The position numbers were made by a program, and so were the translations under genes. This document shows, one piece after another, positions 1 to 64,000 of a stretch of DNA of 64,000 nt; position 1 is the first letter of the stretch, and the number at the start of each line of letters is the position of its first letter. This DNA is from Desulfobacca acetoxidans DSM 11109 (GTDB lineage Bacteria; Desulfobacterota; Desulfobaccia; Desulfobaccales; Desulfobaccaceae): positions 2,666,001 through 2,730,000 of the forward strand of contig NC_015388.1 in the NCBI RefSeq assembly GCF_000195295.1, given 5' to 3'. The notes under the pieces were generated by a model that worked only from the letters and a program-made list of their open reading frames with translations, had not been told where the DNA came from and ran no database searches.

Positions 1-216
1 CTCACAGCCGTTGGGTTTGCCGGAGGAAGGTCTCGAATAGTCTATCGCTTAATAATATCCGGATGTTATCAAAATTCTTGCTGACACTCCGGCTAAATAT
101 CGAACGGGTTAAGTATACACAGCTCACCACGCCCGTAATGATAGCGGAGGAAAAGATGATTTTTGCAGGAACCTCTATGATATAATTTAATGCACACTGG
201 TTAAAAGGACATTACC
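1..216. other. Left-edge segment, no complete gene
   Basis: A frame open from base 2 ends at a TAG at 38-40 and could be the last codons of a gene outside the window, but about twelve codons are too few to identify it. The minus strand also has a frame of roughly 60 codons without stops and without a good start or ribosome binding site; I do not call it. A TATAAT hexamer at 181-186 lies about 30 bases before the DUF2905 start and may be its -10 box; no good -35 box is visible. Confidence 0.3.
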
Positions 217-429
217 ATGAGCGGCTTAGGAAAGACTTTAATACTTTTCGGACTCATTCTGGCCGGTATCGGCCTGATCCTGATAATCGCCCCCAAAATT
301 CCCTGGCTGGGGAAACTGCCGGGAGATATCACGATTGAACGCGAAAAATTCACTCTGTATTTTCCGCTCGGCACCTGTATTGTTGTCAGCATCATCCTGA
401 CCCTCCTGTTTTCCCTATTCCGCCGCTAG
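217..429 (+). CDS. DUF2905 small membrane protein
   Basis: This 70-residue protein has two hydrophobic segments (about residues 5-24 and 48-67) around a short polar loop that contains the Pro-Trp-Leu-Gly-Lys-Leu-Pro-Gly-Asp motif typical of DUF2905. The family is widespread and uncharacterised; the likely location is the inner membrane with two spanning helices. The start follows a purine-rich AAAAGGACAT site at good distance. It is monocistronic, followed by a hairpin with a T-run. No function can be assigned from sequence. Confidence 0.85.
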   Translation: MSGLGKTLILFGLILAGIGLILIIAPKIPWLGKLPGDITIEREKFTLYFPLGTCIVVSIILTLLFSLFRR

Positions 430-488
430 CGGGCAGTGACATCCGATCCAGGTCAGGTTTATCTTACCTGCCATTCCAAGTGGGCAAT

Positions 489-525
489 GGCGCCGAAATA
501 TCTTTCCCTGCGAGGCGCCTTTTTT
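489..525 (+). terminator. Rho-independent terminator candidate after DUF2905
   Basis: GGCGCC at 489-494 can pair with GGCGCC at 514-519 and is followed directly by six T residues at 520-525. The stem is short (6 bp) with a long loop, so efficiency is uncertain, but position and orientation fit the end of the DUF2905 transcript. Confidence 0.5.
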
Positions 526-547
526 AATTCCGCCTGGCCTGATCGTC

Positions 548-1327
548 TCACTCTCCCTTAAATATCGGCGCCCGCTTTTCCAGAAAGGCCTTTTTCCCCT
601 CGATGTAGTCTTCGCTATCCCAGACCAGACGGCGCAGGCCCTGGATACGTTCGAAGGTCTCCGGATTGAGGGCCAGGGCATTGCTGAAAATCCGGAGCTG
701 CTCTTTGATGACGGAGACGCTCAGGGGCGAATTGCGGGCGATGGCTCCGGCCAGGTCATAGGTAAAGTCTTCCAATTCTGTTGCCGCTACCAGGTGATTT
801 AAGATTCCTAGCCGCAAGGCCCGTTCGGCATTCACCGACTGGGCGGTAAAGAACATTTCCTTGGCCGCGCCCAAGCCGCACCGGTTGATCAGATGCAGAA
901 TACCGGAGGGATTGTAGGGAATGCCGAAACGGGATGGCGTAATCGTAAAAGAAGCATTGGGACCGCCGATCAGAATATCACAGATACAGGCCAGTTCGCA
1001 GGCTCCGCCCCAGACCCCCCCCTCGATCAGGGCGATGACCGGCGTCGGACAGTTCTGAATCGCCCGGATGATCTTTTCCAAAGGATCATAGTAACCCAAA
1101 GGGTCCCGCCCCGGCCGCTCGAGTTCCATGATATCATGCCCGGCGGACCAGACCTTGGCGCCAGGGTGGGCCCGGAAAATAATTACCCGGACTTCTTCAT
1201 AGAGCAGGCTGTTCATAGCAGTCATAATATCTGCAATAAAGGCCTTACTGAGAGCGTTGCGCCGGTCATAGTTATCAAAAGTAATAATGCCGATAGCGTT
1301 GCGCACTTCCTGAATGACCAGAGACAT
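548..1327 (-). CDS. scpB: Methylmalonyl-CoA decarboxylase-like crotonase (ScpB/YgfG type)
   Basis: A 259-residue crotonase-fold protein that, from memory, follows the E. coli ScpB (YgfG) sequence closely along its whole length, including Ser-Ala-Gly-His-Asp-Ile (61-66, oxyanion loop), Gly-Gly-Val-Trp-Gly-Gly (about 103-108) and the Pro-Tyr-Asn motif with Tyr138, matching the tyrosine implicated in methylmalonyl-CoA decarboxylation. The C-terminal Ser-Glu-Asp-Tyr-x-Glu-Gly segment also matches. Expected reaction: methylmalonyl-CoA to propionyl-CoA plus CO2 in the cytoplasm. The start at 1327 is preferred over the longer frame (1342) because a strong GAGGAGG site lies just upstream of it. No mutase or CoA-transferase gene is adjacent; a general enoyl-CoA hydratase is the alternative. 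Confidence 0.8.
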   Translation of the reverse strand: MSLVIQEVRNAIGIITFDNYDRRNALSKAFIADIMTAMNSLLYEEVRVIIFRAHPGAKVWSAGHDIMELERPGRDPLGYYDPLEKIIRAIQNCPTPVIALIEGGVWGGACELACICDILIGGPNASFTITPSRFGIPYNPSGILHLINRCGLGAAKEMFFTAQSVNAERALRLGILNHLVAATELEDFTYDLAGAIARNSPLSVSVIKEQLRIFSNALALNPETFERIQGLRRLVWDSEDYIEGKKAFLEKRAPIFKGE

Positions 1328-1454
1328 AGAACTCCTCCTCAATCTTTCTCTTTAAATCTCTATCACCATTATGTCATCATATCTAAAACTTGACGTTCGG
1401 CAAGAGAACATTTACTATGAAATTATTTCTTATGGATGAAAGGATAGACTATCT

Positions 1455-2726
1455 TTGACCAGTCATCGGATCATCGTCGGCGACTGCCGCCGGATGCCGG
1501 AATTGGCGGATGCCACAGTGCACCTGGTGGTAACCTCGCCACCTTACTGGCAGTTGAAGGACTATGGGCCGAAACAGCAGATCGGCTACGATGACTCCTA
1601 TGAGGACTACATCAACCATCTCAACCTGGTCTGGCAGGAGTGTTGGCGGGTGCTGCACCCCGGCTGCCGGTTGTGTGTCAATATCGGCGACCAGTTCGCC
1701 CGGGCGGCCTACTATGGCCGGTATAAGATCATGCCCATCCGCACCGAGATCATCAAGTTCTGCGAAACCATGGGCTTCGATTACATGGGGGCGATCATCT
1801 GGCAGAAGGTCACCACCTGCAACACCAGCGGCGGGGCCACCATCATGGGATCGTTTCCCTTCCCCCGCAACGGTATGCTGAAGCTGGACTATGAGTTTAT
1901 TTTGATCTTCAAAAAGCCCGGAGCGACACCGCCGGCCTCGGCTGAAGTAAAAGAGCGGTCCCGAATGAGCCAGGAGGAATGGAAAACCTATTTCCAGGGC
2001 CACTGGAACTTCCCCGGCGAAAAGCAGTCTAAACACCTGGCCATGTTCCCGGAAGAGCTGCCCCGGCGTCTTATAAAGATGTTTACCTTTGTGGGGGAGA
2101 CCGTCCTGGACCCATTCTTGGGAAGCGGCACCACCAGCCTGACGGCCAGGAATCTGGGCCGGAATTCGGTGGGCTATGAGATCAACGAGGAATTTCTGCC
2201 GATCATTCAGGAGAAATTGGGGCTGCAGCACGGAGCCCTTTTTGGTTCCGATGAGGTTGTACTAACCCAACGGAAAAAGGCTCCTACCGACCATATGACT
2301 CGCATCGCCGCCTTGCCGTATGTATTCCATGATCCGATACGCTTTGATAAAAAAAATAACCCGAAAGAAAGGACTTATGGTTCAAAGATTGATTCGACTA
2401 GCAGAAAGAAAGAAGATTATTCTCGAGTACGGGAGATTTTATCTCCTACAAGACTGCTTTTGAATAATGGCCAATATATATCTTTACTCGGAATCAAGGA
2501 AATTCCAGGAAAAAATGGAGATGCCATAGAATTTCTCAAAAAATTGACTAAGGGTAGTAAAGTGTTTTTCCGGAAGGACGAAAAAGTATCTGAAGATTCT
2601 GATCAGGTTTATTTATACCTTACCAATAAGACATTTATTAATGCTCACCTAATAAAAAATAAATTGGTTGATGTCGATACTGAAAGTAATTATAAATACA
2701 AAGAGAGGTTTTTAAAATACCTGTAA
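1455..2726 (+). CDS. DNA methyltransferase fused to an SNase-like domain
   Basis: Residues 1-260 form an amino-methyltransferase of the permuted (beta-type) order: catalytic Thr-Ser-Pro-Pro-Tyr-Trp at 27-32 and the SAM-binding Asp-Pro-Phe-Leu-Gly-Ser-Gly-Thr-Thr at 219-227. The SPPY form is usual for N4-cytosine enzymes. After a linker, residues about 330-423 resemble the staphylococcal nuclease fold (Leu-Leu-Gly-Ile after a basic strand, an Ala-x-x-Phe-Leu-Lys helix, a Val-Tyr-Leu-Tyr-Leu strand, then Phe-Ile-Asn-Ala-x-Leu-Ile), but positions expected for the catalytic Arg-Glu-Arg set are not preserved, so I expect no nuclease activity. Translation starts at TTG; an in-frame TGA lies just upstream. 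From about 2340 the DNA becomes clearly AT-rich, suggesting a joined origin. No restriction gene is adjacent. The TAA stop lies in a repeat-element end. Confidence 0.75.
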   Translation: MTSHRIIVGDCRRMPELADATVHLVVTSPPYWQLKDYGPKQQIGYDDSYEDYINHLNLVWQECWRVLHPGCRLCVNIGDQFARAAYYGRYKIMPIRTEIIKFCETMGFDYMGAIIWQKVTTCNTSGGATIMGSFPFPRNGMLKLDYEFILIFKKPGATPPASAEVKERSRMSQEEWKTYFQGHWNFPGEKQSKHLAMFPEELPRRLIKMFTFVGETVLDPFLGSGTTSLTARNLGRNSVGYEINEEFLPIIQEKLGLQHGALFGSDEVVLTQRKKAPTDHMTRIAALPYVFHDPIRFDKKNNPKERTYGSKIDSTSRKKEDYSRVREILSPTRLLLNNGQYISLLGIKEIPGKNGDAIEFLKKLTKGSKVFFRKDEKVSEDSDQVYLYLTNKTFINAHLIKNKLVDVDTESNYKYKERFLKYL

Positions 2727-2970
2727 CAACTCAGTCGCTTGGGGCGAATACAAGATTCGCTCCAAGGGATGGATCTGCCGGTGCTGCAGTGTTGTTGTAG
2801 GACGGAAAAGCGGAGCGCATCCCGCCTTTTGGAATGCTCCGACACCAATTTTCATGGTTTACGGGTAACCCACGGGTAGTGGCAATCATCGAGAAATCAA
2901 GGTTTTTAAACGTAGGATGGGCACGCCCACCATTCCTTGCTCTATTCTCTCAGATAGCTGAAGTATACCG
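2722..2970 (-). repeat. MITE-like element, inverted diverged copy (family M2)
   Basis: Read on the minus strand from 2970, this begins CGGTATACTTCAGCTATCTG, matching the left end of the elements at 15163, 23494 and 45272, and continues with the related segment as far as 2911. The palindromic core GGGGCGAATACAAGATTCG lies at 2742-2760. The other end, CTGTAACAACTCAG at 2722-2735, is a diverged form of the inverted terminal repeat. The middle (about 2765-2910) is not shared. A 61-codon frame inside (2834-3019) is not a gene: its coding potential is repeat sequence. Confidence 0.65.
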
Positions 2971-2999
2971 ATTGGAGTATTGTCCTTGTAGAGCAAATA

Positions 3000-3218
3000 A
3001 TGAAAATAAATATCGATGAGCAATTACTTTTTATGATTCATACCATTTATCAGGGACCTGATAGTCATGCCCTCCGAAAATTTGTGGAATTTCTCTATGA
3101 ACAAGAAGATGAATTACTGACTGACGATGATTGGACGGCAATCCAAGAAGGCCGGGAGGATGTAGCCCAAGGCAGGGTCATTTCCTTGGATGAATATGAA
3201 AAGGCCCGTGGGTTGTGA
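3000..3218 (+). CDS. Type II antitoxin-like protein
   Basis: A 72-residue acidic protein. Its C-terminal Ile-Ser-Leu-Asp-Glu-Tyr-Glu-Lys-Ala-Arg-Gly-Leu resembles the end of the antitoxin at 59692-59931 (Ile-Ser-Leu-Glu-Glu-Phe-Glu-Lys-Lys-His-Gly-Leu), which has an intact RelE partner. Expected role: neutralise a RelE/ParE toxin and possibly repress its own promoter. Its partner, starting at an overlapping GTG (3215), is only a fragment, so this antitoxin is probably an orphan. Base composition is AT-rich. Confidence 0.6.
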   Translation: MKINIDEQLLFMIHTIYQGPDSHALRKFVEFLYEQEDELLTDDDWTAIQEGREDVAQGRVISLDEYEKARGL

Positions 3219-3370
3219 AATATCACGTTGAGATTTCCCGGCGGGCTGAAAAAGACTTAGATCAATTAGGATTGCTAAAGGAGTTCCTAGATGCGTGCGA
3301 ACGATATACCATATATAAATCAATTAAGTACTGCCGAAAAGATATTATTAGTAGAGGACCTTTGGGATAG
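3215..3370 (+). pseudogene. Truncated RelE/ParE toxin remnant
   Basis: The frame opens at a GTG overlapping the antitoxin stop. It encodes Met-Lys-Tyr-His-Val-Glu-Ile-Ser-Arg-Arg-Ala-Glu-Lys-Asp-Leu, typical of a RelE N-terminus, but similarity fades after about 20-25 codons and the frame stops at 3370 (51 codons). The next antitoxin gene begins inside it at 3291. The likely history is deletion of the toxin body by fusion with a second toxin-antitoxin locus. Confidence 0.55.
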
Positions 3371-3508
3371 TATTATCAGGGATGAGGCCAAAGTTCCTGT
3401 GCCGCAGAGTCATGTCGAGGAATTGGAAAGAAGACTAAAAAGGTATATGGCTCATCCAGGAGATTTGCTTTCGTTAGAAGAGCTTCAGGAACGTATAGAA
3501 AGCCGAAA

Positions 3509-3512
<4 letters not shown>
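3291..3512 (+). CDS. Addiction-module antitoxin (RHH-like, CHP02574 type)
   Basis: A 73-residue protein with the Leu-Ser-Thr-Ala-Glu-Lys-Ile-Leu-Leu-Val-Glu-Asp-Leu-Trp-Asp-Ser-Ile block (12-28) and a basic-acidic tail characteristic of the putative addiction module component family. AAGGAG lies seven bases before the ATG. It overlaps the following toxin gene by 4 bases (ATGA), the usual coupling of antitoxin and ParE/RelE toxin. Because the toxin downstream is frameshifted, this antitoxin may now have only residual or trans-acting use. Confidence 0.75.
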
Positions 3513-6153
<2,641 letters not shown>

Positions 6154-6234
6154 CGCCCATTCGTTCCTGAGTTAGCGCTGTTTTTCTTGAAATCCCAATC
6201 CAAATCTTCTATCATTACCGTTCCAGAGGAAACC

Positions 6235-6696
6235 ATGAATCAATCAGAGAGGCATCCGGACACCAAAAAGGTCTTCACCACCTCCTGGCGGGCCTTTTAT
6301 TTGTATTATCTCGCCATCGCCATCTGCTGGTTCGGACCGCAGCTAAATCCCGATTTTGCCGACCAGTTAGGTCTTAGTCCAGCAATAGGACTGGTCCTCG
6401 GAACCCTGTTGCTGGCCGGTGTCTGGTACCTAAAATGGGGCCAGGAATACGCCGCCGACTCAGAAGGAGTAATGAAAATCTGGCACTACCCGAGGCGCCG
6501 GGAAATCGTGCCCTGGCCGGATATCGCCGCTATCAAGATACGCTGCGGCTTGACCCAAACCTTGCTGGGTATCGGCAACATCGTTATCCAAAAACGCCAG
6601 TCCGCCGATAAAGAGATTGTCTGGTACGGTATGAAAAACCCCAAACAGATAAAAACCTACCTGGAAAGAGGCCTCGATGAGTTTACCTCCGATTGA
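6235..6696 (+). CDS. Membrane protein with a bacterial PH-like domain
   Basis: A 153-residue protein with two hydrophobic helices (about residues 17-34 and 47-65) followed by a beta-rich region with Ile-Val-Pro-Trp-Pro-Asp-Ile-Ala-Ala-Ile, the pattern seen in bacterial PH (DUF304-type) domains. The start at 6235 is chosen over an upstream TTG because AGAGGA lies just before it. The next gene starts within its last 20 bases, so the two are probably translated together. Function unknown; perhaps membrane organisation. Confidence 0.6.
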   Translation: MNQSERHPDTKKVFTTSWRAFYLYYLAIAICWFGPQLNPDFADQLGLSPAIGLVLGTLLLAGVWYLKWGQEYAADSEGVMKIWHYPRRREIVPWPDIAAIKIRCGLTQTLLGIGNIVIQKRQSADKEIVWYGMKNPKQIKTYLERGLDEFTSD

Positions 6697-7381
6697 TTGG
6701 ACTGATGCGACGGCCGAAGAGGCATTGCCGCAGGAAAAACCGCTGCCGCCGTGGGAAGACCCGTCGCTTTCGATTCTCCCAGCCTTGTGCTCGACGCTGA
6801 CGGGAATTTTGAGACGACCGAGAAGCTTTTTTCAAACCCTGCCAACCACCGGCGGCCTGGGGGAACCGCTAGGCTTCGCTCTGGTGGTGGGCACATTGGG
6901 ACTGCTCAGTTCGCTTATCTGGCAGGCCCTCTTGGAGGGAGGATTATCTGAATCGGCTTCCGGTATGCTCCTCACCCAAACATTAAGATTCCTCAACACC
7001 CCCAAGCTGATTGTCGGACTCTTCCTGCTGGCGCCGCTCCTGGTGGCGGCAGGGCAATTTTTCCTGAGCATCTGCCTGACCTGGGCCGTCCGCCTGACCG
7101 GACCGAGTGAGACTACGTTTGAAGCAGTGTTCCGGGTCGCCGCCTATGCCGAGGCCCCCATGCTTGCCTGCCTGATACCCCTGGTCGGCTCCTTGGCCGC
7201 CGCCGTCTGGGGCTTTTGGGTCCTGGTCATCGGACTCGGCCAAACTTTCAATCTTACTGTTCCTAAGGCGATCTTCGCCCTCATCCTCAGCGCCGTCTTT
7301 CAGGCGATGTTACTCCTGTTTCTCCTTCTCCTCGGCGGACTCTTCATCTTTCGCGGACTCTCGAATTTTCTCTTCTCCTAA
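6677..7381 (+). CDS. Yip1-domain integral membrane protein
   Basis: A 234-residue protein with a polar, proline-rich N-terminus (about 1-45) and five or six hydrophobic segments from about residue 60 to the end, in the arrangement of the YIP1 family, including Phe-Arg-Val-Ala-Ala-Tyr-Ala-Glu-Ala-Pro around the third helix. The bacterial function is not established. It overlaps the upstream PH-like gene by 20 bases. Its last 72 bases are also the 3' end of the convergent lapA-like gene. Confidence 0.75.
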   Translation: MSLPPIDWTDATAEEALPQEKPLPPWEDPSLSILPALCSTLTGILRRPRSFFQTLPTTGGLGEPLGFALVVGTLGLLSSLIWQALLEGGLSESASGMLLTQTLRFLNTPKLIVGLFLLAPLLVAAGQFFLSICLTWAVRLTGPSETTFEAVFRVAAYAEAPMLACLIPLVGSLAAAVWGFWVLVIGLGQTFNLTVPKAIFALILSAVFQAMLLLFLLLLGGLFIFRGLSNFLFS

Positions 7382-7606
7382 GGAAGATTCAGCCGCTTTG
7401 CGGCGCCGGTGACGCCAACCGACGTGGCCTAGCCATCCGAGGATAAAACCCAGAACGAAAAAAATAATGATGATGAGCGATGTGTGTAATTGAATCAATT
7501 CCTTGCCAAAAACCTTTATGGGCGGAGCCAATACCGAATTTTCAATAATAAAGTAAGTAAGTAGAGATGTAAAAAGAATCAGCAAAAATATCTTGATTTT
7601 TGCCAT
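7310..7606 (-). CDS. LapA-family (DUF1049) membrane protein
   Basis: A 98-residue protein with two transmembrane helices (about 5-24 and 42-62) separated by a short periplasmic loop with Ile-Glu-Asn, then a basic stretch (Arg-His-Arg-Arg-Arg-Lys) and a charged, probably coiled tail. This is the DUF1049/LapA layout; E. coli LapA works with LapB in regulating lipopolysaccharide synthesis, but no lapB is nearby. It is the last gene of the galT-glgA-kinase-regulator run, 35 bases after the response regulator. Its 3' end overlaps the Yip1 gene by 72 bases on the opposite strand. Confidence 0.75.
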   Translation of the reverse strand: MAKIKIFLLILFTSLLTYFIIENSVLAPPIKVFGKELIQLHTSLIIIIFFVLGFILGWLGHVGWRHRRRKAAESSLGEEKIRESAKDEESAEEKEKQE

Positions 7607-7641
7607 GCTAGACCTCCTCGCGTCGCTCGGCGCCGACCGGT

Positions 7642-7995
7642 TTAATCCTTCAGGTGCTTACGCACCGCGGTTTTCAAATCTTCCAGATCGGAAGACTTAA
7701 CCAGATATTCTTCTGAGGCCCAAGTGCCGAAGTCCTGCTTATATTCGCTATAAGCCGAACTCAGGAGGACAGGAAGGTTGGGGTGCTTCTCTTTGATCTG
7801 CCGCAGTACCTCAATACCGCTCATTTCCGGCATCTTGATATCCAAGATGATCAGATTGAGAGGCTCCTTTTCTACTATTTCCAGGGCTTCGCGACCATTG
7901 GCGGCGGTGAGCACTTCATAGCCCTCCTCTCTCAATTCTTCGCTATACAATAAACGTATACTCATCTCATCATCCGCCACAAGAATTCGTTTCAT
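7642..7995 (-). CDS. Single-domain response regulator (CheY-like receiver)
   Basis: 117 residues, receiver domain only. Acidic pair Asp8-Asp9, phosphoacceptor Asp52 in Leu-Asp-Ile-Lys-Met-Pro, Ser at 79/80 and Lys100 are all present, so it should be phosphorylatable. There is no output domain, so it must act by protein contact. It starts 12 bases after the stop of the histidine kinase gene, its obvious partner. Confidence 0.93.
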   Translation of the reverse strand: MKRILVADDEMSIRLLYSEELREEGYEVLTAANGREALEIVEKEPLNLIILDIKMPEMSGIEVLRQIKEKHPNLPVLLSSAYSEYKQDFGTWASEEYLVKSSDLEDLKTAVRKHLKD

Positions 7996-8007
7996 GTTAA
8001 ATCTCCT

Positions 8008-10362
8008 CTAGTTTTCCTCCAATGGCGATGTTGTTCTAGCATCAAGTAAACAGTACTTGGCGATGGGCAGGGTCACGGTAAACGTAATACCTTTGCCTAG
8101 TTCATTATTAATTTCGATGTCGCCGTAGTGGCGAGCGACAATGCGCTGCGCGATAGAGAGCCCCAGACCGGTTCCCATCTCCTTGGTGGTGAAGAACGGA
8201 TTAAAGATATTGTGGACCAATTCGGGCGGGATACCGCCGCCGGTATCCGAAACGGCGATGGCAGCATAGAGGCCGTCTGATTTTTCCAGGGGAAATGTGT
8301 GGATAGTCAGCGTCCCCCCGCTCCCCATAGCCTGCTGGGCATTCTGAAAGATGTGATAGAATACCAGTTTTATCTGACGGTCGTCGCAGAACACCAGGGG
8401 CAACTCGGCATACTGCTTGACAACCCGAATATTATCCCGGTCGAGGTCGCGCTGGATGAGGGTCAGTGCGTCAGCCACTAATTTATTGAGATCATGTTCC
8501 TGGAAGTGACCGATGGCATCCCCGGTAAAGTCAAACATCTGGCGTAGAATTTTTTCCAGCCGACCGACCTCGTCAACAATCACATCAACGTACTGTCTGA
8601 TGGGATCCTCGGAAGCCACCTGTTTACTTATACGTCGGGCAAAACCGCCGATGGAAACCAGGGGATTGCGGATTTCGTGGGCCAGTCCCTCTGCCATGCT
8701 GCTCATGGCCGCCAGACGGTCTGATTCCAGCATCCTCTCCCGGATGAGGGTCAGTTCTTTATTACTGGACTCAATAGTGGCAACCAGACGGGAGTTCTCA
8801 ATGGCCAAAGCCGCCTGATTGGCAAACATCGTAAGGAAATGCAAGTCCTCGTCTTTAAGGGGCTTTTTCGATTGATAATTATCAATGACAACGACGCCGA
8901 TCACTTCGTCCTTGACCAGAAGCGGCACGGTCAAAAATTCCAGGGTATCTAGTTTGGCTCGAATCGCTTGGTTTACTAAGACATTCTGGTCGGCCTGGGT
9001 AATATGAAAGGCCTTTTTATATAGGGCCGTCCGGGCCAACACCCCCTGATCTTCTTCCAACCTTACCCGGATAGGACCGGCGGTGCCCAGGGCGGGTCTT
9101 AATTTCTGGTCATTGTCCAGCAGCAGGGCTTCTCGCAGCGGCAATCTGGGTGGCGCTTCCTGTCCCCCGGAATATCGTACTTCGACAAGACCATTCCTGA
9201 ATTTATCGATCAGAAAGACCAGGGCCCGATCATAATTCATGGCATTGTTCAGGGTAAGGCCTTTGATCAGAATGGTCAGAATCTTGTCTAGATTGACGGT
9301 GGTCATCAGCGCATAGGAGATATCATGCAACACCGTCAGGACATTCACCATATGTTCATTTTTTTCTGCCAGAGATTCTATCTGTTGAAAGGCTAGAGCA
9401 TTTTCAATACTGCTGGTCGCCATTCCCGCCAAAGTCTGGAGTAACTGGCGGTTCTCGGAATCAAACTGTTGGTACCGCTGGTTGGGGGTCTGCTTGTCAT
9501 AAACGGAGAGCATCCCCTTCAAATGACCTTTTAGATTGAGCGGCACGCCTAAATAATAATGCTTATTGCCACCCGCATCAGCGACCTCGGAGGCCACACA
9601 GGGCATTTCGCCGGTTCCGGAAGGTGGCTGACCGGTAATGGTTTCCAGCGACGGGAAACCGCCGGGGATGTCGCCATATTCGGCACTGACCTGGTCCTGT
9701 CCGGATACTTCGTCAACGATGCGCAGAGTTGCTCCTCGGGCATTGATCACCTTGGCGCTGATGCTCACCACTCTCTCCAAGAGGGCGTTCAACTCCATAG
9801 TGGAGCTCATGGCCTTGCCGACGTCGAAGAGCACGGCTAATTCGGCGATGCGCTTTTTGGCCTCCTCGTGGAGAAGAGCCTGCCGGATGTTGCCCGCCAA
9901 CATCCGGCAGGCGATCAGGATGGTCTCTTGATCGTAGGGATCATACTCACGCCGGGCTTTATCGACGAGCAGCAGAACGCCGTAGAGAAAATTATCATCG
10001 GCAACGGGAAAACTGGTAAGGGTCTGATATATAGGGAATATAGCCTCTATAGCCAGGTTGCTGTCTTTTGTCCCAGGGGCATCTAGATGCTGCACCAGGG
10101 GGCATCTGGTTTGGGCCGTCTGCCCCACAATGCCAACGCCCAGAGGGAATTCCACCCGGGGCCGGGCCACTTCGCTTCTTTGGCTATCAGCGCTCAGGAA
10201 GAGGGTCTCCCGGTTTTTATCCAGACCGAAAAAAAGAATCAGGTCCACTCTCAGATTGCGGGCCAAGAGATAGACAAAATTATCCAACCTCTCGTTATAG
10301 CTGACGGTAGAGGTGAAGAGATCGATTAACTGAGTAAGGAATGATAACCGGTTAAGAGGCAT
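8008..10362 (-). CDS. Soluble multi-GAF sensor histidine kinase
   Basis: A 784-residue kinase without clear transmembrane segments, so cytoplasmic. Three GAF-like sensor modules occupy about residues 20-160, 180-320 and 350-520, joined by helices. A HisKA dimerisation domain follows with phosphoacceptor His562 in Ala-His-Glu-Ile-Arg-Asn-Pro, then an HATPase domain with Asp-Thr-Gly-Gly-Gly-Ile-Pro and Gly-Thr-Gly-Leu-Gly-Leu-Ser. It sits one base after glgA and 12 bases before the lone receiver gene, so it is part of a glycogen-related operon. The ligand is not evident; GAF modules often bind small molecules or redox cofactors. Confidence 0.92.
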
Positions 10363-10363
10363 T

Positions 10364-11839
10364 TCAGATGTCTCTCGGTGCCTGGGTTAGTTTTTTCTGT
10401 ACGGCCTTCCGGTAAAGCTCCTGGTATTGTCCGGCGGCGTGCAGCCAGGAAAATTCCTGTTGCATTGCCTGCCGCCGCAGCAGGTCCCAGGATGGGCGGT
10501 TGCCATATAAGGCAATGGCACGCTGAATCGCCATCCAGAGCTCTAGAGAATCAAAATTGGAAAACGTGAAACCTGTTCCTTGACCGCTTACGGGGTCATA
10601 TTCCACCACTGTTTCTTTGAGGCCGCCGGTGGCCCGCACCACTGGAATAGTTCCATAGCGCAGGCAGTAGAGCTGGTCTAAACCGCATGGTTCGTAACGC
10701 GAGGGCATGAGAAAAATATCAGACCCGGCGATAATCTTATGGGCGGTTTCTTCCGAGTAGCCTATTTTCACCCCCACCGATGCCGGATAGCGTTTCTGGA
10801 GTTCCATAAAGGCATACTGATATCTTTCCTCACCGGTTCCCTGGAGCACAAAGCCGATGTTGGCATCGGTCAATTGGGGCATGATCTCCCTGACCAGATC
10901 CAATCCTTTGCGTTCCCGCAGGCGGGTGGTCATGCCAATCAGCGGCTGGTCAAGAGAAACTTTCAATCCGTAGTGTTGGATCAGGTCAAGCTTGCAGTGA
11001 TCTTTGCCGGCCAGATTCCGGGCGTCGTAAGGGGCCGCAAGGTAGGCGTCATGCGCCGGATCCCAATGCTCATAATCGACCCCGTTCAAGATGCCGTATA
11101 AATCAGCGGCGCGCTCCTGGAAGACTCCCTCCAAACCGAAGCCGAACTCCGGCGTCAGGATTTCCTGGCGATAGGTCTGGCTGACGGTGTTGATGATATC
11201 GGCAGTTACCAAGCCGCCTTTCTCCAGGTTTATTTTACCATAATATTCCAGCAGGTTGGGAGTGAACAGCTCCCATCCCAACCCGGTCAGGGCCATGTCA
11301 TAATGCCAAAAAATTCCCTGGTAGCCAACATTATGGACGCTATAAACCGTGGCCAGATTTTTACAATAGGGAGAGTCTTGATACAGGGTCTTAATGTAAA
11401 CCGGCACCAGTCCGGTCTGCCATTCATGACAATGACAGACATCAAAGTGGAGTTTTAGGGCGTTGAGCAGTTCCGGCACCGCACGGCTGAAAAAGATAAA
11501 ACGCTCGGCGTTGTCCTGGTAGTCCCCGAACTGGGTGCCATACAATCCTTCCCGGTCATAAAGACTATCCTGGCCGATGAAATAGAAATCCAGCCCTGGG
11601 TCCAGGCGGGTAGTATAGATATCAGTCGTTAGGGTTTTAATGGACAGAGGAATAGATATGCTCGTACCGGTCGGCTTCAAGTCCCACGATGATTCTTTTA
11701 CCTGGCGATACAGAGGCAGAACAACGGCGACCTGATCACCCCGTTGGGACAGGGCCTTGGCCAGACCGTAGATAATCTCCGCCAGAGCGCCGGCGCGGGC
11801 AAAGGGGTTGGCTTCCGGACTAACGATTAGGATACGCAT
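10364..11839 (-). CDS. glgA: Glycogen/starch synthase (GT5)
   Basis: Transfers glucose from ADP- or UDP-glucose to growing alpha-1,4-glucan. The 491-residue protein has the GT5 N-terminal domain and the C-terminal nucleotide-sugar domain with Pro-Ser-Arg-Tyr-Glu-Pro-Cys-Gly-Leu and the following Ala-Thr-Gly-Gly-Leu. The N-terminal substrate loop, normally Lys-Thr/Val-Gly-Gly-Leu-Ala-Asp, here reads Arg-Ala-Gly-Ala-Leu-Ala-Glu (14-20), an unusual substitution at the lysine-glycine motif. It lies between galT (18 bases upstream) and the GAF kinase (1 base downstream). Confidence 0.9.
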   Translation of the reverse strand: MRILIVSPEANPFARAGALAEIIYGLAKALSQRGDQVAVVLPLYRQVKESSWDLKPTGTSISIPLSIKTLTTDIYTTRLDPGLDFYFIGQDSLYDREGLYGTQFGDYQDNAERFIFFSRAVPELLNALKLHFDVCHCHEWQTGLVPVYIKTLYQDSPYCKNLATVYSVHNVGYQGIFWHYDMALTGLGWELFTPNLLEYYGKINLEKGGLVTADIINTVSQTYRQEILTPEFGFGLEGVFQERAADLYGILNGVDYEHWDPAHDAYLAAPYDARNLAGKDHCKLDLIQHYGLKVSLDQPLIGMTTRLRERKGLDLVREIMPQLTDANIGFVLQGTGEERYQYAFMELQKRYPASVGVKIGYSEETAHKIIAGSDIFLMPSRYEPCGLDQLYCLRYGTIPVVRATGGLKETVVEYDPVSGQGTGFTFSNFDSLELWMAIQRAIALYGNRPSWDLLRRQAMQQEFSWLHAAGQYQELYRKAVQKKLTQAPRDI

Positions 11840-11857
11840 AGGCTCTGATCCCCATTG

Positions 11858-12892
11858 TTATGTCGTGCTCTCTCCCGCAGGCGGTGCAGCCTCCTCAAGT
11901 TGAACTTCCCGGAGATAACGGGCGGCGTCTTCCGGTGGCGTGGGATTGATAAAGAAACCGGAGCCCCACTCAAAACCGGCCATCAAAGTCAACTTGGGCA
12001 TGATCTCAAAATGCCAATGGTAATGTTCCATATGGGTTTCGCGCACCGGGGCGGTATGCAGAATAAAATTATAGGGCGCCCGATTCAAGGCGACATCCAG
12101 CCGCCGTAGTACGGGTGAGAAAAGTTCGGCCAGCTTTAAATATTCCTTGTCAAGCATATCTATATAGGAGGAATGATGCTTTTTGGGCAATATCCAGATC
12201 TCAAAAGGGGAACGCGGGGCAAAGGGGCAGATGGCCACAAACAGCTCATTTTCTAATACCACCCGCACCCCCTGTTGCAGCTCCTGGCGGATCATATCGC
12301 AGAAGACACAGCGCTCCTTCAACCGATAGTGCATCAGAGACCCGGAAAGCTCTTCCTGAACCAGTTCCGGGACGATGGGGAGACCGATAAGCTGGCTGTG
12401 GCTATGTTCCAATGAGGCACCGGCGGCCCGACCGGAGTTCTTAAAGATGAGGATGTAGCGGAAACGCGGGTCTCGGCTCAGATCTCGGATCCGATCCCGA
12501 TAGGCATAGAGGACATCGGCAAATTGTGGTATCGTGAGAGTGGAGAGGGTTGCCTGATGATTAGGATTCTCAATGATAACCTCATGGGCCCCGATACCGT
12601 TCATCAGGTCATACATACCTTCACCCCGGCGGTCCAGTTCCCCCTCAATGACTAGCGCCGGAAATTTATTGGAAACCACCCGAACTGTCCAGCCCGGTGA
12701 ATTCGCCGGTTGACCCGCCGGTCGATAGGCCATGATCTCGGGAGGTGTCGTATGCTCATTGCCAGGACAAAAAGGGCAAAAACCTCCCTTGGTGACCTCC
12801 GGCTCAACCACAAAGTCATGCGGTCTCTTTCCGCGCTCGGTAGAAATGATAACCCAACGTGAGATAATCGGATCTTTTCTTAGTTCCGGCAT
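11858..12892 (-). CDS. galT: Galactose-1-phosphate uridylyltransferase-family enzyme
   Basis: A 344-residue HIT-superfamily nucleotidyltransferase. It has zinc ligands in Cys-Pro-Phe-Cys-Pro-Gly-Asn-Glu (Cys39, Cys42) and the active-site Glu-His-Ser-His-Ser-Gln, with His165 as expected nucleophile. The family exchanges UMP between UDP-glucose and hexose-1-phosphate; some relatives act on ADP-glucose. Placement directly before glgA makes a role in supplying or recycling nucleotide sugar for glycogen plausible. It is the first gene of a five-gene minus-strand operon. The start has a weak GAGGAGA upstream. Confidence 0.88.
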   Translation of the reverse strand: MPELRKDPIISRWVIISTERGKRPHDFVVEPEVTKGGFCPFCPGNEHTTPPEIMAYRPAGQPANSPGWTVRVVSNKFPALVIEGELDRRGEGMYDLMNGIGAHEVIIENPNHQATLSTLTIPQFADVLYAYRDRIRDLSRDPRFRYILIFKNSGRAAGASLEHSHSQLIGLPIVPELVQEELSGSLMHYRLKERCVFCDMIRQELQQGVRVVLENELFVAICPFAPRSPFEIWILPKKHHSSYIDMLDKEYLKLAELFSPVLRRLDVALNRAPYNFILHTAPVRETHMEHYHWHFEIMPKLTLMAGFEWGSGFFINPTPPEDAARYLREVQLEEAAPPAGESTT

Positions 12893-13327
12893 GCAGTTGT
12901 TCTCCTCGAGCTATTGGTCCCCGATACTTAGAAGGTCCGCACCCATCAATGATCTCTTCTCCGCAGCACCCCGGTTCGCAGGCGGTTGGGATTATTGGCA
13001 AAGAAGAGGCATATGTCCCATCAATATTCTCGCATCAATCTGAATCAGTATATCGACCACCTAAAATAATGCAAGTCCTTTCCATAGTGATTCAAGACCA
13101 TCTGCTCATACCAACTCAATGTTGCAAAGAATCTGCCACTGTGGCTTTCTCGGTGTTTAATTTTCAAAACAGTAGATCAGTCCTGTCTGAAGATAGCTAT
13201 CTGAGGCAAAATTTAAGGGGAAAAAGGGGTTTGCGCCATTTTCTCAGTAAATTTAGGACCATTGACGCAACCAGACTTTATTTGGAACGCCTTGACAGCT
13301 CGCCTTCGGTAAGGTAATACTCAGTTC
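12893..13327. other. Divergent intergenic region galT / lolA
   Basis: Holds the promoters of the galT operon (minus) and lolA (plus). A 122-codon frame (12949-13317) has no recognisable family features or convincing start site, and I do not call it. On the plus strand TTGACA at 13292-13297 followed after 17-18 bases by TAATAC/AATACT (13315-13321) could be a promoter, but it would leave a leader of only a few bases before lolA. I see no hairpin or repeat. Confidence 0.4.
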
Positions 13328-14050
13328 ATGAAGAGGATGTCTAAAAATAACGCCTTATCCTGTTATCCGGTGCACTGTCGAAGCATCTTGTGGGCAGCCA
13401 TGATTCTCCTGGTCTGGGGATTTTGCCTAGGACCAGCGGGTCCGGCTGTTGCAGTCAGTCCGGAAGAAATCATCACCCAGGTGCAGAAAAAATATGACGC
13501 CACCGGGATGTTCAAAACGCGCTTTCGCCAGGAATCCCAGCTCAAAACGGCTGGCGCTCCTGATACTGCCGAAGGGTGGCTCTTCTTCAAAAAACCCTCC
13601 CGGATGCGGTGGCAATATCAATATCCGCCAGAGCAGAAAAAAGAGGTCATTGCCGACGGTCGGGAGGTCTCCATTTATATCCCCCAAGACCGCATGGTGA
13701 TGGTATATCCCCTTAACCAGGTCCTCCGTTCCGATCTGGTCATGCGCTTTTTTTCAGGCATGGGCCGCCTGCAAACAGACTTTACCGTGACCTGGGACAG
13801 GCCGTACCAGATCCATGAGCCGATCAGGATCAGATTAAAACCTGTCAAACCCCAGCCTGAGTTAAAGCATCTGATTCTCACCATTGATCCCGAGACGTTT
13901 CTGGTGCAAGCCCTGGAGTTCAGCAATGCCTACGGCGATCACACCCGGATGAGTTTTACCCAGACGCAGTTGGACATCAAACTGGCTCCAGGCTTTTTCA
14001 CCTTCATCCCGCCGCCGGGAGTGGAAATCGTCAGAGACAAAATCTACTGA
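13328..14050 (+). CDS. lolA: Outer-membrane lipoprotein carrier LolA
   Basis: Periplasmic chaperone that carries lipoproteins from the LolCDE complex to the outer membrane. The 240-residue protein has a signal peptide (basic start, hydrophobic about 19-35, likely cleavage after Ala-Val-Ala near residue 42). The LolA fold follows, with Phe-x-Gln-Glu-Ser near the N-terminus, Gly-Trp-Leu-Phe-Phe-Lys-Lys-Pro-Ser-Arg-Met-Arg-Trp-Gln and Ser-Asn-Ala-Tyr-Gly-Asp-His-Thr near the C-terminus. The start could also be the ATG at 13337. It is monocistronic here. Confidence 0.93.
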   Translation: MKRMSKNNALSCYPVHCRSILWAAMILLVWGFCLGPAGPAVAVSPEEIITQVQKKYDATGMFKTRFRQESQLKTAGAPDTAEGWLFFKKPSRMRWQYQYPPEQKKEVIADGREVSIYIPQDRMVMVYPLNQVLRSDLVMRFFSGMGRLQTDFTVTWDRPYQIHEPIRIRLKPVKPQPELKHLILTIDPETFLVQALEFSNAYGDHTRMSFTQTQLDIKLAPGFFTFIPPPGVEIVRDKIY

Positions 14051-14162
14051 GGAAAACCCTAGTAATTGCCATTATGTATAAATCAGCCGCACGTCATGAA
14101 GCAGTCGCCGTTACTGCCGTTTCACTTCATAAGCATTTGAAGGTATTGAAGGGAAATAATCA

Positions 14163-15077
14163 GTGAACTTATCACCCCTACAACGGGAAGTCCGAAGCTG
14201 GCTGGAGAAAAGAGCTGCGATTCTTCTGGCCCATAATTACCAACCCGGCGAGATACAGGACATTGCCGACCTCACGGGAGATTCTTTGGGACTGTCTCGG
14301 GCCGCCTCGCAAACCTCGGCCAAAGTCATCGTTTTCTGTGGGGTGCATTTTATGGCGGAGACGGCGGCGATCCTCTGCCCCGAAAAGTTAGTGTTGCTCC
14401 CCCGGCCGGACGCCGGTTGTTTTATGGCCGACACCATCACTCCCGAATCACTGCGGCAGAAAAAGGCGACCCTGCCTGGAGTCCCGGTAGTGATGTATGT
14501 TAACTCCAGCGCCGCGGTCAAGGCGGAAAGCGATATCTGCTGCACTTCCGCCAATGCCGTGCGGGTAGTCAATTCCCTGCCCCAAATCCAGGTTTTGATG
14601 GCCCCCGACCGCAATCTGGCCCTCTACACCCAACGGCATTCCTCTAAAAAAATCCACCTCTGGGAAGGCTGCTGCAATATCCATGATCAATTAACCGTGG
14701 CAGAGGTCCTGGCCTGCAAGGCTGCCCATCCGGAGGCGTCCTTCATCGCCCATCCCGAGTGCCGCCCCGAGGTCCTGGACCTGGCCGACGCCGTCCGCAG
14801 CACCTCGGGAATGCTCACCTACGTCCGCCATGATGACCATCAGGAGTTTATTATCGGCACCGAAAAAGGCCTGCTGCACACCCTGAAACGGGAAAATCCG
14901 CAGAAACACTTTTACTCCCCCTCAGAACGGCTCCTCTGCCAGGATATGAAGAAAATTTCTCTGGCGGACATCGTTGCCTCTCTCCAGAACCTGGCACCAG
15001 TCGTCTCGGTGCCGCCGGACATACGCCAACGCGCCCTCCTGGCAGTAAACCGCATGATGGCCGTCCCCCGGGATTGA
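14163..15077 (+). CDS. nadA: Quinolinate synthase A
   Basis: Condenses iminoaspartate and dihydroxyacetone phosphate to quinolinate in de novo NAD synthesis; a cytoplasmic [4Fe-4S] enzyme. The 304-residue protein has the three expected cluster cysteines: Cys86 in Gly-Cys-Phe-Met-Ala-Asp, Cys171 in Trp-Glu-Gly-Cys-Cys-Asn-Ile-His, and Cys259 in Leu-Cys-Gln-Asp-Met-Lys-Lys. The N-terminal Ala-His-Asn-Tyr-Gln is also conserved. It starts at GTG with AAGGGA upstream. nadB and nadC are not in the window; nadK lies 15 kb away. Confidence 0.96.
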   Translation: MNLSPLQREVRSWLEKRAAILLAHNYQPGEIQDIADLTGDSLGLSRAASQTSAKVIVFCGVHFMAETAAILCPEKLVLLPRPDAGCFMADTITPESLRQKKATLPGVPVVMYVNSSAAVKAESDICCTSANAVRVVNSLPQIQVLMAPDRNLALYTQRHSSKKIHLWEGCCNIHDQLTVAEVLACKAAHPEASFIAHPECRPEVLDLADAVRSTSGMLTYVRHDDHQEFIIGTEKGLLHTLKRENPQKHFYSPSERLLCQDMKKISLADIVASLQNLAPVVSVPPDIRQRALLAVNRMMAVPRD

Positions 15078-15123
15078 GCCGTCCAACCGGATAATGCGTT
15101 TTAATTACTAAGATAATAAGTTT

Positions 15124-15151
15124 TGAGTTTCAAGTTCCGGGTTTCGAGCTA
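15124..15151. repeat. Degenerate 7-bp tandem array
   Basis: Four heptads read TGAGTTT, CAAGTTC, CGGGTTT, CGAGCTA. The array at 56444-56471 has nearly the same units in the same order, so the two are related rather than random. It lies about 45 bases after the nadA stop. Confidence 0.6.
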
Positions 15152-15162
15152 ATAAAAGAATT

Positions 15163-15316
15163 CGTAATACTTCAGCTATCTGAGATAATAGATCAGGAAC
15201 ATGGTTGGCGGTGCCCACCCTACAGCACCGTAGCATCGACAGACCCGTCTGATAGGGGCGAATCTTGTGTTCGCCCCAAACAACTGATCTGTAGGGGCGA
15301 ATCTTGTATTCGACCC
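15163..15316 (+). repeat. M2-type repeat element with two palindromes
   Basis: Begins with CGTAATACTTCAG and follows the 45272 element for about 120 bases (including GAGATAATAGATCAGGAACA). It then has one core palindrome (15254-15277) and a second related copy at 15291-15316. The right terminal repeat seen at 45404 is absent, so this copy is altered at its end. Confidence 0.7.
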
Positions 15317-15868
15317 AAGCAACCAGATGATTCTCATGGTTCGAGTGGGGCTGGTAGGCAATGGCAATTATTTTCAAAAACCGGAAACGTTATTACATGT
15401 CCCGCGGCAGCAGAGTCCCAGTGTCCCAGGTCTTGGTCCTTATTTTGGCAGTAAAACCGCAAGCCTAACCTTCCCTGGCCGTTATGGTGGTGCAGGCTCT
15501 CCAGTCTGCACGCTGATGCACAGGTCAGGAGGCCTATGCCACCAGTCATTCTTTCATATTTCGTAGTGTTTCCGATAACATGAGAACTTTTGGCAGTCGC
15601 TCTAATTACGCCCCTTCCGCAGCTCCCAGCGGCATCCAGGCAACTCCCGCCATAACTTTTCCCCCGAGACAGAAGACTAAGTATAGACTTTTTCTTGAAG
15701 CCTTTCAGGGCCATGACACTTCAGAAATTTACGCTAGCCTGCGCTAGCCCACAAAAAACCGTGATGCCCTTAAGACTTCGATATGGCATTAATATTGCAA
15801 ATATTTCACTCAGAAATATTAAATTTTAATTAATCTCACAAAACTGCCGATAAGAGGTATTAAGGAAG
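15317..15868. other. Intergenic region without a recognisable gene
   Basis: Frames here (for example 15327-15566 plus and 15334-15714 minus) show no family motifs and no good starts. A small perfect palindrome pair GCTAGC...GCTAGC lies near 15733-15750, and the last 100 bases before the next gene are very AT-rich, where its promoter probably lies. I identify no riboswitch class. Confidence 0.3.
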
Positions 15869-16255
15869 ATGTATCCAATCGATCAATTAAAATTCGTTTT
15901 GACCAGGTGGCTCATGGCCGAAGATTTAGACAGTTTAATTAAAAACATGCGTTTAGCTTTGCACGACCTTGCCCAACCGCTGTCGGTGGTTGCAGGTACT
16001 GTTGATCTGATGCTCTTTGAATCCGATCCGAAAATGGTATATTTTAATGAAATCAAGAACATAAGTGACAACCTGCAGTCAATCATTGAAAAAATAACTG
16101 CAATCCGGCAATTAGCCCGCCAGATACACTCCAATATCAATTCTTCAAAGCCGGCTCATTCCGGTCCAGAGCTAGCATCTTTAAATACTCATGGAAATCC
16201 TTTCCCAGCTCAGCCCAGGGAGATCCGAAACTTTTCCTCTAAAAGCACCGGGTGA
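15869..16255 (+). CDS. Orphan histidine-kinase dimerisation-domain protein
   Basis: A 128-residue protein. Residues 24-80 resemble a HisKA-type H-box (Leu-His-Asp-Leu-Ala-Gln-Pro-Leu, His32) followed by a second helix, as in a dimerisation/phosphotransfer domain, but there is no ATPase domain after it. The C-terminal 45 residues are polar and probably disordered. It could be a phosphorelay intermediate, an inhibitor that dimerises with kinases, or a truncated kinase. The last 46 bases overlap the 3' end of the DUF2156 gene on the opposite strand. AT-rich relative to neighbours. Confidence 0.55.
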   Translation: MYPIDQLKFVLTRWLMAEDLDSLIKNMRLALHDLAQPLSVVAGTVDLMLFESDPKMVYFNEIKNISDNLQSIIEKITAIRQLARQIHSNINSSKPAHSGPELASLNTHGNPFPAQPREIRNFSSKSTG

Positions 16256-17115
16256 TAGGATAGTTTGGCCTTTCTGAGGCCGGGTTCGCCTAAATCCTGC
16301 TCTCTATTGATCAATTCCACCTCTTTCCAGGCATGTTCACAGAATTGTTGGTTGATCAGGGCATATAGCTCCTGGATTTCCGGATTAGCCTTCTCGATAT
16401 GAATGACTGCAGTCTGCCGGTTGAGTAATTCACCCAGCGCAAAGGCCTCGACCTTTCCTGCCAGTAAGATCAATCCCCCTTGCAGCTCCAGTTCCCTAAA
16501 ATGTCTGATCGCCAAACGGGTGGCCTCCCATTCGCTGGTTAGATTCAAGTCCTCTTCACAGCGCTTAAATTCACACCAGCAGTCCGTGAGGTGTAGACAG
16601 GCCGAGAGAAATTCTTCCCGCAAAGGCTCATAAACAGGTTGTTGGAGTCGCCTCAAACGATTAATATGATTTTTTTTGCTGTGGTATTTATTGCCGCTTA
16701 AGCTGATGAGGTCGGCACTCCGATAAAGATAATCAAAATGATCCCGCACCGTCTCACAAGTGAATCCCTTTTGGGTAACTTCCTCTGCCAGACGCCGATC
16801 AACCCGATTGATGCAGGGATGCGAAATTTTTTTAACCTCCCCCAACCAATCGAGCAATCGGCGGCATACCTCAACTCGGCCCGGCGGCCCCACCGGCGGT
16901 AAAAACCACGGCTCCCCGTGCGGCGGTTCATTCAATAAAACCAGCCAGTCTTGATAGAGACTCCAGGACAGGCCATAATGGGATCGCCAGATAAAGAGAT
17001 TACTGAAGGTTAATTCGGAGGTTGTGGGTTGATAATCCCGCAAGAATCTCTTAAAAAGATCTTTTGCCTCCAGGCTGATAGGAAGAAATTCTGGGAAACG
17101 GGGTACATGGTTCAT
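16210..17115 (-). CDS. DUF2156 (GNAT-fold, aminoacyltransferase-like) protein
   Basis: 301 residues with the DUF2156 pattern: an N-terminal Phe-Ser-Asn-Leu-Phe-Ile-Trp segment, the central Lys-Lys-Asn-His-Ile-Asn-Arg-Leu-Arg and a C-terminal Ile-Asn-Arg-Glu-Gln-Asp-Leu-Gly-Glu-Pro-Gly-Leu-Arg-Lys-Ala-Lys-x-Ser-Tyr-x-Pro block. The fold is related to FemX and the C-terminal domain of phosphatidylglycerol lysyltransferase, but there is no membrane domain. The substrate is unknown. It is monocistronic and convergent with the orphan H-box gene. Confidence 0.8.
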   Translation of the reverse strand: MNHVPRFPEFLPISLEAKDLFKRFLRDYQPTTSELTFSNLFIWRSHYGLSWSLYQDWLVLLNEPPHGEPWFLPPVGPPGRVEVCRRLLDWLGEVKKISHPCINRVDRRLAEEVTQKGFTCETVRDHFDYLYRSADLISLSGNKYHSKKNHINRLRRLQQPVYEPLREEFLSACLHLTDCWCEFKRCEEDLNLTSEWEATRLAIRHFRELELQGGLILLAGKVEAFALGELLNRQTAVIHIEKANPEIQELYALINQQFCEHAWKEVELINREQDLGEPGLRKAKLSYHPVLLEEKFRISLG

Positions 17116-17403
17116 CGGCGCCGATCCTTTAATCAGAGACTAAGATGGTGCGAATTATTCTTGCTAAGGGAGTATTATTGCCTTTTATCAATCTCTGAGC
17201 TATAACATAATATCAGAATCAGATTGGGTATACTGATTTTAGCACATTTCTGAGGGATCAGCTAAAGTGAGGCGGTTGTTGACGGATCAAGTCAGAGGAC
17301 AAGCGATCGGCAGACCTCAGATCCGGTATCCCTTCTCTTACAAATCTGACTTTCCACCCGCTTACCGTTGGCAACACCATTGATCTTCATGGGGTATGTC
17401 TGT

Positions 17404-17577
17404 ATGTCTATTGAGGAACTGAAAAATCGTATCCGGGCCGCGGCCCCCGAGGACAGAATCGCCTGCGCCGCCGCCTTCGAACTTGCCAAGACCCTGAACA
17501 TCTCTGAGAGTCGTTTGGGAGAACTGCTCAATGAACTCAGGATCAAGATAACTCAATGCCAACTAGGCTGCTTCTAA
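17404..17577 (+). CDS. Small conserved-looking protein before the radical SAM gene
   Basis: 57 residues: a helical body (Ala-Ala-Ala-Phe-Glu-Leu-Ala-Lys-Thr-Leu-Asn-Ile-Ser) that looks like a small helix-turn-helix (Leu-Asn-Ile-Ser-Glu-Ser-Arg-Leu-Gly-Glu-Leu-Leu-Asn-Glu-Leu), ending in Cys-Gln-Leu-Gly-Cys-Phe. The paired cysteines at the extreme C-terminus might bind metal. The start at 17404 fits the helical start better than the upstream ATG at 17368. It lies 20 bases before the radical SAM gene, so a shared operon is likely. I cannot assign a function. Confidence 0.55.
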   Translation: MSIEELKNRIRAAAPEDRIACAAAFELAKTLNISESRLGELLNELRIKITQCQLGCF

Positions 17578-17597
17578 ACAGACCGGGGGAGAGGGGC

Positions 17598-18518
17598 ATG
17601 AAATATCTCTTCGGACCGGTTCCGTCCCGCCGTTTGGGCATGTCTTTAGGAGTTGATCTCATCCCCCCTAAGACCTGCCCTTTTGATTGCATCTATTGCG
17701 AGGTGGGCCCGACCACGGTAAAAACCCGGGAACGTCGCGAGTATATCCCGGCTCAAGAAATTCTGGCCGAGTTAGAGGAGTACCTTGCCAACGCCAGCCA
17801 GAACCCTGATTATATAACCCTGGCAGGCTCGGGAGAGCCTACTTTAAACAGCGCTTTAGGACGCATCATCCGGCGCACTAAGGAACTAACCTCCACGCCG
17901 GTAGCAGTCTTGACGAACGGCGCCCTCCTCTCTCTGCCGGAGGTACGCCGGGAAATAATAAACGCCGATGTCATCCTGCCGTCTTTGGATGCGGTAACAC
18001 CGGCGCTTTTTGAGATGATTAATCGCCCGGTGGCCGGCCTTATCATCGGGGCGCTGATTACCGGCCTGCACCACCTCCGGGCCGAATATTCCGGCCAGAT
18101 CTGGCTGGAGATACTGCTGCTGCGCGGGTTGAACGACACCGAGACCGAACTGGCCAACCTCAAAAAGGCTATTCAAAAGCTCCAGCCGGACAGAGTGCAG
18201 CTCAATACGGCGGTGCGGCCGGCAACCGAAGAGACCGCCAAACCGCTCACGCCGGAGGAGTTGGCGGCAGCGGCGTCCTTTTTGGGAGAAGGAACCGAGG
18301 TTATTGCTGACTTCAGCGGCTCTGTGCACCCGACCTTTATCTTGACCGACTCTGAGTTGCTGGCGACACTGGCCCGCAGACCGCAGACCGCCCGAGACCT
18401 GGCCGAGGTCTTGGGAATGCCGTTGGTGGCCGTAATGAAACGTCTGGATCACCTCTTCCGGGAAGGGCGGGTTTCCCGCTCGCAGCGCCAGAATCGGATA
18501 TTTTATCAGACGCATTGA
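17598..18518 (+). CDS. Radical SAM protein with C-terminal winged helix
   Basis: 306 residues. The cluster motif is Cys27-x3-Cys31-x2-Cys34 (Cys-Pro-Phe-Asp-Cys-Ile-Tyr-Cys), preceded by Phe-Gly-Pro-Val-Pro-Ser-Arg-Arg-Leu-Gly, the signature of the COG0731-type radical SAM group distantly related to tRNA wybutosine enzymes. Residues about 240-306 form a winged-helix domain, suggesting binding to nucleic acid. The start at 17598 is chosen because GGGGGAGAGGGG lies directly upstream; a longer frame from 17556 overlaps the previous gene. The substrate is unknown. Confidence 0.82.
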   Translation: MKYLFGPVPSRRLGMSLGVDLIPPKTCPFDCIYCEVGPTTVKTRERREYIPAQEILAELEEYLANASQNPDYITLAGSGEPTLNSALGRIIRRTKELTSTPVAVLTNGALLSLPEVRREIINADVILPSLDAVTPALFEMINRPVAGLIIGALITGLHHLRAEYSGQIWLEILLLRGLNDTETELANLKKAIQKLQPDRVQLNTAVRPATEETAKPLTPEELAAAASFLGEGTEVIADFSGSVHPTFILTDSELLATLARRPQTARDLAEVLGMPLVAVMKRLDHLFREGRVSRSQRQNRIFYQTH

Positions 18519-18570
18519 TTCATTCGAATTATGCTATCTCAATAATTCTTTTTATTTCATTATCTCACTT

Positions 18571-18612
18571 TGAACCTTGAACCTGGAACCTGGAATTTGG
18601 CACCTGAAATTT
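18571..18612. repeat. Degenerate 7-bp tandem array
   Basis: Six successive heptads: TGAACCT, TGAACCT, GGAACCT, GGAATTT, GGCACCT, GAAATTT. The array lies between the radical SAM gene and the CoA activase gene, ending 25 bases before the latter's ATG. Confidence 0.7.
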
Positions 18613-18637
18613 TTAGACCAGACTTGAGGGTCGTTTT

Positions 18638-21600
18638 ATGAAGGAATTTCTTGATCTGGGCATGGATATCGGCTCAGTGAGCATCAATACGGTAGTTCTC
18701 AATCGCCGGGACGAGGTAGTCTTCGAAGACTACCGGCGGACCCACGGGGAGCCGTTGCCGACCGCCCTCGCAATCCTGAGGGAACTGCAGGTAAGATTTG
18801 CCGGGGCCATCTGGCGCCTGGCGGCCTTTACCGGCATCGGCGGTAAGATGCTGGCGGAGGCCTTGAGGAGCCCTTTTATCAACGAGGTCATCGCACAGGC
18901 CCGCGGCGCTTTCTTTTTTTTGCCGCAAGCTCGCACAATTATCGATATGGGTGGCGAGGACGCCAAACTCATCCTCCTGGACCAGGATGAGCAGGGCGGC
19001 CTGGTCATCCAAGACTTCGCCATGAATACCATGTGCGCTGCTGGCACCGGTTCTTTCTTGGATCAACAATCCCACCGATTAGGTTACGGCATCGAAGATT
19101 TCAGTCGCCTGGCCCTAAAATCCACCACTCCGCCGAGAATTGCCGGTCGCTGCAGCGTTTTTGCCAAAACCGATATGATCCACCTGCAACAGGGCGCCAC
19201 GCCGGACTATGAGATCATTGCCGGCCTCTGTCTGGCCATGGCTCGCAATCTTAAGAGCAACATCGCCAAAGGCAAGACCATCCGTAAACCGGTCGTCTTT
19301 CAAGGCGGTGTGGCTCATAATCTTGGCGTTCGCCAGGCCTTCCGGCAGGTGTTTGAACTAGATGAGGGCGATCTGATCATCCCGCCTTACTTCTGTTCCT
19401 TGGGGGCGGTCGGAGCCGTACTGGTGGGCCGGGAAAATCCCTCTCCCGATTTCGAACTCAACCTGGGCGAATTAGCAGCGTATTTGCAGCGGTCCGATCG
19501 CCAGCAGCGCCATCTTACCCCGTTGTCCGAACCCGAACCCTTAACCCCGGACCACTATCGGGTGGTGGAGTTGCCCCCCCAAACCGCGGCCGAAGGATAT
19601 CTAGGCATCGACGTCGGCTCCATCAGCACCAATATCGTGGTGATCGACGCCGAAATGCAGGTTCTGGCCCGAGAATACCTCATGACCGCAGGACGGCCGC
19701 TCGAGGCGGTAACAGAAGGTATGAGGCGCATCGGCAAGAGCCTAGGGGACCGGCTGAAAATTTTGGGGGCCGCCACTACCGGTTCCGGCCGCTATCTCAC
19801 GGCGGATTTCATCGGGGCCGATCTGGTGCGCAACGAAATCACCGCCCAGGCAACCGCCGCCGCGGCCATTAACCCCCAGGTGGACACTATCTTTGAAATC
19901 GGCGGCCAGGATTCCAAATTCATCAGTCTGGAGCATGGCGCTATCGTCGACTTTATGATGAACAAGGTCTGCGCCGCCGGAACCGGTTCCTTCCTGGAAG
20001 AACAGGCGGAAAAATTAGGCATCGCCATTAAAGAGGAGTTCGGCCGCCTGGCTCTGGCAAGTACCAAACCGGTCCCTTTGGGAGAGCGCTGTACTGTCTT
20101 CATGGAATCCGACCTGGTGCATCATCAGCAGCAGGGCGCCGCCAAAGAAGACCTGGTGGCCGGACTGGCCTACTCTATCGTCCAAAATTATCTCAACAAA
20201 GTGAAGGAAGAGCGCCGGGTGGGCAACGTCATCTTCTACCAGGGCGCCACTGCGGCCAACCGTGGCATTGTGGCTGCCTTTGAGGCGGTCCTCGGTAAGA
20301 AGATCATCGTACCGCCCCATCACGATGTCACCGGCGCCATCGGCGCCGCCATCCTGGCCAAACGCGAGCGGACCTGGGAAACCTCCCGTTTCAAAGGATT
20401 TGACCTCGTCAACCGCGAGTATTCCATCTCCTCCTTTGAGTGCCAGGGCTGCCCCAACACCTGTGAGATCAGGCAGGTGAAGATCGTTGGCGAGAAACCC
20501 CTTTTTTACGGCGGCCGCTGCGAGAAATACGAAGTCAGCCGCGCTCAGCAGACTTACGACCTACCGGATCTGTTCCGGGAGCGGGATGATTGGCTCTACG
20601 GGGAAGAGCCCCCCCAGGCGGGTCGGCGCGGTCTGATCGGCCTCCCCCGGGCAATGTTCTTTCAGGAATTGATGCCCTTTTTCCGGACTTTCTTTGAGTC
20701 CTTGGGATTTGGCGTGATGTATTCCCCCAAGACCAATAAAGCCGTCATCCGTCGGGGGGTCGAATGCATGGCGGCGGAAACCTGCTTCCCGGTGAAAGTA
20801 GCCCACGGCCATATCTTGGACCTGTTAGAGTCCGGGATCGACCAGATCTTCCTGCCGAGCATTATCGACCTGCAGCACCCAAACCCGACCGTCGCCCAGG
20901 GATTGGTCTGTCCCCTGGCGCAGACCCTGGCCTACACCGTACCGGCGACGATCAATTTTTCAGCTTACCAAGCCAGACTTCTCGCCCCCGTAATCTACTT
21001 CGGCCGCGGACCTCAGGCGCTCCGCCATTCCTTGCGGTCTTTAGGTAGACAGTTGGGCGTTTCCTCCCATTCTGTTGACCGGGCCTGGCGCGCCGCCGAA
21101 GCCGCGCAGATGGCCTTCTATCAACGTCTACAGGCTCGCGGCCGGGAAATCCTGGCAACCCTGAATCCGGAAAACCGGGCTATGGTGATCGTCAGCCGGC
21201 CTTACAACGGTTTTGACTGCGGCGTAAACCTCAATCTACCCCGCAAACTCCGTCAGTTGGGCGTATTAGCCATTCCCATGGATTTCCTCCCCCTGGACGA
21301 ATCCGGCCACCCGGAGGAAATCAAGGAGATGTACTGGCGCTTTGGCCAGAAAATCCTGGCGGCGGCAGACATTATCCGAAAAGACCCGCAGCTTTACGCC
21401 GTCTATGTCACCAACTTCAGTTGCGGCCCGGACTCCTTTATCCAACACTTTTTCAAAGACAAAATGCAGGGGAAACCTTATCTGGAGATCGAAATCGACG
21501 AGCATTCCGCTGACGTCGGGGCGATCACCCGCCTCGAGGCCTTCCTGGACAGCCTCAAAAATGTCTCGCCGCTGCCCCGAGAACTGCCGATGGGTCCGCC

Positions 21601-22813
21601 CAGTATCAGAATCCCCAGCGTTACCAAACGGAAGGTCTATGTCCCGCCGATGACCGATCATGCCCTGGCCCTGGTGGCTGCGTTCGAGGCGTGCGGCATG
21701 GAGGCCGAACTGCTGCCGCCGTCGGATGAAGAAACCCTGCTGTGCGGCCGCCGCCTGACCTCCGGGAAGGAGTGCTATCCCCTAATCCTGACCACCGGCG
21801 ATATGGCGAAAATGACCCGGCGGGCTGATTTCGACCCGGATCGCAGCGCCTTCTTCATGCCCGGCGGGGATGGTCCCTGCCGCTTCGGCCAATATAACAG
21901 GCTGCAGCGCATGATCTTGAACGACCTGGGGTTCCCCCAGACCCCCATCGTTTCCCCCAATCAGACGGAAACGTTTTATCAGGAACTCGGCATGGTGGGT
22001 GATGACTTCTCCCGGATAGCCTGGCAGGGTGTGGTCGCTATCGACCTGCTGGAGAAAAAAGTGCGGGAAATCCGACCTTACGAACGGTACGCCGGGGAGG
22101 CGGATGCGGTCTATGCCCAATCATTACAAAAAGTTTACCAAACCCTGCGCCACCGGGGTAATCTGCCGGCCATATTAGGCCAGATCAAACAGTCCTTCAA
22201 CAACATCTCGCGCAACGGCCTGAGAAGTAAGCCGGTGGTGGGGGTAGTGGGCGAAATCTACACCCGCGCCAATACCTTCGCCAACGAAGACACTGTCAGG
22301 GAAATCGAAGCCCTGGGCGGCGAAGTCTGGATGGCCCCCATCAGCGAATGGCTCCTGTACGTCAACTTCACGGCTAAACGCCGGGCCTGGCAGACGCGCC
22401 AATGGAAGCATTTTTTGCAGGTCTACCTGACCGAACGGGTACAACAGAAAGACGAACACCGGTTGGCAGAGGTTTTTCGAGGCAGCCTCAAAAATCTCTC
22501 GGAACCGCCCATCGCCGATCTCATCGCCAATGCCAAAGACTATCTGGATTCTTCCTTCGAAGGCGAAGGCATCCTGAGCATCGGCAAGTCCAAGGATTTT
22601 ATCCGCAAGGGGGTCAGCGGTCTGGTGAATATCATGCCCTTCACCTGTATGCCCGGCACGGTGGTTAATGCCTTATTCAAACGTTTCCGGGAGGAACATG
22701 ACAACATCCCCTTTCTAAACCTGGCCTACGACGGCCAGGAGCAGACCAATACCCGCACCCGCATGGAGGCCTTTATGTATCAGGTCCGCCAATATCAGGA
22801 ACTTCACCGTTAG
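18638..22813 (+). CDS. Fused acyl-CoA dehydratase activase (double BadF/HgdC ASKHA, DUF2229, HgdB-like)
   Basis: A 1391-residue protein. Two ASKHA ATPase modules lie in tandem: Asp-Ile-Gly-Ser-Val-Ser with Cys-Ala-Ala-Gly-Thr-Gly-Ser-Phe (first), and Gly-Ile-Asp-Val-Gly-Ser-Ile-Ser (about 322) with a second Cys-Ala-Ala-Gly-Thr-Gly-Ser-Phe. Next come a Cys-x2-Cys-x3-Cys segment (about 605), the DUF2229 region (Met-Ala-Ala-Glu-Thr-Cys-Phe-Pro) and a C-terminal part resembling the HgdB dehydratase subunit (Ile-Met-Pro-Phe-Thr-Cys-Met-Pro-Gly-Thr). By family it should couple ATP hydrolysis to low-potential electron transfer from a [4Fe-4S] centre to a dehydratase or reductase partner, none of which is adjacent. 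A membrane-protein gene follows 15 bases later. Confidence 0.88.
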   Translation: MKEFLDLGMDIGSVSINTVVLNRRDEVVFEDYRRTHGEPLPTALAILRELQVRFAGAIWRLAAFTGIGGKMLAEALRSPFINEVIAQARGAFFFLPQARTIIDMGGEDAKLILLDQDEQGGLVIQDFAMNTMCAAGTGSFLDQQSHRLGYGIEDFSRLALKSTTPPRIAGRCSVFAKTDMIHLQQGATPDYEIIAGLCLAMARNLKSNIAKGKTIRKPVVFQGGVAHNLGVRQAFRQVFELDEGDLIIPPYFCSLGAVGAVLVGRENPSPDFELNLGELAAYLQRSDRQQRHLTPLSEPEPLTPDHYRVVELPPQTAAEGYLGIDVGSISTNIVVIDAEMQVLAREYLMTAGRPLEAVTEGMRRIGKSLGDRLKILGAATTGSGRYLTADFIGADLVRNEITAQATAAAAINPQVDTIFEIGGQDSKFISLEHGAIVDFMMNKVCAAGTGSFLEEQAEKLGIAIKEEFGRLALASTKPVPLGERCTVFMESDLVHHQQQGAAKEDLVAGLAYSIVQNYLNKVKEERRVGNVIFYQGATAANRGIVAAFEAVLGKKIIVPPHHDVTGAIGAAILAKRERTWETSRFKGFDLVNREYSISSFECQGCPNTCEIRQVKIVGEKPLFYGGRCEKYEVSRAQQTYDLPDLFRERDDWLYGEEPPQAGRRGLIGLPRAMFFQELMPFFRTFFESLGFGVMYSPKTNKAVIRRGVECMAAETCFPVKVAHGHILDLLESGIDQIFLPSIIDLQHPNPTVAQGLVCPLAQTLAYTVPATINFSAYQARLLAPVIYFGRGPQALRHSLRSLGRQLGVSSHSVDRAWRAAEAAQMAFYQRLQARGREILATLNPENRAMVIVSRPYNGFDCGVNLNLPRKLRQLGVLAIPMDFLPLDESGHPEEIKEMYWRFGQKILAAADIIRKDPQLYAVYVTNFSCGPDSFIQHFFKDKMQGKPYLEIEIDEHSADVGAITRLEAFLDSLKNVSPLPRELPMGPPSIRIPSVTKRKVYVPPMTDHALALVAAFEACGMEAELLPPSDEETLLCGRRLTSGKECYPLILTTGDMAKMTRRADFDPDRSAFFMPGGDGPCRFGQYNRLQRMILNDLGFPQTPIVSPNQTETFYQELGMVGDDFSRIAWQGVVAIDLLEKKVREIRPYERYAGEADAVYAQSLQKVYQTLRHRGNLPAILGQIKQSFNNISRNGLRSKPVVGVVGEIYTRANTFANEDTVREIEALGGEVWMAPISEWLLYVNFTAKRRAWQTRQWKHFLQVYLTERVQQKDEHRLAEVFRGSLKNLSEPPIADLIANAKDYLDSSFEGEGILSIGKSKDFIRKGVSGLVNIMPFTCMPGTVVNALFKRFREEHDNIPFLNLAYDGQEQTNTRTRMEAFMYQVRQYQELHR

Positions 22814-22828
22814 AAAGGAGAGACCAGC

Positions 22829-23467
22829 ATGGCCGAGGGCGAATTAATCAATCTTACCGAAGCGATGCCAGCCGATTATCAGATTAAACCTGGTTTTTAC
22901 CTGAAATCCGGTTGGGAACTGCTCAAAAAGAATTTTCTCGGCTATATCGGCTTCAGCCTGGTGGCCTTATTTCTACAACTGGCCCTCAATTCTCAACCGG
23001 CTATCGGACAGCTGGTTTCCTTTGTGATCAGCGGCGCCCTCTGGGCCGGTCTGGTTATCGTCAGCCTGAAAATGATCCAGGAACAACCCACTCAGGTTAA
23101 CGACTTTACTGCCGGCTTCAAGTATTTCCTGCCGCTGTTACTCTACAGCGTTGTCTCCTCAGTTTTTATCACCGCCGGTCTGATCCTGCTGATCCTGCCG
23201 GGCCTCTATCTGGTCGTAGGCTACATCTTCACCACCTGGCTGATAATTGACCGCCGGCTGGACTTCTGGCCGGCCATGGAGATAAGCCGCAAGACGGTCC
23301 ATAAACATTGGTTCGAGGTCTTTACTTTTGCCCTCCTGCTCCTGCTCATCAACCTGGGAGGCATGTTATGTCTGGGCCTGGGACTGTTGGTAACGGTACC
23401 CTGGACCATCTGCACCCTCACGGTTGCCTATCAGGACGTTTTTGGCATCCGCTCTCCCTCGTATTAG
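22829..23467 (+). CDS. Integral membrane protein, unknown function
   Basis: 212 residues with a polar N-terminus, then five or six hydrophobic segments (about 36-52, 58-76, 100-125, 130-148, 166-200). The pattern Gly-Trp-Glu-Leu-Leu-Lys-Lys-Asn-Phe and Leu-Pro-Gly-Leu-Tyr-Leu-x-Val-Gly-Tyr resembles DUF975-like/glycerophosphodiester phosphodiesterase membrane-domain proteins. AAAGGAGAG lies just before the ATG. Spacing of 15 bases to the CoA activase suggests co-transcription, but no functional link is evident. Confidence 0.7.
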   Translation: MAEGELINLTEAMPADYQIKPGFYLKSGWELLKKNFLGYIGFSLVALFLQLALNSQPAIGQLVSFVISGALWAGLVIVSLKMIQEQPTQVNDFTAGFKYFLPLLLYSVVSSVFITAGLILLILPGLYLVVGYIFTTWLIIDRRLDFWPAMEISRKTVHKHWFEVFTFALLLLLINLGGMLCLGLGLLVTVPWTICTLTVAYQDVFGIRSPSY

Positions 23468-23493
23468 CTTCGGAGATTTCCGGCTTCGAGTTT

Positions 23494-23679
23494 CGTAATA
23501 CTTCAGCTATCTGAGATAATAGATCAGGAGCATGGTTGGCGGTGCCCACTCTACAGCACCAAAGCATCGACAGACCCATCTGTTGAATTGGGTAACTGAG
23601 GTGGTGCAGCCGCGACAGCACCCTACAGCACTAAAGCATTGACAGACCCGTCTGTAGGGGCGAATCTTGTATTCGCCCC
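23494..23679 (+). repeat. M2-type repeat element with internal duplication
   Basis: Starts CGTAATACTTCAGCTATCTG like the copies at 15163 and 45272. The CCTACAGCAC...AAAGCAT(C/T)GACAGACCC segment occurs twice (about 23550-23580 and 23620-23652), so the unit has an internal duplication. It ends with the core palindrome GTAGGGGCGAATCTTGTATT plus CGCCCC at 23654-23679. Confidence 0.7.
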
Positions 23680-23761
23680 AAGCAACTCTCGCCCCCGGGC
23701 CGGAAAAAGGACTTTCCCGATGGAAACGAGCAGGCAGGATCTCTTCGCGCCACTCTGAAAC

Positions 23762-24739
23762 CTAGTAAAAACTATATCCCAATGAGAGGAGCGGCGTGAT
23801 GGCCCGATAAGATTTTTTCCCCCAGGCGTCGATTCCCACCCCCAGATCCAACGAGAATCTGTCTGTAGCCATAAAACCGATCCCGGGTTGAACGGTGATA
23901 AGAGCCGTATAGGGAGCTTGGGCCTGGCCGCCAAAGATCCTGCCGGAAAGATTGCCGACGTCCCAGTAGCTGTTGACTTCCAATTTTGCGAACCATTTAG
24001 CGGTCAGGGCGTAATCTATCGCCAGGTTGACGGTGAGATAATCTCGGGGATGATAGAGGTAGTTAAATGGATCCTGACCACTTTCAGTATCTTCATAGTC
24101 ATACGCGGTCTGCACACTGTACCAGAGGTTGGCATACAGATAAACGGGTTTGAGGGTCTTAAAAAAGTTCAAGCCGCCCGTAAGAACATAGACTCCATCT
24201 CCGATGGCATCGGTCCCCAGGCGCCCCGGATCGAGATTGCGATAACGGCCGGTTGGAAAATCCATGGCAACCAGGCCCGTTATGGTAGGCACCCTATAGC
24301 CTTCTGCCAGTAGTTGATACTTTATGGTAAGATTGACATCATCTAACCCGCCAAACGTGCTCGAGCGCTCCCCACCAGGGCCGGGTTGGTTGACGTCGCC
24401 AGCCCAGTTGTATTCGAAGGGCAAGGTTACGTAGATCTCACAATCCCGGAACAGTCCATAACTGATCTTGAGCTCCATATCTAGGGAGCTATAATCGCCG
24501 CCAGCTGACTGTTGACGCCAGTTGCGGCTAAGTCTGTGGGTGTAGAAAGAGAGGCCGCAATTATATTCGAGACACAACTTATTCGGATGGAGAGGCACGG
24601 CGGTATCAGTGATAATGGGATCGAATCGTGGTGGATGGTCATATCCAACCTCGTTTTTTTCAGTTCCCCCCAACGCCGTCACCGGTAAGACCGCCATAAG
24701 CAGCAGCCAACCCAAAAACGCCGTCACAACTCTCATCAT
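23762..24739 (-). CDS. Outer-membrane beta-barrel protein (phenol MetA-pathway/transporter type)
   Basis: 325 residues with a signal peptide (hydrophobic about 5-20, likely cleavage after Ala-Leu-Gly near residue 24). The rest is made of alternating amphipathic strands and ends in Tyr-Ser-Phe-Tyr, a C-terminal aromatic suitable for BAM insertion. Regions such as Gly-Gly-Leu-Asp-Asp-Val-Asn-Leu-Thr-Ile-Lys-Tyr and Met-Asp-Phe-Pro-Thr-Gly match the putative MetA-pathway-of-phenol-degradation barrel family (PF13557), whose substrates are mostly unknown. It is monocistronic, with repeat DNA on both sides. Confidence 0.75.
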   Translation of the reverse strand: MMRVVTAFLGWLLLMAVLPVTALGGTEKNEVGYDHPPRFDPIITDTAVPLHPNKLCLEYNCGLSFYTHRLSRNWRQQSAGGDYSSLDMELKISYGLFRDCEIYVTLPFEYNWAGDVNQPGPGGERSSTFGGLDDVNLTIKYQLLAEGYRVPTITGLVAMDFPTGRYRNLDPGRLGTDAIGDGVYVLTGGLNFFKTLKPVYLYANLWYSVQTAYDYEDTESGQDPFNYLYHPRDYLTVNLAIDYALTAKWFAKLEVNSYWDVGNLSGRIFGGQAQAPYTALITVQPGIGFMATDRFSLDLGVGIDAWGKKSYRAITPLLSLGYSFY

Positions 24740-24825
24740 ACTACCTTACGCTTTGCCAGGCGGGAGGCGCTTTCCTTTCCCTCCCGGCCTGATCACGGTT
24801 TTTACGGGCCACCGGGCCATTTAAT

Positions 24826-24979
24826 ACTAATTTGATGTCAAATATAGAGTAATTGAAAAACTATCGGTGGCACCGGCGTCCCGCCTGTGCCATATTGAAC
24901 AGGCCGAAAGCCTGTTCCACCTTATTTGATCGACCTTTAAGTCATTTGTTCTAAACTCTAATTTTGATGCTAAATTAGT
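24826..24979. repeat. MITE-like element M1, uninterrupted copy
   Basis: 154 bases bounded by imperfect inverted ends: ACTAATTTGATGTCAAATAT at the left, and the complement of ACTAATTTAGCATCAAAATT at the right. It contains two palindromes, one GGCGTCCCGCC-type and one GAACAGGCCGAAAGCCTGTTC-type. The reverse complement matches 45147-45440 except for a 133-base insertion there. The right end abuts the hypE stop codon (24980-24982). Confidence 0.8.
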
Positions 24980-25978
24980 CTAACAGATACGCGGCAGCAA
25001 CTCTCCGGTTGGCATTTCCAGCAATCGGGCGGCGCCATAGGGCGTACGGCAGTGCACCCGCCCGGCTGGCGCCGGTAGCACCTCCCCGATGAGCTGTGCC
25101 TCCCGGCCATAACGGCAGTCCCGCACTATTCCCAGGGCGCGGTTCGCATCCGAGGCCGCCACGATAACCACCATCTTTCCTTCATTGGCCACGGCAAAGG
25201 GATCAAAGCCGAGAACCTCGCAGGCCGCAGCCACCTCCGGACGCACCGGCACCCGCGACTCTTCGATCTCAATGGCGACCTGCGACTGCCGGGCAATTTC
25301 GTTGAGCGTCGCCGCTATCCCCCCTCGGGTGGGATCGCGTAAGGCATGCACCTCCACCTCAGCCTCGAGCAGACGCAGGACAATCTCAGTGAGGGGCGCC
25401 ACGTCGCTGCGAATATTGTCGCTTCCCAACAGGTTCTCGCGGGCCAACATCACGGCAATACCGTGGTCGCCCAATGAGCCGGTCACTATGATCTTATCTC
25501 CCGGTTTGGCCGCGGCGCCGGACAACCCCGGTCGAAGCACCGCGCCTAAACCGGTAGTAGTAATAAAGACCGCATCGGCGGCGCGGCGCGGCGCCACCTT
25601 GGTGTCTCCGGTAACAATGTTTACTTCGGCCTCGGCCGCAGTCTGGTGCATGGAATCGGTAATGGCCTGCAAGCTTTCCAGTGGAAAGCCCTCTTCCAGG
25701 ATAAAGGCGGCGGCCAGGACCGCTGGTCTGGCCCCGGCGGTGAGCAGGTCATTCACCGTCCCCGCTACTGCCAGCCGCCCGATATCCCCCCCTGGAAAAA
25801 AGATAGGGGAGACCACATACGCGTCCGTGGTTAAAGCCAGATTGCCGCCCGCGAGTTCTATGATGGCGCTATCGTCCCGGCTGACCCCGGAGGGACCGTA
25901 GCTGCGCTGGAAAACCTGCTCAATAAGGGCAAACATCTCCTGCCCCCCCGCCCCATGACTGAGAAGGATGCGCTTCAT
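24980..25978 (-). CDS. hypE: Hydrogenase maturation protein HypE
   Basis: Dehydrates the carbamoyl group on its own C-terminal cysteine to a thiocyanate, supplying CN ligands for the NiFe centre of hydrogenases. The 332-residue PurM-like protein has Leu-Ser-His-Gly-Ala-Gly-Gly at its start, Thr-Asp-Ala-Tyr-Val-Val near residue 55, Gly-Asp-Thr-Lys-Val and the required terminal Pro-Arg-Ile-Cys. The start at 25978 gives the canonical N-terminus; 16 extra codons upstream (26026) are not conserved. HypA-D, HypF and hydrogenase genes are not in the window. Confidence 0.95.
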   Translation of the reverse strand: MKRILLSHGAGGQEMFALIEQVFQRSYGPSGVSRDDSAIIELAGGNLALTTDAYVVSPIFFPGGDIGRLAVAGTVNDLLTAGARPAVLAAAFILEEGFPLESLQAITDSMHQTAAEAEVNIVTGDTKVAPRRAADAVFITTTGLGAVLRPGLSGAAAKPGDKIIVTGSLGDHGIAVMLARENLLGSDNIRSDVAPLTEIVLRLLEAEVEVHALRDPTRGGIAATLNEIARQSQVAIEIEESRVPVRPEVAAACEVLGFDPFAVANEGKMVVIVAASDANRALGIVRDCRYGREAQLIGEVLPAPAGRVHCRTPYGAARLLEMPTGELLPRIC

Positions 25979-26174
25979 GGCCGGACCTCGCACCTCTGAT
26001 AAATTTCGTCGCCGATGTTGCCCCAATTGGTTATACTCATTATGATATATCTATACGCCAATAAACGTATTATTGGGAAGGAAAATCGGCTTCGATACCA
26101 GGTCTGGCGGCGCTTTCGACGAATTCCAGTCTGCCAAACAGCCTCTTAGACACTAACTTTGGGAGAAAACTCAT

Positions 26175-26987
26175 ATGGTTGACCTCTATAAAGACATGGA
26201 GTCCCCGGAGAAATTACTGTTGGAAAGCACGTTCCGGTTTAACTGTCATTCCGGGCTGTCCTGCTTCAATCAATGCTGCCGGCAACCCACGATAATCCTG
26301 AAACCTTACGACATCCTCCGCCTGCGCCGGCGGCTGGGTATCTCGTCCACTGAATTTTTGGAGCGCTATACCACCAAGACGGTGGAGGGAAAATCCTATC
26401 TGCCTCTCATGCTACTGGATATCGACCGGGAGGGGGGAAAAGGCTGCCCTTTTTTAGGCGAGAATGGCTGTACCGTCTATGACGACCGGCCCGGCGCCTG
26501 CCGACTTTTTCCCATCACCCAGGGGAGCAGCCTGGCGGGAGGCGCGGTCATAGATCACTATTTCTGTAAACGGCTGGATTTCTGCCAGGGATTTAATGAG
26601 AACCGGGAATGGACGGTGGCCCAGTGGAAGGCCGATCAGAACCTTGAACCCTACGACCTTTTGAGCCAGGAATGGCTGGAGATTATTCTGAAACGGGGAG
26701 ATATCAATCCCCCCGCCGACGACGCCCGCGCTCCCGCCCTGTTCTCCATGGTTGCTTATGATATCGATAAATTTCGGCGGTTCGTTTTTGAAACGCCCTT
26801 CCTGAACATCTTTGAGATTCCACCCAATGTGGCGGAGGTGGTGCAAAAGAGTGACGTAGAACTCCTGCGCTTCGGCTACAAGTATCTTAAGATGGCGCTC
26901 CTCATTGAAGACGCCTTACAGATGAAGGAAGAAATGCAGATGATGCCGTTGCCTGCCGATCAACGGTCGTCCCTGTTCTTTTTCTAA
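26175..26987 (+). CDS. YkgJ-family cysteine-cluster protein
   Basis: 270 residues with an N-terminal cysteine set (Cys24, Cys30, Cys34, Cys35 in Cys-Phe-Asn-Gln-Cys-Cys). A second group lies at Gly-Cys-Pro-Phe-Leu-x5-Cys-x-Val-Tyr-x2-Arg-Pro-x2-Cys-Arg-x-Phe-Pro, the signature of the UPF0153/YkgJ zinc- or iron-sulphur-binding family. The C-terminal half is helical and not specific. The family's role is unsettled. GGGAGAAAAC precedes the ATG. The next gene is 27 bases downstream on the same strand. Confidence 0.85.
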   Translation: MVDLYKDMESPEKLLLESTFRFNCHSGLSCFNQCCRQPTIILKPYDILRLRRRLGISSTEFLERYTTKTVEGKSYLPLMLLDIDREGGKGCPFLGENGCTVYDDRPGACRLFPITQGSSLAGGAVIDHYFCKRLDFCQGFNENREWTVAQWKADQNLEPYDLLSQEWLEIILKRGDINPPADDARAPALFSMVAYDIDKFRRFVFETPFLNIFEIPPNVAEVVQKSDVELLRFGYKYLKMALLIEDALQMKEEMQMMPLPADQRSSLFFF

Positions 26988-27014
26988 GTCATCTTCCTTG
27001 AAAGGATCATAACG

Positions 27015-27683
27015 ATGGCCGTACAATTGCCAACCCCGAGACAAGCCGGGTTCGCTCTGCTGGTCGGCCTGATGCTTGCCGCCCTGCTGCCACCCCTAGA
27101 AGTGGCTGCCCAGGAACGGACCCCACCGGTTAACCCAGAGGAGATTACCAAACAATTCTCCACCCTGATGCAGAAACAGACGCTCCCTCCGGAGGCGGCT
27201 AAATCATTTCAGGGGCTCATCGAGATCATGCAAGGAGCCACTCAGGGAAAGGACCCGGAAGCCCTGCGCAGCCGGTCCCGGGAGCTATTCCAGAACCTGG
27301 AGGGTCTGCAACAGAACCGGCAGCTTCCCCCGGAAGCAGCAGAGCTGTTCAAGTCTTTTCAGAAGCTGATGCCCTCGGCAACCGGCTCACCACAAACGCC
27401 TCTCTCTCCCGGCGAGGCGCCGGTTTCACTCGAGGCGCTCACCAAACAGTTCAACGGCCTGATGCAGAACCAGAAGCTTCCACCCGAAGCGGCAGGTTTA
27501 TTCAAGGGAATGTTGGAGCTGATGCAGGGGTTCGCCAGCGGCAAGGACCCCCAGGCCTGGCGGGAGCAGGGACCGGAACTCTTTAAAAACCTGGACGGTA
27601 TGATGAAAAATCAACAACTCCCCCCGGAAGCGGCGGAGATGCTGAAATCCTTTCAGAAGGCAATGCCGTCACCGGAACCATAA
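27015..27683 (+). CDS. Secreted protein with tandem Leu-Pro-Pro-Glu-Ala-Ala repeats
   Basis: 222 residues. A hydrophobic N-terminal segment (about 13-31, ending Val-Ala-Ala-Gln) looks like a signal peptide. The rest is two copies of an about 95-residue unit (about 36-120 and 135-220). Each unit contains two Leu-Pro-Pro-Glu-Ala-Ala motifs, a Leu-Met-Gln-x-Gln/Asn-x-x-Leu helix and Gly-Lys-Asp-Pro, ending in Ser-Phe-Gln-Lys-x-Met-Pro-Ser. Methionine- and glutamine-rich helices suggest an elongated helical periplasmic protein. I do not recognise the family. It may share a transcript with the YkgJ protein (27-base gap). Confidence 0.6.
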   Translation: MAVQLPTPRQAGFALLVGLMLAALLPPLEVAAQERTPPVNPEEITKQFSTLMQKQTLPPEAAKSFQGLIEIMQGATQGKDPEALRSRSRELFQNLEGLQQNRQLPPEAAELFKSFQKLMPSATGSPQTPLSPGEAPVSLEALTKQFNGLMQNQKLPPEAAGLFKGMLELMQGFASGKDPQAWREQGPELFKNLDGMMKNQQLPPEAAEMLKSFQKAMPSPEP

Positions 27684-27736
27684 GGTCTGAATTAACTATC
27701 ATTTTGTCATTGGGGCTGTATGGCGCCATTGATGGC

Positions 27737-27764
27737 TTGACAATTAAATTTAAAGTATTATAAA
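27737..27764 (+). promoter_or_regulatory. Sigma-70-type promoter before the PxxKW gene
   Basis: TTGACA at 27737-27742 and TATAAA at 27759-27764, separated by 16 bases, in an AT-rich region. The predicted transcript would have a leader of about 50 bases. Confidence 0.65.
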
Positions 27765-27820
27765 ATGTACAATTTAGAATAATCGAAAATCTGCAATACC
27801 GGAAAGGGGGACTGATACCC

Positions 27821-28105
27821 ATGGACTGTGTAACGATTAAGGCTGGTCAACCCTGTAATTTTATGACCAAAAAAGGCTGCTCCTTCAATGGCGGCCGGTG
27901 CCATGAGATCATCGATAAATGCGAAGGCTGTGATCGCATCCTGGAAACCGAAAGCGGTCGGTACTGTGCTGCCACGCCTAACCCGGAGGCCAAATGGCGG
28001 ACCGGAACCTGCAATTTGGCCACGCACGTCAAAAACGCCACCAGCGGTGGCAAGACCGTCAAGATCAACCCAATAAAGGCCTCTAAACGGGGTATGCGGC
28101 AGTAA
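27821..28105 (+). CDS. PxxKW-family cysteine-rich protein
   Basis: 94 residues with eight cysteines (Cys3, 12, 20, 27, 34, 37, 49, 64) and the naming motif Pro-Glu-Ala-Lys-Trp near residue 56. The family is typical of sulphate-reducing and related Deltaproteobacteria, and the cysteine spacing suggests metal or Fe-S binding. Function is unknown. GGAAAGGGGG lies about 13 bases before the ATG, and a good promoter lies further upstream. Confidence 0.85.
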   Translation: MDCVTIKAGQPCNFMTKKGCSFNGGRCHEIIDKCEGCDRILETESGRYCAATPNPEAKWRTGTCNLATHVKNATSGGKTVKINPIKASKRGMRQ

Positions 28106-28172
28106 CATTTTACCAACGGGAGCAGCGCGGCGGCTTGAATATCAGCCGACGCGCTGGCTAAGCCGTCTCTTC

Positions 28173-29363
28173 TTATCCCAACTTCTGCAACGCCGCCTCA
28201 ATACGGGCCAATCCGGTGGCAATCCGTTCCCGGGACGTGGCATAGGAAAAACGGAGGCAGGCGTCTTCGCCGAAGCCGATGCCCGCCACCAGGGCCACGT
28301 GCGCCTCTTCCAACAGAAAATCCGCTAACGGATCAGAATAGCTCCCCTGCCCATCAGGTTTTATCTTATTATAATAATAAGAGAAATTAGGAAATACGTA
28401 GAACGCCCCCCCCGGCTTGACGCATTTCAGACCGGGAATCCGGGCCACCCGGGTCAGGATATCGTCCCGCCGCCAGGCGAATTCCTGCACCATGGCGGCA
28501 ACTGCGTCCTGCGGACCGTTGATGGCCTCCAGTGCCGCCTTCTGGGCGATGGAGCAGGGATTGGAAGTGCTCTGGCTCTGCAGGTTGGTCACCGCCTTGA
28601 TCACCCTGGCGTCTCCGGCCAGGTAGCCGATGCGCCAGCCGGTCATGGCATAGGTCTTGGACACGCCGTTGAGCACAAAAACCAGTTTTTTCAATTCCGG
28701 GTCCAGTTGCGCCAGGTTGAAGAACTCCAGGCCATCGAACAGGATTTTCTCATAGATATCGTCCGAAACCACAAAGAGTTTATGGTCCAGAATGACCTCG
28801 GCCAAAGCGGCTAATTCGCTCCTCGTGTAAACCGATCCGGTAGGATTGGAGGGGCTGTTAAGGATCAGGCCCTTGGTGCGTGGGGTAATATGCGCCCGTA
28901 AAACCTCCGGCGTCAGTTTGAAGCCGTTTGCTTCCGGGGTCGGCACGATGACCGGCGTCGCCTCGGCCAACATAACCATGGGTGGATAGGAAACCCAATA
29001 CGGGCTTGGCACGATGACCTCGTCGCCCTTCTCAAACAGGACCTGAAAGAGATTATACAGGGCGTGTTTGCCGCCGCAGGAGACAATGATCTCTTCCGGC
29101 CGGTAGTCCAGGTCATTATCCCGTTTGAACTTCTCGACAATCGCCTCTTTCAGGGCCAGGACGCCGCCCGCCGGAGTATAGCGCGTAAAACCATCGCGGA
29201 TGGCTTTAATTGCTGCTTCTTTGATATTTTCAGGGGTTTCAAAATCCGGTTCGCCGATGCCGAAATTGACAATATCAATCCCCTGGGCCAGCATCGACTT
29301 GGCCTTGGCGTCGATAGCCAGGGTGGGAGAGGGTTTGATCTGACTGATACGCTGGGTCAACAC
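28173..29363 (-). CDS. aspC: Pyridoxal-phosphate aminotransferase (aspartate aminotransferase type I)
   Basis: About 396 residues of the class I/II aminotransferase fold. It starts Leu-Thr-Gln-Arg-Ile-Ser-Gln-Ile-Lys-Pro-Ser-Pro-Thr, the usual N-terminus of the bacterial I-gamma AspC group. PLP-binding Lys lies in Gly-Val-Ser-Lys-Thr-Tyr-Ala-Met-Thr-Gly-Trp-Arg-Ile-Gly, and the C-terminal substrate arginine in Leu-Arg-Phe-Ser. I prefer the GTG at 29363, with AAGGAG ten bases before it, over the 66-base-longer frame from 29429. Expected reaction: aspartate + 2-oxoglutarate to oxaloacetate + glutamate; other keto acids are possible. Confidence 0.88.
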   Translation of the reverse strand: MLTQRISQIKPSPTLAIDAKAKSMLAQGIDIVNFGIGEPDFETPENIKEAAIKAIRDGFTRYTPAGGVLALKEAIVEKFKRDNDLDYRPEEIIVSCGGKHALYNLFQVLFEKGDEVIVPSPYWVSYPPMVMLAEATPVIVPTPEANGFKLTPEVLRAHITPRTKGLILNSPSNPTGSVYTRSELAALAEVILDHKLFVVSDDIYEKILFDGLEFFNLAQLDPELKKLVFVLNGVSKTYAMTGWRIGYLAGDARVIKAVTNLQSQSTSNPCSIAQKAALEAINGPQDAVAAMVQEFAWRRDDILTRVARIPGLKCVKPGGAFYVFPNFSYYYNKIKPDGQGSYSDPLADFLLEEAHVALVAGIGFGEDACLRFSYATSRERIATGLARIEAALQKLG

Positions 29364-29473
29364 TACTTTCTTCTCCTTTGAAGATAATTTCAAAACTTGA
29401 TAATTACAAGAAATTGTGATATCTGTCAACGAACATTGCTCATTTTTGGGAACTCTCCGCTGCCGAACTAACC

Positions 29474-30307
29474 ATGATTCAGCATATAAGCATTGTCGTT
29501 AAAAAAAATGCCAGCGCCGTTCAGGCCGGCGAGGCCCTGCAAAGCTGGCTGGCGGCCCGCAACGTCCGTTCCAACCTGCTCCTGAATGAACCGGAGCCGG
29601 ATATCCCCCCCTTACCTGAGCAGACTGAGGTTATCGTAGTCTTCGGCGGCGACGGCACCCTCCTCTCCGCCGGTCGGCACTATGGGCGGCACGGTGCTCC
29701 CATCCTGGGGGTAAATGTCGGCGGCCTGGGCTTCATTACCGCTATCGGCCTGGAAAAACTCTACCCTATCCTCGAAAAAATCCTGCACCATGATTTCCAG
29801 GTGGAGGAGAGGATGCTGCTTACCGGTACGGTCATCCGCCAGGGGGAGGTCTTCTGCCGACAGAGCGTCCTCAACGACGTGGTCATCAACAAAGGCGCCC
29901 TGGCCCGCATCGTCGAATTGAAAACCTACATCGATAACGAATACTTAACTACATATCGGGCCGACGGCCTCATCGTCTCCACTCCTACCGGCTCTACCGC
30001 CTACACCCTGGGCGCCGGCGGCCCCATCGTCTTCCCGACGCTGCAGGCCATCACCCTGATCCCCATCTGCCCCTTCACCCTGACCAATCGCCCCCTGATC
30101 CTGCCGGATGGTTTCAGCATCTCGGTAGTCCTGGACGATCGCAGCCGGGATGTCTACCTCACTTTTGACGGTCAGGTTGGCTTGGCCCTGCAGCCGCAGG
30201 ATATCGTCGAAATCAAAAAAGCGGACGGGGCCATCAACCTGATTAAATCACCCTATAAAAGCTATTTTGAAATTCTGCGTACGAAACTGCGTTGGGGAGA
30301 GATGTAG
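29474..30307 (+). CDS. nadK: NAD kinase
   Basis: Phosphorylates NAD+ to NADP+ with ATP or polyphosphate. The 277-residue protein carries Gly-Gly-Asp-Gly-Thr (58-62), Gly-Val-Asn-Val-Gly-Gly-Leu-Gly-Phe, Leu-Asn-Asp-Val-Val-Ile and Ser-Thr-Pro-Thr-Gly-Ser-Thr-Ala-Tyr, all diagnostic. Divergent from the aminotransferase gene; fdhD follows 51 bases later. Confidence 0.96.
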   Translation: MIQHISIVVKKNASAVQAGEALQSWLAARNVRSNLLLNEPEPDIPPLPEQTEVIVVFGGDGTLLSAGRHYGRHGAPILGVNVGGLGFITAIGLEKLYPILEKILHHDFQVEERMLLTGTVIRQGEVFCRQSVLNDVVINKGALARIVELKTYIDNEYLTTYRADGLIVSTPTGSTAYTLGAGGPIVFPTLQAITLIPICPFTLTNRPLILPDGFSISVVLDDRSRDVYLTFDGQVGLALQPQDIVEIKKADGAINLIKSPYKSYFEILRTKLRWGEM

Positions 30308-30358
30308 GATGGCTTCCGGTTTCCAGTTTTCTTAGAAGGATCTTAGATAATCAACCAA

Positions 30359-31198
30359 ATGATGACTTCTCGGGACACCTACCCTATCGTTACCTGGAAG
30401 ATTGCAGGCCATGACATCAGGCAAAAGCCCGATCTGCTGGCCCCTGAATCTCTTTTAACTCTATATGTTAACGGAAAGAAAGCACATCAATTCCTCTATC
30501 TGCCAAAACTGGAAATCGAACTCTGCCTGGGATTCTTACTGACCAGCGGTGTTCTCGAAACCATGGCCGAGGTCCTCGAGATGCGGCTGCTGCCGCCGGA
30601 TTGGCATGCCGGCCGGGACTGGGGCGAAGTATGGATTCGCTTAGCCAAGCCGGCTGATCTCAAAAACAATTTCAGTTCTCACCATGCCCTTGCCATCCTG
30701 ACCGGCGAAGGTGGGATCAATGATAACCTCACTGCCCGGCAGTTCCGCCGGTCCCAAGAGTCGCCGGTACAAGTTCCGGTCTCCAAAATCAAAGCGCTGA
30801 TGGCCGCCCTGCCGCACCACCAGGAAATCTTCCGCCAGACCGGGGCTACCCACGCCATCTGTCTGGCCGCCGCCGACGGGGACGGCATCCTCCTCAGCGC
30901 CGAAGACGTGGGCCGCCACAATGCCTTTGATAAGGTCATCGGCCAGGCCCTGATGAAAAACCTCCCTACGGCTTCCACCATCGCCCTGCTCAGCGGTCGG
31001 GCCAGTTTTGAGATGGTGTTCAAAGCGGCGCGCGCCGGCCTCCCCATCCTCTCCTCTGTTTCGGCCCCCACCTCTCTGGCGGTCAGGCTGGCGGAACTAC
31101 AGGGCATTACCCTCATCGGTTTCGCCCGCGGAGAACACCTTAATGTCTATACCCATCCCCACCGCCTGGCCGAACTCGCTCCCCGGGCCGCGGTTTAA
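30359..31198 (+). CDS. fdhD: FdhD-like protein lacking the sulphurtransferase cysteines
   Basis: 279 residues matching FdhD in the N-terminal Glu-x-x-Leu-x-Leu-Tyr-Val-Asn-Gly-Lys and in the C-terminal half: Glu-Asp-Val-Gly-Arg-His-Asn-Ala-Phe-Asp-Lys, Ser-Gly-Arg-Ala-Ser-Phe-Glu-Met-Val and Ser-Ala-Pro-Thr-Ser-Leu-Ala. FdhD passes sulphur to the Mo/W-bis-MGD cofactor of formate dehydrogenase through a flexible loop, usually Cys-Gly-x-Cys. Here that position reads Thr-Gly-Glu-Gly-Gly-Ile, and the only cysteines lie elsewhere. It may insert cofactor without sulphur transfer, or have another role. No formate dehydrogenase gene is in the window. Confidence 0.85.
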   Translation: MMTSRDTYPIVTWKIAGHDIRQKPDLLAPESLLTLYVNGKKAHQFLYLPKLEIELCLGFLLTSGVLETMAEVLEMRLLPPDWHAGRDWGEVWIRLAKPADLKNNFSSHHALAILTGEGGINDNLTARQFRRSQESPVQVPVSKIKALMAALPHHQEIFRQTGATHAICLAAADGDGILLSAEDVGRHNAFDKVIGQALMKNLPTASTIALLSGRASFEMVFKAARAGLPILSSVSAPTSLAVRLAELQGITLIGFARGEHLNVYTHPHRLAELAPRAAV

Positions 31199-31269
31199 GG
31201 TGCGGCAGGCGGCAGGCGCTTCACTCTCCTGCCCTGCAGACTATTTTTTATCTCATCTCGGATACTGCG

Positions 31270-32043
31270 ATGGATCATATGAGCAGCAGCAAGAATTTCG
31301 ACTCAATCCATGACGCCTATAGTTTCTTCATGGAGCACTCTACTGAGGCTGAACAGGACTTGAAAAGCCACCTGCCCTATCTCTCGCCGTTGGTGCAATC
31401 CGGCAAGACAATCCGCCTGTTGGATTTCGGTTGTGGCGACGGTTTATTTTCCTCCCGGTTGCTCTCGCGGGCCGGATTCGATCCTAACAGATTGACCCTC
31501 TCCCTAGTCGAACCCGACGTGGGTTATCTCCATCAGGCCGCAACCCGGCTTCAGACCTTTTCAAGCACACCCGTGTCAGCCTGGACCTCACTTCCCTCGG
31601 AGCAATCACATTCCTTTGACTTGATTGTGGCCAATCACGTCCTCTATTATGTCAACGATCTGGACCAGACCCTGGGGCAGATATTAAATACGCTCACCGT
31701 CGGCGGCCTGTTCCTCATCTCCATGGGGGGGAGCAAGAATGTCCTCTGTCACCTCATCAACCTCGCCTTTGCCTCATTTGACGAGCCTATGCCCTATTAC
31801 CTGGCTGAAGACCTTGAAATAGTACTGGGCGGCAGAGGACTGGAGTTTCAAAGGCATGAGGTCGATTTTGAGTTGATTTTCCCGGACCTGGAGGAAAACC
31901 GCCACAAGATGTGCCGTTTCTTGCTGGGAGAACATTTTTTCCGGATGAACCGGGGAGAAGTCTTGAAACTATTCGACCCGTATGCCTTGGCCGGACGCAT
32001 TGTTATCCGGACGTGCGACTACCACTTTATCATTCAAAAATAA
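31270..32043 (+). CDS. Class I SAM-dependent methyltransferase
   Basis: 257 residues with SAM-binding Leu-Leu-Asp-Phe-Gly-Cys-Gly-Asp-Gly near residues 50-58, an acidic Leu-Val-Glu-Pro-Asp after strand 2 and Phe-Asp-Leu-Ile-Val-Ala-Asn-His-Val-Leu-Tyr-Tyr (motif II-type). The substrate is unknown. The first ATG (31270) or one three codons later (31279) could be the start; neither has a strong ribosome site. The stop is followed within 30 bases by a large repeat cluster. Confidence 0.8.
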   Translation: MDHMSSSKNFDSIHDAYSFFMEHSTEAEQDLKSHLPYLSPLVQSGKTIRLLDFGCGDGLFSSRLLSRAGFDPNRLTLSLVEPDVGYLHQAATRLQTFSSTPVSAWTSLPSEQSHSFDLIVANHVLYYVNDLDQTLGQILNTLTVGGLFLISMGGSKNVLCHLINLAFASFDEPMPYYLAEDLEIVLGGRGLEFQRHEVDFELIFPDLEENRHKMCRFLLGEHFFRMNRGEVLKLFDPYALAGRIVIRTCDYHFIIQK

Positions 32044-32075
32044 TTGTCATTATGCCTACCCCGTCAAACGGAGAT

Positions 32076-32325
32076 CTCTTTTGCTGCAGGCGCGAATCTC
32101 GTATTCCCCCCGGCAAGAGGGACGAACACCAGGTTCTCCCCTACGGCTGCAGGCGCGAATCTCATATTCCCCCCGGCACGAGGAACGAACACCAGGTTCT
32201 CCCCTACAATGGAGATTTTTTTTGCGGTAGGGGCGAATCTCGTATTCCCCCCGGCAGGAGGGACGAACACCAGGTTCTCCCCTACGGCTGCAGGGGCGAA
32301 TCTCGTATTCCCCCCGGCGGATGGC
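32076..32325 (+). repeat. Tandem cluster of the GGGCGAATCT palindrome family
   Basis: Four imperfect units of about 66 bases follow one another. Each contains GCGAATCTCGTATTCCCCCC or a close variant (ATCTCATATT in the second) and then GACGAACACCAGGTTCTCCC. The joining piece GGAGATCTCTTTTGCTG also occurs next to the RAYT gene (38302 and 38839). Several reading frames are stop-free through the cluster, but I see no coding signal. The gap 32044-32432 otherwise holds one GGCGTCCCGCC-type palindrome near 32350. Confidence 0.8.
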
Positions 32326-32432
32326 AATATCTCTTTCCGCCTCATTGGTGGCCCAGGCGTCCCGCCTGTGCCCTGGCGGTCAACTCATAACTCGGAAATG
32401 CATCTGTCCATATTTTTCAGAGGCCCCGCATT

Positions 32433-34281
32433 GTGAAGCAGAGACTGGTCTTCACGAACCTGCAGATTAAGGTCATGCTGCTTTTCATCTCCCTGGCCCT
32501 GGCGCCCCTCGCCATTGTCGGCGCCTTTGCCATCAAGACCGCTGAAGAAATCATCCTGAACATGGTTAGGAACCAGATTCAACACATTGCGGTCGATAAG
32601 GCAACGTTATTAGAGAGATGGATTTCAGAACGCCAGGCCGACCTTAAAGTCATCGCCGGTTCCAGCCTCTTGGGATCGCTCAACCGGGAACAGATTGCTC
32701 CCTTTCTCGAGTTGGTCAGAGATCAGTACAAGGTATACAGTGAATTTATCGTTATCGCGTCTGATGGCAGGATCATCTACGACAGCACGGACAACCGCCA
32801 CCACCCCCGGACGGCAGAATGGTTCTCAAATGCGCTGGCCGGCAAACCATATATGTCTGATATCGCCTTCGATGCCGCCCAGAAGGAATCGTTCTTCCGA
32901 ATATCGACTCCCCTGTTGCATGCCTCGGGAGGGGTGCAAGGCGCCGTATGCGCCAAGGTCGGCACGAACGTTATTCTTTCCATCATCCTGCGGATCTCCC
33001 TCGGCGAGACCGGTGAATGTTACCTGGTAAACCGCGAAGGAACCTTCCTGGCCCACAAAGAACCCCGGAGAATACTGACGGAGACCATTGCCCAGTCGGA
33101 AAGCTTTAAAAATATCTTCAATGCCGGAACCCACCGGATCACCTACATCGATTATCGGGGGATAGAAGTCATCGGAGCCTCGGCGCGGGTGGGCGGAACC
33201 GATTGGGCCCTGGTCGTCGAACAGGACAAGGATGAAGCCTTTCGCGGCGCCCTCCGGTTAAAGCACTACATCTTTCTAGTAGCGGCGATGTCCGCCGGGG
33301 GGGCGCTGGTTTTGGCCTGGCTGCTCTCCTATTATATCGTCAATCCGATTCGGAAACTCAGCGTCGCCGCCAACTGCCTGGCCCGAGGTGAATTTGCCGA
33401 GGCCTCTATTGAGACTACCCGGGCTGACGAGATTGGGCTGTTATCCAACGCCTTTGCAGATATGGCGAGGCAGCTCGAGAGCCGGCAGCAGAAGCTTGAG
33501 CAGCGCATGGTCCTCACCGAGTCGGAGCTGGAGGAGACCGGCGAAAAATTGAAGGAGACCCAACAGGCCGCGGTCCGATCGCAGCAATTGGCCTCTCTCG
33601 GGCAGTTGGCCTCCGGGGTGGCCCATGAAATCCGGACTCCCCTGACTTCGCTCAAATTGTTTCTCGAATCGATTGAGAACGAAATCACCATATCCCCGGA
33701 ATACGAAGAGGACTTTCAGGTGGCCATGAACCAGATACGGCGGATGGAGGCCACCATTAACCGCTTCCTTGACTTCGCCAGACCGCGGGAACCGGTCTAT
33801 TCCTGGCTCGAGGTGGGGGATCTGCTGGAAGATGCCCTCCTAATAATCGGACCGCGGGCCCGCCTGCAGGAAACCACGATCCGGAAGTCTTTGAGCCCAT
33901 CCCTGCCCAAGATCAAAGGGGATAGAAAACAACTGGGGGAAGCGCTGCTGAACCTGATGGTCAATGCCCTTGAAGCGATGCCCCAGCGCGGCAGGCTCAC
34001 GGTGGCAGCGCACCCCGGAGAATTGCCGGGAACGGATGGTTCGCGCCCGTGCGTGGTGATTGACATCAGCGATACCAGCCCTGGCATCCAGGGGGAAAAT
34101 ATCGGCCGACTCTTCGAACCCTTCTTCACCACCAAAGCCACCGGCGCCGGTCTGGGGTTATCTATTGTCTCCAGCACGGTGCAACGGCATGGCGGGGAAG
34201 TCATGGTGCGCAGCGTCGTCGGCCGGGGAACCACTTTCTCGGTGTTCATCCCGACAGAGGCGGAACCCGCAATCGGGAAAA

Positions 34282-34304
<23 letters not shown>
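32433..34304 (+). CDS. Membrane sensor histidine kinase (dCACHE-HAMP-HisKA, NtrB/AtoS type)
   Basis: 623 residues. TM1 about 12-33, periplasmic double-CACHE-like sensor about 35-275, TM2 about 278-302, HAMP about 303-355, a coiled coil to about 385, HisKA with His398 in Val-Ala-His-Glu-Ile-Arg-Thr-Pro, then an HATPase domain with Gly-Ala-Gly-Leu-Gly-Leu-Ser. It starts at GTG with AGAGG upstream. The gene overlaps the response-regulator gene by 23 bases, so the pair is translationally coupled. It should sense a periplasmic ligand (CACHE domains often bind organic acids or amino acids) and phosphorylate the sigma-54 regulator downstream. Confidence 0.92.
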
Positions 34305-35715
<1,411 letters not shown>

Positions 35716-35907
35716 CCCCATAAGACCACAAGATGTTGCGGGAATCGCAGATCGGCGTCAGCCAAAGCGCCGCGCCTCCCGCCTTCCGCTCCCCAATTCT
35801 GCAAGATACTCTTGACCGATGCCGCCAATTCGTGGCATAAGGAAAAGAAGACTACATTACCTAATATGCCCCTAAAGATTTTCCCTAAAAGACGTGGAGA
35901 CGCCGAC

Positions 35908-37758
35908 ATGAACCGCCCTGCTGCCTTCGGTCCCGACCACCCCCATCCTCTCTCCACCATGAAGACCGAACTGGTCTGGGAGGGCAAATACGATGCATAC
36001 GGCAATCGCCGCCCCATCAAATTACCTGCTTCCCCCCTGCCCTTGCAGCGCATTGAGACCATCGACGAACCCCGGGACCGCAGCCGCTCCCAGGGGCTGT
36101 TATGGGAACCCGAGTCGGCCCACCGCGATGACTTCCGCAACCTCCTCATCTGGGGAGATAATAAACTCGCCCTGGCCGCCCTGCTGGAACAGTTCCGGGG
36201 CAAAATTGACCTGATTTACATCGACCCACCTTTCGATGTGGGGGCGGATTTCACCATGCAGGTGCAGCTCGGCGGAGAAGGCGAAGCATTACAGAAAGAA
36301 CAATCGATTCTCGAGGCGGTAGCCTACCGAGACACCTGGGGCAAGGGAACGGATTCTTATCTGCATATGATGTATGAGCGGCTGGTATTAATGAAAGATC
36401 TTTTAAGTGAGAGTGGTAATATATTTGTGCATTGTGACTGGAGAGTAAATAGCTACATCCGTTTACTGCTTGATGACATCTTAAGTGGGGATAACCATCA
36501 AAACGAACTTATTTGGATTTACTCGAGAATGGCCTCAAAAAATCAGCGTAACTTTAATAATACACATCAAACTATTTTTTGGTATCGGAAAGGACCAGGG
36601 TTTACTTTCAATGTTGACCAAGTAAGAACTGAATATGCCGAAAGCAGTAAAAAAAGAGCAGGTTATGCAAAAAAAGGTGTTGGAAGTGGTTTATTAAAAG
36701 AGGGTAGTGTGTGTGAGCTTCATGAAAAAGGTAAGTTTCCTGATGATTGGATGAGTATTCCCTTCGAGAGAAATGCAACCTACCAAACAGAAAAACCTGA
36801 AAATCTGCTCGATGTTATTATTAAGGCTGCTTCCAACGAAGGCGACCTCGTCGCCGACTTCTTCTGCGGCTCCGGCACCACCATGGCCGTCGCTGAAAAA
36901 CTAGGCCGCCGCTGGATTGGCGTGGACCTGGGCCGCTACGCCATCCACGTCAGCCGCAAACGCCTCATCCAGGTGCAGCGGGAACTCCACACCGCCGGCA
37001 AACCCTACCGCTCCTTCGATGTCTACAACCTGGGCCGCTACGAGCGCCAGTGGTGGCAGCTTGACCGGCTCAAGGGGGCCGACAGCGAACACCGGCGCCT
37101 TGTCCTGCAGTTTTACCAGGCCGCCCCCTTGGACAACCCGCCCCATCCGCTCCTGCACGGCAAGAAACATGGCGCCTTCGTGCATGTGGACCAGATAGAC
37201 AGCATCTTTGCCTTTGATGAGCTCAAGACGGCGGCCGAGGCGGCCAGATCGGCGGGGGGCCGGGAACTGCACTGCCTGGCCTGGGAATTTGAGATGGAGT
37301 TGGCCGCCAAAAAACAGGCCATCGAAGCGGAAACCGGCCTCACCGTCCGGCTGAAGTACATCCCCCGGGAGATCATGGAACCCAACCGCACCGCCTGCCA
37401 GTTCTTCGAAGCCGGCTACCTCGAGGCCAGGGCCATCAAAAAGGGCAAAAAAGTGGATGTGGAGCTGCTCCGCTTCACTCCGGCCCTGGCCGAGGCGCCA
37501 GAGGCGGAAATGTCGGCCCTGCGGGAACGGGCCATAAAATCCCCGTTTGATTTCATTGACTTCTGGGCCGTGGACTTCGACTGGCGGGACAACAAACCGT
37601 TTGAACATCACTGGCAGGATTTCCGCACCCGCAAGGACCGCTCCCTCAAGACCCGAACCGATCTGGGCTGGGAATATGACCACCAAGGCCCCCATCGGAT
37701 CTGCATCAAGGTGATCGACGTCTTTGGGGTGGACACCACCACAATAATTGCGGTGTAG
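35908..37758 (+). CDS. mod: Type III-like modification methyltransferase (Mod)
   Basis: About 616 residues. The catalytic motif Asp-Pro-Pro-Phe (106-109) precedes the SAM motif Phe-Phe-Cys-Gly-Ser-Gly-Thr-Thr (318-325), the beta-class N6-adenine order seen in type III Mod proteins. About 36380-36835, between the two motifs, is strikingly AT-rich against GC-rich flanks and probably encodes an exchanged target-recognition region. The start is uncertain: 35908 has GTGGAG before it; 35959 gives the family-like [10 protein letters not shown]; a TTG at 35812 is unlikely. The TAG stop is formed by the first bases of a repeat element. The Res partner lies 1.2 kb downstream beyond the RAYT cassette. 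Confidence 0.85.
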
Positions 37759-37912
37759 GGGCGAATCTTGTATTCGCCCCGCCAAAGAGGTTATTCATAC
37801 CGCGTAGGGGCGAATCTTGTATTCGCCCCGCCAATAATAGATTTTCCACATCCTGTTGGGGCGAACCACATATTCACCCGGCGTGATGGGCGAACACAAG
37901 GTTCGCCCCTAC
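37755..37912 (+). repeat. Left 158-bp direct repeat flanking the RAYT gene
   Basis: Contains two core palindromes (37755-37780 and 37804-37829), the spacer CAAAGAGGTTATTCATACCG, TTTTCCACATCCTGTTGGGG and a third arm ending GGTTCGCCCCTAC. It matches 38679-38836 base for base with about seven differences and the same length. Its second to fourth bases form the mod stop codon. Confidence 0.88.
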
Positions 37913-37941
37913 GGGGAGAGGATAGGTGCAAGGACAATAAA

Positions 37942-38682
37942 ATGAAACAGCGGCGTTCCATGCGCGTGGCGGGATATGATTACAGTCAACCGGGCGCATA
38001 TTTTATTACCATCTGTATTCAACATCGCCTCTGTCTGTTAGGCGACATCATTGAAGGGGTGATGAATCTAAATGAAGCAGGAGAAATGGTCCGCCATGCC
38101 TGGGAAGATTTGCCCCTAAGATTTCCCTTTATGACACCGGACATTTCGGTGGTCATGCCCAATCATTTTCATTGCATTTTTTTATTTACCGGGTTGGGTA
38201 GGACCGAACCCCATATTCCCCCCGACAATAACAGATTTTCCACATCCCGTAGGGGCGAACCCCATATTCCCCCCGACGTGATGGGCGAACACAAGGTTCG
38301 CCCCTACAACGGAGATCTCTTTTGCTGTAGGGGCGAATCTTGTATTCGCCCTGACGAGAAGGTTCGCCCCGACGGGGGTTGGCCAGGAGGGACAGCAAAC
38401 GATTCTGTTGGACGCATAATACAAACATTCAAATCCATCACGACTTTGGCTTATATTTCCGGGGTCAAGAATCGTGGATGGCCTCCGTTTTCGAAAAGAT
38501 TCTGGCAAAGAAATTATTATGACCATGTGGTACGTGATGAGGCAGCATTGAATCGAATCCGAGAGTACGTTGTGTCAAACCCGTTGAGATGGCATCTTGA
38601 TCGTGAAAATCCGCAACCGCAGGGACAGGATGATTTCGACATATGGTTGAATCAATTTCCCCGATCATCCATGCCTCTATAG
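37942..38682 (+). CDS. REP-associated tyrosine transposase (RAYT, Y1 family)
   Basis: 246 residues of the IS200-like Y1 transposase superfamily. Tyr-Asp-Tyr-Ser-Gln-Pro-Gly-Ala-Tyr-Phe-Ile-Thr at the N-terminus; metal-binding His75-Phe-His77 in Met-Pro-Asn-His-Phe-His; C-terminal Asn-Tyr-Tyr-Asp-His-Val-Val (Tyr192/Tyr193 are nucleophile candidates), then Tyr-Val-Val-Ser-Asn-Pro. RAYTs cut and join single-stranded DNA at REP palindromes and are normally single-copy domesticated genes. Between the HFH motif and the C-terminal domain, about 62 residues (88-150) are translated from inserted palindrome repeats. The stop codon comes from the right flanking repeat. It is inserted between mod and res. 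Confidence 0.88.
   Translation: MKQRRSMRVAGYDYSQPGAYFITICIQHRLCLLGDIIEGVMNLNEAGEMVRHAWEDLPLRFPFMTPDISVVMPNHFHCIFLFTGLGRTEPHIPPDNNRFSTSRRGEPHIPPDVMGEHKVRPYNGDLFCCRGESCIRPDEKVRPDGGWPGGTANDSVGRIIQTFKSITTLAYISGVKNRGWPPFSKRFWQRNYYDHVVRDEAALNRIREYVVSNPLRWHLDRENPQPQGQDDFDIWLNQFPRSSMPL
38206..38390 (+). repeat. Palindrome repeats inside the RAYT coding region
   Basis: Successive diverged palindrome units (for example TTTTCCACATCCCGTAGGGG, GGTTCGCCCCTACAACGGAG and GGGGCGAATCTTGTATTCGC) fill this part of the gene without breaking the frame. The translated product is Arg/Pro/Gly-rich and unlike other RAYTs. Confidence 0.85.
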
Positions 38683-38836
38683 GGGCGAATCTTGTATTCG
38701 CCCCGGCAAAGAGGTTATTCATACCGCGTAGGGGCAAATCTCGTATTCCCCCCGCCAATAACAGATTATCCACATCCTGTTGGGGCGAACCACATATTCA
38801 CCCGGCGTGATGGGCGAACACAAGGTTCGCCCCTAC
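38679..38836 (+). repeat. Right 158-bp direct repeat flanking the RAYT gene
   Basis: Same length and order as 37755-37912, with small differences (G/A at base 1, C/G in the spacer, changed bases in the second palindrome). TAG at 38680-38682 is the RAYT stop codon. Confidence 0.88.
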
Positions 38837-38854
38837 AACGGAGATCTCTTTTGC

Positions 38855-38932
38855 TGTAGGGGCGAATCTTGTATTCGCCCCGCCAATAACAGATTTTCCA
38901 CATCCCGTAGGGGCGAATCTTGTATTCGCCCC
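38855..38932 (+). repeat. Two further core palindromes before res
   Basis: GTAGGGGCGAATCTTGTATT plus CGCCCC occurs at 38855-38880 and again at 38908-38932, joined by CAATAACAGATTTTCCACAT. The cluster ends about 50 bases before the res start. Confidence 0.85.
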
Positions 38933-38985
38933 GACAATAGACGCGCGGGGGAAAATAGAAAGCCCGTTCGCAAGCGAGGAGATCT

Positions 38986-41900
38986 ATGGCTTTCGAGGTA
39001 AACGAAAAAAATCTTGCCGCCCTGGAGCCGCTGTTCAACCCCTGGGAAGAACCCCTCCGTCACCGTCTGCCGAACCCCATGCCCGGCGGTCCGGCCATCA
39101 TCCAGCCGGGGCGGCGGCCGAGCAAATGTTCTCTGGTCCGCAGCATCCGGGCGGAAGTGGACGGCTGGCGCCAGGGCGGCTACGCCGGCGTCAGCCAAAC
39201 CTCCCGCACCCTGCTCACTTATTGGTTCAGTACCGAACACGAAATCCGCGATGAGGCCGGCAACGCCATCCCCTTCCGCTACCACTGGGCCCAACGGGAA
39301 GCCATTGAGACCATCATCTACCTCTATGAACTGCGAAATATCAAAAGCCTGGCGGAGATGATGACGGAATTCGGCGGCGGCAGCCTGAATGACCTGGCCC
39401 TGGGCCTCAACCCGGAGGAAGACCGCTGGCCCCGGAACTGCTGCAAGGTGGCCACCGGCGGCGGCAAGACCAAGGTGATGAGCCTGGCGATAGTCTGGAG
39501 CTACTTCCACCGCCTGTACGAACCGGGCTCCGACCTGGCCCGGCACTTTGTCATCATTGCCCCCAACCTGACGGTCTATGAACGCCTGAAAGATGATTTT
39601 GAAAACTGCGTCGTTTTTTATCACGACCCGCTGCTGCCGGAGGAATGGAAGTCTGATTTTCAGGTGCAGGTAGTACTGCAGGATGAGCCGGGCGGGGCCA
39701 GCACCGGCGGCGCCGTCTACCTGACCAATATCCACCGCCTGTATGAATCGCGGGTTAACGGCGGCGGCACAGAGGCCGAGGGCGTGGCCGCTATCTTCGG
39801 CCCGCCAGTGAAGCGGGCCCAGGCTCTGGACACCGGCGCGGCGCTGAGGGAACGGATCACTCGCCATCCCCGGCTGATGGTGCTCAATGATGAGGCCCAC
39901 CACCTGCATGACCCCGACCTGGCCTGGAACAAGGCCATCGAGGCGCTGCACCGCCAGAGCGTTAGCCGGGGCAACGGCGGCGTCTGTCTGCAACTGGACT
40001 TCACCGCCACCCCCAAGCATACCAACGGCGAGCTGTTCCACCATATCGTCTGCGACTTCCCCCTGGGTGAGGCAGTGGACGCCGGGATCGTCAAGGTGCC
40101 GGTCCTGGGTGAATCCGATGAACTTGTGGAGCGGGGCAATAAGCGAACCCCGGCCCGCCAACGCTACGCCAACCACCTGAATCTCGGCTACCAGCGTTAT
40201 GAAAAGACCTATGCGGAATGGAACCGAGTGCGCAAACCGATCCTGTTCGTCATGACCGAAGACGCCCAGGCCGCCAATGAAATTGCCGACTACCTGGACA
40301 GCGACACCTTCCCTCTCCTTAAAGGCCGGGTCCTCAACATCCACACCCGCCTGAAAGGCAAGGTGAAAACTGTCAAACGCGGCGGACGGGAAATCAAGGA
40401 ATTCGTCGAAAACGAGACCGCCATGAAACCGGATGACCTCCGGGCCTTGCGGGAGATGTCCCGGGAGTTGGACGCCAAAGACAGCAAGTTCCGCTGCGTG
40501 GTTTCCGTGATGATGCTCCGGGAGGGCTGGGACGTGCGCAACGTCACCACCATCGTACCTTTGCGCCCCTATTCCGCCAAGGCGGGGATTCTCCCGGAAC
40601 AGACCCTGGGCCGCGGCCTGCGCCGCATGTTCCCGGCCGCCGGCATCCCGGAAATGGTGACGGTGGTACACCATCCGGCGTTCCGTAAACTCTATGAGGA
40701 GGAGCTGGCCCAGGAGGGGGTGGATATCGGCTACCTGCCTATCCGGGAAGTCTTCAAACAGACGGTGACCATCTTTGTCGACCGCGCCAACAAGCCGGTG
40801 GCAGACCTGGAAATAGAACTCCCGCTCATCTCCGATGCCGTGGAAACCATTGCCGAGCTCCAGGGCTTAACCTTTGCGGCGGTGCGGCGCTATTTCCAGG
40901 AGCGTTACAGCCCCCTGCCCGTCGGCCGGAGAAAAACAGGCCCGGTGGAGTACAAAGAACGCCATCTCTTCACCGATGAAGTCGTCGCCCGGATGCAGTT
41001 GGATGCCGGCCTCCTGACCAACGCCTGGTCGGCGGCAGGGTATTTCGCCCAGATGCTCGGCCGGGCCTGTCGTCTGAGCAACCCGCACCAGATATTGACG
41101 CCCCTCGTGGAGGAGTTCCTCGGCAAGGTGCTGTTCGAGCGCGAGGTGGACCTCTTTTCCGGAGAAGTGGACCACCGCATGCGGGAGGTCGACGTTATGG
41201 AGCACGTTCGGGCCACCTTTACCCCATTAATTCTGAGCCGCACGGTCAAGAAGAAAGAACGCCAGCGGATCAGCCGGGGACAGCGCCTTTCCACCTGGAA
41301 ACCATACCAGGCCAGCAGCACCGAAAAGCGTCCGGCGGTCACGGCGCGACGCACCATGTTCAACCTGGCGCCTTGCGAAAATGAATTTGAGCAGGAATTC
41401 GCCGATTTCTGCGACTTTGCCGATGATATCAGGGCCTTCGCCAAAAACGCCGGACCGCAAAAGCTGATGATTGACTATCTGAAACCCGACGGTCATCGCG
41501 CCCACTATATCCCCGACTTTTTTGTAGGTCTCAAAGAGGGCGATTACCTGCTAGTGGAACTGAAAGGCAAACAGGACAACCTGGTTCCCCTCAAAGCCAG
41601 AACGGCGGTGGAATGGTGCCGGGCGGCCTCCCAGGGAAAGGTCAGGTGGCGTTACCTTTATGTTCCCTACTACCTCTTTCAACAGAGTGCTCCGGCCACC
41701 CTGGAGGAACTGCGGCGCGCCTGCGAGCCCTCCCTCAAAACGCTGCTTGATGAAGAAAAATCGAGACAGGCCCGGCTCCCTTTGGAAGAGGCCACCGCCC
41801 AACAGGAAGCAGAAGACCGGTTTACCGCCGTCCTGCAGCAGGCGGGTATGTCGTCAGCACCCGCGGCGCTGGCAGATTCCCTGCGCCAGGCGGTCCATCT

Positions 41901-42411
41901 CCTGGATTATGCCGTACGGGCCGGAATGCAGGATCTCAGCCATGCGTTTCAACCGTTATTACGCCCGCTGGATGAATATGCCATAAAGCTCTTGGAAAAC
42001 CGCCTGCGGCCTTGCCTCCCGCCGGACACTGCCTCCCAATGGGCCTATTTCAGTCCATATCTCGAAGACCTGCCCAAAAAAGAACAGATGTTGTTATCCC
42101 GCTATCAGAAATATCTGCGCGGTTATCTGGTCTTTGGCCGTCCGATCTTCAAGGTCGGCCTGCTCCTCTATTGTATCGACTATGCCCAAGGGGGCGGCCA
42201 TCGAACCGGGGGTGTTTGGGCCGACGTAGAAAAATGCTTCGCCGACCAGGCCATGGCTGAACTCTTTACTATCCTCAAACCGGTAACGGCATTCCGCAAT
42301 ACCCGGGTAGCGCATGTGGAAACCAAACTGGACAACCCCGATGAGGCCTGGAAAGCTATGGTTGACTGGTGCCGCTGCCTGGGCCGAATGGCCGGTTTAA
42401 CGTATGGTTAA
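38986..42411 (+). CDS. res: Type III-like restriction endonuclease subunit (Res), helicase-nuclease with extra C-terminal domain
   Basis: 1141 residues. Superfamily 2 helicase core with Walker A Thr-Gly-Gly-Gly-Lys-Thr (157-162) and Asn-Asp-Glu-Ala-His-His (301-306) as motif II. A PD-(D/E)xK nuclease follows, with Pro843-Asp844 and Glu858-Leu-Lys860. It resembles the BPTD_3080-type restriction endonuclease family. Residues about 900-1141 form an additional helical domain whose end holds Phe-Arg1104-Asn-x4-His1110, an R-N-x4-H arrangement as in HEPN ribonuclease motifs. The partner Mod is upstream of the RAYT cassette. A ribosome site (GAGGAG) lies before the ATG. Expected role: ATP-dependent cleavage of unmethylated DNA. 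Confidence 0.85.
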   Translation: MAFEVNEKNLAALEPLFNPWEEPLRHRLPNPMPGGPAIIQPGRRPSKCSLVRSIRAEVDGWRQGGYAGVSQTSRTLLTYWFSTEHEIRDEAGNAIPFRYHWAQREAIETIIYLYELRNIKSLAEMMTEFGGGSLNDLALGLNPEEDRWPRNCCKVATGGGKTKVMSLAIVWSYFHRLYEPGSDLARHFVIIAPNLTVYERLKDDFENCVVFYHDPLLPEEWKSDFQVQVVLQDEPGGASTGGAVYLTNIHRLYESRVNGGGTEAEGVAAIFGPPVKRAQALDTGAALRERITRHPRLMVLNDEAHHLHDPDLAWNKAIEALHRQSVSRGNGGVCLQLDFTATPKHTNGELFHHIVCDFPLGEAVDAGIVKVPVLGESDELVERGNKRTPARQRYANHLNLGYQRYEKTYAEWNRVRKPILFVMTEDAQAANEIADYLDSDTFPLLKGRVLNIHTRLKGKVKTVKRGGREIKEFVENETAMKPDDLRALREMSRELDAKDSKFRCVVSVMMLREGWDVRNVTTIVPLRPYSAKAGILPEQTLGRGLRRMFPAAGIPEMVTVVHHPAFRKLYEEELAQEGVDIGYLPIREVFKQTVTIFVDRANKPVADLEIELPLISDAVETIAELQGLTFAAVRRYFQERYSPLPVGRRKTGPVEYKERHLFTDEVVARMQLDAGLLTNAWSAAGYFAQMLGRACRLSNPHQILTPLVEEFLGKVLFEREVDLFSGEVDHRMREVDVMEHVRATFTPLILSRTVKKKERQRISRGQRLSTWKPYQASSTEKRPAVTARRTMFNLAPCENEFEQEFADFCDFADDIRAFAKNAGPQKLMIDYLKPDGHRAHYIPDFFVGLKEGDYLLVELKGKQDNLVPLKARTAVEWCRAASQGKVRWRYLYVPYYLFQQSAPATLEELRRACEPSLKTLLDEEKSRQARLPLEEATAQQEAEDRFTAVLQQAGMSSAPAALADSLRQAVHLLDYAVRAGMQDLSHAFQPLLRPLDEYAIKLLENRLRPCLPPDTASQWAYFSPYLEDLPKKEQMLLSRYQKYLRGYLVFGRPIFKVGLLLYCIDYAQGGGHRTGGVWADVEKCFADQAMAELFTILKPVTAFRNTRVAHVETKLDNPDEAWKAMVDWCRCLGRMAGLTYG

Positions 42412-42805
42412 TAATGCCGCACCCCTGTGCAAAATTTGCACAGGCCGAAAATAGCGCAGGGCAGCAGCCCCTCTCCCCCCCTTTCCAGATCTTTGAACCC
42501 CATCTTGGATGTTGCAATACCACCATCTCAACCACCTGCCGCTGACCCGGCAGGATCGCCGATTCATGCATTGATAAATTATATTAATCGGTTGGTAATT
42601 CCATCCGGTTAGCCGGGCGTGCTGGCACAGGTGTTGCTTCGCAGTATTACAGGGCAGATACAAGATTCGCCCCTACAGCTAAAATCTACCTTTGGCGGCG
42701 AAGCAGGCGTCCTGCGGTTTATGCCATTTCGCCAGCAGAAAATATTGGCATGGATTATTACAGGGCGAATACAGGATTCGCCCCTACAGCTAAAAGGCGG
42801 CGTTG
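42412..42805 (+). repeat. Repeat-rich spacer between res and the small paralogues
   Basis: Holds two direct copies of an about 40-base unit (42645-42686 and 42756-42795), beginning TATTACAGGGC and containing the half-palindrome ATTCGCCCCTACAGCTAAAA. It also has GCACAGG/CAGGCGTCCTG-type palindrome fragments (42420-42445, 42625-42640, 42700-42720). The second direct copy ends at the ribosome site of the next gene. No coding region is apparent. Confidence 0.65.
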
Positions 42806-43153
42806 ATGGAAAGAAGTCTCAAGGATGCATCCCGAACCTGCCGAACCGATGATGAGATCGCCCAGGAAGAGATCGCCCGCACGAACGCCAGGTTGCGTCA
42901 TTTTCGGGGCATAGCTGTCACCGTGATGCATGACGCCCTTGAGATTTTAGAAGAAATCTGGGATTCCTGCCAAGATCCGCGTTCCTGGAAAGAAATCTTA
43001 GACGGGGTCCCGGAGCCGGCGGCCCGAACGCCGACGGGGGGATGGCCGGAATTTTACGAGAGACTTCATCTTCTCCGGGCATACATTGACTATGCCAAAA
43101 GACTCTGCGAAGGATCAATAGATCGACAGCATTCGGAACCGAAGGGAGGTTGA
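42806..43153 (+). CDS. Small helical protein A (paralogue of the next gene)
   Basis: 115 residues, mostly helical, with Gly-Gly-Trp-Pro-Glu-Phe-Tyr-Glu-Arg-Leu-His-Leu-Leu-Arg-Ala-Tyr-Ile-Asp-Tyr-Ala near residues 77-96. The neighbouring protein B has the same block in the same place, and both have an Ile-Trp-Asp/Asn after a leucine-rich helix, so they are paralogues. The ATG at 42806 has AGGCGG five bases upstream. I do not recognise the family. Position after res and 3 bases before gene B suggests a two-gene unit. Confidence 0.65.
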   Translation: MERSLKDASRTCRTDDEIAQEEIARTNARLRHFRGIAVTVMHDALEILEEIWDSCQDPRSWKEILDGVPEPAARTPTGGWPEFYERLHLLRAYIDYAKRLCEGSIDRQHSEPKGG

Positions 43154-43156
43154 ATA

Positions 43157-43459
43157 ATGCTCAGCAAACTTGAAGTCATCCCTGGAGGCAAACAACCTGA
43201 GAGCCATGAAGTTCTGTCCCCTGAAGAAGACTTGAGAACTTTTCACCTGGTTCTTGATAGCCTGCTGCGGGAGGCCCAGATGACCTGGGCGGACATCTGG
43301 AACGAGCTGATGGGTACCGTGACCAACGGCAGCATCATCCTATCCGACGCCCAGAAAGGGGCCAAACCCAAGTGCGGCTGGGCCGAATTCCTGGAAAAAC
43401 TCTGGCTGCTGAAACACTACCTTGATTATGCCAGGAAATTTGCCGCCAAAGACGCCTAA
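43157..43459 (+). CDS. Small helical protein B (paralogue of the previous gene)
   Basis: 100 residues. Cys-Gly-Trp-Ala-Glu-Phe-Leu-Glu-Lys-Leu-Trp-Leu-Leu-Lys-His-Tyr-Leu-Asp-Tyr-Ala lies at 72-91, aligning with protein A, and Thr-Trp-Ala-Asp-Ile-Trp-Asn-Glu-Leu matches A's Ile-Trp-Asp-Ser. The N-terminal 25 residues are not shared. GAAGGGAGG precedes the ATG. Function is unknown; a small complex of A and B is plausible. It may belong to the restriction locus or be an independent unit. Confidence 0.65.
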   Translation: MLSKLEVIPGGKQPESHEVLSPEEDLRTFHLVLDSLLREAQMTWADIWNELMGTVTNGSIILSDAQKGAKPKCGWAEFLEKLWLLKHYLDYARKFAAKDA

Positions 43460-43642
43460 TGGCAAATTTATGAGTCAGAACTGGCAACCACGGCACAATT
43501 ATCAGAACGCGCCTGGAGACTTCAATTGAAGGAGCGAATTTCGTCTTTGCCTTACAGCCTGCTGCGCCCTCTGATTTCTAACTAATGCACGCAGTATCAA
43601 AATCATACAAATTTTTTTATCATAAGGGGAGAGGTCGATTAG

Positions 43643-44902
43643 ATGACAGAACACAGCCATAACCATAATCCGTTCCACATCGCCCAACAGCAGATCAGGA
43701 CCTGTGCCGACATTCTGGGTCTGGAGCAGAGCGCCCGAGAGGTACTCCTGCGTCCCATGCGGGAATTTCACGTCAATTTCCCGGTTCGGATGGATGACGG
43801 GTCGATTAAGGTCTTCGAAGGTTACCGCGTCCAATATAACGATGCCAAGGGACCCACCAAGGGGGGGATTCGCTTCCACCCAGATGAGACCATTGATACC
43901 GTCCGGGCCCTAGCCGCCTGGATGACCTGGAAGTGCTCTCTGCTAGACCTGCCCCTCGGCGGCGGCAAGGGCGGAGTGGTATGCAATCCCAAGGAATTAT
44001 CCCTGCAGGAGCAGGAGCGCATCAGTCGGGCCTACATCAAGGCTATCGGCCAATTTATCAGTCCTACCAAAGACATACCGGCGCCCGACGTCTATACCAA
44101 CCCGCAGATCATGGCCTGGATGGTGGATGAGTACTCCTCGATGGTGGGCAACAACCAATTCGGGGTGATCACCGGCAAACCCCTGCCGCTGGGTGGCTCC
44201 CCCGGACGGTCCGACGCTACCGCCCGGGGCGGCATGTTCACCCTGCGCGAGGCGGCCCGGGAACTTGGTATCGACCTCAGCAAGGCCACTATGGCCATTC
44301 AGGGATATGGCAATGCCGGTTGTTATGCTGCCTCCCTGGCGGAATCGATGTTCGGCTGCAAAATTGTGGCCGTCTGCGATTCCAAGGGGGCGGTGGGCTG
44401 TAAAGATGGCATCTGCATCCCCAAACTGACGCAGCACAAGCAGGATACCCTGTCGGTCTGCCACTGCGAGGGCACCGAGGACGTCAGCAGCCAGTCGCTC
44501 ATGGAAATGGACGTGGACATCCTGGTGCTGGCCGCCCTGGAGGGAGTCCTGACGGCGAAGAATGCCGACCGGGTGAAGGCCAAGATCATTGTGGAACTGG
44601 CCAACGGCCCTACCACCCCGGAAGCGGACGAGATCCTGTACCGCAAAGGGATACACGTTATCCCTGATTTCCTCTGCAACGCCGGCGGAGTAACCGTCTC
44701 ATATTTCGAAATGGTACAAAATGCCTATATGTACTATTGGGATGAAAAAGAAGTTCATGAGAAGCTGGACACCAAAATGACCCGGGCCTATCATGAGGTC
44801 CTGGAGACCTCCAGAAAGTTTGTCATCAATATGCGTCAGGCCGCCTATGTGGTGGCGGTGGAGCGCGTGGTGGAAGCGATGCGGCTCCGGGGCTGGATTT
44901 AA
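43643..44902 (+). CDS. gdhA: Glutamate dehydrogenase (Glu/Leu/Phe/Val family)
   Basis: 419 residues. Active-site region Gly-Gly-Ile-Arg-Phe-His-Pro, with the catalytic lysines in Met-Thr-Trp-Lys-Cys and Gly-Gly-Gly-Lys-Gly-Gly, and the Rossmann motif Gly-Tyr-Gly-Asn-Ala-Gly. The usual Asn-Ala-Gly-Gly-Val-Thr-Val-Ser-Tyr-Phe-Glu block is near the C-terminus. Catalyses reversible oxidative deamination of glutamate to 2-oxoglutarate. GGGGAGAGG lies before the ATG. Monocistronic. Cofactor preference cannot be read with confidence. Confidence 0.93.
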   Translation: MTEHSHNHNPFHIAQQQIRTCADILGLEQSAREVLLRPMREFHVNFPVRMDDGSIKVFEGYRVQYNDAKGPTKGGIRFHPDETIDTVRALAAWMTWKCSLLDLPLGGGKGGVVCNPKELSLQEQERISRAYIKAIGQFISPTKDIPAPDVYTNPQIMAWMVDEYSSMVGNNQFGVITGKPLPLGGSPGRSDATARGGMFTLREAARELGIDLSKATMAIQGYGNAGCYAASLAESMFGCKIVAVCDSKGAVGCKDGICIPKLTQHKQDTLSVCHCEGTEDVSSQSLMEMDVDILVLAALEGVLTAKNADRVKAKIIVELANGPTTPEADEILYRKGIHVIPDFLCNAGGVTVSYFEMVQNAYMYYWDEKEVHEKLDTKMTRAYHEVLETSRKFVINMRQAAYVVAVERVVEAMRLRGWI

Positions 44903-44937
44903 TGCCGATTCGCAATCAAAATAGGGGCGCCCCTATC

Positions 44938-44965
44938 TGAGGGCGAATACAAGATTCGCCCCTAC
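44938..44965 (-). repeat. Single core palindrome after gdhA
   Basis: GAGGGCGAATACAAGATTCG followed by CCCCTAC, the reverse complement of the common core. It lies 35 bases after the gdhA stop. Confidence 0.7.
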
Positions 44966-45146
44966 GGGGGGAATCTAGACTTAGCGGCGAACCGGAATAA
45001 GTTCGGCGCCGGCGACCGATAATCATGGACTTATGATCAAAAACCTGATAGTAAGACACTAGATGGATCAGCCGACCTGGACACTCGGCTCTTAAGAGAG
45101 AAATTCGGCGCCGGATTGTCGATCTAAAATCTGCTGAACAACTTAT

Positions 45147-45440
45147 ACTAATTTAACATCAAAGTTAGAGTTTAGCACAAATGACTTAAAGATCGATTAA
45201 ATAAGGTGGAACAGGCTTCCAGCCTGTTCAATATTGCACAGGCGGGACGCCTGTGCCACCGATAGTTTTTTCGTAATACTTCAGCTATCTGAGATAATAA
45301 ATCAGGAACATGATTGACGGTGCCCACCCTACAGCACCGTAGCATCGACAGACCCGTCTGTAGGGGCGAATCTTGTATTCGCCCCAAACAACTGAAGTGT
45401 TACGTTTTTTCAATTACTCTATATTTGACATCAAATTAGT
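45147..45440. repeat. MITE-like element M1, copy interrupted by M2
   Basis: The reverse complement of 24826-24979 matches along its whole length with scattered changes, except that 133 bases (45272-45404) are inserted in a T-run. The ends read ACTAATTTAACATCAAAGTT and ...TTGACATCAAATTAGT. TA occurs at both outer borders (45146-45147, 45440-45441), compatible with a TA target duplication. Confidence 0.82.
45272..45404 (+). repeat. M2 element with terminal inverted repeats and target duplication
   Basis: 133 bases bounded by CGTAATACTTCAG (45272-45284) and CTGAAGTGTTACG (45392-45404), inverted repeats of 13 bases with one mismatch. Six T residues flank it on each side (45266-45271, 45405-45410), while the empty site at 24856-24860 has a single run of five. 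The core palindrome lies at 45360-45385. Confidence 0.85.
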
Positions 45441-45456
45441 ATTAGGTGTCAACCGG

Positions 45457-45510
45457 AAGGGGATGGTTTATTAAGGTAACCCGAGAAGAGTTACTTTCCA
45501 TCCCCTTTTT
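45457..45510 (+). terminator. Hairpin with T-run upstream of the SPFH gene
   Basis: AAGGGGATGG (45457-45466) pairs with CCATCCCCTT (45498-45507), and an inner stem GTAAC/GTTAC (45476-45480, 45490-45494) lies in the loop; Ts run to 45510. It could terminate read-through from upstream or act as an attenuator for the gene starting 52 bases later. Confidence 0.55.
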
Positions 45511-45561
45511 AACGTTACTTTTGCTGGCGGCCGTTGGGACGCGTAACGCACGAGGTGTTTT

Positions 45562-46410
45562 ATGACAAATTATGATGTCGAACGGGCTATGCGGATGATA
45601 ACTCAGAAAGGCCCCATGCGGTTGGTTCTGGTAATCGGGATTATCCTGCTGCTTTTCCTGTTGTCGCGTCCCTGGGTTCAGGTCGGGGCGGGGGAAAGAG
45701 GCGTGATTCTCAATTTTGGCGCGGTCCAGGATTACGTGCTGGGTGAAGGCTTACACTTCAGGATGCCTGTTGTTCAGACGATTGCCTTGATGGACGTCAA
45801 GGTGCAAAAATCTCTGACCAACGCCGCCGCCTCCTCCTCTGATCTTCAGGAAGTAAGTTCCGAAGTAGCGCTGAACTACCATATTATTCCTGATAAGGCA
45901 AACGTTGTCTACCAGACTATCGGCGTTTATTTTAAAGATCGCATCATAGACCCGGCAGTCCAGGAAGTGGTCAAGGCAGTAACGGCCAGGTATACCGCCG
46001 AGGAGTTGATCACCAAGCGTCCGGCCGTGAGCGAGGCCATGCGGACAACCCTGAGTGAGAGGCTCATGGAGCACAACATCGCCGTAGATGCCTTCTCCAT
46101 CGTCGGCTTCAGCTTTTCGAAGATATTTATGGAGGCTATTGAAGCCAAGCAGACGGCGGAACAGCTTGCCCTGAAGGCGCGCCGAGACCTGGAGAGGATC
46201 AAGATAGAAGCGGAACAGAAGATTACCGCAGCCACGGCGGAGGCAGAGTCTTTACGGCTGCAGAGAGCGAATATTTCGCCCGACCTGATAGAGCTCAGAA
46301 GGGTTGAGGCCAATCTCAGGGCAATAGAGAAATGGAATGGCATCCTGCCTCAGGTCACCGGCGGCGGCGCGGTGCCATTTATCGGCATCGGTGAAACCCC
46401 ACGGAAATAA
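45562..46410 (+). CDS. Prohibitin-family (SPFH) membrane protein
   Basis: 282 residues. One N-terminal membrane helix (about 20-38), then the SPFH domain beginning Val-Gly-Ala-Gly-Glu-Arg-Gly-Val-Ile-Leu-Asn-Phe-Gly and running to about 200. A coiled coil follows (Ala-Lys-Gln-Thr-Ala-Glu-Gln-Leu-Ala-Leu-Lys-Ala). Resembles prohibitin/HflC; such proteins form membrane rings that often regulate FtsH-type proteases. ftsH is in this window (53.2 kb) but not adjacent. The next gene starts 37 bases downstream, so they are probably one operon. Confidence 0.88.
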   Translation: MTNYDVERAMRMITQKGPMRLVLVIGIILLLFLLSRPWVQVGAGERGVILNFGAVQDYVLGEGLHFRMPVVQTIALMDVKVQKSLTNAAASSSDLQEVSSEVALNYHIIPDKANVVYQTIGVYFKDRIIDPAVQEVVKAVTARYTAEELITKRPAVSEAMRTTLSERLMEHNIAVDAFSIVGFSFSKIFMEAIEAKQTAEQLALKARRDLERIKIEAEQKITAATAEAESLRLQRANISPDLIELRRVEANLRAIEKWNGILPQVTGGGAVPFIGIGETPRK

Positions 46411-46447
46411 CCTCCGAACCTTTTCGTAAACCTCAAAAAGGTGCGCG

Positions 46448-49075
46448 ATGCAACATTCTCCGGTCATTGGCAGCGGCATACCGGCTCTGGACAGCATCCT
46501 GCAGGGGCTTCGCCTCGGAGATAACGTCGTCTGGCAGGTGGACGGACTGGATACCTACCGCAAAGCGGCGATTCCTTTCGTCAGGCAAGCCCTGCTGGAC
46601 CGCCGCCGGGTCATCTACGTCCACTTTATCCCGCATTGCGATATCCTGACGCCGCTGTCCGGCTTCCTGGCTGAAGAAGTTGATCCACGCCCGGGTTTTG
46701 ACTCCTTCAGCGCCCAGTTAAACAAGATCATCGACGAGAATGGCAGGGGCGTATTCTACGTCTTTGACAACCTTTCGGCGCTGGTGGCCGAGTGGGCCAC
46801 CGATGAGCTCCTGGCGAATTTCTTTCAGTTGACCTGCCCATATCTGCGGGAACTAGATACCGTGGCGTATTTCGCCCTGACCCGAGGACAGCACTCCCAT
46901 AGCGCCGTGGCCCGGATCAGGGACACTACCCAGGTCCTGATAGATTTCTACCATGTCGGGGACCGGCTTTATATCCATCCGCTCAAGGTATGGGACCGGT
47001 ATTCCTCTCAAATGTTCCTGCCGCACCTGCTCAGCAACGGCATTCTCACCCCGGTCCTGGTGAGCGGAGATGCCTCCGCCATATCGCAGACTGCCAGCAA
47101 GAGCCCCCTGAAAGTCAAGGCCGATTCGATAGCCCCCTGGGATAGCGTCTACCGCAAACTGGCCCAGTACAGCGAGGACGAACTCAGTTTTCTGGAGGCT
47201 ACGCCGGAGATTCAGGCTCTCAAGCAGGAGCTTTCCCAGATGATCATCGGCGGGCACCCGGAATTCCGTCGTCTGGCGGACAAGTATCTGACTCTCAACG
47301 ATCTTCTGAGCATTAGAAACCGTTTGATCGGTTCCGGGCGCATTGGCGGCAAGGCGGCGGGGATGCTGCTGGCCCGCAGAATACTTCTAAATGATTCTAG
47401 TGAGTTAGACTTCTCCGGGGTTTTGGAGGAGCATGACTCTTTTTTTATCGGTTCGGACGTCTTTTTCACCTTTCTGGTCAATAATGATCTGTTCCGCCTG
47501 CGGCTGCGCTTGACCAGGAATTCCCAGATTTCGCCGGAAGAGTTCGAAAAGGTTGAAGAGCGTTTTTTGGCAGGCAGTTTCCCCCAGGAGATTATGGAGC
47601 AGTTCAAAGATCTACTTGCTTATTTTGGCCAGGCGCCGATTATTGTCAGATCGAGCAGTCTGCTGGAGGACGGTTTCGGCAACTCTTTTGCCGGCAAATA
47701 TCGGAGTGAGTTCTGTGTTAACCAGGGCGATCCCGAAGAACGGATGGAGTATTTTCTTAGAACCGTGAAATTGGTCTATGCCAGCGCCGTGAATCCGGAT
47801 GCCCTGTCATATCGACACCTACGAGGCTTAGGAGAATCCGACGAACAGATGGCTATCCTGGTACAACGCGTCTCGGGTATGCGATATAAAAGCTTTTTTT
47901 TCCCACCCCTGGCAGGCGTGGCCTTCTCACACAACCTCTACCGCTGGACCGACCGGATAGATCCAAACCAGGGAATCATCCGACTGGTCTTCGGGTTGGG
48001 AACGCGGGCCGTCAACCGGGTAGGAGGAGATTATCCGAGGATGATTGCCGTCAGCCACCCGCAACTGCGCCCCGAAGTCGGCTGCAAAGTGGCAACCTAC
48101 TCGCAGCGGGAGATGGACCTGCTGGATTTATCAGCCAATGACTTCGCCAGCACGCCGGTGGCCAGGGCGATCTCGGATCTGGACTTTCCTAACCTGCATC
48201 TATATTTTTCTTTTCTGGATGATGGCTACCTTAGAGAGCCGAGCGGACCGCGGCTCAAAAGCCTCAAGGACGGCATCCTGACCTTCAACCGTCTTATCGC
48301 CCGGACTGATTTTGTCAAGATCATGAGAACGCTCCTGGCAAAACTCGAGAAGGCCTACGGTTACCCCATCGACATGGAATTCACCGCTTTTGTAGATGCC
48401 GAGGGCAGAATAAAGATCAATCTGGTCCAGTGCCGTCCCATGCGGTTGACGGGTTTGACGGAGGTTGCCAGTATCCCGGAGGATATCGCTCCTGATTGTA
48501 TCCTGTTCCGGGCCAATCGGACAATTTCAGGCGGGACAGTCCCGAATATTCGATACATTCTCTACATTGGGGCAGAATCCTACGCCAGAAAGGCCTCCTT
48601 GGAATTAAAACAGGAGATGGGAAGGATCGTGGGGGAGATTAATCGCCATCCGGAAATTGTCCGTCAGCAGATCATGATGATGGGGCCGGGACGGTGGGGC
48701 AGTTCCAACGTGGCGCTCGGAATAAACACTACCTATGCCGATATCAACCATACCTCAGTCCTGGTGGAAATAGCGCGGGAAGAGGCGGGACACATCCCGG
48801 ATGTGTCATACGGCACCCATTTCTTTCAAGATCTGGTGGAATCCCAGATTATCTACCTGCCGCTGTATCCGGATGACCCTCAGGCTGACTTTAATCTCGA
48901 ATTTTTCCAGAACTCACCTAATATTTTAAGCCGCATCCTGCCCGAGGCTCAGAGATTCGAGGAATTCATCAAGGTGATCGATGTTCCCGCGGTTACCGGC
49001 GGCCGCTTTGTTCAAGTAGTGGCTGATCCGCGCCAACAGCAGGCCCTCTGCTTTATTAGAGATCATGAGTGCTGA
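46448..49075 (+). CDS. PEP-synthase-type ATP-grasp protein with degenerate KaiC/RecA-like N-terminus
   Basis: 875 residues. Residues 1-220 look like a RecA/KaiC-type domain (Gly-Ser-Gly-Ile-Pro-Ala-Leu-Asp-Ser-Ile-Leu-Gln-Gly-Leu), but the place of the Walker A loop reads Val-Asp-Gly-Leu-Asp-Thr-Tyr without the lysine motif. Residues about 285-680 are the PEP/pyruvate-binding ATP-grasp domain of PEP synthase/PPDK: Ile-Gly-Gly-Lys-Ala-Ala-Gly-Met, Arg-Ser-Ser-Ser-Leu-Leu-Glu-Asp-Gly, and Gln-Cys-Arg-Pro. The swivelling phosphohistidine domain and PEP barrel are absent, so it cannot be a complete PEP synthase. The C-terminal 200 residues are not recognised. Operon with the SPFH gene. Confidence 0.8.
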   Translation: MQHSPVIGSGIPALDSILQGLRLGDNVVWQVDGLDTYRKAAIPFVRQALLDRRRVIYVHFIPHCDILTPLSGFLAEEVDPRPGFDSFSAQLNKIIDENGRGVFYVFDNLSALVAEWATDELLANFFQLTCPYLRELDTVAYFALTRGQHSHSAVARIRDTTQVLIDFYHVGDRLYIHPLKVWDRYSSQMFLPHLLSNGILTPVLVSGDASAISQTASKSPLKVKADSIAPWDSVYRKLAQYSEDELSFLEATPEIQALKQELSQMIIGGHPEFRRLADKYLTLNDLLSIRNRLIGSGRIGGKAAGMLLARRILLNDSSELDFSGVLEEHDSFFIGSDVFFTFLVNNDLFRLRLRLTRNSQISPEEFEKVEERFLAGSFPQEIMEQFKDLLAYFGQAPIIVRSSSLLEDGFGNSFAGKYRSEFCVNQGDPEERMEYFLRTVKLVYASAVNPDALSYRHLRGLGESDEQMAILVQRVSGMRYKSFFFPPLAGVAFSHNLYRWTDRIDPNQGIIRLVFGLGTRAVNRVGGDYPRMIAVSHPQLRPEVGCKVATYSQREMDLLDLSANDFASTPVARAISDLDFPNLHLYFSFLDDGYLREPSGPRLKSLKDGILTFNRLIARTDFVKIMRTLLAKLEKAYGYPIDMEFTAFVDAEGRIKINLVQCRPMRLTGLTEVASIPEDIAPDCILFRANRTISGGTVPNIRYILYIGAESYARKASLELKQEMGRIVGEINRHPEIVRQQIMMMGPGRWGSSNVALGINTTYADINHTSVLVEIAREEAGHIPDVSYGTHFFQDLVESQIIYLPLYPDDPQADFNLEFFQNSPNILSRILPEAQRFEEFIKVIDVPAVTGGRFVQVVADPRQQQALCFIRDHEC

Positions 49076-49119
49076 GAATAATGGATTTATACCTCCAGTA
49101 ATTTCCCCTATCTTGGCGG

Positions 49120-49147
49120 TTCACTGTCCACTGTCCACTGTCTATAG
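49120..49147. repeat. 7-bp tandem array
   Basis: TTCACTG, TCCACTG, TCCACTG, TCTATAG: two exact and two near units between the convergent ATP-grasp and alcohol dehydrogenase genes. Confidence 0.6.
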
Positions 49148-49164
49148 GTTACGTCCCCATCTCT

Positions 49165-50169
49165 TTATGGATTAATGGCCAATACCGCGGCACCGTTGAT
49201 CTTTCCGGCTTTGATAAGCTGCAGGGCCTTGTTTGCCTCGGCAAGGTCAAAGACCTGGGTTTCGGTGTGGATAGGAATCTCCGCCGCTAACCGGAGGAGT
49301 TCCTCGCCGTCCCGGCGGGTACTGGCAGTCACCGAACGCACGGTTTTCTCGTAATAAAGATGTTTTTCATAATCCAAAGACGGAATCTGTGACATATAGA
49401 TACCGGCCAGGGCCAGAACGCCGCCTTTATCCAAAACCCGTAATGCCTCCGGGACCAGGCTGCCGGCGGGGGCGAAGATGATGGCGCTGTCCAGGGGGGC
49501 CGGCGGAAGGTCCTGGGCCTGTCCCACCCAGGCGGCCCCCAGTTTCCGGGCCAACTCCTGGTGGCCAGGACTGCGGGTAAAGACAAAGACTTCACAGTTC
49601 CAGTAACGGGCCACCTGGATGGCGATATGGGCCGAAGCACCAAAACCATACAGCCCCAATCTCCCCCCCGGTTTGATCTCACTAAGCCGAAGGGCCCGGT
49701 AGCCGATAATGCCGGCGCAGAGCAGCGGCGCCGCCTCCAGGTCGGGAAAATTCTCGGGCAGGCGATACGCAAAATCAGCCGGCGCCACGGTCATCTGGGC
49801 ATAGCCGCCATCGCGGTGATAACCGGTAAACTGCGCCTGTTCGCACAGGTTCTCCAGACCTTTGGCACAAAAACGACAGTTGCCGCAGGCCCAGTGAAAC
49901 CAGGCCAGCCCTACCCGATCACCGACCTGGAACCGCTTGGTACGCGGTCCCAACTCCTTCACCCGACCGACCACCTGATGACCGGGAACGAGTGGCAGCC
50001 GGGCCAGAGGTAGCTCCCCCTCTACGATATGCAGATCAGTGTGACAGACGCCGCAATAACTTATCTCTATCATCAGCTCCCCCGGTCCCGGCAACAGCGG
50101 GGGGAGCTCTACCAGATGGAGGGGATTACTGCCGATAGGCGCAGGGAATTCCAAGACCATGGCTTGCAT
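49165..50169 (-). CDS. Zinc-dependent alcohol dehydrogenase (MDR family)
   Basis: 334 residues. Catalytic-zinc Cys-Gly-Val-Cys-His-Thr-Asp-Leu-His and Gly-His-Gln-Val-Val-Gly; structural-zinc cysteines in Cys-Gly-Asn-Cys-Arg-Phe-Cys-x7-Cys; cofactor fold with Gly-Leu-Tyr-Gly-Phe-Gly-Ala-Ser-Ala-His. This is the AdhA/AdhP-like subgroup. NAD(P)-dependent oxidation of alcohols or reduction of aldehydes is expected; the substrate is unknown. It is separated from the CoA-transferase gene by 160 bases including a heptamer array, same strand. Confidence 0.88.
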   Translation of the reverse strand: MQAMVLEFPAPIGSNPLHLVELPPLLPGPGELMIEISYCGVCHTDLHIVEGELPLARLPLVPGHQVVGRVKELGPRTKRFQVGDRVGLAWFHWACGNCRFCAKGLENLCEQAQFTGYHRDGGYAQMTVAPADFAYRLPENFPDLEAAPLLCAGIIGYRALRLSEIKPGGRLGLYGFGASAHIAIQVARYWNCEVFVFTRSPGHQELARKLGAAWVGQAQDLPPAPLDSAIIFAPAGSLVPEALRVLDKGGVLALAGIYMSQIPSLDYEKHLYYEKTVRSVTASTRRDGEELLRLAAEIPIHTETQVFDLAEANKALQLIKAGKINGAAVLAINP

Positions 50170-50269
50170 TGAAGTATCCTTCCGATCATCGTTAAAAATG
50201 ACTCTATTTTTGCCCTCACCCCAACCCTCGGAGGGAGAGGAGATTCAAGGAAGTTATTTCCCGGCCAAC

Positions 50270-50328
50270 AGGAAACCGAAAACCAAAAACCAAGATTTAT
50301 ACACTAGAAACCAGAAACGAACAACTTG
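50270..50328. repeat. Degenerate 7-bp tandem array
   Basis: About eight units of a GAAAC-containing heptad: AGGAAAC, CGAAAAC, CAAAAAC, CAAGATT, TATACAC, TAGAAAC, CAGAAAC, GAACAAC. It runs up to the CoA-transferase stop (50329). Confidence 0.6.
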
Positions 50329-51834
50329 CTACTTACCGGATTGATAGGGATCCCAATCGAAGCCCCAAAAATCGCTGTGAAACGGGATCTTGTAATTCCG
50401 CCGGTCCTCGTAGGAGGGATAGCGCCGGTCCCCACCTTCCTGGGCCAGCATAGGGACGGGGAATTTAGGGGGCAATAGCCCGGCTTTGTGGGCCTCTTGG
50501 GAGAGCCATTCCCGGTCCTCGGGGTGAGCGATGGAGATCAGAGCTGCGGCGCGTTCGTAGCCGCTCAGTCCCCTCAGGTTGACGATGCCGTATTCAGTAC
50601 AGATATAATGCGACAATTGGGCTGGCACGTCCACTGCCGAACCTTCGGGCAGGAAGGGAACGATGCGAGAGCTGCCATGTTTACTGCGGGAGGTCATCGA
50701 GGCCACGGCCCGGCCGCCCTTGGACTGGGAACAGAACGAAATGAATTGAAAGTAGCCCCCGGAGCCGGAGATGGGCCGCTTATGGTAGAAACTACAGCAC
50801 TGCTGCCCCAGGAGGTCCACGGCCACGCAGTTGTCGATGGCGATCATATGGTCGATGCGGGCCAGGTTATAGAGGTTGTTGGTATAGCCGATATCATAGA
50901 CGGCCAGGTTTTGGTTCCGGTGCACCGTATCGTAATACCATTCGGCATCGAAGGGAAAGGCAAAGCACCAGACGCTACGACCCCGGTCGATATTCTTATA
51001 ACGGTTGGTGACCTGTCCTGATTCAATCATCCGGATGAGGCCGTAGTTGAGCATCTCGGTATGAATACCCAGATCCTGGAACCCGGCTTCGGCCATGGCC
51101 GCAACACAGGCTGAGGGCAGTGAACCGATGCCGAGTTGGATGACGTCCCGGTCCCGCATGATGCCCATAATGTGATGGGCGATCTGCATCTCCTCGGGCT
51201 TGGGCTGCAAGAGACGTTCATTGACCTGGGGCCAGGCATGGAGCTCGGTATCCACCTCTACCCAGTAATCAATTTCGTCGATGTGAATGGTGTTGAAACG
51301 GCCGCCTTCAGCCCAGGGGTAGTCGGCCCGGACCTCCAAGACAATATTTTTGGCAGTCTGGCGAAAGATATTGCAATTATTGGTCCCATAGGAAAAATTA
51401 TAGAAACCGCGTTCATCCGGAAGGCTGGCGGCGTTCCACCACCAGTCGATGCCCCGTTGTTTCGGCTGGCGGTGAGCAAAGCGATAATGGTGAAACCACA
51501 TACCCAGCGACCAGCCCCAGTGGGTCCAGTCGCTGACGTTATGCCGATCGCGGGCCTGCCGGTTCCAGGGAAAGAAAAAGTGTTCGTGGATACAATGAAA
51601 TTCCTGGAGGGGATCCACCTGCTGGAATTCCGGATGAGGATAAAACGTGGCGTAGAGCCAGAGTTCGATATCCCGAAGCTGGGGACTTAACCGCTTGGCT
51701 AATTCCTTCATCAAGACGGTGGAATCCCCTCCAACAGAGCCGGGCTGTATCCAATCCCCGGATCTGACCAGATCCAGAATCTGCTGTGGAGTTCTTTTTT
51801 TATCACGGATTTTCTGCTGGACAGGCGTGGTCAT
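50329..51834 (-). CDS. Acetyl-CoA hydrolase/transferase family protein
   Basis: 501 residues of the Cat1/4-hydroxybutyrate CoA-transferase superfamily. N-terminal Ile-Gln-Pro-Gly-Ser-Val-Gly-Gly-Asp, central Gly-Ile-Gly-Ser-Leu-Pro-Ser-Ala-Cys-Val and Glu-Met-Leu, and C-terminal Thr-Glu-Tyr-Gly-Ile-Val-Asn-Leu-Arg-Gly are all present. Enzymes of the family move CoA between acetyl-CoA and another carboxylic acid through a glutamyl-CoA intermediate; the acceptor cannot be told from sequence. GGGAGGGAGCAT-type site upstream of the ATG. Confidence 0.85.
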   Translation of the reverse strand: MTTPVQQKIRDKKRTPQQILDLVRSGDWIQPGSVGGDSTVLMKELAKRLSPQLRDIELWLYATFYPHPEFQQVDPLQEFHCIHEHFFFPWNRQARDRHNVSDWTHWGWSLGMWFHHYRFAHRQPKQRGIDWWWNAASLPDERGFYNFSYGTNNCNIFRQTAKNIVLEVRADYPWAEGGRFNTIHIDEIDYWVEVDTELHAWPQVNERLLQPKPEEMQIAHHIMGIMRDRDVIQLGIGSLPSACVAAMAEAGFQDLGIHTEMLNYGLIRMIESGQVTNRYKNIDRGRSVWCFAFPFDAEWYYDTVHRNQNLAVYDIGYTNNLYNLARIDHMIAIDNCVAVDLLGQQCCSFYHKRPISGSGGYFQFISFCSQSKGGRAVASMTSRSKHGSSRIVPFLPEGSAVDVPAQLSHYICTEYGIVNLRGLSGYERAAALISIAHPEDREWLSQEAHKAGLLPPKFPVPMLAQEGGDRRYPSYEDRRNYKIPFHSDFWGFDWDPYQSGK

Positions 51835-52040
51835 GATGCTCCCTCCCGGAGTGTCGTCGAATAAGGAGTAATCGGTACCCTGTGTTCAGCGGCCGGTATT
51901 TAAGAAAATACTGACCATCATCGATCCCCCGGACACTGGTCCCTCATTACTTTCCCTCAGGTAAACGGCGATATCATACCAAATAATGAGTTTAAAAGGC
52001 AAACTTCTTATGGGACAACAGGGGTAGAGACCATTTTTCT

Positions 52041-52069
52041 TTGACAGGTTTCAAGGGAGTTCTTATAAT
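52041..52069 (+). promoter_or_regulatory. Consensus sigma-70 promoter
   Basis: TTGACA (52041-52046), 17 bases, TATAAT (52064-52069): an exact consensus pair. Transcription would begin near 52076, leaving a leader of about 23 bases that contains the AGGGGGGGGAAAG ribosome site of the prenyltransferase gene. Confidence 0.85.
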
Positions 52070-52098
52070 CCCGATATATATTTAGGGGGGGGAAAGAT

Positions 52099-53004
52099 AT
52101 GCGTTTAGGAGTATTTATCCGGGCGGCGCGCCTGCCTTTTCTCACCGGATCGCTGATGCCGGTGGCTTTGACCGCGGCCTTGGCCTGCTGGCGGGGCACC
52201 TGGGAAGGGTTTTTCTATTTCTTCCTGACGGTGTTGGGGGTGGCCGGGCTGCACACGGGCGGCAACCTGATCAACGACTATTACGATTCTTTTGGAAGCG
52301 ACCCCATTAACCGCTTTGCCACCCCTTTCAGCGGCGGCAGCCGGGTAATCCAAAATGGGGAGCTCAGTGTCGAAACCGTCAGGAACCTGGCGTACGCCTG
52401 TCTGGGGCTGGGGGTGATCTGCGGCCTGGTCCTCATGACTCACGGCCGGCCGTGGGTGGTGGTTCTAGGACTTTCAGGACTGGCTGCCGCCTATCTTTAT
52501 TCCGCCTCGCCGGTGCAACTGATGAGCCAGGGATTGGGGGAGTTCACTATCTTCCTGGCCTTCGGTCCGGTCCTTACCCTGGGTGCATTCTATGCCATAA
52601 CCGGGCGGGCAACTGCAGAGGGTTTTTACGTGGGCCTGCCTCTGGCCTGCCTCATCACCGCCATCCTGTGGATCAATGAATTTCCGGACCTGGAAGCCGA
52701 CACCGCGGTTGCCAAGGAGCACCTGGTAGCTCGCCTGGGTCTCAAAAAATCCCTCCTGGTTTATACCGGGTTGATGTTGGCGCCTTTTCTGAGCCTCCCT
52801 CTCCTTATGGAAGCTTTTGACTTTCCCGGACACCTCTTTGCCGGGTTAGTGGCTCTGCCCCTGGCCGTAAAGGCAGTGCGGTTAGCCTGGCAGACACCCC
52901 CCACCGATGAAGAGTTTATCCCCATACAGGCGCTTACCATTAAAACCCACTTTCTCCTCGGATCAGCCCTGACATTGGCCTTTCTATATGCGGCCTGGCT
53001 GTAA
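52099..53004 (+). CDS. menA: UbiA-family prenyltransferase (MenA-like)
   Basis: 301 residues, eight or nine membrane helices. The prenyl-diphosphate-binding Asn-Asp-Tyr-Tyr-Asp-Ser-Phe-Gly-Ser-Asp and the second acidic motif Asn-Glu-Phe-Pro-Asp-Leu-Glu-Ala-Asp are both present. The pattern fits 1,4-dihydroxy-2-naphthoate prenyltransferase of menaquinone synthesis, but related UbiA enzymes cannot be excluded and no other men gene is nearby. Read from an ideal promoter, so probably well expressed. Confidence 0.8.
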   Translation: MRLGVFIRAARLPFLTGSLMPVALTAALACWRGTWEGFFYFFLTVLGVAGLHTGGNLINDYYDSFGSDPINRFATPFSGGSRVIQNGELSVETVRNLAYACLGLGVICGLVLMTHGRPWVVVLGLSGLAAAYLYSASPVQLMSQGLGEFTIFLAFGPVLTLGAFYAITGRATAEGFYVGLPLACLITAILWINEFPDLEADTAVAKEHLVARLGLKKSLLVYTGLMLAPFLSLPLLMEAFDFPGHLFAGLVALPLAVKAVRLAWQTPPTDEEFIPIQALTIKTHFLLGSALTLAFLYAAWL

Positions 53005-53192
53005 AATCGGGGCAGATACCCTTAGCTCAGAACGGCGCCGTCCTACTTGAAAAAGCCGATGATTAAAATTATGTTAGTAATGATACTCTTGAAATAGACT
53101 ACAGTACCGCTCAGGAACCCTTTTTCTAACTTTTATAGCACATCAGGGACGTTAGCGACTTTAATTGGCAGCAGTATCTAGAGGTTGAGGGC

Positions 53193-55070
53193 ATGAATAA
53201 AATAACTCGCTTTTCCGTCTGGTATTTTTTGTTGTTCCTTCTGGTTGTTTTCTTTTTGCAGAATTATTTCGAACAGCAACGGATACAGACCATAAGTTAC
53301 AGTGACTTCCGGCAACTGGTAGATTTAAAAGGAGTGAGGGATCTAGTCCTGTCCAAAGAGGCTATCACCGGACGGTTGACTTCTGCCGGGGTGGAGTTTT
53401 TGACCAAAGAAGGAAAGAACCCGGAGTTGACGGAGCTGCTGAAGCAACAGGAAGACAAAGAACCGCATTTCACCACCATCCGGTTGGAGGATGCGAATTT
53501 ACTGGAGCGACTGGATAAGCAGGGCATAACCTACACCGCCCGTCTGGATAAGACGTGGCTCACGGCGCTCCTCTCCTGGCTCCTGCCGATGGTGCTCCTG
53601 ATCGGGGTTTGGGTTTATTTTATCCGCAAGATTGGCGCCGGCGCTACCGGCGGCCTCATGTCCATCGGCAAGAGCAAGGCCAAGGTTTATGTGGAAGACG
53701 AGACCAAGATCACCTTCAAGGATGTCGCCGGAGTAGAAGAGGCCATCGAAGAGCTTCAGGAAGTCATTGAATTTTTACAGAACCCTGAAAAATTCCAGGC
53801 CCTGGGAGGAAAGATTCCCAAAGGAGTTCTCCTGGTAGGGCCTCCGGGCACCGGCAAGACCCTCCTGGGCCGGGCTGTGGCCGGCGAAGCGGGGGTGCCG
53901 TTTCTAAGCCTCACCGGTTCGGACTTTGTTGAGATGTTCGTGGGGGTAGGCGCCGCCCGGGTGCGCGACCTCTTTGCCCAAGCCCAGGAAAAAGCCCCTT
54001 GTATTATTTTTATTGATGAGCTCGACGCCATCGGCAAGGCCCGGAGCCTGAGTCCCATCACCGGTGGCCATGAGGAGCGGGAAAACACGCTCAACCAGTT
54101 GCTTTCCGAAATGGACGGTTTCGACACCCGCAAAGGGGTTATTATCATGTCCGCCACCAACCGGCCGGAAATCCTGGACCCCGCCCTCATTCGCCCGGGC
54201 CGTTTTGACCGCCAGATTTTGGTAGACCGTCCCAGCCTCAAAGGTCGGGAAGACATCCTGCGGGTGCATGTGCGGACCGTCAAACTGGCCGAGGATGTCA
54301 ACCTGCATAAGATTGCAGCCCGCACCCCTGGGATGGTGGGGGCTGATCTGGCCAACATCGTCAATGAGGCCGCCTTACTGGCTGCCCGCAAGAACAAGAG
54401 TGCGGTGGCTATGGATGACTTCGAAGAAGCCATCGACCGGGTCATGGCGGGGTTGGAGAAACGCAACCGGGTGATGAATCCCAAAGAAAAGGAGATCGTA
54501 GCATATCACGAAACCGGACATGCCCTGGTTGCCGAATCTCTGCCGACGGCTGATCCGGTGCACCGGGTCTCGATCATCCCGCGGGGCATTGGGGCCTTGG
54601 GTTATACTTTGCAGCTCCCCACCGAAGACCGGTATCTGATGACCAAGACCGAACTGGAGGAACGTCTGGCGGTCCTGTTGGGTGGCCGGGTAGCCGAAGA
54701 GATCATCTTCCAGGAGGCCTCCACCGGCGCCCAGAACGACCTCTTTCGAGCCACGGATATCGCCCGCAGCATGGTGCGGGAATACGGCATGAGCCCGAAG
54801 TTGGGACCGATGACCTTTGAACGGGAGCGGCGGCCGCTCTTTCTCGAAACGATGATGCCGCCTTCTGCCAAAGATTATAGCGAACTCACGGCCCAGGAAA
54901 TCGACCGGGAAGTAAGCGCCTTAATCGCCCAGGCGCATGATCGAGCCAAAGAGATTCTGGAGAGCAGGCGCTCTACCTTGGATCGGGTGGCCAAACTGCT
55001 GCTCGACCAGGAAGTTCTGGAAGGAGATGAGCTGCGCCAGGTATTGGGGGAAGAGAGCTCCCAGGCATGA
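53193..55070 (+). CDS. ftsH: ATP-dependent zinc metalloprotease FtsH
   Basis: Membrane-anchored AAA+ protease that degrades membrane and regulatory proteins. The 625-residue protein has two helices (about 9-24 and 124-145) around a periplasmic domain, Walker A Gly-Pro-Pro-Gly-Thr-Gly-Lys-Thr (216-223), the second-region-of-homology arginines and zinc site His-Glu-Thr-Gly-His (439-443). Length is normal. GAGGTTGAGGG lies before the ATG. Prohibitin-like proteins are known FtsH partners; one is encoded 7 kb upstream. Confidence 0.97.
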
Positions 55071-55177
55071 TCAATTCCCGGTTAACGGAGAGCTTTCCGG
55101 CGCAGGACCAAGCCAGGCGGGCGGAAGTATCTCCGCCGGGTGCCCTCGGGCCTTTCTAAATAAGGCCCCTGATTGAT

Positions 55178-56446
55178 ATGCCATCCGCATTTACCGAAAC
55201 CTTTGCCTCTTTTCGCCACCGCAATTACCGTCTGTTCTTTCTGGGGCAGACGATTTCGCTCATCGGCAGTTGGATGCAGGTCGTAGCCCAGGGATGGTTG
55301 GTCCTGACCCTGACCAATTCCGCCTTCCTGCTCGGCCTGGCCGGGGCCTTGCATACCCTGCCGATGTTGCTCTTCTCCTTTTGGGGAGGAGTCATTGCCG
55401 ATCACGCCGATAAGAGGCGGATGGTGATGCTCACCAATGCTGCCGGCCTGCTGCTGGCCCTGATCTTGGGCCTCCTAGTGGCGTTTGATCTGGTGGCCAT
55501 CTGGCAGATCATGATCCTGGTCTTTGGGGTCGGAACCGCTATGGCCTTTGATATTCCCGGACGCCAGGCATTCATCATTGATCTGGTAGGCAAATCCGAC
55601 CTGCCTAACGCCATTGCCCTAAATTCCAGTCTGTTTAATGGCACCCGCGCCCTCGGGCCGGCCTTTGCCGGCCTGCTGATCGCCTCCGTGGGCATTGCTA
55701 ATTGTTTTTTTCTCAACGCTCTCAGTTTCCTGGCGCCGCTTATCTGCCTGTCGCTCTTACGCCTGCATTATCAATCTACCCTGCGTGCTCGCCCCCGTAC
55801 CCTGGCCGGACTACAGGAGTTATTAACCTTTATCCGACATCAGCGTCCGGAATTGGGCTGGATGATGACCATTATGGCCTGCAACTCCATCTTCGCCTTC
55901 TCTTTTACCGTCCTGCTGCCTATGATTGCCCGGGATGTTCTCGGAACCGGCCCGGAAGGCTATGGTTTTTTGATGGCCGCCAGCGGTTTGGGGGCCTTTT
56001 TTGGGGCTCTTACCCTGGCCACGTTTATCCGTCGCCATTCCCCGGTATATTTTTTCTGGGGCGGCGCCTTCCTAATGTTTCTGGCCCTGCTTTTTTTCTC
56101 CTGTACTGAAAACTATAAACTCGCCCTCGTATGCCTCTTTATCGCCGGTTTCGGCCTAACCGTTAATATTTCCACCAGCAACAGCCTTTTTCAACTTAAT
56201 GTTCCGGATGAATTGCGCGGCCGCATTATGTCGCTGTTCAGTTTTACCTTTATCGGCTTTACCCCCATAGGAAACTTTTTTTATGGAACTTTAGGGCAAT
56301 ATTTCGGTCCGTGTTTCACGGTGCGTCTCGGTGCCAGCCTGGCTATCATTCTTTCCCTGTCTTTTTTGCTGGCTCACCCAAAACTGCGGCGTCTGCATTT
56401 TAATACAGAGATGGATACAATCCGAGTATTTGGGGAAAGAAAATAA
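55178..56446 (+). CDS. MFS transporter (EntS-like exporter)
   Basis: 422 residues, about 12 membrane segments. Starts Phe-Ala-Ser-Phe-Arg-His-Arg-Asn-Tyr-Arg-Leu-Phe-Phe-Leu-Gly-Gln, the usual N-terminus of the MFS_3/EntS-type group, with the loop Asp-His-Ala-Asp-Lys-Arg-Arg between helices 2 and 3. Substrate unknown. It lies 107 bases after ftsH; whether co-transcribed is unclear. The stop TAA is the beginning of a heptamer array. Confidence 0.85.
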   Translation: MPSAFTETFASFRHRNYRLFFLGQTISLIGSWMQVVAQGWLVLTLTNSAFLLGLAGALHTLPMLLFSFWGGVIADHADKRRMVMLTNAAGLLLALILGLLVAFDLVAIWQIMILVFGVGTAMAFDIPGRQAFIIDLVGKSDLPNAIALNSSLFNGTRALGPAFAGLLIASVGIANCFFLNALSFLAPLICLSLLRLHYQSTLRARPRTLAGLQELLTFIRHQRPELGWMMTIMACNSIFAFSFTVLLPMIARDVLGTGPEGYGFLMAASGLGAFFGALTLATFIRRHSPVYFFWGGAFLMFLALLFFSCTENYKLALVCLFIAGFGLTVNISTSNSLFQLNVPDELRGRIMSLFSFTFIGFTPIGNFFYGTLGQYFGPCFTVRLGASLAIILSLSFLLAHPKLRRLHFNTEMDTIRVFGERK

Positions 56447-56471
56447 GTTTCGAGTTTCGGGTTTGGAGCTA
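56444..56471. repeat. Degenerate 7-bp tandem array at the MFS stop codon
   Basis: TAAGTTT, CGAGTTT, CGGGTTT, GGAGCTA; the first unit contains the MFS stop codon. The rest of the intergenic region to 56820 holds a GGGCTGAAAGCCTGCGCCAC palindrome remnant at about 56494-56513 and the dnaX promoter; I see no gene there. Confidence 0.6.
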
Positions 56472-56713
56472 ATCAAAAGAAATATCCCACACGGGCTGAA
56501 AGCCTGCGCCACAGGGTAAAGAGTAGAATTTTTCCGATGCCTGCGGCCACCATGGGGTTGGCGTATTTTTCTCCCTTTTAACTCGCAGGGTTTTCCGCCC
56601 TTCCAGAAAATCGCTTGCTAACGAGCGCCGGTAAAGGTAAAACATTTATAAGCATTCAGTTATTAGCAGACAGCTTTCAGCTAAATCAACAAGTCAGGTG
56701 TAAGCTTAGAATC

Positions 56714-56742
56714 TTGATAGATTACCCATAATCTCCTATCAT
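56714..56742 (+). promoter_or_regulatory. Sigma-70-type promoter before dnaX
   Basis: TTGATA at 56714-56719 and TATCAT at 56737-56742 with a 17-base spacer, about 80 bases before the dnaX start. Confidence 0.6.
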
Positions 56743-56820
56743 AGCGGTTTACCTCATTATTAAGCTGACGGCTGAATACAGTTAAACATTCATAAGCTCA
56801 ATCCAGACTATTCCAAGGTC

Positions 56821-58461
56821 ATGTCCTATCAAGTCTTGGCCCGCAAATGGCGGCCCCAAAATTTTGACGAAGTTGTCGGTCAGGAGCATATCACCCGAAC
56901 GTTGAAAAACGCCCTGGAGTCGGGACGGGTAGCCCACGCCTTTCTGTTCAGCGGACCCCGAGGGGTGGGCAAGACCTCGATAGCCCGCATCCTGGCCAAG
57001 GCCTTGAATTGCGCCGAGGGTCCGGCGCCGACGCCTTGCAACCGATGCCAATCATGTGTAGAGATCACCCAGGGACACAGCCTAGACGTCCTGGAAATCG
57101 ACGGCGCCAGCAACCGCGGCATCGATGAGGTACGGGAACTACGAGAGAATATTAAATATCTGCCGGCTCATGGCAGTTATAAAGTCTTCATCATCGATGA
57201 AGTCCACATGCTTACCAAAGAGGCCTTCAATGCCCTGTTGAAAACCCTGGAGGAGCCGCCGCCGCACGCCATCTTTATCATGGCCACCACGGAATCGCAC
57301 AAAGTGCCGGTGACTATTCTATCCCGCTGCCAGCGTTATGACTTCAAAAGGCTGTCCACTGCCGCCATCCAGGCGCATCTGGCGAATCTCACGGCCCAGG
57401 AGGGCTGGCATCTAGCACCGGAGGGACTGCTGCTCATCGCCCAAGAGGCCGAAGGCGGCATGCGGGACGCCCAAGGTTTATTGGATCAGGTGATCACCTT
57501 CGGCGGCACCGAGGTCTCTCCCCCGGAGATCGCCCGTATCCTCGGGGTAACCGATCGGCTCCTGTTGCTGCAAACCCTGGAGGCTATACTGAACCGCCAG
57601 GCGGCCCAGCTCCTCGATATTTTAGCTGAACTGCATGAGCACGGCCACGATCTCCGGCGCTTTTTCCATGATCTGCTCTTTTTCAGTCGACACCTGGTCA
57701 TCGCCGCGCTCGGCCCGGAAGTCCGGCGGCTGGCGGATCTCGCCGACCAGGAGTGGGACCGTTTGCAGGAGATGGCCCGCCAGACCAATCTGGCTCATCT
57801 GTTCAATCTGCTGACAACACTCTTAAAAGGGGAAGAAGAACTGCGGCGTTCCCCCTTGCCGCGCCTGTCCCTGGAGATATTATTGCTGCGCCTGGTAAGT
57901 TTGGAACCGCTGCTGGACCTGCCCGAGTGGCTGACGCGGTTGTCAGCTCTCGAAATGAAGCTGGATCAGGGACATATTCCAGCTCTAGGGACTGATGCAC
58001 CCCAGAGATCCGTCTCTCAGGGAAAGTCGGTTGATCGATCATCGCAAACGTCAAAGGCGCCGTCGGTGGCCGAGCCCTCCAAGGGCGACAGCCCGGCATC
58101 GTGGGAATCGTTTGTACATTTTGTAACGCAAAGGGGCGGCATACCTTTAGGGGGAAAGCTCCACAACAGCCACCTCCATAAACAGAGAGACGGACGTCTC
58201 CATGTCGCCCCCGGCCCCGCCTGGCGCACTGCCCAGCCCGAGCATCTGGAACAGATTCAAGCCCTGGCGCGGGATTTTTTCGGCCCGCAATGCCAATTGG
58301 TCATTGAAGCCACTGCCGCCGCCAAGTCCAGCCGCGAGACCCCTGCATCCCGACGTCAATTGTCACTTGACGAAATCAAACAGTTGGCCGAAGGCATTTT
58401 TGGGGGTACCTGGCTGACTGAGACAATGCCCACCGATGTGGCAAAGGAGAACAAGAAGTGA
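56821..58461 (+). CDS. dnaX: DNA polymerase III tau/gamma subunit
   Basis: Clamp-loader ATPase. The 546-residue protein has Walker A Gly-Pro-Arg-Gly-Val-Gly-Lys-Thr (45-52), zinc cysteines Cys64, 73, 76, 79, Asp-Glu-Val-His (126-129) and the Arg-Cys-Gln-Arg-Tyr sensor region. The C-terminal part after about residue 370 is low-similarity tau-like sequence with a short final domain. The ybaB start overlaps its stop. Confidence 0.95.
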   Translation: MSYQVLARKWRPQNFDEVVGQEHITRTLKNALESGRVAHAFLFSGPRGVGKTSIARILAKALNCAEGPAPTPCNRCQSCVEITQGHSLDVLEIDGASNRGIDEVRELRENIKYLPAHGSYKVFIIDEVHMLTKEAFNALLKTLEEPPPHAIFIMATTESHKVPVTILSRCQRYDFKRLSTAAIQAHLANLTAQEGWHLAPEGLLLIAQEAEGGMRDAQGLLDQVITFGGTEVSPPEIARILGVTDRLLLLQTLEAILNRQAAQLLDILAELHEHGHDLRRFFHDLLFFSRHLVIAALGPEVRRLADLADQEWDRLQEMARQTNLAHLFNLLTTLLKGEEELRRSPLPRLSLEILLLRLVSLEPLLDLPEWLTRLSALEMKLDQGHIPALGTDAPQRSVSQGKSVDRSSQTSKAPSVAEPSKGDSPASWESFVHFVTQRGGIPLGGKLHNSHLHKQRDGRLHVAPGPAWRTAQPEHLEQIQALARDFFGPQCQLVIEATAAAKSSRETPASRRQLSLDEIKQLAEGIFGGTWLTETMPTDVAKENKK

Positions 58462-58769
58462 AAAACTTAGGCAGCATGATGAAACAGGCTCAGAAACTGC
58501 AGAGTAAGATGTTGGCCATGCAGGAGGAATTGGGCAACCGGACCGTCACCGCACAGGCAGGCGGCGGTATGGTGGAAGTAGTGGCCAACGGTCGCCAGGA
58601 ACTGATCTCCCTGCGCATCGACCCGGAGGTGGTTAATTCGGAGGATGTCGACCTGCTCCAGGATCTGGTTCTCGCCGCGGTCAATGATGCCCTGAACCGT
58701 TCCCGGGAGATGGTAGCCGATGAGATGGCCAAGCTCACCGGCGGCATGAAGATTCCCGGCCTGTTTTAG
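58458..58769 (+). CDS. ybaB: YbaB/EbfC nucleoid-associated protein
   Basis: 103 residues. N-terminal Met-Met-Lys-Gln-Ala-Gln-Lys-Leu-Gln helix and the Gly-Gly-Gly-Met-Val-Glu-Val-Val-Ala-Asn-Gly strand pair are diagnostic. It forms dimers that bind DNA. The GTG start overlaps the dnaX stop by 4 bases, the standard dnaX-ybaB-recR order. Confidence 0.95.
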   Translation: MKNLGSMMKQAQKLQSKMLAMQEELGNRTVTAQAGGGMVEVVANGRQELISLRIDPEVVNSEDVDLLQDLVLAAVNDALNRSREMVADEMAKLTGGMKIPGLF

Positions 58770-58852
58770 CCGGGCCGATGTTGAGCCTTCAACCACCGGC
58801 ATGATGAGGTGAGTCATTGCAAAAGGAAATTAGGAAGTTAAGGATCATCCGG

Positions 58853-58887
58853 CTAACCTCTAAACACTGACCACTGACGACCAAGCC
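58853..58887. repeat. Degenerate 7-bp tandem array before recR
   Basis: CTAACCT, CTAAACA, CTGACCA, CTGACGA, CCAAGCC: five units that end exactly at the recR ATG, so the recR ribosome site lies inside the array or is weak. Confidence 0.5.
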
Positions 58888-59493
58888 ATGGCAAGAAATT
58901 TCTATCCTGCACCTCTGCAGAAGGTTATCCGGGGACTTAGCAGATGGCCTGGAATCGGCGAAAAAACCGCCACCCGGCTGGCCCTCTACTTACTACGGGC
59001 GGCAGATACCGAAGTAACCGAATTGGCTCAGGCCCTGATCGACTTGAAGGCTAAGATCAGGCTCTGCTCCCGTTGTTTTGCCTTTGCCGACCAGGAACTT
59101 TGCCCCATCTGCGCTGATCCGGGGCGGAATAACGGTCAGCTGGTGGTAGTGGCCGATCCGGGGGACCTGATCGCCCTGGAGCGGGTCGGTTTTTTTCAAG
59201 GCGCATATCATGTTCTGGGCGGCCTCATCTCCCCTCTGGACAACGTTGGACCGAGGGATTTGCATATTTCCGAGCTTTTGAGCCGCTTGCACTCCGAAGC
59301 CATTGAAGAGGTCATCCTGGCCTTGAATCCGAGCCTCGAGGGGGAGGCGACAACGGCTTATCTGGCCCAAGAGCTGCAGGGCAAACCGGTAAAAGTAACG
59401 CGGATTGCCTATGGTCTCCCCATGGGCGGCGATTTGAAGTACGCCGACCAACAGACTATTAAAGAGTCGTTGCGGCATCGGGTGAGGGCGTGA
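58888..59493 (+). CDS. recR: Recombination mediator RecR
   Basis: Works with RecF/RecO in loading RecA at gaps. The 201-residue protein has a helix-hairpin-helix (Gly-Ile-Gly-Glu-Lys-Thr-Ala), a four-cysteine zinc finger (Cys60, 63, 72, 75) and the Toprim domain starting Leu-Val-Val-Val-Ala-Asp-Pro-Gly-Asp. No strong Shine-Dalgarno is visible before its ATG. Confidence 0.96.
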   Translation: MARNFYPAPLQKVIRGLSRWPGIGEKTATRLALYLLRAADTEVTELAQALIDLKAKIRLCSRCFAFADQELCPICADPGRNNGQLVVVADPGDLIALERVGFFQGAYHVLGGLISPLDNVGPRDLHISELLSRLHSEAIEEVILALNPSLEGEATTAYLAQELQGKPVKVTRIAYGLPMGGDLKYADQQTIKESLRHRVRA

Positions 59494-59607
59494 TATAATA
59501 TTAGTATTTGATTATCTTACAAATAATAATCCCACCTTATCAATGTAACCCTTTTAAATGTGACCTACTGATGAAGAGCCTAACGAAGTTTACCTTAAAA
59601 AAATCTG

Positions 59608-59636
59608 TTTTCATATTTCGTTGTGATCACTATAAT
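59608..59636 (+). promoter_or_regulatory. Candidate promoter of the toxin-antitoxin pair
   Basis: TTTTCA (59608-59613), 17 bases, TATAAT (59631-59636). The -35 is weak, the -10 perfect. It lies in the only AT-rich non-coding stretch upstream of the antitoxin, where autoregulation would be expected. Confidence 0.5.
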
Positions 59637-59691
59637 ATGCCAATTTATATCATATAATTGAGATAAGCCCCATAAAAAGGAGTTTGAAGGT

Positions 59692-59931
59692 ATGGAACCT
59701 CTCATTGATGACCTGCTGCATAAGGTCAAGGTCATTTCCCAGACCAGCTATGGAACGATGCTAAACAAGATCATCGACAGCGTCTATGAGAAAGTGGAAG
59801 AAGAATACGACACAGAACCTCTGAACCCGGAAGAATTACAGGTCTTGGAAGAGGTCGTGGCCGCCGTCAAGCGTGGCGACCTGAGCCGGTTCATTTCTCT
59901 GGAAGAGTTTGAAAAGAAACACGGGCTATGA
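59692..59931 (+). CDS. Type II antitoxin
   Basis: 79 residues, acidic. The C-terminal Phe-Ile-Ser-Leu-Glu-Glu-Phe-Glu-Lys-Lys-His-Gly-Leu is the toxin-binding tail type also seen at 3000-3218. AAAAGGAG precedes the ATG and the gene overlaps the toxin by 4 bases. Expected to bind the RelE toxin and repress its own promoter. Confidence 0.8.
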   Translation: MEPLIDDLLHKVKVISQTSYGTMLNKIIDSVYEKVEEEYDTEPLNPEELQVLEEVVAAVKRGDLSRFISLEEFEKKHGL

Positions 59932-60194
59932 GCTACCGGGTCGAACTTGATGCACGGGCTGACAAACAGGCGGAAAAATTAGAACGGGAAACCCTAAAAC
60001 GCTTTCAGAAGCGCTTCCGGGAGTTAGCCCAAAACCCCTTCGACCCGAGAATCTCCAAGCCCCTGACCATGTCGGCGAACCGTCGGACCTCACGAGTGGG
60101 CGACTGGCGCATAATTTATTTCGTAGATAAGGGCAGACAAACAGTATTTGTGACGGCTATCTGCCATCGCAAACCGGCCTATGATAAGGTTTAA
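59928..60194 (+). CDS. RelE/ParE-family toxin
   Basis: 88 residues. Starts Met-Ser-Tyr-Arg-Val-Glu-Leu-Asp-Ala-Arg-Ala-Asp-Lys-Gln, then Pro-Phe-Asp-Pro-Arg-x3-Lys-Pro-Leu, Arg-Val-Gly-Asp-Trp-Arg-Ile-Ile-Tyr and a terminal Ile-Cys-His-Arg-Lys-x-Ala-Tyr-Asp, all typical of RelE. It would cleave mRNA in the ribosome; the ParE gyrase-toxin alternative is less likely given the Arg/Tyr-rich end. Intact, unlike the two loci at 3.2-3.8 kb. Confidence 0.85.
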   Translation: MSYRVELDARADKQAEKLERETLKRFQKRFRELAQNPFDPRISKPLTMSANRRTSRVGDWRIIYFVDKGRQTVFVTAICHRKPAYDKV

Positions 60195-60310
60195 TCAATA
60201 ACGTTGAGATGTTAAGGTTCCAAGACTATTCCTTTCTTTAGTTAGCGCTATGACTTGATAATATAACTGAATGAGATTCAAACAATTTTTACAGTTTTCT
60301 ATGCTTCGAT

Positions 60311-61429
60311 ATGATCATTGACCGCCGCCTTTTCAAAAACATCGACTGGATTCTGCTGATTCTAACTCTTTTGATCGTTTCTCTCGGTATTGTCAATCTC
60401 TACAGCGCCGGTCTGAACCAGGACACGGGGCGTGATACTCCGCTCTATCTCAAGCAACTTTATTGGCTGGCGATCGGTCTGGGCCTGATGGTGTTTATGA
60501 CCACCTTCGATTACCGCTACCTTGAAAAGCTTGCTTATCCGGTCTATTGGCTGGCTGTTATTCTGTTGATCACGGTCATACTGATGGGGAAAGTGGTCTC
60601 CGGCTCCAAGCGCTGGCTGGTAGTGGGACCGATGGTATTTCAGCCTTCCGAGTTGGCGAAGGTCGCCATCATACTCGCTCTGGCGGCCTATTTCTATCGT
60701 CAGGAAAGATTTGATCCTTTATCCTGGCGGGAGCTGATCATTTCATGTCTGCTGGTGCTGCCGCCTTTTGCATTGGTAGCCAAACAGCCGGACCTCGGCA
60801 GCGCCCTCCTGATCACTGCCGTGGCCTCCACGATCATCCTCTTCGTCGGCGTCCGGTGGCACATCCTGGTCACCCTGATAATATCTTTTGTAGCCTTATC
60901 CCCGGTCTCTTGGTTTTTTCTGAAAGATTACCAGAAACAGCGCATACTCACTTTTTTAAACCCGGAGCAGGACCCTTTAGGCTCCGGGTATCATATCATT
61001 CAGTCAAAAATTGCTGTTGGCTCCGGCCTTTTGTGGGGGAAGGGCTTCCTCCATGGTACCCAGAGCCAACTCAATTTCCTGCCGGAGCAACATACTGATT
61101 TTGTTTTTTCGGTTTTTGCCGAAGAGTGGGGGTTTTTAGGCTCGGCCGGCCTGATTGTGCTCTATGCCCTGCTCATATTATGGAGTTTGCAGATCGCCCG
61201 CTCCTGCCGCGAACGGTTCGGCAACCTGTTGGCCGTCGGTATCTCGGCCATGATCTTCTGGCAGATATTCATTAATATCTCTATGGTGACCGGCATGCTG
61301 CCGGTAGTCGGCATTCCCCTGCCCCTGTTCAGCTATGGCGGCTCTTCGCTCATCTCCAACTTCATCGGCATCGGGCTGCTCCTCAATATCCGCATGCGCC
61401 AATTCCTCTTTTTCAGTCCGACCTTGTGA
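60311..61429 (+). CDS. rodA: Rod-shape peptidoglycan polymerase RodA
   Basis: 372 residues of the SEDS family with ten membrane segments. Features include Ser-Gly-Ser-Lys-Arg-Trp-Leu, Phe-Gln-Pro-Ser-Glu-Leu-Ala-Lys, Lys-Gln-Pro-Asp-Leu-Gly-Ser-Ala, His-Thr-Asp-Phe-Val-Phe-Ser and a terminal Pro-Leu-Pro-Leu-Phe-Ser-Tyr-Gly-Gly-Ser-Ser. RodA is the glycosyltransferase of the elongasome. The rest of the mre/mrd cluster presumably lies elsewhere. Confidence 0.94.
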   Translation: MIIDRRLFKNIDWILLILTLLIVSLGIVNLYSAGLNQDTGRDTPLYLKQLYWLAIGLGLMVFMTTFDYRYLEKLAYPVYWLAVILLITVILMGKVVSGSKRWLVVGPMVFQPSELAKVAIILALAAYFYRQERFDPLSWRELIISCLLVLPPFALVAKQPDLGSALLITAVASTIILFVGVRWHILVTLIISFVALSPVSWFFLKDYQKQRILTFLNPEQDPLGSGYHIIQSKIAVGSGLLWGKGFLHGTQSQLNFLPEQHTDFVFSVFAEEWGFLGSAGLIVLYALLILWSLQIARSCRERFGNLLAVGISAMIFWQIFINISMVTGMLPVVGIPLPLFSYGGSSLISNFIGIGLLLNIRMRQFLFFSPTL

Positions 61430-61580
61430 TTTTTTAAACAAGTGGTATCTTTTTAATATAACTCTGAGTCTGAGCATTTTTAAGCGATTTAAAGAGGAGG
61501 AAGCTGAATTTTCATTTTATCGCAGCATTTCAGATATTTTTGGGAGTGCCGAGGCGCCAGACGATTTTTGAAAAAAACCT

Positions 61581-61610
61581 TTGACAGAACGGCCAAAATA
61601 AGGTAATAAT
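61581..61610 (+). promoter_or_regulatory. Promoter of the ATP synthase operon
   Basis: TTGACA at 61581-61586, AATAAT at 61605-61610, spacer 18 (or TAATAA with spacer 17), about 75 bases before the first gene. Confidence 0.6.
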
Positions 61611-61686
61611 CCAAATTGACTTTGCATAAAAGTTCACATAGTCGTTTTATTTGCAATAACAAAACGTTATAAGAGGTGGCCAGTAG

Positions 61687-62115
61687 ATGATTGACATTGA
61701 TTGGACATTGTTTGTGCAGATTGGTAATTTCCTCGTCCTGGTCTTTCTCTTGAACATGGTTCTGTTCCGGCCCATACGGGGGGTACTGAAGGAGCGTCAG
61801 AATCTCTTTTCTGGCCTTAGTTCGGAGGTCTCCTCGTTAACCGAGGCGGAGCAGGGGGTGCGCCAAGACATCCAAGGCGAGTTGCTCGCGGCTCGCAAAA
61901 GCGGGATGAACAAGCGTGACATGCTCAAGCAGGAGGGCAGCGCCATGGAAGCCGGCCTGATGGAAAAAGCGAAGGCCGAAGCTGACGCCGAAGCGGCGCG
62001 CATGGCGGAGAAGATCAAGTCTGACGTCGCCGCCGCCCGGGAGGCTTTGAGACCGCAGGCTCAATCCTTTGCTCTTGACCTGGCTGCCAAAATACTGGGG
62101 AGGGAGATGGCATGA
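61687..62115 (+). CDS. atpF: ATP synthase F0 subunit b' (B-prime)
   Basis: 142 residues: one short N-terminal membrane helix (about 8-26) with Phe-Arg-Pro-Ile, then a long charged coiled coil. First of a pair of b-type stator subunits; many Deltaproteobacteria have two instead of a homodimer. It overlaps the next gene by 4 bases. Confidence 0.88.
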   Translation: MIDIDWTLFVQIGNFLVLVFLLNMVLFRPIRGVLKERQNLFSGLSSEVSSLTEAEQGVRQDIQGELLAARKSGMNKRDMLKQEGSAMEAGLMEKAKAEADAEAARMAEKIKSDVAAAREALRPQAQSFALDLAAKILGREMA

Positions 62116-62714
62116 GGATCAAAAACATCTGCGGGGTCGGGGTTAAGAGCGCTTCTTTGGCCATCGCTGCCGGTTTGGCAATGGCTGGGGCGGCCTGGGC
62201 CAGTGAAGCTCACGGACATGGCGGCATAGATGCAGCCAAATTAAACGATCTTCTCTGGAGGACCGTCAATTTTCTCATTTTCGCCGCGATTCTCTTCAAG
62301 TTGGCGGCAAAGCCCCTGAAGGAGTTTTTTGCCAACCGCAAGAGAGACATCAGCCAGGAGTTGCAGGATCTTGAAACTCAGAAGATTGCGGTGCAAAAAG
62401 CCCTCAAGGAAGCCAAGTCGCAGTTGGCGGCGGTTGCTGCTGAGCGGGAACAGATCATCCAGCAATATCTAGCTGAAGGCGAGGCGGAAAAGGCAAAGAT
62501 TATCGAGAAAGCTGAACAGTCGGCGCAGCGCCTGAAAGACATGGCCCTGATGACCATAGAGGCGGAGACCAAGAAAGCCGCGGCCGATCTGAAGCGAGAG
62601 ATTGTCGAAACCGCAGTCGCGCTTTCGGAACAGCTTATCAAAGAAAAAATCGTCGCCGAAGACCAACAGCGGTTGGTTGATGACTACTTAATAAAGGTGG
62701 TGGAAGCTCATTGA
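62112..62714 (+). CDS. atpF: ATP synthase F0 subunit b with N-terminal extension
   Basis: 200 residues. A hydrophobic, signal-peptide-like N-terminus (about 13-30, ending Ala-Trp-Ala-Ser) precedes the usual stator helix (about 50-66, Trp-Arg-Thr-Val-Asn-Phe-Leu-Ile-Phe) and the coiled coil. The extension contains His-Gly-His-Gly-Gly. It may be cleaved or form a second membrane helix. Confidence 0.9.
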   Translation: MRIKNICGVGVKSASLAIAAGLAMAGAAWASEAHGHGGIDAAKLNDLLWRTVNFLIFAAILFKLAAKPLKEFFANRKRDISQELQDLETQKIAVQKALKEAKSQLAAVAAEREQIIQQYLAEGEAEKAKIIEKAEQSAQRLKDMALMTIEAETKKAAADLKREIVETAVALSEQLIKEKIVAEDQQRLVDDYLIKVVEAH

Positions 62715-63262
62715 TAAACCTGTCGCTTGCACGTCGCTACGCCAAAGCCTTGCTGAGCATCGGCAAGGAGGATGGCCGGTATAAGGAATATGGGGAGGAG
62801 CTCAACTCCTTTACCTATCTTCTCGAAAGAGAAGCGGAGCTGAAAAACGCCATCATCAATCCCATCTACCCTCGTGACGATCGCAAAAAAGTTTTGGATA
62901 AGATCCTGGAGATGATTCAACTCTCAACCATTGTCACGAACTTCATCAACCTGCTTTTCGATAAACAACGCATCGATGGCGTCTTTCAAATCAATCAAGA
63001 ATATCAACAATTGGTAGATAAGCTGGAGAATATCAGCCGCGCCAGAGTCACTACCGCTGCCCCCCTGGGAGAGGACGTGATCGACCGCATCCGCCAGGCG
63101 CTGGAGAAAATCACCGGCGGCGCTGTAGTTCTAGATGTCACGGATGATTCTCAGATCATCGGTGGCATCATTGCGCAAGTCGGCGATCTGGTGCTTGATG
63201 GCAGCGTGCGGACCCAGCTCCAGAGTTTAAAAGAAACTTTGATAAGAGGTGAGGTTGCTTAA
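62711..63262 (+). CDS. atpH: ATP synthase F1 subunit delta
   Basis: 183 residues. N-terminal Ala-Arg-Arg-Tyr-Ala-Lys-Ala-Leu and C-terminal Ile-Ile-Gly-Gly-Ile-Ile-Ala-Gln-Val-Gly-Asp-Leu-Val-Leu-Asp-Gly-Ser-Val are family hallmarks. Starts at TTG overlapping the previous stop (AAGGTGG upstream). Connects the stator to F1. Confidence 0.95.
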   Translation: MINLSLARRYAKALLSIGKEDGRYKEYGEELNSFTYLLEREAELKNAIINPIYPRDDRKKVLDKILEMIQLSTIVTNFINLLFDKQRIDGVFQINQEYQQLVDKLENISRARVTTAAPLGEDVIDRIRQALEKITGGAVVLDVTDDSQIIGGIIAQVGDLVLDGSVRTQLQSLKETLIRGEVA

Positions 63263-64000
63263 ATGGAAATCAGAGCAGAAGAAATCAGTCAGATTATTCG
63301 GACCCAGATCAAGGACTATGAGAAAAAGGTCGAGGTGGCTGAGACCGGCACCGTTCTTTCCGTCGGCGACGGTATCGCCCGCGTTTCCGGCGTGGAAAAG
63401 TGTATGGCTATGGAGCTGTTGGAATTCCCCGGCGGCATCTTTGGCATCGCCTTGAACCTGGAAGAAGACAACGTCGGCTGCGCCATCCTGGGTGAAGATA
63501 TTCATATCAAGGAAGGCGACATGGTCAAAAGGACCGGCCGTATCGCTGAGGTGCCCGTCGGCGAGGCCTGTTTGGGTCGGGTACTTGACCCGGTGGGCAA
63601 TCCCATCGACGGCAAAGGCCCCGTGGAGGCCAAGGAATACCGCCGCATCGAACTGAAGGCCCCTGGCGTTATCGAGCGTCAGCCGGTGAATGAACCCATG
63701 TATACCGGTTATAAGGCCATCGATGCCATGACCCCGGTCGGGCGCGGTCAGCGGGAGCTGATCATCGGTGACCGTCAGATCGGCAAGACGGCTTTGTGCG
63801 TTGACGCCATCATCAATCAGAAAGATTCCGGCGTCGTCTGTATCTATGTCGCCATCGGTCAGAAAAAATCCACCGTAGCCCAGGTGGTGGATGCCTTGGA
63901 GCGTAACGATGCTATGAAGCACACCATCGTTATCTCCGCTACCGCCAGTGAACCGGCGCCGTTGCAGTACGTATCTGCCTTTGCCGGCTGCACCATGGGC
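63263..64000 (+). CDS. atpA: ATP synthase F1 subunit alpha (partial, runs off the window)
   Basis: 246 codons are present, open to the window end. N-terminal Glu-Ile-Ser-Gln-Ile-Ile-Arg, beta-barrel region with Gly-Asp-Gly-Ile-Ala-Arg-Val-Ser-Gly, Walker A Gly-Asp-Arg-Gln-Ile-Gly-Lys-Thr (169-176) and the start of the nucleotide-binding domain. GAGGT precedes the ATG. The stop and C-terminal domain lie beyond 64000. Confidence 0.97.

Follow-up and report, generated by a model that had tools for sequence, protein, structure and literature searches.

A RAYT gene with in-frame REP palindromes separates the two genes of a type III-like restriction-modification pair in Desulfobacca acetoxidans

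Introduction

RAYTs (TnpAREP) are described, in the available portions of two papers (PMC8266576, PMC6006769), as single-copy, domesticated transposases that cleave and rejoin single-stranded REPs, and those portions record no evidence of mobility. Within this family, the part of Quentin et al. 2018 (PMC6006769) that treats TnpAREP subclass 2.4 reports tnpAREP genes that carry REPs inside them, between the HuH and Y motifs, with the reading frame kept. The available part of Di Nocera et al. 2013 (PMC3733652), on GTAG-tagged REPs, reports that the feet of REPs often give stop codons.

In this study we analyzed a stretch of 64,000 nucleotides (the window) from the Desulfobacca acetoxidans genome. 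An earlier note on this DNA had described a RAYT gene framed by two 158-bp direct repeats and inserted between mod and res, and had proposed that the unit is a transposable or exchangeable cassette. In the literature searched, we found no earlier description of a RAYT in this position between mod and res.

Results

An intact RAYT gene with a predicted disordered loop

The features of the locus are collected in Table 1. Comparison of the RAYT with NCBIfam yielded NF047646 (REP_Tyr_transpos) at 1.4e-15, with a score of 57.4 bits that is under the cut-off of 80 and a match that is split in two by an insert; a Pfam search of the protein returned no family. A profile of 35 relatives matched E. coli TnpAREP (4er8) at 9.9e-07, with the HuH and Y regions aligned. 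The best PDB fold match of the predicted structure was also 4er8, a complex of the E. coli RAYT with a REP hairpin (3.8e-06), and IS200/IS605 transposases came next, those of IS608 and ISDra2 being among the matches. The protein has the HuH-Y1 fold with conserved HuH and Y by which a TnpAREP is recognized, and its WQ region reads WQRNYY. Y209 is the candidate catalytic residue.

In the predicted structure (mean pLDDT, 77.9), most of the core scores above 90, and residues 88-147 form a loop in which most values are below 50. This loop of about 60 residues is the translation of a REP array that lies in frame within the RAYT open reading frame, just behind the HuH motif. According to the model, translation of the internal array gives a disordered loop that connects two folded parts of the enzyme. 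The E. coli protein shares the fold and the positions of HuH and Y but is a 165-residue chain that lacks this loop.

Table 1. Positions of the features in the window
Feature	Position	Strand	Remarks
Related REP array without a RAYT	32060..32340	+	Seven units in alternating orientation; 5.4 kb upstream
mod, DNA methylase of the type III-like restriction-modification pair	35959..37758	+	Pfam N6_N4_Mtase, 4e-44
Left REP array (the left direct repeat), units 1-4	37755..37912	+	Units at 37755 (+), 37804 (+), 37855 (+, degenerate) and 37887 (-)
RAYT (TnpAREP), 246 aa, intact ORF	37942..38682	+	NF047646, 4er8 profile and fold matches
HuH motif NHFH, residues 74-77	38161..38172	+	N74, H75 and H77 invariant in 35 sequences
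Internal REP array, units 2-5 and a degenerate remnant	38198..38377	+	Units at 38198 (+, degenerate), 38249 (+), 38282 (-) and 38327 (+)
Candidate catalytic tyrosine Y209 in YVVSNP	38566..38568	+	Invariant in 35 sequences; aligned with the YIYINP stretch of 4er8
Right REP array, units 1-6, opening with the right direct repeat (157 bp)	38680..38932	+	Units at 38679 (+), 38728 (+), 38779 (+, degenerate), 38811 (-), 38856 (+) and 38907 (+)
Non-REP spacer before res	38933..38985	+	GAGGAG ribosome-binding-like stretch; read from sequence
res, intact gene for the restriction subunit of the type III-like pair	38986..42411	+	Pfam ResIII, 1.3e-16

Three REP arrays share one orientation and register

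The earlier note had reported two direct repeats of equal length with about seven differences. This was confirmed, since 37755-37912 and 38679-38836 differ at 7 of 158 bp. Counted from the stop codons (37756-37912 and 38680-38836), there are 6 differences in 157 bp, and both 157-bp repeats have a TAG stop codon as their exact first bases (mod, 37756-37758; RAYT, 38680-38682) and CTAC as their last. The stop of mod is supplied by the first REP of the left array and that of the RAYT by the first REP of the right array, which has ATAG, not GTAG. The repeats had also been said to flank the RAYT gene exactly; in fact the right repeat begins at the RAYT stop codon, and the left repeat stops 29 bp short of the ATG.

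Two features had been missed: a third array in the same register, inside the RAYT gene, and the extension of the right array to about 38932. The left, internal and right arrays share a single orientation and register. Left and right are 96% identical over 157 bp, internal and right 91% over 154 bp, and left and internal 86% over 110 bp; one stretch of 75 bp in the internal array has an exact counterpart in the flanking arrays. Because the arrays comprise units 1-4, 2-5 and 1-6 of this register, the 158 bp represent the overlap of two differently trimmed arrays and not a natural unit, and because the same array is also found inside the RAYT gene, the direct repeats are not special ends. The REP palindromes are not due to chance, as a 25-mer with up to 3 mismatches gave 20 matches in the 64-kb window and 0 in 100 shuffles. 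The description of the gene as a RAYT with its own REP arrays is borne out.

The note had allowed for the possibility that the repeats resemble dispersed copies as much as they resemble each other. A search of the genome with the 158-bp left repeat, in which 40 of 112 first-look candidates were scored, listed 66 matches. At the locus, besides the query itself, these were the right copy at 96% identity, a 110-bp stretch within the RAYT gene at 86% and 82-84 bp from the right array at 88%. Among the listed matches outside the locus, those of at least 60 bp were at most 82% identical, and those more than 82% identical were at most 49 bp long. Long matches of high identity are confined to the locus, and the two repeats therefore resemble each other much more than they do any of the dispersed copies listed.

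The related array upstream is 83% identical to the internal array over 101 bp and 71% identical to the right array over 229 bp; it is flanked by a methyltransferase-like gene and a histidine kinase gene. We also noted a 91-bp repeat, 95-97% identical, that occurs shortly before REPs at three sites of the window (15161-15251, 23492-23582 and 45270-45360).

Internal REPs in other RAYTs

In order to compare the linker behind the HuH motif across RAYTs, 110 sources were assembled: the window, 80 loci (the best 80 of 521) and 29 loci of the same genome and its relatives. An ORF with the motif signature was obtained from 96 of them and not from the other 14. Removal of 5 duplicates or near-duplicates and of 2 sequences without a motif left 89 RAYTs; trees were built from 88, L075 also being left out. 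The L075 locus (G005) has a 429-codon frame in which the first half of the RAYT occurs twice and linker stretches are repeated.

An exact match of at least 14 nt between the linker and its own flanks (up to 6 kb) exists in 41 of the 89 RAYTs; the remaining 48 have none. The corresponding counts were 41/445 for the flanks of other loci, 9/89 for the last parts of the RAYTs and 12/89 for their first parts, the latter control being slightly too high in that the "first part" of the window RAYT reaches into the left array. On these counts, having cognate REPs inside the gene is a general trait of this RAYT group, which agrees with what Quentin et al. 2018 (PMC6006769) report for subclass 2.4. That the REPs are in frame is partly selected for, because the motif signature favors open reading frames. 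The RAYT stop codon lies in the foot of a REP-like hairpin in 13 of the 89 RAYTs, compared with 20 of 499 other long ORFs of the same loci, which accords with the statement on REP feet and stop codons in PMC3733652.

The REP is dispersed in the genome and patchy among relatives

A REP 22-mer gave 159 matches in the D. acetoxidans genome with up to 3 mismatches (reversed control, 0) and 127 copies with up to 2. GT[AG]G-tagged palindromes border the RAYT gene on both sides and are scattered over the genome, and there is one full-length tnpAREP gene for this REP type, in single copy, as expected of a REPtron. A single further RAYT was found in the genome; it is 47-59% identical over parts and has a different REP, located inside the gene and at its stop codon; that REP is common to the congeners at low copy.

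Among the 59 genomes surveyed with the 22-mer (up to 2 mismatches), 14 have any copy. The congeners G001-G003 have none, and three sister-genus genomes have 0, 1 and 0; within the same order, there are 19-113 copies in seven g6 genomes, 24 in one g8 genome and 14-16 in two g11 genomes. Since the REP is absent from three congeners and reaches 113 copies in other genera of the order, it looks acquired. This patchiness, together with the presence of the second RAYT's REP in the congeners, fits the arrival of the first RAYT by horizontal transfer, which is the probable route.

REPs are denser in the surroundings of the RAYT: the other 62.7 kb of the window hold 11 REP copies where 2.7 would be expected, with a P value (1.2e-04) that is too strong because the copies form only 6 clusters. 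A strand bias of REPs along the genome, hinted at among the places listed, was not used; an exact copy at window position 44941 (-) is missing from those places.

REP type and the RAYT tree

In the tree of 88 RAYT cores, the window protein groups with L070-L073 (support, 100/91) and not with the clade L074/L069/L114/L092/L115. L070-L073 use another REP type, and the REP of the window RAYT is abundant in genomes that carry the latter clade. It is absent from G011 and G025, which carry only the L070-L073 clade among the matches listed. Linker types, defined by our own peptide patterns as were the REP types, follow the RAYT tree with 19 changes, compared with 42-55 in 200 shuffles; the linker type of the window RAYT accounts for 4 changes, compared with 9-12. 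With the protein in one clade, its REP in the other and linker types that track the tree, the REP type may have changed, and the window lineage may have changed it inside and outside the gene alike. This suggestion is tentative, given the long branch of the window sequence and a classification of types that is our own.

We also asked whether the RAYT could be a chimera whose halves, joined at the internal array, derive from the two clades. The half-trees point that way, the first half grouping with L074/L069/L114/L092/L115 (82/82) and the second with L070-L073 (89/84). Against this, the AU tests are not significant for either alternative (p, 0.077 and 0.135), the window protein sides with the two clades at clade-separating sites in ratios of 5:3 (first half) and 12:6 (second half; Fisher p = 1), and the whole-core tree favors a single affiliation. 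A chimeric origin is very improbable and was rejected on the site counts and the nonsignificant AU tests.

At the four loci L070-L073 (G025, G020, G011 and G014), the RAYT frame continues through a REP (CGTAGGGGCGGACC...) into the next ORF, giving 325-356 codons in 4/4 cases. The ORF behind the RAYT there resembles YraN (UPF0102).

The mod-res junction is uninterrupted in near relatives

The nearest res among 198 genomes, 80% identical, belongs to L097/L098, a single contig that is included in two MAGs of different families, which leaves its host uncertain. Its mod is 86% identical to that of the window over the last 85 aa and 66% over 499, and at its junction the mod stop TGA is followed by GCC and then by the res ATG, with no REP and no RAYT. 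For viral contigs and plasmids, res was the sole query. The plasmid search gave two matches, at 34-35%, and the viral contigs gave one partial locus, the IMG/VR contig L225, which has a mod of 70% identity and the same TGA GCC ATG, again with no REP; its res match ends after 28 codons. At L225 1009-3075, a mod gene is followed by this 28-codon res stub, as if an orphan methylase had been left. The window tracks L098/L097 and L225 up to the GTG at the end of mod and then becomes REP TAGGGGCG; from the last shared mod codon to the res start there is about 1.2 kb. The mod-res junction without the insert, proposed in the note as something to look for in relatives, thus exists, and these adjoining junctions uphold the view that the RAYT interrupts the usual pair, by gain at the boundary.

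In distant pairs (res, about 32-37%), mod and res adjoin or nearly adjoin in L104, L111/L196, L193 and L194, and other genes occupy the same boundary in L101 (KilA-N), L102 (Zeta-like), L103 (Bro-N) and L110 (nucleotidyltransferase plus HEPN). Taken together, the adjoining form in near and distant pairs and the different genes in these four make direct adjacency the likely ancestral state for the near relatives and mark the mod/res boundary as a place where genes have been gained more than once. Elsewhere, AbiEi/AbiEii is found directly before res in L109, and two small ORFs part the halves of a mod homologue at L200 1501-3996.

Discussion

The locus is very probably a REPtron that fits TnpAREP subclass 2.4 and was gained at the mod/res boundary. 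The likeness to subclass 2.4, as far as the consulted part of PMC6006769 describes it, extends to the NH[IFV]H and WQ motifs (here, NHFH and WQ), GTAG REPs on both sides and in-frame REPs between HuH and Y. The Y motif YVVSNP differs from the YIxNNP given there at the I and at the first N. In contrast to that description, the internal array here follows the register of the arrays on either side, and the mod-res pair that the unit splits is seen without an insert in relatives. With the GTAG-tagged REPs of PMC3733652 the locus shares a REP foot that serves as a neighbor's stop codon, in-frame intragenic REPs and a RAYT flanked by cognate REPs; the REP-carrying genes named in the available part of that paper are not RAYTs, whereas here it is the RAYT that carries the REPs. 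The protein shares the HuH-Y1 fold with IS200/IS605 transposases, from which the locus differs in having REP arrays instead of defined left and right ends and in its single copy. Several points count against this explanation: the NCBIfam score under its cut-off, the lack of a Pfam family, the deviating Y motif, the unsure host of L098/L097, the viral-collection origin and shortened res of L225, the 48 RAYTs whose linker has no match in its flanks, and the non-REP spacer before res.

By analogy with described RAYTs, the enzyme would cut and rejoin single-stranded REPs in trans, and both the local arrays and the copies scattered over the genome would arise in this way. Neighboring arrays would then undergo copying or gene conversion, whether through the RAYT or through ordinary recombination, which would make the near-identical direct repeats and would keep the internal array matched to its flanks. 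An internal array would be tolerated because it is predicted to encode a disordered loop between two folded halves. If the arrays are copies produced by duplication and exchange, the 158-bp repeats would be products of array duplication and not transposon ends.

This explanation leaves the way of entry open and overlaps with the routes considered here. The earlier note's proposal, that array, RAYT and array arrived at the junction together and can be lost from it by recombination between the arrays, is consistent with the adjoining, remnant-free junctions of the nearest relatives and with a single array bounding the unit on both sides. Of that proposal, the RAYT with its own arrays, the closeness of the two repeats and the gain at the boundary stand; for movement as a unit, the key signs, a second copy or a solo array, were not found in the genome or the relatives searched. 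As with an insertion sequence, relatives have the site without the element (L098/L097, L225), but further copies at other loci were found neither in the genome itself nor among the listed matches of relatives, no RAYT relative above 48% identity over its length is among the matches listed (59 genomes; best 80 of 521; 395 genomes), no solo array marks the L098/L097 or L225 junction, and no target-site duplication or preferred target was recognized by eye in comparison with L098 and L225. Loss by recombination between the repeats is possible in principle and has left no trace in the relatives seen. We therefore regard entry as a mobile cassette as unlikely. We consider equally doubtful the broader proposition that a subclass 2.4 REPtron can enter a site whole, as array-RAYT-array, with the internal array evolving in concert with its flanks so that REP type is exchanged jointly.

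An origin in two steps, in which a REP array came to lie at the end of mod and the RAYT followed by homologous recombination between arrays, creating the direct repeats, is a serious possibility, though it falls short of being probable. It agrees with the frequent supply of stop codons by REP feet noted in the available part of PMC3733652, with the RAYT-free array upstream, and with the common register and the exact 75-bp stretch, as expected from exchange. No relative with a bare array at the junction was found among the few available. We judge that two steps account for the locus at least as well as a moving cassette. It is improbable, by comparison, that the restriction pair entered the genome with the RAYT already inside. 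The pair is itself patchy, since res (E values up to 1e-100) is missing in the congeners G001 and G003, which favors such an arrival; on the other hand, the 159 REP near-matches imply long RAYT action in this genome, and no donor with the combined arrangement was found.

Because in-frame internal REPs are already described for subclass 2.4 in the available part of PMC6006769, the central oddity of the locus is known, and what is new is the particular case. With a REPtron at a junction whose empty form occurs in relatives, the gain of REPtrons can be studied at a well-defined site. Its three same-register arrays, one of them translated within the enzyme, allow us to ask whether the RAYT or ordinary recombination keeps arrays alike and by what route a RAYT switches to another REP type. 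Should none of this be borne out, the locus is still an ordinary, well-delimited REPtron.

What the first reader, a model, noticed from the sequence alone, without database searches (positions are those of the whole stretch)
45147..45440. Nested element with its own empty site in the same window: a readable MITE insertion
The reverse complement of 24826-24979 aligns with 45147-45440 except for 133 extra bases. That insert has 13-bp inverted ends (CGTAATACTTCAG / CTGAAGTGTTACG, one mismatch) and sits in a T-run that is six long on both sides but five long in the empty copy. This defines the ends and likely target duplication of the M2 element, and shows M1 was there first.
Basis: seen in the sequence. 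Interest (0 to 1): 0.8.

Follow-up and report, generated by a model that had tools for sequence, protein, structure and literature searches.

The report
IS66-type mini-transposon nested in another
A 131-base mobile element with no genes of its own has jumped into an older small repeat in a sulfate-reducing bacterium; its ends, its 8-base target copy and its relatives show it was moved by an IS66-type transposase whose own gene survives here only as fragments, which is a tidy but ordinary case of a known kind of parasite DNA.

Summary
The nested insertion is real, but its ends and target duplication were misread. The genome is Desulfobacca acetoxidans DSM 11109 (by exact genome size). The inserted element (M2) is 131 bp, window 45273-45403, with 12-bp inverted ends GTAATACTTCAG/CTGAAGTGTTAC. 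It is flanked by a perfect 8-bp duplication, GTTTTTTC (45265-45272 and 45404-45411). The 5-versus-6 T difference is variation between M1 copies. Genome-wide, 13 of 14 young M2 copies carry an 8-bp duplication (12 exact). A second, independent M2 sits in another M1 copy, at the adjoining 8 bp. GTAA termini plus 8-bp duplications point to the IS66 family. Same-genus and same-family genomes hold an IS66 lineage with near-identical ends and exact 8-bp duplications. In D. acetoxidans only decayed fragments of that IS were found. M2 is thus an IS66-derived MITE, probably spread by a transposase that is now lost. M1 is an older MITE-like element with 3-bp TTA/TCA duplications and no partner found. 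This is a new member of a known kind.

The parts
45273..45403 (+). M2 element, 131 bp, IS66-type MITE (GTAATACTTCAG...CTGAAGTGTTAC)
   Evidence: 92-96% identical copies elsewhere in the genome
45265..45272 (.). left copy of the 8-bp target duplication GTTTTTTC
45404..45411 (.). right copy of the 8-bp target duplication GTTTTTTC
45146..45441 (+). M1 element interrupted by M2 (TACTAATTT...AAATTAGTA)
   Evidence: seven near-complete M1 copies in the genome, two of them interrupted by M2, plus one partial copy
45143..45145 (.). left copy of the M1 3-bp target duplication TTA
45442..45444 (.). right copy of the M1 3-bp target duplication TTA
24825..24980 (-). uninterrupted M1 copy (the empty site), flanked by TTA on both sides (24822-24824 and 24981-24983)
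15164..15287 (+). another young M2 copy, right end lost or rearranged
23495..23687 (+). rearranged, composite M2 copy
2723..2969 (-). old, diverged M2-family copy

Best explanation
M2 is a 131-bp non-autonomous transposon (MITE) of the IS66 family, most like the single-ORF (ISBst12-like) type. It has no coding capacity. It offers a transposase the terminal sequences GTAAYACTTCAG. The transposase, supplied in trans, cuts or copies it and joins it to an often A+T-rich target with an 8-bp stagger, leaving an 8-bp direct repeat. In this locus the target was GTTTTTTC inside an older element, M1. The transposase most likely came from an IS66 lineage whose ends nearly match M2. That lineage is still present in other Desulfobacca-related genomes and was found in D. 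acetoxidans only as decayed pieces. Shown: ends, 8-bp duplication, copy number, insertion order, IS66 relics and end similarity. Inferred: mobilisation by that particular transposase, and the cut-or-copy chemistry.
For: Ends and duplication: among 14 young copies, 12 have exact 8-bp repeats and one has 7 of 8; other repeat lengths from 4 to 13 bp give at most one exact match. A second M2 lies in another M1 copy at G000 2324454-2324584, duplicating AATTATTC next to the first target, so M2 entered M1 at least twice. IS66 hallmarks: PF03050 elements in other genomes of the phylum, where both ends could be set, have GTAAYnnTTCAG ends and perfect 8-bp repeats (L105, L110, L111); ISDge4 of the ISBst12 group has an end GTAACTGCTCAGCA and an 8-bp repeat (PMC12898284). 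Specific lineage: the 22-nt M2 left terminus, with up to 3 mismatches, occurs in only 4 of 59 genomes, all of the window's own family. There it marks IS66 ends GTAACTCTTCAGTCATCTGAGA (left) and GTAACACTTCAGTTAACTGAGA (right). Three contig-edge pairs of left and right ends share exact 8-mers AAATAATT, ATGGAACG and ATTTATTC. IS66 coding sequence lies next to these ends. Own genome: relics at 2267343-2268209 (zf-IS66, the only one in the genome), 888990-889365 and 2646756-2646872, two of them keeping the left end. M2 (older-copy sequence) agrees with the L135 left end at 13 of 16 positions beyond the shared 12-mer (3 of 200,000 shuffles) and with relic 2646756 at 12 of 16 (31 of 200,000).
Against: No intact transposase with these ends was found in D. 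acetoxidans, so mobilisation in this cell is not demonstrable. Beyond about 28 bp on the left and 15 bp on the right, M2 has no visible similarity to the IS, so it may not be a plain internal-deletion product. One young copy (1162524) and several old ones lack a clear duplication. The sister-genome IS copies are fragmented or frameshifted, and their duplications were read across contig edges.
Confidence: 0.9

Rival explanations
1. M2 is a MITE: 133 bp with 13-bp ends and a duplicated T-run as target.
For: The 13-bp inverted ends and the T-runs are present at this one locus.
Against: Other copies end at GTAA...TTAC and duplicate unrelated 8-mers, most without T-runs; the outer C/G pair is not conserved among copies.
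Confidence: 0.03
2. M2 is moved by a transposase of another family that also makes 8-bp duplications (for example IS256, ISL3 or IS1) and resembles IS66 ends by convergence.
For: Several IS families make 8-bp duplications (general knowledge); no intact IS66 was found in the genome.
Against: The ends match IS66 ends of the same bacterial family over about 22-28 bp, and that word is absent from the other 55 of 59 genomes searched.
Confidence: 0.05
3. M2 did not insert; the copy at 24826-24979 lost it by precise deletion.
For: Either direction gives the same pairwise difference.
Against: Five M1 copies lack M2 at both positions, two carry it at different positions, and each insertion has its own duplication. 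Precise loss from all the others is much less likely.
Confidence: 0.02

Closest known systems
IS66 family, ISBst12 group (single-ORF elements; for example ISDge4 of Deinococcus geothermalis, PMC12898284)
   Same: Termini of the form GTAAY..TCAG, 8-bp direct repeats, imperfect short inverted ends
   Different: M2 has no transposase gene and is 131 bp instead of about 1.4-2 kb
IS66-lineage insertion sequence of Desulfobacca sp. MAGs Tomsk_58_1633 (DYEV01000016.1) and STE_27 (JAQVHY010000089.1, JAQVHY010000171.1)
   Same: Left end GTAACTCTTCAGTCATCTGAGA or GTAACTCTTCAGCCTTCTGAGAGAAT, right end GTAACACTTCAGTTAACTGAGA, 8-bp repeats
   Different: Encodes an IS66 transposase (PF03050), here broken or cut by contig ends; the interior is unrelated to M2
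Bacterial MITEs in general (for example MITEPsy1 and MITEPsy2 of Pseudomonas syringae, PMC3189936)
   Same: Short, non-coding, multicopy, inverted ends; mobilised in trans
   Different: Those are assigned tentatively to IS5 and, by end similarity, to a Tn3-family element; M2 belongs with IS66

Membership tests
MITE (non-autonomous DNA transposon) | short, terminal inverted repeats, no transposase gene, multicopy | tested here: met
   131 bp, 12-bp ends with one mismatch, no substantial reading frame, tens of copies
MITE (non-autonomous DNA transposon) | target site duplication and a matching empty site | tested here: met
   8-bp repeats in 13 of 14 young copies; empty sites in uninterrupted M1 copies
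IS66 family | termini beginning GTAA | tested here: met
   GTAATAC...GTGTTAC; compared with IS66 elements whose ends were found here
IS66 family | 8-bp direct repeats | tested here: met
   same for IS66 elements in relatives
IS66 family | ends shared with an element that encodes an IS66 transposase | tested here: met
   same-family IS66 copies and own-genome relics share the ends
IS66 family | encodes DDE_Tnp_IS66 transposase | tested here: not met
   M2 has no gene; hence it is filed as an IS66-derived MITE, not as an IS66 insertion sequence
IS66 family | transposed by IS66 transposase in trans | not testable with these tools
   needs an experiment

The most novel reading that the evidence does not exclude
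M2 went on spreading after its own IS66 partner had decayed, cross-mobilised by a different or passing IS66 transposase that recognises little more than GTAAYnnTTCAG, so that only the short terminal word is needed for mobility.
Probability: 0.15. Interest if true: 0.4.

Novelty: new member of a known kind. Interest (0 to 1): 0.27.

Why it matters
It gives exact ends, target rule and probable parent for an abundant small repeat of this genome. I found no described IS66-derived MITE in the paper library searched, so it is a useful worked example of how IS66-type elements, whose transposition is little studied, can leave multicopy gene-free descendants. It changes no general picture.

Tried and rejected
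PF03050 in the window's own genome: no match; the relics appeared only with a DNA query from a sister genome. Exact 31-nt M2 pattern in genome contigs: none, though records of the window's own genome may be left out there. A paired-end search for an autonomous element with both M2 ends up to 6 kb apart found only short copies and chance pairings; the hit list was cut, so weakly matching ends could be missed. The 2.6-kb pair at 312247-314868 proved to be two separate M2-family copies. Search for a partner of M1 by its ends: only M1 copies at 0-1 mismatches. The T-run target idea was rejected by other copies.

Full report
WHERE. The window is bases 2,666,001-2,730,000 of a closed genome of 3,282,536 bp. 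That is exactly the published size of Desulfobacca acetoxidans DSM 11109 (PMC3156406), so the identification rests on genome size; contigs of its close relatives (G003, G005) correspond in length to records titled Desulfobacca sp..

OBSERVATION. The reverse complement of 24826-24979 and the stretch 45147-45440 align end to end except for one insertion. The insertion lies between GATAGTTTTTTC and GTTTTTTCAATTAC. Read as a transposon, it is 131 bp, 45273-45403, GTAATACTTCAG...CTGAAGTGTTAC, with the 8-bp word GTTTTTTC on both sides. The empty copy has five T where the target had six. Two other M1 copies (G000 2324585 and 793839) also have six T, so this is variation between M1 copies.

GENOME-WIDE TEST. 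A search with the insert finds many copies: about fifteen young ones at 92-96% identity and an older layer near 80%. After removing strand duplicates and one segmental duplicate, 31 copies with two recognisable ends were compared. Thirteen have exact 8-bp repeats and nineteen have seven or more matches. Among the 14 young copies, 12 are exact and one is 7 of 8. The total of 197 matching positions compares with a shuffled mean of 75 and a maximum of 113 in 20,000 shuffles. No other repeat length from 4 to 13 bp gives more than one exact match. The duplicated words are mostly A+T-rich but otherwise varied. Young 131-bp copies differ from each other at 6.8 positions on average, so the burst is not very recent. 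Related elements of 119, 243, 264 and 304 bp have similar ends.

ORDER OF EVENTS. Seven near-complete M1 copies and a partial one are in the genome. M2 interrupts two of them, here and at 2324454-2324584. The two targets, GTTTTTTC and AATTATTC, are neighbours within M1. M1 was therefore there first and M2 entered it twice independently.

TRANSPOSASE. GTAA ends with 8-bp repeats suggested IS66. (a) IS66 elements of the phylum were collected with PF03050; where both ends could be set, several have GTAAYnnTTCAG ends and perfect 8-bp repeats (L105, L110, L111). (b) Published ISDge4 (ISBst12 group of IS66) has ends GTGACTACTCAGCA/GTAACTGCTCAGCA and an 8-bp repeat (PMC12898284). (c) The 22-nt left terminus of M2, with up to three mismatches, occurs in 4 of 59 genomes, all of the window's own family; the reversed control pattern gives no match. 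In G003 and G005 most of these matches are the two ends of an IS66 lineage, many at contig edges as expected of a multicopy IS. Matching left-type and right-type edges gives three pairs with identical 8-mers, AAATAATT, ATGGAACG and ATTTATTC. The adjoining coding sequence, where present, is PF03050. (d) A sister-genome copy used as query uncovered relics in D. acetoxidans itself: 2267343-2268209 (with the only zf-IS66 domain in the genome), 888990-889365 and 2646756-2646872. The last keeps the left end GTAACTCTTCAGTCATCTGAGA, identical over 22 nt to that of G003. (e) Beyond the 12-mer shared widely in IS66, M2 agrees with the left ends of this lineage at 10-13 of 16 positions, against 2-7 for other IS66 elements.

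MECHANISM. Shown: boundaries, 8-bp duplication, insertion order, absence of a gene in M2, decayed IS66 of matching ends in the same genome. Inferred: an IS66 transposase acted in trans on M2 ends. The strand folds into a hairpin-rich structure (z = -6.3), which follows partly from the inverted ends and an internal palindrome; I draw no function from it.

M1. M1 has ends TACTAATTT...AAATTAGTA and is flanked by TTA or TCA on both sides in most copies. It is a separate MITE-like element whose family I could not settle.

VERDICT. The nested insertion is real and can now be read to the base. It is an IS66-derived MITE in an older MITE-like element: a new member of a known kind, of modest interest.

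Noticed in passing
window 45146-45441 and 24825-24980: M1 has about 25-bp imperfect inverted ends and 3-bp TTA/TCA duplications in most copies; no autonomous partner with these ends was found in the genome.
   Followed up: partly
window 37755-38931, also inside M2 at about 45360-45386: The palindrome GGGGCGAATCTTGTATTCGCCCC is free-standing and clustered here and is common, without the rest of M2, in genomes of another family of the same order. It looks like an independent REP-like repeat that M2 has picked up or shares.
   Followed up: no
G000 1166850 and 1176836 (L004, L007): Two M2 copies about 10 kb apart share the same flanks and the same duplication TCATTTCC, so this is a segmental duplication and not two insertions.
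   Followed up: partly
L153, near G000 888990: An old M2-family copy adjoins the IS66 relic, so the MITE family and the dead transposase lie side by side.
   Followed up: no
G000 1848320-1848623 (L087): A 304-bp element with ends GTAACAGTTCAG and a 7-of-8 duplication GGACATGA/GAACATGA may be a MITE of another IS66 lineage.
   Followed up: no
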